The position numbers and the translations under genes were made by a program. This document shows, piece by piece, positions 1-10,264 of a DNA stretch of 10,264 bases. Source of the stretch: Chloroflexota bacterium (lineage in GTDB: Bacteria > Chloroflexota > Anaerolineae > 4572-78 > J111); NCBI GenBank assembly GCA_003695455.1, contig RFJF01000696.1:1-10264 (forward strand), read 5' to 3'. The notes under the pieces are model-generated. The model was not told the origin of the DNA. It did not search any database and saw nothing but the letters and a program-made list of their open reading frames with translations. The first letter of the stretch is position 1; every line of letters begins with the position of its first letter.

Positions 1-1
1 G

Positions 2-397
2 GTAAAAGGGAAGGTAGATATTGCCACCCTCCCCTTTGAGGCCGGGGGCAACACCGTATCACTGAACGCTTACTGGATTTTGTGCGTGGCGGCGGGCAGT
101 CCCCACCCCGACGTGGCCTACAACTTCATCCGCCACTGCGTCTCCGCTCCGATGGACAAACTGCTCACCTTGGAGGGCGGCATCGGCTGCCGAAAATCAA
201 CCTGGGCCGACGCCGACGTGAACCGGACCATCCCCTTTTATCACAAAATGCCCGCCCTGCACACCCACGCTCGCGAACTGCCCCGGCTGGCCCACTGGGA
301 CACGCTGGCCGCTTTGATTGACGAGCTGGTGCTGGCCGTCATCAACACCAACCGCCCGGTACCGGACCTGGTGCAAGAGGCGCAGGACAAGCTGTAA
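2..397 (+). CDS. ABC transporter solute-binding protein, C-terminal part (5' end outside window)
   Basis: The frame is open from the left edge and ends at TAA 395-397, giving about 131 residues of a longer protein. The stretch reads like the C-terminal lobe of a family 1 extracellular solute-binding protein. A 'GGNTVSLNAYWILCVAAGSP' segment is followed by 'HPDVAYNFIRHCVS', matching the usual pattern in which an attractive small-residue strand precedes a helix that counts bound units. The end, 'IDELVLAVINTNRPVPDLVQEAQDKL', matches the typical final amphipathic helices. Such proteins sit outside the membrane and pass sugars or oligosaccharides to an ABC permease. The ligand cannot be told from this fragment, and the lipoprotein signal and permease genes would lie to the left. 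A strong terminator directly downstream makes this the last gene of its transcript. Family assignment is by recognition, not by search. Confidence 0.7.
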   Translation, partial: VKGKVDIATLPFEAGGNTVSLNAYWILCVAAGSPHPDVAYNFIRHCVSAPMDKLLTLEGGIGCRKSTWADADVNRTIPFYHKMPALHTHARELPRLAHWDTLAALIDELVLAVINTNRPVPDLVQEAQDKL

Positions 398-421
398 ATT
401 CAAATTACTGCGCGGGCGGAG

Positions 422-456
422 AGTCGCCGGGTGTTATTTGTGCCCGGCGACTTTTT
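422..456 (+). terminator. Rho-independent terminator after the solute-binding protein gene
   Basis: A perfect 10-base-pair inverted repeat pairs 422-431 (AGTCGCCGGG) with 443-452 (CCCGGCGACT), around an 11-base loop. It is followed at once by a run of five T (452-456). It lies 25 bases after the TAA at 395-397, as expected for an intrinsic terminator of the + strand. Confidence 0.9.
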
Positions 457-466
457 GCGTTATAAA
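438..466 (+). promoter_or_regulatory. Possible sigma70-type promoter for the ketopantoate-reductase-like gene
   Basis: A TATAAA -10-like box (461-466) lies 17 bases after TTGTGC (438-443), which matches only the TTG half of the -35 consensus. It would start transcription about 30 bases before the ATG at 503. The -35 box would sit in the loop and right arm of the upstream terminator. The -10 is good and the -35 is weak, so this is a tentative call. Confidence 0.3.
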
Positions 467-502
467 CGTGTCACCATTGTTTTTTTCATCAGGAGGGGCA
501 TC

Positions 503-1453
503 ATGCGGATTGCAGTTTTTGGCGCGGGCGGTGTGGGCGGTTATTTTGGCGGGCGATTGGCGCAGGCCGGTCAGGATGTGACGTTTATCGCCCGTGGAGC
601 GCATTTGCAGGCCATGCTGGATGGCGGCCTGCGGGTAAACAGTTTAAAGGGCGATTTTGTGGTGCAGCCGGTGCAGGCCACCGCCAACCCCGCCGAGGTG
701 GGGCCGGTGGATGCGGTCATCATTGCGGTAAAAGCGTGGCAAATTGAGCAAATCACCGATGCTCTGCGCCCGCTGGTGGGGCCGGATACATTCATTGTGC
801 CGTTGCAGAACGGAGTAGAAACACCGCGCCAACTGGCGTCGGTATTTGGAGCCGCGCGGGTGGTGGGCGGCTTTTGCCGGATTGTCAGCTTTATTGTGGG
901 GCCGGGCCATATCCGGCAGGCCGGCGGCGACCCCACCGTGGTTTTTGGCGAGCTGGACAACCAGCCCAGTGAGCGCACCCAACGGCTGCTCGGCGCGTTT
1001 CAGCAGGCGCAGGGCGTCATCGCCGAAATCCCCAACGATATTCAGGCCGCCATGTGGTCCAAGTTTTTGCTGATTTCAGCGTGGAGCGGCATGGGTGCCA
1101 TCACCCGCGCGCCGGTGGGCGTGTGGCGCAGTTTGCCGGAAACCCGGCAGATGTGGCAGCAGGCCATGCGTGAAGTGCTGGCCGTGGCCCGCGCTCACAA
1201 CATTGCTCTGCCGGACAATCTGGTTGACAAATCAACAAATTACGTGGACAGCTTGCCGCCGCACGCCACCGCCTCAATGCAGCGCGATGTACTGGCCGGA
1301 CGCCCCTCGGAGCTGGACACCCTGTGCGGCGGCGTGGTTCGGCTGGGCCGTGAGGCCGGGGTTGCCACCCCCACGCAGGCGCACATTTACCACAGTCTGC
1401 TCCCGCAGGAAATGAAAGCCCGCGGCCGGATTGAGTTCCCCCAAATGCCCTGA
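503..1453 (+). CDS. Ketopantoate reductase (2-dehydropantoate 2-reductase) family protein
   Basis: The product has 316 residues, normal for the PanE/ApbA family. The start is ATG 503, preceded by AGGAGG at 491-496; an open frame upstream to 431 runs through the terminator and is not used. The N-terminal Rossmann fold shows G-A-G-G-V-G at 7-12 for NADP(H). K77 lies in 'AVKAWQ' and N103 in 'QNGVE', both typical of the family. The C-terminal helical domain carries the catalytic-type lysine K187 in 'MWSKFLL', then S258 and E270 in 'SMQRDV...SELDTL'. PanE reduces 2-dehydropantoate to pantoate for coenzyme A synthesis. However, the two asparagines that follow the lysine at +4 and +8 in E. coli PanE are Ile191 and Ser195 here ('SKFLLISAWSG'). 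Family membership is therefore secure, but the substrate is not. It appears to be transcribed alone, between an upstream terminator and a convergent neighbour. Confidence 0.85.
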   Translation: MRIAVFGAGGVGGYFGGRLAQAGQDVTFIARGAHLQAMLDGGLRVNSLKGDFVVQPVQATANPAEVGPVDAVIIAVKAWQIEQITDALRPLVGPDTFIVPLQNGVETPRQLASVFGAARVVGGFCRIVSFIVGPGHIRQAGGDPTVVFGELDNQPSERTQRLLGAFQQAQGVIAEIPNDIQAAMWSKFLLISAWSGMGAITRAPVGVWRSLPETRQMWQQAMREVLAVARAHNIALPDNLVDKSTNYVDSLPPHATASMQRDVLAGRPSELDTLCGGVVRLGREAGVATPTQAHIYHSLLPQEMKARGRIEFPQMP

Positions 1454-1470
1454 CCCGGACAAACCAGAAC

Positions 1471-1498
1471 CAAAAAGGAATCACCCGGACAGTGATTC
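1471..1498 (-). terminator. Rho-independent terminator of the amidohydrolase gene, overlapping its stop codon
   Basis: Read on the minus strand, a perfect 7-base-pair stem (GAATCAC at 1498-1492 with GTGATTC at 1484-1478) encloses a 7-base loop and runs into CTTTTTG (1477-1471). The hairpin covers the TGA stop at 1483-1481 and the last codons of the amidohydrolase. It also separates this gene from the convergent ketopantoate-reductase-like gene, which ends at 1453. The plus-strand side lacks a T run. Confidence 0.7.
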
Positions 1499-3091
1499 AA
1501 AGGTGATTTGCCCGCCGCAGAGTGTCAGACGCGGCGATACCTGCCGCAGATTCTCCGGCGGCACGGCAAAAATATCGTGCGAGAGCAGAACCAGGTCGGC
1601 CAGAAAAGCGGGGCGCACCTGCCCCCGCCGCGATTCCGCAAATTCGGCAAAGGCGGCGTCGCGGGTGTAGCCGGCCAGCGCTTCGGCCAGCGAGGGGCGC
1701 TGGTCCGGCAGGCCGGGCGCCCACGGTTGGCGATTGCGGGCAAAGTACAGTCCGTCGAGGGGGTTGGCCGAAGCCACCGGCCAATCGCTGCCAAACGCCA
1801 GCCGCGCCCCTGCCTGCCTGATGGTCTGCCAGGCAAAACTGCACGCCCAGCGCCCCGGTTCGATTCGCCGCAACCACGGGTCGGGGTCGCTGCCGGTGAG
1901 GGGGGCATGGGCCGGCTGCATGCTGGCAATCACGCCCAGTTGGGCAAAACGGGGCAGGTCGTCGGGGTGAATCAGTTCGATGTGTTCCACCCGGTGGCGG
2001 CTGTCGCGGGGGCCGTTGGCCTGCCGGGCGGCGGCAAACCCGTCGAGCGTGCGGCGCACCGCCCCATCGCCCACGGCGTGAACGGCCATCTGCAAACCCA
2101 GCCGGTCGGCTTCAATCGCCAATTGGTTGAACTCATCCGCGCCAAACAGCGCCCCGCCGCGATTGCCGGGTTGGGCCGGGTACTCATCCACCAGCAGGCC
2201 GGTGTAGGTTTCAATCACGCCATCCATAAAAAATTTGACCAGCCCGCCGCGCACGTTGGCTGTGGAATCCTGCCGCATCTGCACGGCCTCGGCCAGCGCG
2301 TCCGGCGGCGTACCGGGCCGGATGTGCAGGGGCATGTAAACCCGCAGAGGCAGCTCTCCCTGCGATTCCAGCGCGGTCAGCAGGGCCATCTGTTCGGCAT
2401 CGCCGTACATGTTGTGCACGCCGGTCAGCCCCAGCGAGGCGGCAAGTGCGGCCCCCTGCCGCAGCAGTTCCAGCTTGCGGGCGCGGGCCGGCGGCGGAAT
2501 GCGATCCAGCACCAGATTGTACGCGCCCGGCTCCACCAGTTCGCCGGCGGCGGTTCCGTCTGCTTCGCGTTTGATTTGGCTGTTGGGGCCGACCGGCGGC
2601 CGACCGGTGAGCACGTTGGCCCGGCGCAGCGCCTCGGTGTTGGCCCAGGCAGTGTGCCCATCGTACGAAATGAGAACGAGCGGGCGCTCTGCAATGACCG
2701 CGTCGAGTTGGCGGCGGGTGAGGGTTTGCCCCGGCAGCGCCGAGTAGTGCAAGCCGTGCCCCACCAGCCATTCCTGTGCCGGGTGCGCGGCGGCAAATTC
2801 GGCCACCGCCGCCGCCAGTTCCACCGGCGATTCTACCGCGTCCAACTGGATATCGCCCAACGTGTACGAGCCTTGCAGCAGGTGAAAGTGGCTGTCAATA
2901 AATCCCGGCAGCAGCGAGCACTGCCCGGCGTCAATCAGGCGAGTGTGCGGGCCGCGCCACTGCCCGGCATCGGCGTTGCTGCCGACAAAGACAATCTGGT
3001 TGCCGCGCACGGCCACGGCCTCGGCGCGGGGTTGGGCCGGGTTGGCGGTAAATACGCGGGCGTTGGTCAATAAAATATCGGCGTCAGGCAT
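1481..3091 (-). CDS. Amidohydrolase, YtcJ/Amidohydro_3 type
   Basis: This 536-residue metal-dependent hydrolase has the usual length for the YtcJ-like (NfdA-like) branch. The start at 3091 is supported by GAGGAG at 3103-3098, six bases upstream; the frame stays open to 3211, but that part is repeat sequence. An N-terminal beta domain ('MPDADILLTNARVFT') is completed by the C-terminal strands. The TIM-barrel metal-site motifs are all seen: H68-F-H70 in 'GFIDSHFH', K286 in 'VKFFMDG', H338 in 'AVHAVGDGA', H370 in 'HRVEH' and D436 in 'FGSDWP'. K286 is at the place of the bridging carboxylated lysine. Relatives hydrolyse N-substituted formamides or other amide bonds, and the true substrate is unknown for most. 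There is no signal peptide, so it is probably cytoplasmic. It appears to be transcribed alone, with its own terminator. Confidence 0.9.
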   Translation of the reverse strand: MPDADILLTNARVFTANPAQPRAEAVAVRGNQIVFVGSNADAGQWRGPHTRLIDAGQCSLLPGFIDSHFHLLQGSYTLGDIQLDAVESPVELAAAVAEFAAAHPAQEWLVGHGLHYSALPGQTLTRRQLDAVIAERPLVLISYDGHTAWANTEALRRANVLTGRPPVGPNSQIKREADGTAAGELVEPGAYNLVLDRIPPPARARKLELLRQGAALAASLGLTGVHNMYGDAEQMALLTALESQGELPLRVYMPLHIRPGTPPDALAEAVQMRQDSTANVRGGLVKFFMDGVIETYTGLLVDEYPAQPGNRGGALFGADEFNQLAIEADRLGLQMAVHAVGDGAVRRTLDGFAAARQANGPRDSRHRVEHIELIHPDDLPRFAQLGVIASMQPAHAPLTGSDPDPWLRRIEPGRWACSFAWQTIRQAGARLAFGSDWPVASANPLDGLYFARNRQPWAPGLPDQRPSLAEALAGYTRDAAFAEFAESRRGQVRPAFLADLVLLSHDIFAVPPENLRQVSPRLTLCGGQITFESLSG

Positions 3092-3108
3092 GGGCTGCTC
3101 CTCGTATA

Positions 3109-3248
3109 AAATAAAGGGTAAAGGCAAAAGGATGAAGGACAAACTATCGAATGGGCGAATAGTGAACGGCAATGGCAATGTCGCAACCTGCAATCCTGTC
3201 ACGTGCCACACTATCCCTACTCTCTACTTCTTACTCCCTACCACATTT
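3109..3248. repeat. Degenerate heptanucleotide array in the divergent gap
   Basis: Cut into 7-base units from 3109, the gap reads as about 20 successive related heptamers with no break in phase. The first units are of the type GGNNAAA (GGGTAAA, GGCAAAA at 3116-3129). Middle units resemble the GTGAATG family seen elsewhere in the window, and the last ones are TCCCTAC-like (3214-3241, four units). The consensus changes along the array while the spacing holds. It fills most of the space between the amidohydrolase start (3091) and the dioxygenase-like gene (3329). Confidence 0.7.
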
Positions 3249-3251
3249 TAC

Positions 3252-3280
3252 TTGAATTTTGCCGGATTGCCGATAATAAT
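3252..3280 (+). promoter_or_regulatory. Possible sigma70-type promoter for the dioxygenase-like gene
   Basis: TTGAAT (3252-3257) and AATAAT (3275-3280) are separated by 17 bases, matching four and five of six consensus positions respectively. The pair lies just past the heptamer array and about 50 bases before the ATG at 3329. It is a prediction from consensus only. Confidence 0.4.
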
Positions 3281-3328
3281 ATCCACAGATGAGCAAAAAC
3301 GCCACGCGCTCACCGGGGACGAATTACC

Positions 3329-4009
3329 ATGCAATCTCTGCAAACTGTGCTGTTTTTTGTGCTTGGGCTGGCGGGGCTGGTGGGAATGACCCTGTGGGCC
3401 GACCGCGTGACCGAGCCGCTGGACCCGCTCTCGCCGGGGATGAAAACGGCCACCGCGCTGGCCGTTCTGCCGACCCCCACCTTTGCCGCGCCGAATTCGT
3501 GCCGCACCACCCCCGGCAGTTTTGACTTTGGCTACCTGCCCCACGCACCACTGACCACCACCCTGGCCCCGCCCTTTGCCGGCGGCACGCCGCTGGTCAT
3601 TTCCGGCACACTCTACGCCAATGATTGTACCACTCCCCTGCCGGGTGTGCAGATCGATGTGTGGCAGGTGGATGAAACCGGCCGCTACGATCAAAGCATT
3701 CCCTACACCTACCGCGCCAGATTCCGCACCGACGCCGCCGGCCATTTTGAACTGCGCACTGTCAAACCTGCTCCGTACGTGGTCAACCGGGAAGTTCAGC
3801 CGGCGCACATCCACTTTCGGGTGGATCACCCCGGCCTGCGCCGCCCGTTTGGCGCAGAACTTCACTTTGCCGATGACCCGCTCATTCCGCCCCGCTACCA
3901 CAAATACTTCGAGCCGGTGGCCTCGCTGAACCAGACCCGTACCCCCGCCGGACCGGCGCTGCAAACGCGGTTTGATATTGTGCTGGCGGTTCCGCCGCCC
4001 GCCCCGTAA
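3329..4009 (+). CDS. Membrane-anchored or secreted intradiol ring-cleavage dioxygenase-like protein
   Basis: The product has 226 residues. ATG 3329 is the most upstream usable start, with a modest GGGGA at 3315-3319. A hydrophobic N-terminus (about residues 4-24, 'LQTVLFFVLGLAGLVGM') suggests a signal anchor. A Thr/Pro-rich linker follows, then the intradiol dioxygenase beta-sandwich from about residue 85 ('GGTPLVISGTLYANDC'). All four ferric iron ligands of the family can be placed: Y120 in 'DETGRYD', Y150 in 'KPAPYVV', and H160 and H162 in 'AHIHF'. Characterised members open catechol or protocatechuate rings between the hydroxyls using Fe(III) and O2. Here the arginine normally three residues before the first His ('RPAHIHF') is Gln157. 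A cell-surface location and no neighbouring aromatic pathway genes argue against a classical catechol pathway role. The fold is confident; activity and substrate are open. Confidence 0.75.
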   Translation: MQSLQTVLFFVLGLAGLVGMTLWADRVTEPLDPLSPGMKTATALAVLPTPTFAAPNSCRTTPGSFDFGYLPHAPLTTTLAPPFAGGTPLVISGTLYANDCTTPLPGVQIDVWQVDETGRYDQSIPYTYRARFRTDAAGHFELRTVKPAPYVVNREVQPAHIHFRVDHPGLRRPFGAELHFADDPLIPPRYHKYFEPVASLNQTRTPAGPALQTRFDIVLAVPPPAP

Positions 4010-4048
4010 ATTTGCCCATTCCCCACCCCGCTTTTATAGTAGCGTTGA

Positions 4049-4153
4049 GTCATTTGCCACCGGTCACTCGCCACTTGTCAATTGATGACCGGCGGCTGAC
4101 ATCTGTATTCTGTACTCTGTATTCTGGACTCTGGACTCTGGACTCTGAATTAA
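4049..4153. repeat. Heptanucleotide array abutting the glycosyltransferase start codon
   Basis: Fifteen consecutive 7-base units run from 4049 to 4153 in one phase, and every unit begins with G. The first part alternates GTCACTC- and GCCACTT-like units. The second part is GTATTCT- and GGACTCT-like, with three identical GGACTCT copies at 4126-4146. The last unit takes in the A of the ATG at 4153. The frame of the following gene stays open through the array, but I do not regard it as coding. Confidence 0.8.
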
Positions 4154-5274
4154 TGAACATTGCTCTGGCCCACGACTGGCTGAACCAGATGGGCGGCGCG
4201 GAAAACGTGCTGGAAGAACTGGTGGAAATGTATCCCGGCGCGCCGGTTTTCACCACCATTTACGGCCCGGAACAGATGCCCGCCGGCTACCGGGATTGGG
4301 ACATCCGCACCGCGTGGCTCAACCGCGCTCCGGCCATTCACACCCGTCACCAGCCCTATTTGCCGTTCTACCCCGCCGCCGTCCGCAGTCTGGATTTTTC
4401 CGGCTTTGACGTGATTCTCTCCAACAAAAGCGGCTTCATCCACGGCCTGCGCCACACATCGCGCCAGTTGCACATTTGCTACTGTCTGGCCCCCACCCGC
4501 TACGTCTGGACCTACGGCGACTACGCCCGCCGCGAAGGCTTTGGCCGCTGGTTGGGCGCGGCTATTTCGCCGCTGATTGGCGGCCTGCGCCGCTGGGATT
4601 ATCGGGCCGCACAGCCCACCCCGCCCGGCGGCAACCGCGGCGTGGACCACTTCATCGCCATTTCACGCGATATTCAACAGCGCATCAAAACCTACTACGG
4701 CCGCGATTCGGTGGTGATTTACCCGCCGGTCAACACCGACCGCTTTCAACCGGTGCGCAGCCCCACCGCCGATTACTACCTGGTAGTGTCGCGGCTCATC
4801 CCCTACAAGCGGATTGATTTGGCCGTGCAGGCCTTCAGCCAAATGAACAAACGGCTGGTGGTGGTGGGCGATGGGCGTGACCGGGCGCAACTGCAAGCCA
4901 TGGCCGGGCCGTCGGTGGAGTTCCGGGGCCGCCTGCCGTGGAGCGAGGTGGTGGAATTGATGGCCAACTGCCGCGCCTTCCTCTTCCCCGGATTTGAGGA
5001 CTTTGGCATTGCCCCGGTTGAGGCACAGGCCGCCGGCCGCCCGGTGATTGCCTTTGCCCGCGGCGGCGCGCTGGATACCGTGGTTGAGGGGTTGACCGGC
5101 CTTTTCTTCCGCGAGCAATCGGCGGCGGCGCTGGCCGCGGCGGTGGAAAAATTTGAGACGCTCTCGTTTGAGCCGTCCGTCATCCGCCGCAACGCCGAGC
5201 GCTTCAGCCACCATCGTTTCCGGCGGGAACTGGCCGATTTTGTGGCCGCCGCGTGGGAATCGTTTGCCGGTTGA
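4153..5274 (+). CDS. GT4 family glycosyltransferase (WbaZ-like)
   Basis: The product has 373 residues and should have a GT-B fold. I chose ATG 4153 because homologues begin with 'MNIALAHDWLNQMGGAE'; the frame upstream is only repeat DNA. The N-terminal acceptor domain contains the glycine-rich 'MGGAENVLEEL' (13-23). The C-terminal nucleotide-sugar domain starts near residue 205, with 'YYLVVSRLIPYKRIDLAVQAF' carrying K219. The retaining GT4 signature E-x7-E is E282 and E290 in 'FEDFGIAPVEAQAAGRPV'. The enzyme would transfer a sugar, mannose in the WbaZ type, from a nucleotide donor to a lipid-linked glycan at the cytoplasmic membrane face. It is the first gene of the polysaccharide cluster. 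No Shine-Dalgarno sequence precedes the start, because the upstream bases are heptamer repeat. Donor and acceptor cannot be read from the sequence. Confidence 0.88.
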   Translation: MNIALAHDWLNQMGGAENVLEELVEMYPGAPVFTTIYGPEQMPAGYRDWDIRTAWLNRAPAIHTRHQPYLPFYPAAVRSLDFSGFDVILSNKSGFIHGLRHTSRQLHICYCLAPTRYVWTYGDYARREGFGRWLGAAISPLIGGLRRWDYRAAQPTPPGGNRGVDHFIAISRDIQQRIKTYYGRDSVVIYPPVNTDRFQPVRSPTADYYLVVSRLIPYKRIDLAVQAFSQMNKRLVVVGDGRDRAQLQAMAGPSVEFRGRLPWSEVVELMANCRAFLFPGFEDFGIAPVEAQAAGRPVIAFARGGALDTVVEGLTGLFFREQSAAALAAAVEKFETLSFEPSVIRRNAERFSHHRFRRELADFVAAAWESFAG

Positions 5275-5277
5275 ATT

Positions 5278-5305
5278 TTGAACATACCGGGATTTCGCTT
5301 ATACT
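5278..5305 (+). promoter_or_regulatory. Probable sigma70-type promoter of the chain-length/kinase genes
   Basis: TTGAAC (5278-5283) and TATACT (5300-5305) are spaced by 16 bases; the -10 matches five of six positions. The -35 begins four bases after the glycosyltransferase stop. This would start a transcript with a leader of about 80 bases before the ATG at 5391. Within the leader, a GC-rich 6-base-pair hairpin (5328-5333 with 5345-5350) can form. Confidence 0.45.
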
Positions 5306-5390
5306 GTGTTTTTGCAACTCCGCCAATCGCCGGATGACTCCGGCCCGGCGGTGTGTTACACTGAAAACGCTGTTTACACATGGAATCAAC

Positions 5391-6077
5391 ATGGAACTGA
5401 AACAGTACGCGCAGATTGTCTGGAAACGCATCTGGATTCCGGTGGCGCTGGTGGTGCTGGTGGGCGCGGTTAGCCTGCTCACGGCCAAAACGCCGCCGCC
5501 CGGCTACAGCACCAGCATGCGCTTTACCGTGGGGGTTCGGCCGCAGGAAGTGCCGGGCCAATTCAATTACGATAGCTACTACGCCTGGCTCTCCTCGGAA
5601 TATCTGGTGGATGATATGACCGGGCTGGTCAGCAGCCAGATGTTTGCCGACGACGTGAACCGCCATCTGCAAGAGATGGGCAGCGCGGCGCAAATTCCGC
5701 CGGGCAGCATCGGCGGGGTGACCATTGGCGGCAAACAGCACCGCATTTTGAGCCTGACCGTCAACTGGGGCAACCCCGATGAACTGGCCGATATTGCGCA
5801 GGCCATTGTAACCACCATGGAGCAGGACAGCACCCACTATCTGGGCCAGTTGGGTACGCCCGGCGCGCTCATTCAGGTGATTGACGAACCTTCACCGCCG
5901 GCGCAGAATCCGCGCTCGCTGACCCAGCAGCTGGATTTGCCGGTGCGGCTGCTGCTGGCCGCCGTCGCCGGCGTTGCGCTCGCCTTTTTGCTGGATTATC
6001 TGGACACCAGCGTGCGCGGCAAAAATGAACTGGAAGCAATGGGCATTTCCGTGCTGGCCGAAGTGCCGAAACAATGA
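5391..6077 (+). CDS. Wzz/CpsC-type chain-length determinant protein (first copy)
   Basis: The product has 228 residues, close in size to Gram-positive CpsC/CapA adaptors and far shorter than Wzc. The first membrane helix is about residues 14-31 ('IPVALVVLVGAVSLL'), followed by an extracytoplasmic domain of about 150 residues. The Pro-rich pre-membrane motif 'EPSPPAQNPRSL' (166-176) is followed by the second helix, about 185-203. A short tail, 'LDYLDTSVRGKNELEAMGISVLAEVP', is like the segment that joins Wzz to its kinase. This architecture marks polysaccharide co-polymerases, which set glycan chain length and activate the partner BY-kinase. ATG 5391 was chosen because 'MELKQYAQIVWKR' is the usual family start; upstream codons overlap the glycosyltransferase gene and the promoter. 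The Shine-Dalgarno match is poor. It is followed after 73 bases by a second adaptor gene. Confidence 0.8.
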   Translation: MELKQYAQIVWKRIWIPVALVVLVGAVSLLTAKTPPPGYSTSMRFTVGVRPQEVPGQFNYDSYYAWLSSEYLVDDMTGLVSSQMFADDVNRHLQEMGSAAQIPPGSIGGVTIGGKQHRILSLTVNWGNPDELADIAQAIVTTMEQDSTHYLGQLGTPGALIQVIDEPSPPAQNPRSLTQQLDLPVRLLLAAVAGVALAFLLDYLDTSVRGKNELEAMGISVLAEVPKQ

Positions 6078-6113
6078 ACAATGAGCAATTATCAATAACG
6101 AATGACGAATAAA
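6072..6113. repeat. Short heptanucleotide array between the two adaptor genes
   Basis: Six units in one phase (CAATGAA, CAATGAG, later GAATGAC and GAATAAA) follow a consensus of (C/G)AATNAN. The first unit contains the TGA stop (6075-6077) of the upstream gene, so the array begins inside the last codons. The units resemble the GTGAATG family at 7558-7599. Confidence 0.65.
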
Positions 6114-6150
6114 GGTTGGCCGCAGAGAGAACAGAACAGAGGACAGAATC

Positions 6151-6882
6151 ATGGAAATTAGCGATTATTTACGCATACTGCGCAAACGGGGCTGGATTAT
6201 CATTGTGGTGGCCCTGATTGCCGGAGCCAGCGCCTACGCCTTCAGCAAAATGCAAACGCCTATTTACAGCGCCACGGTCAAACTGAGTGTGGTTCCCGCC
6301 CGCGCCACCGACTGGGGTTCCAGCAACAGCCTGAAAGATTTGCTGCGCAACTACGCCGAAAGCATCACCACCCACACCATGGCCCAGGAAGTGATTGACC
6401 GCGCCCAGCTCGACATGGACACCTCTACCTTTCTCAGCCGCCTCTTTGTCAACCCCGATAGCTCCACCTTTACCCTGGCCATTGAAGCCCGGGACCGCGA
6501 CCCGGAAGTGGCAATGGGCATGGTGGATATGATGGCCAAAGTATTTGCCGAAGACCGCGACCAGTGGAACCAGAAACAGGACAAACGTGACCGCATCGAG
6601 GTGAAAATGCTGGACAGCGTTTACAATCTGGGCTACCAGCAATATTCGCCCAAAACGCAAATCAACACCCTGGCCGGGCTGCTCTTTGGCGCGCTGGTGG
6701 GCGTGCTGGTCATCTTCTTTCTTGAATGGCTGGAAATGGATGTTATCCGCACCGCGGAAGACGTGGAACGCGCCATTGACGTGACGGTACTGGGTGCCGT
6801 GCCACCCGCCCCCGGCGATAAACCCGCCTCTGCCGGCAAAAAACAGCGCCGGCTGGCGCCCGGTTTGCGCGGCGCCAACTAA
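6151..6882 (+). CDS. Wzz/CpsC-type chain-length determinant protein (second copy)
   Basis: The product has 243 residues. The start at ATG 6151 is supported by AGAGGA at 6138-6143. Order of parts: the cytoplasmic 'MEISDYLRILRKRGW', which is the typical Wzz opening; first membrane helix, about 14-32; extracytoplasmic domain 33-170; second membrane helix, about 172-192 ('NTLAGLLFGALVGVLVIFFLEWL'); and a cytoplasmic tail to 243 rich in Lys/Arg/Pro. 'EWLEMDVIRTAEDVERAIDVTVLGAVP' is the characteristic post-membrane signature that leads to the kinase domain in fused proteins. The Pro-rich motif before the second helix is reduced to 'YSPKTQ'. It differs strongly from the first copy, so this is an old duplication or a heteromeric pair. 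It lies 18 bases before the kinase gene and is surely co-transcribed with it. The likely role is to anchor and activate the kinase and control polymer length. Confidence 0.85.
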   Translation: MEISDYLRILRKRGWIIIVVALIAGASAYAFSKMQTPIYSATVKLSVVPARATDWGSSNSLKDLLRNYAESITTHTMAQEVIDRAQLDMDTSTFLSRLFVNPDSSTFTLAIEARDRDPEVAMGMVDMMAKVFAEDRDQWNQKQDKRDRIEVKMLDSVYNLGYQQYSPKTQINTLAGLLFGALVGVLVIFFLEWLEMDVIRTAEDVERAIDVTVLGAVPPAPGDKPASAGKKQRRLAPGLRGAN

Positions 6883-6900
6883 CCAACTTCGGAGAATTTT

Positions 6901-7557
6901 ATGCCCAGCGATGCTATTATTACCCTGACCGACCCCCGCTCGAGTGCGGCCGAAGCCTACCGCACCCTGCGCACCAACATTGAATTTTCCAGCGTGGATG
7001 CCAAACTGCACACCCTACTGGTCACATCCTCTGCCCCCACCGGCGACAAAAGCACTGCCGTCGCCAATCTGGCCGTGGCCATGGCCGACGGCGGCCGCCG
7101 CGTGATTCTGGTGGATGCCGACCTGCGCCGTCCTGCCCAGCACACGCTGTTTGACCTGCCCAACGAGCAGGGCTTTTCCAGCCTGTTCAAAGACGAGACC
7201 GCCTTCAACGCGCCGCCGCTGCACAGCGTACCCAACACCAGCTTGCAGGTGCTGACCAGCGGCCCGCTGCCGCCCATCCCCAGCCAGCTTTTGGCCTCGC
7301 AAAAAATGGGCGCAGTCATTAAAAAACTGGCCGGCCTGGCCGAAATGGTCATTTTTGACGCGCCGCCCGTCATCGCCGTCAACGATGCCTCGCTGCTGGC
7401 CTCAAATGTAGATGGCGTGCTGCTGGTGGTGCGCGCCGGCAGCACCAAACGCGACCACGTAAAGGCCGCCAAAGATCGGCTTGAAAAAGTGAACGCCCGG
7501 CTCATCGGCGCGGTGCTGACCCACGCCCACGTTGATTCGGCTCTCCAGTACAGCTAA
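6901..7557 (+). CDS. CpsD/CapB-type BY-kinase (tyrosine-protein kinase/ATPase) of polysaccharide export
   Basis: The product has 218 residues, a stand-alone cytoplasmic kinase domain of CpsD/CapB length. The start is ATG 6901, with GGAGA at 6891-6895. An E-x2-R-x2-R oligomerisation motif is present at E18, R21 and R24 in 'EAYRTLRTNIEF'. The P-loop segment is 'SSAPTGDKSTAVANLA' (43-58), with K50. Walker A' is 'VILVDADLRRP' (68-78) and Walker B is 'MVIFDAPPV' (149-157). In family members the residue before the P-loop Lys is Gly; here it is Asp49. The tyrosine cluster normally found at the C-terminus is reduced to a single Tyr217 ('LQYS'). Such kinases cycle between a ring and phosphorylated monomers to control polymer synthesis with the Wzz/CpsC partner encoded just upstream. 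The family call is firm, but kinase competence is uncertain because of the two departures. Confidence 0.85.
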   Translation: MPSDAIITLTDPRSSAAEAYRTLRTNIEFSSVDAKLHTLLVTSSAPTGDKSTAVANLAVAMADGGRRVILVDADLRRPAQHTLFDLPNEQGFSSLFKDETAFNAPPLHSVPNTSLQVLTSGPLPPIPSQLLASQKMGAVIKKLAGLAEMVIFDAPPVIAVNDASLLASNVDGVLLVVRAGSTKRDHVKAAKDRLEKVNARLIGAVLTHAHVDSALQYS

Positions 7558-7599
7558 TGAATGGTGAATGGCGGATTGCGAATAGTGAATGGCAAATGG
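7558..7599. repeat. Heptanucleotide array, YGAATGG units, left arm
   Basis: Six units in perfect 7-base phase begin on the base after the kinase stop codon (7555-7557). Three are TGAATGG and the others differ by one to three bases (CGGATTG, CGAATAG, CAAATGG). A stretch at 7578-7593 matches 3155-3170 at 15 of 16 bases. It is complementary to the array at 7799-7854. Confidence 0.75.
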
Positions 7600-7668
7600 C
7601 GCGGGGACAAAAATGGGCGTGCAGAGTCGCTATTTGTATATTCCACATTCACACAGTTTACCGGCCGG

Positions 7669-7698
7669 GAGACCCTTCGCTGCGCTCAGGGTGACACG
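7669..7698. repeat. REP-like imperfect palindromic element
   Basis: The stretch GAGACCCTTCGC...GCGCTCAGGGTGACA forms an imperfect hairpin, ACCCT (7672-7676) with AGGGT (7688-7692), plus two inner G-C pairs. From memory, closely similar CCTTCGCTGCGCTCAGG strings are dispersed in the intergenic DNA of many unrelated bacterial genomes. That recollection needs a search to confirm. Confidence 0.4.
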
Positions 7699-7750
7699 CC
7701 TGAGACTCACCCCCTAATTCCTGACTCCCGCCCCCTGAATCCTGTTTTCA
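7699..7750. repeat. CCTGACT-type heptamer array containing a 34-base repeat (copy 1)
   Basis: Seven units from 7699 to 7747 keep one phase, most beginning CCT (CCTGAGA, CCTAATT, CCTGACT, CCTGAAT, CCTGTTT). Bases 7717-7750 are identical to 9139-9172 in another gap. Confidence 0.8.
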
Positions 7751-7798
7751 GAGGAGTCGGACATTCCCTTTGGAACGACAAAGCAAGTTTTGACGCTC

Positions 7799-7854
7799 CA
7801 TTGAATGTATTTCATTCACAATTTGCAATTGACAATTCACAATTCACCATTTTC
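7799..7854. repeat. Heptanucleotide array, AATTCAC units, right arm
   Basis: Eight units in one phase follow a consensus AATTCAC/CATTCAC, two of them exactly AATTCAC (7834-7847). This is the reverse complement of the GTGAATG unit at 7558-7599, and bases 7842-7851 pair exactly with 7560-7569. It ends directly at the rmlA ribosome-binding site. Confidence 0.75.
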
Positions 7855-7870
7855 AGGGGAGGCTTTTCAA

Positions 7871-8953
7871 ATGAAAGGACTGATTTTAAGCGGCGGCAAA
7901 GGCACGCGCCTCTACCCGCTCACTTTTACCAGCGCCAAACAACTGATTCCGGTGGCCAACAAACCGGTGCTGTTCCGGGTGATTGAATCCATCCGCGATG
8001 CCGGCATTACCGACATCGGCATTGTGGTGGGCGACACCGCCGAGGAGATCAAACGCGCTGTGGGGCGCGGCGGCAGGTGGGGGGTGAACATCACCTACAT
8101 TCCGCAGGATGCGCCGCTGGGGCTGGCCCACGCCGTCAAAATTTCAGAGGATTTTTTGGGCGATGACCGCTTTGTGATGTTTTTGGGCGATAACGTGATT
8201 CAGGGCGGCATCAGCCCGTTGATTGCCCAGTTTGCAGAAAGCGATTACAACAGCCAGATTGTGCTGACCCGCGTGGAACAGCCGGAGCAGTACGGCGTGG
8301 CCGTGCTGGACGACAACAACCGGATTGTCAAACTGATTGAAAAACCCAAAGAACCGCCCAGCGATCTGGCGCTGGTGGGCATTTACATGTTCGATGCCAA
8401 CATTTTCAAGGCGGTCAACGCCATCAAGCCCAGTTGGCGCGGCGAACTTGAAATTACCGACGCCATTCAATGGCTGGTGGAAAATGAGTACAACGTCTAC
8501 CCATACGTGCATCGCGGCTGGTGGATTGACACCGGCCGCCCCGGTGAAATGCTGGAAGCCAACAGTCTGGTGCTTGAGGAACTGACCCCCAAAATTGAGG
8601 GTTACGTAGACCGCGACAGCGAGGTAGACAGTCGCGTGACGGTGGAAAAAGGTGCAGAAATCATCAACAGCGTGGTCCGCGGCCCGGCCATTATTGGCAA
8701 AGACACCCGGCTGGTGAACGCCTACGTGGGGCCGTTTACCAGCATCAGCCACCACTGCCTGCTTGAAAACGCCGAAATTTCGCGCTCAATTGTGCTGGAA
8801 AACAGCCAGATTCGCAACATTAACCGCCGGATTGAAGACAGCCTGATTGGCCGCAATGTGGTCCTCCACCGTTCGCCCATTCGGCCGCGCGCCTACAAAT
8901 TTGTGCTGGGCGACCACTCGCACGTGGGCCTGCTGGGTGAAGGCGGCGAGTAA
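7871..8953 (+). CDS. rmlA: Glucose-1-phosphate thymidylyltransferase, long form
   Basis: The product has 360 residues, which fits the long (StrD-like) RmlA form rather than the roughly 290-residue enterobacterial form. The start at ATG 7871 is set by AGGGGAGG at 7855-7862; the frame is open further upstream only through repeats. The nucleotidyltransferase domain (1-235) shows 'GGKGTRLYPLT' (8-18), K23 in 'SAKQLIPVANKP', the metal-binding 'LGDN' (105-108), 'EKP' (157-159), 'GELEITD' (191-197) and 'WWIDTGRPGEM' (217-227). A left-handed beta-helix of hexapeptide-like repeats fills about 245-335. It makes dTDP-glucose from glucose-1-phosphate and dTTP, the entry to dTDP-rhamnose and other dTDP-6-deoxysugars. 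It fits the polysaccharide context, although RmlB, C and D are not in the window. Long-form proteins can also serve antibiotic sugar pathways, but nothing here suggests that. Confidence 0.92.
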   Translation: MKGLILSGGKGTRLYPLTFTSAKQLIPVANKPVLFRVIESIRDAGITDIGIVVGDTAEEIKRAVGRGGRWGVNITYIPQDAPLGLAHAVKISEDFLGDDRFVMFLGDNVIQGGISPLIAQFAESDYNSQIVLTRVEQPEQYGVAVLDDNNRIVKLIEKPKEPPSDLALVGIYMFDANIFKAVNAIKPSWRGELEITDAIQWLVENEYNVYPYVHRGWWIDTGRPGEMLEANSLVLEELTPKIEGYVDRDSEVDSRVTVEKGAEIINSVVRGPAIIGKDTRLVNAYVGPFTSISHHCLLENAEISRSIVLENSQIRNINRRIEDSLIGRNVVLHRSPIRPRAYKFVLGDHSHVGLLGEGGE

Positions 8954-8966
8954 CCTCGGCGTTTTT
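8944..8966 (+). terminator. Possible weak terminator at the end of rmlA
   Basis: Bases 8944-8950 pair with 8955-8961 (six of seven pairs, one G-G mismatch) around a TAAC tetraloop containing most of the stop codon, and five T follow (8962-8966). The form is right for an intrinsic terminator, but the stem is short and imperfect. Confidence 0.4.
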
Positions 8967-8989
8967 CCCAAACATAACTCACACTCAAT

Positions 8990-9020
8990 TTGGGATAAAT
9001 TGGGATAAATTTGGGATAAA
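8990..9020. repeat. Three direct copies of TTGGGATAAA
   Basis: Units lie at 8990-8999, 9000-9009 and 9010-9020, the last with one extra T. They are nearly identical, so the spacing is one helical turn, unlike the 7-base arrays nearby. Operator or iteron-like binding sites are possible, but no regulator is visible. Confidence 0.6.
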
Positions 9021-9023
9021 AAG

Positions 9024-9083
9024 AAGTACGGAGTAAGGATTACGGAGTAGGCCAATTACTTTTTACTCCCTAATCCTTACTCC
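9024..9083. repeat. Inverted pair of heptamer arrays forming a long hairpin
   Basis: AGTACGG-like units on the left (9024-9051) and TTACTCC-like units on the right (9063-9083) are complementary. Bases 9030-9049 pair with 9064-9083 at 19 of 20 positions (C9043-C9070 mismatch) around a 14-base loop. There is no T run on the + strand after the hairpin. Confidence 0.8.
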
Positions 9084-9134
9084 CCGGCACGTACAATTTG
9101 CTTCCACAGTTTACACACTTTTGGCTGAAAAGCA

Positions 9135-9172
9135 CCTGATTCCTGACTCCCGCCCCCTGAATCCTGTTTTCA
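9135..9172. repeat. CCTGACT-type heptamer array (copy 2 of the 34-base repeat)
   Basis: Five units (CCTGATT, CCTGACT, CCCGCCC, CCTGAAT, CCTGTTT) in one phase. Bases 9139-9172 are identical to 7717-7750. The element ends 16 bases before the next start codon. Confidence 0.8.
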
Positions 9173-9188
9173 ACAAAGTTGAGCCGCC

Positions 9189-9689
9189 ATGGACGTTCAA
9201 ATTATCCGCAGCGCCAAACGCAAAAAAACAGTCAGCGCCCGAATGGTTGACGGCGTGTTTGTGGTGCGCGCTCCGGCCCGCATGTCAGACGCGGAACTGC
9301 AACCCATCATCAAAAACCTGCAACTGCGATTGCAGCGCCGGCAGCAAAAATCGGCACTGGACGACGCGGCGCTGGAGCGCCGCGCGCAGGAACTGAACCG
9401 CCGCTATTTTGGCGGCAAACTGCACTGGGAATCCATTCGCTGGGTGAGCAATCAGAATAAAAGCCGCATTGGAAGCTGCACCCCCACTAACGGAACCATC
9501 CGGCTCTCGCACCGGCTGGCAGAGATGCCCGCCTTTGTGCGCGATTACGTGATTGTCCACGAACTGGCGCACCTGCTCCAGGCCAACCACGGCCCCAAAT
9601 TCTGGAAGCTGGTCAACCGTTACCCCAAAACTGAGCGAGCGCGGGGCTATTTGATGGCGGTAGGTCTGGAAAAAATTGAGGAAAATTAG
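9189..9689 (+). CDS. YgjP/DUF45-family zinc metallopeptidase-like protein
   Basis: The product has 166 residues. The start at ATG 9189 agrees with the family's opening pattern ('IIRSAKRKKTVSARMVDGVFVVRAP'), but there is no clear ribosome-binding site. The C-terminal half holds the metalloprotease core: 'SRIGSCTPTNGTIRLSHRL' (92-110), where most relatives have a Trp before GSC, then H124-E125-L-A-H128 in 'YVIVHELAHLL', and H134 in 'NHGPKFW' as probable third zinc ligand. All three zinc ligands and the catalytic Glu are present, so activity is plausible. It is shorter than E. coli YgjP because the N-terminal part is reduced. The cellular role of this family is poorly known; relatives often sit alone or near restriction systems. 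No signal peptide is seen. It seems unrelated to the polysaccharide genes around it. Confidence 0.85.
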   Translation: MDVQIIRSAKRKKTVSARMVDGVFVVRAPARMSDAELQPIIKNLQLRLQRRQQKSALDDAALERRAQELNRRYFGGKLHWESIRWVSNQNKSRIGSCTPTNGTIRLSHRLAEMPAFVRDYVIVHELAHLLQANHGPKFWKLVNRYPKTERARGYLMAVGLEKIEEN

Positions 9690-10264
9690 GCGGGCAAAAA
9701 CTGCGGGTCCTGCGTTTTGAGCCGGGCCAGTCCGTCGCTCAATTGAGTTTTGGCCCGAAAGCCGAGCAGCCGCGCGGCTTTTTCGGTATCGGCCACCAGG
9801 GTTGACACGCCACCGGCTGTGGCGGGGTTGTGAATGATTTGCGCCTGCCGGCCGGTCACGTTTTCCAGATGTTCAATCAACCGGTTGATGCTGGTTCCCA
9901 CCCCGCTGCCAATGTTGATGACCTCCCGGTCCACGCCGGCCGCGGTGGCGGCCAAAATAATTGCCTCTACCACATCGTCCAGATAAATAAAATCGCGGCT
10001 CTGCGAGCCGTTGCCATACACCACCAGCGAGCCGTGGCCCAAAATTTGCCGCAAAAATTGGGGGATGACCGGCGGGTAGGTGGGGGGAATGGGCTGGCCG
10101 GGGCCGTAGGTGTTGAATATGCGCAGGGCCACCGTTTCAATGTTCCACATTTGGCCGATGGTACGCACGTAATTTTCGGCGGCCAGTTTGCTGGCCGCAT
10201 ACGGCGAATCCGGGTTGGGCAACAACTGCTCGTGAACTTTGGGCACGCTCTGCTTGCCGTACAC
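9686..10264 (-). CDS. NAD-dependent epimerase/dehydratase (extended SDR), C-terminal part; 5' end outside window
   Basis: 192 residues are visible, reading from the right edge to TAA 9688-9686. The fragment begins inside the protein at 'VYGKQSVPKVHE', so the NAD-binding Rossmann motif lies beyond the edge. The active-site Y-x3-K is Y22 and K26 of the fragment in 'SPYAASKLAAENY'. 'LRIFNTYGPGQ', 'VVYGNGSQSRDFIYLDDVVEAI' and 'VINIGSGVGTSINRLIEHLENVTG' are standard for sugar-nucleotide epimerases and 4,6-dehydratases of the UDP-glucose 4-epimerase group. The enzyme would remodel a UDP-, GDP- or dTDP-linked sugar for glycan synthesis, which fits the neighbouring polysaccharide genes, though on the opposite strand. 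Exact substrate cannot be assigned. Its stop overlaps the convergent metallopeptidase-like gene. Confidence 0.88.
   Translation of the reverse strand: MYGKQSVPKVHEQLLPNPDSPYAASKLAAENYVRTIGQMWNIETVALRIFNTYGPGQPIPPTYPPVIPQFLRQILGHGSLVVYGNGSQSRDFIYLDDVVEAIILAATAAGVDREVINIGSGVGTSINRLIEHLENVTGRQAQIIHNPATAGGVSTLVADTEKAARLLGFRAKTQLSDGLARLKTQDPQFLPA

Follow-up and report, generated by a model that had tools for sequence, protein, structure and literature searches.

Heptamer repeats have been known in bacteria for decades, and the accounts given in PMC4692102 and PMC4679880 reflect no agreement on their origin or role. Heptanucleotide STRR and long simple sequence repeats (LSSR) are described in Xanthomonas (GGGAATC), in Nostoc (GGGGAYT) and in cyanobacteria (PMC4692102). 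The arrays described here resemble them in being intergenic, partly degenerate and numerous in a genome, and in forming inverted pairs, as in Xanthomonas (PMC4692102), but differ in that several units occur per genome, that unlike units follow each other in a fixed order, and that they lie inside dispersed elements ending in a Shine-Dalgarno (SD) sequence. In Beggiatoaceae, TAACTGA arrays likewise stand in one orientation just 5' of start codons; only one unit is used there, and of 170 sets 132 point toward a start codon without a ribosome-binding site and 15 toward one with it (PMC4679880), whereas here the SD comes after the array. The (GATAGRA)n satellites of Chloroflexus aurantiacus are likewise heptamer arrays at scattered sites of a Chloroflexota genome, but form a single species-specific family for which the account in PMC6749651 describes no start-codon link. 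Geobacter metallireducens has multicopy elements of four or five heptanucleotides (GGGACCG x4, MTYCTGA x5), which lie both within and between genes and for which PMC2700814 describes no start-codon docking. Palindromes of the REP, BIME and MITE types are short, non-coding, multicopy and intergenic like ours (PMC2817692, PMC6006769). Ours differ from them in the foot sequence, in docking on the SD and in an exchangeable heptad payload, and no transposase was found in 3.08 Mb of partial sequence.

We analysed a 10,264-nt stretch of a Chloroflexota genome (contig RFJF01000696.1, hereafter the window), in which a sequence-only reading had noticed eight intergenic stretches built of 7-base units. 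Autocorrelation at lags 2-30 over the pooled gaps of at least 30 bp gave a lag-7 identity of 0.377 against 0.253 in dinucleotide-preserving shuffles (z 9.5), with harmonics at lags 14 (z 7.7), 21 (z 6.9) and 28 (z 4.4); no lag other than the multiples of 7 exceeded z 2.7, reached at lag 2. Genes of the window had z -2.6 at lag 7, and solely multiples of 3 were elevated. Five of the seven gaps of at least 30 bp beat all 500 shuffles, while gaps 398-502 and 5275-5391 are without a lag-7 signal and were matched by 315 of 500. Tandem 7-nt units thus occur above chance, as in STRR and LSSR, and the period that several units had been said to share is real and confined to gaps. All eight stretches beat shuffles at lag 7, with z values that are flattered by their having been picked by eye: 5.2 for 3109-3248, 8.4 for 4049-4153, 5.5 for 6072-6113, 5.2 for 7558-7599, 2.8 for 7699-7747, 3.6 for 7799-7854, 5.3 for 9024-9083 and 4.2 for 9135-9169. 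The description of these stretches as intergenic arrays free of phase breaks needs some amendment: 3109-3248 is a mosaic with no single unbroken array, positions 6070-6077 belong to the 3' end of the preceding gene, and 9024-9083 is a palindrome. The features are as follows.

3098 to 3143, minus strand: leader of an amidohydrolase gene (end of its start codon, 3091), in which TTTATCC-type heptads (3116-3143) are followed by TTTATTTTATAC and GAGGAG (3098-3115).
3211 to 3242, plus strand: TACTCCC-type heptads 5' of a dioxygenase-like gene; positions 3214-3241 (gap query 123-150) match four other places in the same genome.
4102 to 4147, plus strand: TCTGTAT/TCTGGAC array (TRF period 7) that stops 5 nt short of the start codon (4153) of a glycosyltransferase gene; not assigned to a cassette.
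6070 to 6112, plus strand: AACAATG/ACGAATG array (TRF period 7) at the stop codon of a gene whose end lies at 6077; not assigned to a cassette.
7558 to 7600, plus strand: TGAATGG-type array straight after a stop codon, a loose inversion of 7813-7851; not tied to a cassette.
7653 to 7757, plus strand: copy of a dispersed element (~105 bp) that has a GACCCTTCGCTGCGCTCAGGGT part, a heptad block (7710-7744) and TTTTCAGAGGAG (7745-7756).
7813 to 7862, plus strand: younger leader, of a sugar nucleotidyltransferase gene (start 7871), in which ATTTTCAGGGGAGG (7849-7862) follows ATTCACA-type heptads (7813-7848).
9030 to 9083, plus strand: palindrome with GGAGTAA-type heptad arms (9030-9049 and 9064-9083, 95% complementary); not tied to a cassette.
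9135 to 9183, plus strand: second copy of the heptad block in the window (9135-9166), followed by TTTTCA (9167), a weak SD and a YgjP-like gene (start 9189).

In at least three of the eight stretches (3109-3248 at its start, 7699-7747 and 9135-9169), the repeats belong to short dispersed elements that are non-coding and dock before start codons. The element at 7653-7757 has 39 other scored places in its own genome at 81-96% identity (118 candidates at first look). In 23 of the 30 copies read, a start codon opening a frame of 60 codons or more stands 2-10 nt past the terminal GGAG; in the opposite direction, from the left end, this holds for 5 of 30, compared with 28% of random positions. The window copy itself appears to be old, because no start codon follows its end. 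A 28-nt block of four different heptads in fixed order occurs at 58 places in this genome, including 9138-9165 of the window with 2 mismatches, and at 44 in G001, a genome of the same genus, with none for the reversed control; among 31 genomes, G004 has one and 28 others none. A gene caller placed this block at most 45 nt before a start at 9 of 15 own loci read, 12 of 14 in G001 and the one in G004, usually at 18-22 nt. Units of the same index are 0.93 identical, and units of different index 0.67 (own genome) and 0.76 (G001), values inflated by the choice of copies. The genes downstream of 23 own copies look unrelated, their translations being judged by eye. As for the amidohydrolase leader, pieces of ~40-50 bp akin to 3098-3143 recur at about ten other places, and its box TTTTATACGAGGAG occurs at 15 own places with at most one mismatch, 11 of them exact, against 2 for the reversed control; in 14 of the 15, a start codon 3-13 nt past the box opens a frame of 85 codons or more. 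The leader at 7813-7862 follows the same plan as the other leaders, and by this plan 7799-7854 would make a fourth cassette stretch. The other four (4049-4153, 6072-6113, 7558-7599 and 9024-9083) lack a box and are not tied to a cassette. The array at 4102-4147 has neither an SD nor a TTTTCA box, and the glycosyltransferase gap is matched by 22 other own places, nearly all across this array; the orthologous gap of the array at 6070-6112 holds different heptads in relatives.

The plan of the cassette is clearest in relatives. Its left end is a ~38-bp sequence (TGTTCAYGAGCCTNNGGCRCACCACCRAYAATGAAAAT), its middle a variable payload, often a palindrome or a single heptad arm, and its right end TATTTTCA or TATTTACA followed by RAGGAG, a few nt before a start codon. 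The payload is bracketed by TGAAAAT and ATTTTCA, with an AGGAG-like sequence at either end and one orientation. In genome G003, choosing sites by the left-end motif alone recovered 13 copies of ~120 bp that are nearly identical and have unique flanks; 13 of all 15 sites there lead to a start codon, against none of 15 the reverse way. The left-end sites of G006 have a start in only 11 of 21, and in 4 of 21 the reverse way, with 17% for random windows. A strict right box was found at 10 of 40 left-end sites and a start at 5 of 40, and a recount allowing any SD plus start gave 26 of 40; lag-7 segments are absent from 15 of 40 payloads. As typed, the left end matches nothing in G001 or in the own genome, which carries a variant only. 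We discarded the idea of a small gene (MSLRHTTDNEN-like) in the left end, as several copies have ACG in place of ATG. Like MITEs, the G003 copies and the own-genome element are short and non-coding, with many near-identical copies and unique flanks, but by eye ATAGGAGTTAAC and TTTACAGAGGAG, the two ends in G003, do not form an inverted repeat, and the sole inverted part is the inner TGAAAAT/ATTTTCA-like bracket. Nor does the hairpin foot carry the GT[AG]G guide tetranucleotide of REPs; by eye, it consists of TGAAAAT/ATTTTCA, and AGGAG stands at the ends. The AGGAG-like sequences at both ends might suggest a target-site duplication, but since ATAGGAG on the left and AGAGGAG on the right are nearly constant between the G003 copies, they look like parts of the element.

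The box TATTTTCARRGGAG-N-ATG is present in 15 of 31 genomes (reversed, 0), and 30 such sites picked blind to repeats have lag-7 z 7.4 upstream, with TGAAAAT upstream in 6 and only 6 passing the single-site lag-7 threshold. In the sister genus a different heptad, GTCTACC, precedes TATTTT (80 in G006, 53 in G010, reversed 0). In four genomes pooled, TTTTCA or TTTTATAC lies beside the start of 16 of 85 genes with an array near it and 24 of 784 without. Among 301 Chloroflexota genomes, CTGACTCCTGACTCCTGA has 204 matches, with a reversed control that is not empty (27 matches in 7 genomes); the family is patchy, as these matches are confined to 15 genomes (own 14, G090 159).

The periodicity extends beyond the window. 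Fifty own contigs, arbitrarily numbered, several masked to N, and excluding the window and ten contigs resembling a heptad gap, were scored: their gaps (16.9 kb) hold 20 lag-7 segments against 0.4 after shuffling, and their genes (153 kb) hold 5; lags 14 (13), 21 (10) and 9 (9) come next. In 400 kb each, G001 has 61 segments versus 1.6 in shuffles and G006 76 versus 2.6. Lag 8 is the strongest non-multiple in both (18 and 30), so that the period departs from a strict 7 in places. Per 100 kb, the own genome, G001 and G006 have 218, 128 and 97 segments in gaps against 3.6, 9.5 and 9.4 in genes, the own set being 47 of 61 contigs (14 masked), with ten picked for likeness to a heptad gap; the arrays share the confinement of STRR and LSSR to intergenic DNA. 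A suggested link to cyanobacterial heptanucleotide repeats also found support, since units that recur in six 50-kb stretches of cyanobacterial plasmids form 67 coincident pairs (500 shuffles: mean 16, maximum 38), although the count of different units in common, 12 against a mean of 9, is not unusual. The 5' arm is purine-rich in 59 of 81 inverted pairs, with an even split in G001 and G010, and we did not build on it.

The elements have many copies, a fixed unit order, a preferred docking site and orientation, and genus-specific heptads on similar right ends; they stack, and in one genome their ends are sharp. Several of the heptad runs look more like spreading gene leaders than random repeat stutter. 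We consider it probable that they are non-autonomous leader cassettes docked on the SD, with exchangeable heptad payloads whose unit number is altered by slippage. The sequence-only reading had inferred that strong slippage with divergence, or a process writing or copying DNA in 7-base steps, acts on intergenic DNA here. That arrays grew in place by replication slippage with divergence, 7 being a polymerase-favoured length as hypothesized by Mrazek and co-workers in 2007 (according to PMC4692102 and PMC4679880), would suit the prominence of lag 7 and its multiples alone, in gaps only. The comparison of the same gaps between relatives, which that reading had proposed, also revealed a change of unit number in one orthologous pair, whose right arms of 34 and 41 nt are one whole unit apart, and in another pair a 15-mer (7+8) is expanded in G006 only. 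As the main cause, slippage is nevertheless unlikely, and a 7-base writer acting gap by gap finds no support either, given unlike units in fixed order at 58 and 44 places, near-identical ~120-bp copies with sharp ends, whole elements of ~105-120 bp dispersed at start codons in one orientation, and a recurrence of heptad units of 297 coincidences versus 40. Slippage is disfavoured for the cassette-tied stretches, which sit in dispersed elements and are not, as in STRR and LSSR, wholly made of a single repeated unit; it may account for the others. A 7-base writer is a possible origin of payloads that no finding requires.

Selection could instead have evolved or kept a translation-control motif before many genes, with no mobility. 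The position and strand bias would agree with such cis-regulatory leaders, and the start-directed TAACTGA arrays of Beggiatoaceae are so read by their author (PMC4679880); but the unrelated-looking downstream genes, the near identity of G003 copies beyond any short motif, and similar boxes bearing different heptads between genera make this doubtful. Single-strand transposition, in which an IS200/IS605-like (Y1, HUH) or REP-type transposase would move hairpin cassettes and insert them 3' of AGGAG, is one specific form of the leader-cassette reading rather than its opponent. One orientation, stacking, AGGAG-like ends and a palindromic payload within TGAAAAT/ATTTTCA speak for it, as do the guide tetranucleotides described at the foot of REP hairpins (PMC6006769). 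We give it only a small chance: those tetranucleotides are GT[AG]G-like, not AGGAG (PMC2817692, PMC6006769), and in 3.08 Mb of partial sequence tblastn at E up to 1 gave no relative of RayT, no frame had an HUH-Y motif, and neither a cognate Y1 transposase nor any mover was identified. In support of leader cassettes in general, one orthologous pair, the only one found and picked out by eye, looks like a filled and an empty site, and an exchange of payload was seen as well; a further search for empty sites gave 14 matches, none usable.

Under the leader-cassette reading, copies would arrive at an SD by copy-and-insert or gene conversion, and the gene would retain a ribosome-binding site at the right distance, since the element itself ends in AGGAG. 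The same tail would let the site accept the next copy, so that gaps may grow as stacks. Fold-back slippage in the payload would gain or lose whole units, and drift would make them degenerate. Beside the SD, a leader that is rich in pyrimidines or forms a hairpin probably changes translation or mRNA stability of unrelated genes, and putative roles as an SD mimic (CUCCU) or in S1 binding are plausible. Over the six window stretches folded, most leaders are not unusually structured, as z values were mostly modest: -6.2 (9020-9090), -2.2 (4049-4152), -1.3 (7760-7871), -0.5 (3092-3250), -0.1 (7653-7757) and 0.5 (9100-9188). No Rfam family reached its gathering score; the only hit, mir-4788 on 9031-9082 (34.8 bits against 91), was rejected as a palindrome artefact. 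Also set aside were a core GANT/AYTC shared across units, which fits many but by eye not the CGGTAGA, GCAAGTG and AAGGATA types, and an arm-versus-arm register test biased by choosing the best register as 0.

A broader generalization, to which we give only a low probability, is of mobile 5' leaders for which the SD serves both as the target and as the tail: an insertion 3' of AGGAG would restore SD spacing from the start codon, so that insertions would be tolerated, stack and give unrelated genes new leaders, while the middle heptad palindrome would be rewritten in each lineage, possibly in more than one phylum. If many heptamer repeats belong to elements riding on ribosome-binding sites, their shared period, their many units and their gene-start bias become testable together, and, if true, the 5' leaders of such bacteria would be swapped as whole pieces, not evolved base by base.

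The genome to which the window belongs, as contig C124, is 4.4 Mb in size and fragmented (929 contigs, 87% complete). Gene calls were home-made, the bins are fragmented with some contigs masked, and our search patterns were tuned on the same data as those counted. Since several contigs of this genome are all N (C3, C5, C9, C208, C301, C302 and others), its counts are lower bounds. Ten window genes were tested by Pfam:

First five: ketopantoate reductase-like, amidohydrolase, dioxygenase-like, glycosyltransferase, and one without a match
Other five: Wzz, ParA/CbiA-type ATPase, sugar nucleotidyltransferase, YgjP-like metallopeptidase, epimerase

The one without a match at 1e-5 in Pfam is the 228-aa product of 5391-6077, encoded beside the Wzz gene.

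The sequence-only reading held that the gaps between window genes are built from 7-base units (heptads), which a shuffle test bore out; Tandem Repeats Finder reported period 7 at five of its eight stretches. Lag-7 segments numbered 20 versus 0.4 in shuffles in the window's own genome (16.9 kb of gaps, 50 arbitrarily numbered contigs), 61 versus 1.6 in the same-genus genome G001 (400 kb), and 76 versus 2.6 in the same-family genome G006 (400 kb). At 109 further Chloroflexota loci, some overlapping, we counted 115 at lag 7, against 13-47 for lags 5, 6 and 8-11; the signal is patchy there, many loci having zero. Arrays occupied 39/114 gaps of at least 60 bp in the own genome (contigs partly chosen), 40/179 in G001 and 49/198 in G006.

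Counts of inverted array partners within the same gap exceed expectations derived from other gaps (table below), therefore some arrays are palindrome arms; these form a minority of arrays, yet are well over chance level. The table also gives the pyrimidine bias of the coding strand for arrays within 30 nt of a start codon, to be read against 47-59% among array-free leaders.

Array partners, density and strand bias by sequence set
Set; inverted partners (expected); direct partners; arrays per kb in tandem/convergent/divergent gaps; pyrimidine-rich coding strand
Own; 10/55 (1.3); 0; 2.27/4.84/0.98; 16/17
G001; 17/52 (1.9); 2; 1.24/1.62/0.66; 11/15
G006; 24/66 (1.0); 4; 0.89/0.94/0.62; 16/18
G010; -; -; -; 9/14
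Other Chloroflexota; 8/79 (0.5); 11; 0.74/0.25/0.30; 17/30
Cyanobacteria (partners: plasmids); 17/58 (2.4); 2; 1.10/0.42/0.05; -

Heptads also form the payload of many cassettes, leader elements that are dispersed, docked at the Shine-Dalgarno (SD) sequence, oriented and in places stacked; four of the eight window stretches lie outside any cassette assignment. A search with window 7600-7757 gave 118 first-look candidates in the own genome, and all of the 40 that were scored, the window copy included, match, usually over query positions 54-157, with 81-96% identity for non-self copies. In the 30 copies read with flanks (one the window copy, two with identical flanks), the right end is a TTTTCA-like sequence joined to GGAG. 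Of these copies, 23/30 are followed, 2-10 nt past the element, by a start codon that opens a frame of 60 codons or more, versus 5/30 at the left end in the opposite direction and 28% for positions drawn at random from these loci. No such codon follows the window copy, which is separated from the gene by a second leader. We counted the hairpin half 38 times in the own genome, 11 in G001, four in G016 and once in G025, and the 28-nt heptad block 58 times in the own genome, 44 in G001, once in G004 and nowhere in the other 28 genomes, neither being found reversed. Among the 30 of 103 block places (all genomes) that were read, the G001 blocks have varied upstream sequences and a constant distance to the start. 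A second own family combines TTTATCC heptads with TTTTATACGAGGAG, a box also found after AATCGCT, CCTGATT and TTACTCC heptads and followed by a start codon at 14/15 own places. The TTTTCA/TTTTATAC box accompanied start-near arrays in 8/24, 2/18, 3/25 and 3/18 cases in four genomes, versus 4/164, 10/254, 7/240 and 3/126 array-free genes, respectively; the cyanobacterial figures were 0/10 versus 4/197. Separately, a 301-genome Chloroflexota search found 159 places of CTGACTCCTGACTCCTGA (at most one mismatch) in G090, most of the phylum having none.

In relatives, the TATTTTCARRGGAG-N3-9-ATG box is present in 15/31 genomes and never reversed. In 30 such sites sampled blind to repeats, the 56 nt upstream have a lag-7 z of 7.4, with lags 3 (5.2) and 14 (3.1) also raised; six of the 30 singly exceed the lag-7 threshold and several others carry plain hairpins. 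The GTCTACC block is found in G006 (80 copies), G010 (53), G019 (5) and G009 (2), and in none of the other 27 genomes. Some leaders are preceded by a left end whose last bases, TGAAAAT, reverse-complement ATTTTCA; TGAAAAT lies upstream of 6/30 boxes, and of 4/21 boxed genes versus 25/826 others. In stacked leaders the left end directly abuts the preceding GGAG, and one locus (L376) carries a series of three. Searched alone, the left end occurs at 54 places in 4/31 genomes (G003 15, G006 23, G010 15, G019 1), none reversed and none in the own genome or G001; own copies carry, by eye, the variant CTGCGGCACRGCAACGAGAATGAAAAT. At the 40 of 54 sites read, an SD-like tetramer immediately precedes the left end at 31 and a lag-7 segment lies in 25 payloads. 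Sites leading to a start codon whose frame stays open until the piece ends number 13/15 (G003), 11/21 (G006) and 2/4 (G010), versus 0, 4 and 0 in the opposite direction and 17% in random G006 windows. G003 has a near-identical element of ~120 bp (ATAGGAG ... AGAGGAG) with dissimilar flanks; its payload is a TCATCAT palindrome (13/15 sites aligned, L411 and L421 excluded). Payloads in G006 and G010 varied: some consist of heptads (TGACACG, CTGACTA, GACCGGG or CGGCGGT), others of long plain hairpins.

We compared, by eye, 33 reciprocal best gene pairs of G006 and G010 with their upstream DNA. One pair looks like a filled and an empty site (gene 12 on L044, gene 11 on L041): G010 reads GCTACTTGAT-AAGGAGGATTGTTCACA-ATG, and G006 has the same ending plus a ~95-bp cassette, then AAGGAGGATTCTTCACC-ATG. 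Payload exchange and unit-number change are single cases each: payloads differ between similar ends upstream of gene 12 on L225 and gene 2 on L238, and the unit-number change was seen at gene 7 on L209 and gene 5 on L041 (same payload, right arm 34 versus 41 nt). Gene 9 on L044 and gene 9 on L041 differ by a hairpin present in one; most remaining pairs had no cassette or were not judgeable. With the lag-7 detector, syntenic gaps had arrays in both genomes in 3/13 (G006/G010) and 2/4 (own/G001), and in one only in 5/13, 1/4 and, for G005/G009, 1/1; 11 syntenic gaps from three pairs of another genus had none. In 6/6 species, heptad-like runs with differing units are visible by eye in the gap that separates the gene at 5391 from the gene at 6151. 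Upstream of gene 5 on L210 (G006), a 15-mer (7+8) array of GGTAGCAAGGTAACA is long, and short at the orthologous G010 place, where periods of 7 and 8 bases look interchangeable. At L037 11056-11335, in a gap that bears heptads in the window, an inverted repeat like TCATTCTGAGCG...CGCTCAGAATGAC is another dispersed-looking palindrome.

Window 8986-9020 holds three direct copies of (T)TTGGGATAAA. Since L037, L038 and L040 have similar motifs (TTGGGATA/TATCCCAA) in the orthologous gap that follows the nucleotidyltransferase gene, these copies may be an operator, conserved among relatives, for the YgjP-like gene.

Among the 274 Chloroflexota arrays, built from 151 types of unit, 297 pairs coincide, versus 40 for shuffled units. 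Units shared with cyanobacterial plasmid stretches include ACTCCTG, AATTACC, AATTCAC and AATGACC, the stretches having been picked for matching a window or own-genome array, which favours sharing. Cyanobacterial records made up 5/10 matches in one BLAST search, topped by a Providencia plasmid, and 15/17, by genus name, in another, where annotated genes overlap many matches. Cyanobacterial repeats were reportedly described by Mazel in 1990 and Elhai in 2008; PMC4692102 and PMC4679880 attribute to Mrazek and co-workers (2007) the hypothesis of replication slippage with a polymerase preference for 7-base lengths. A search of the PMC library, which lacks most subscription papers, led to passages of PMC4692102, PMC4679880, PMC2700814, PMC6749651, PMC2817692 and PMC6006769, and heptad elements docked on SD sequences in Chloroflexota were not seen there.

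Neither a RayT relative nor an HUH-Y frame was found in 3.08 Mb of partial sequence, which is weak evidence of absence because the search covered partial genomes. Cassettes may arrive by copy-and-insert or by conversion at the SD, and either route would regenerate the SD.
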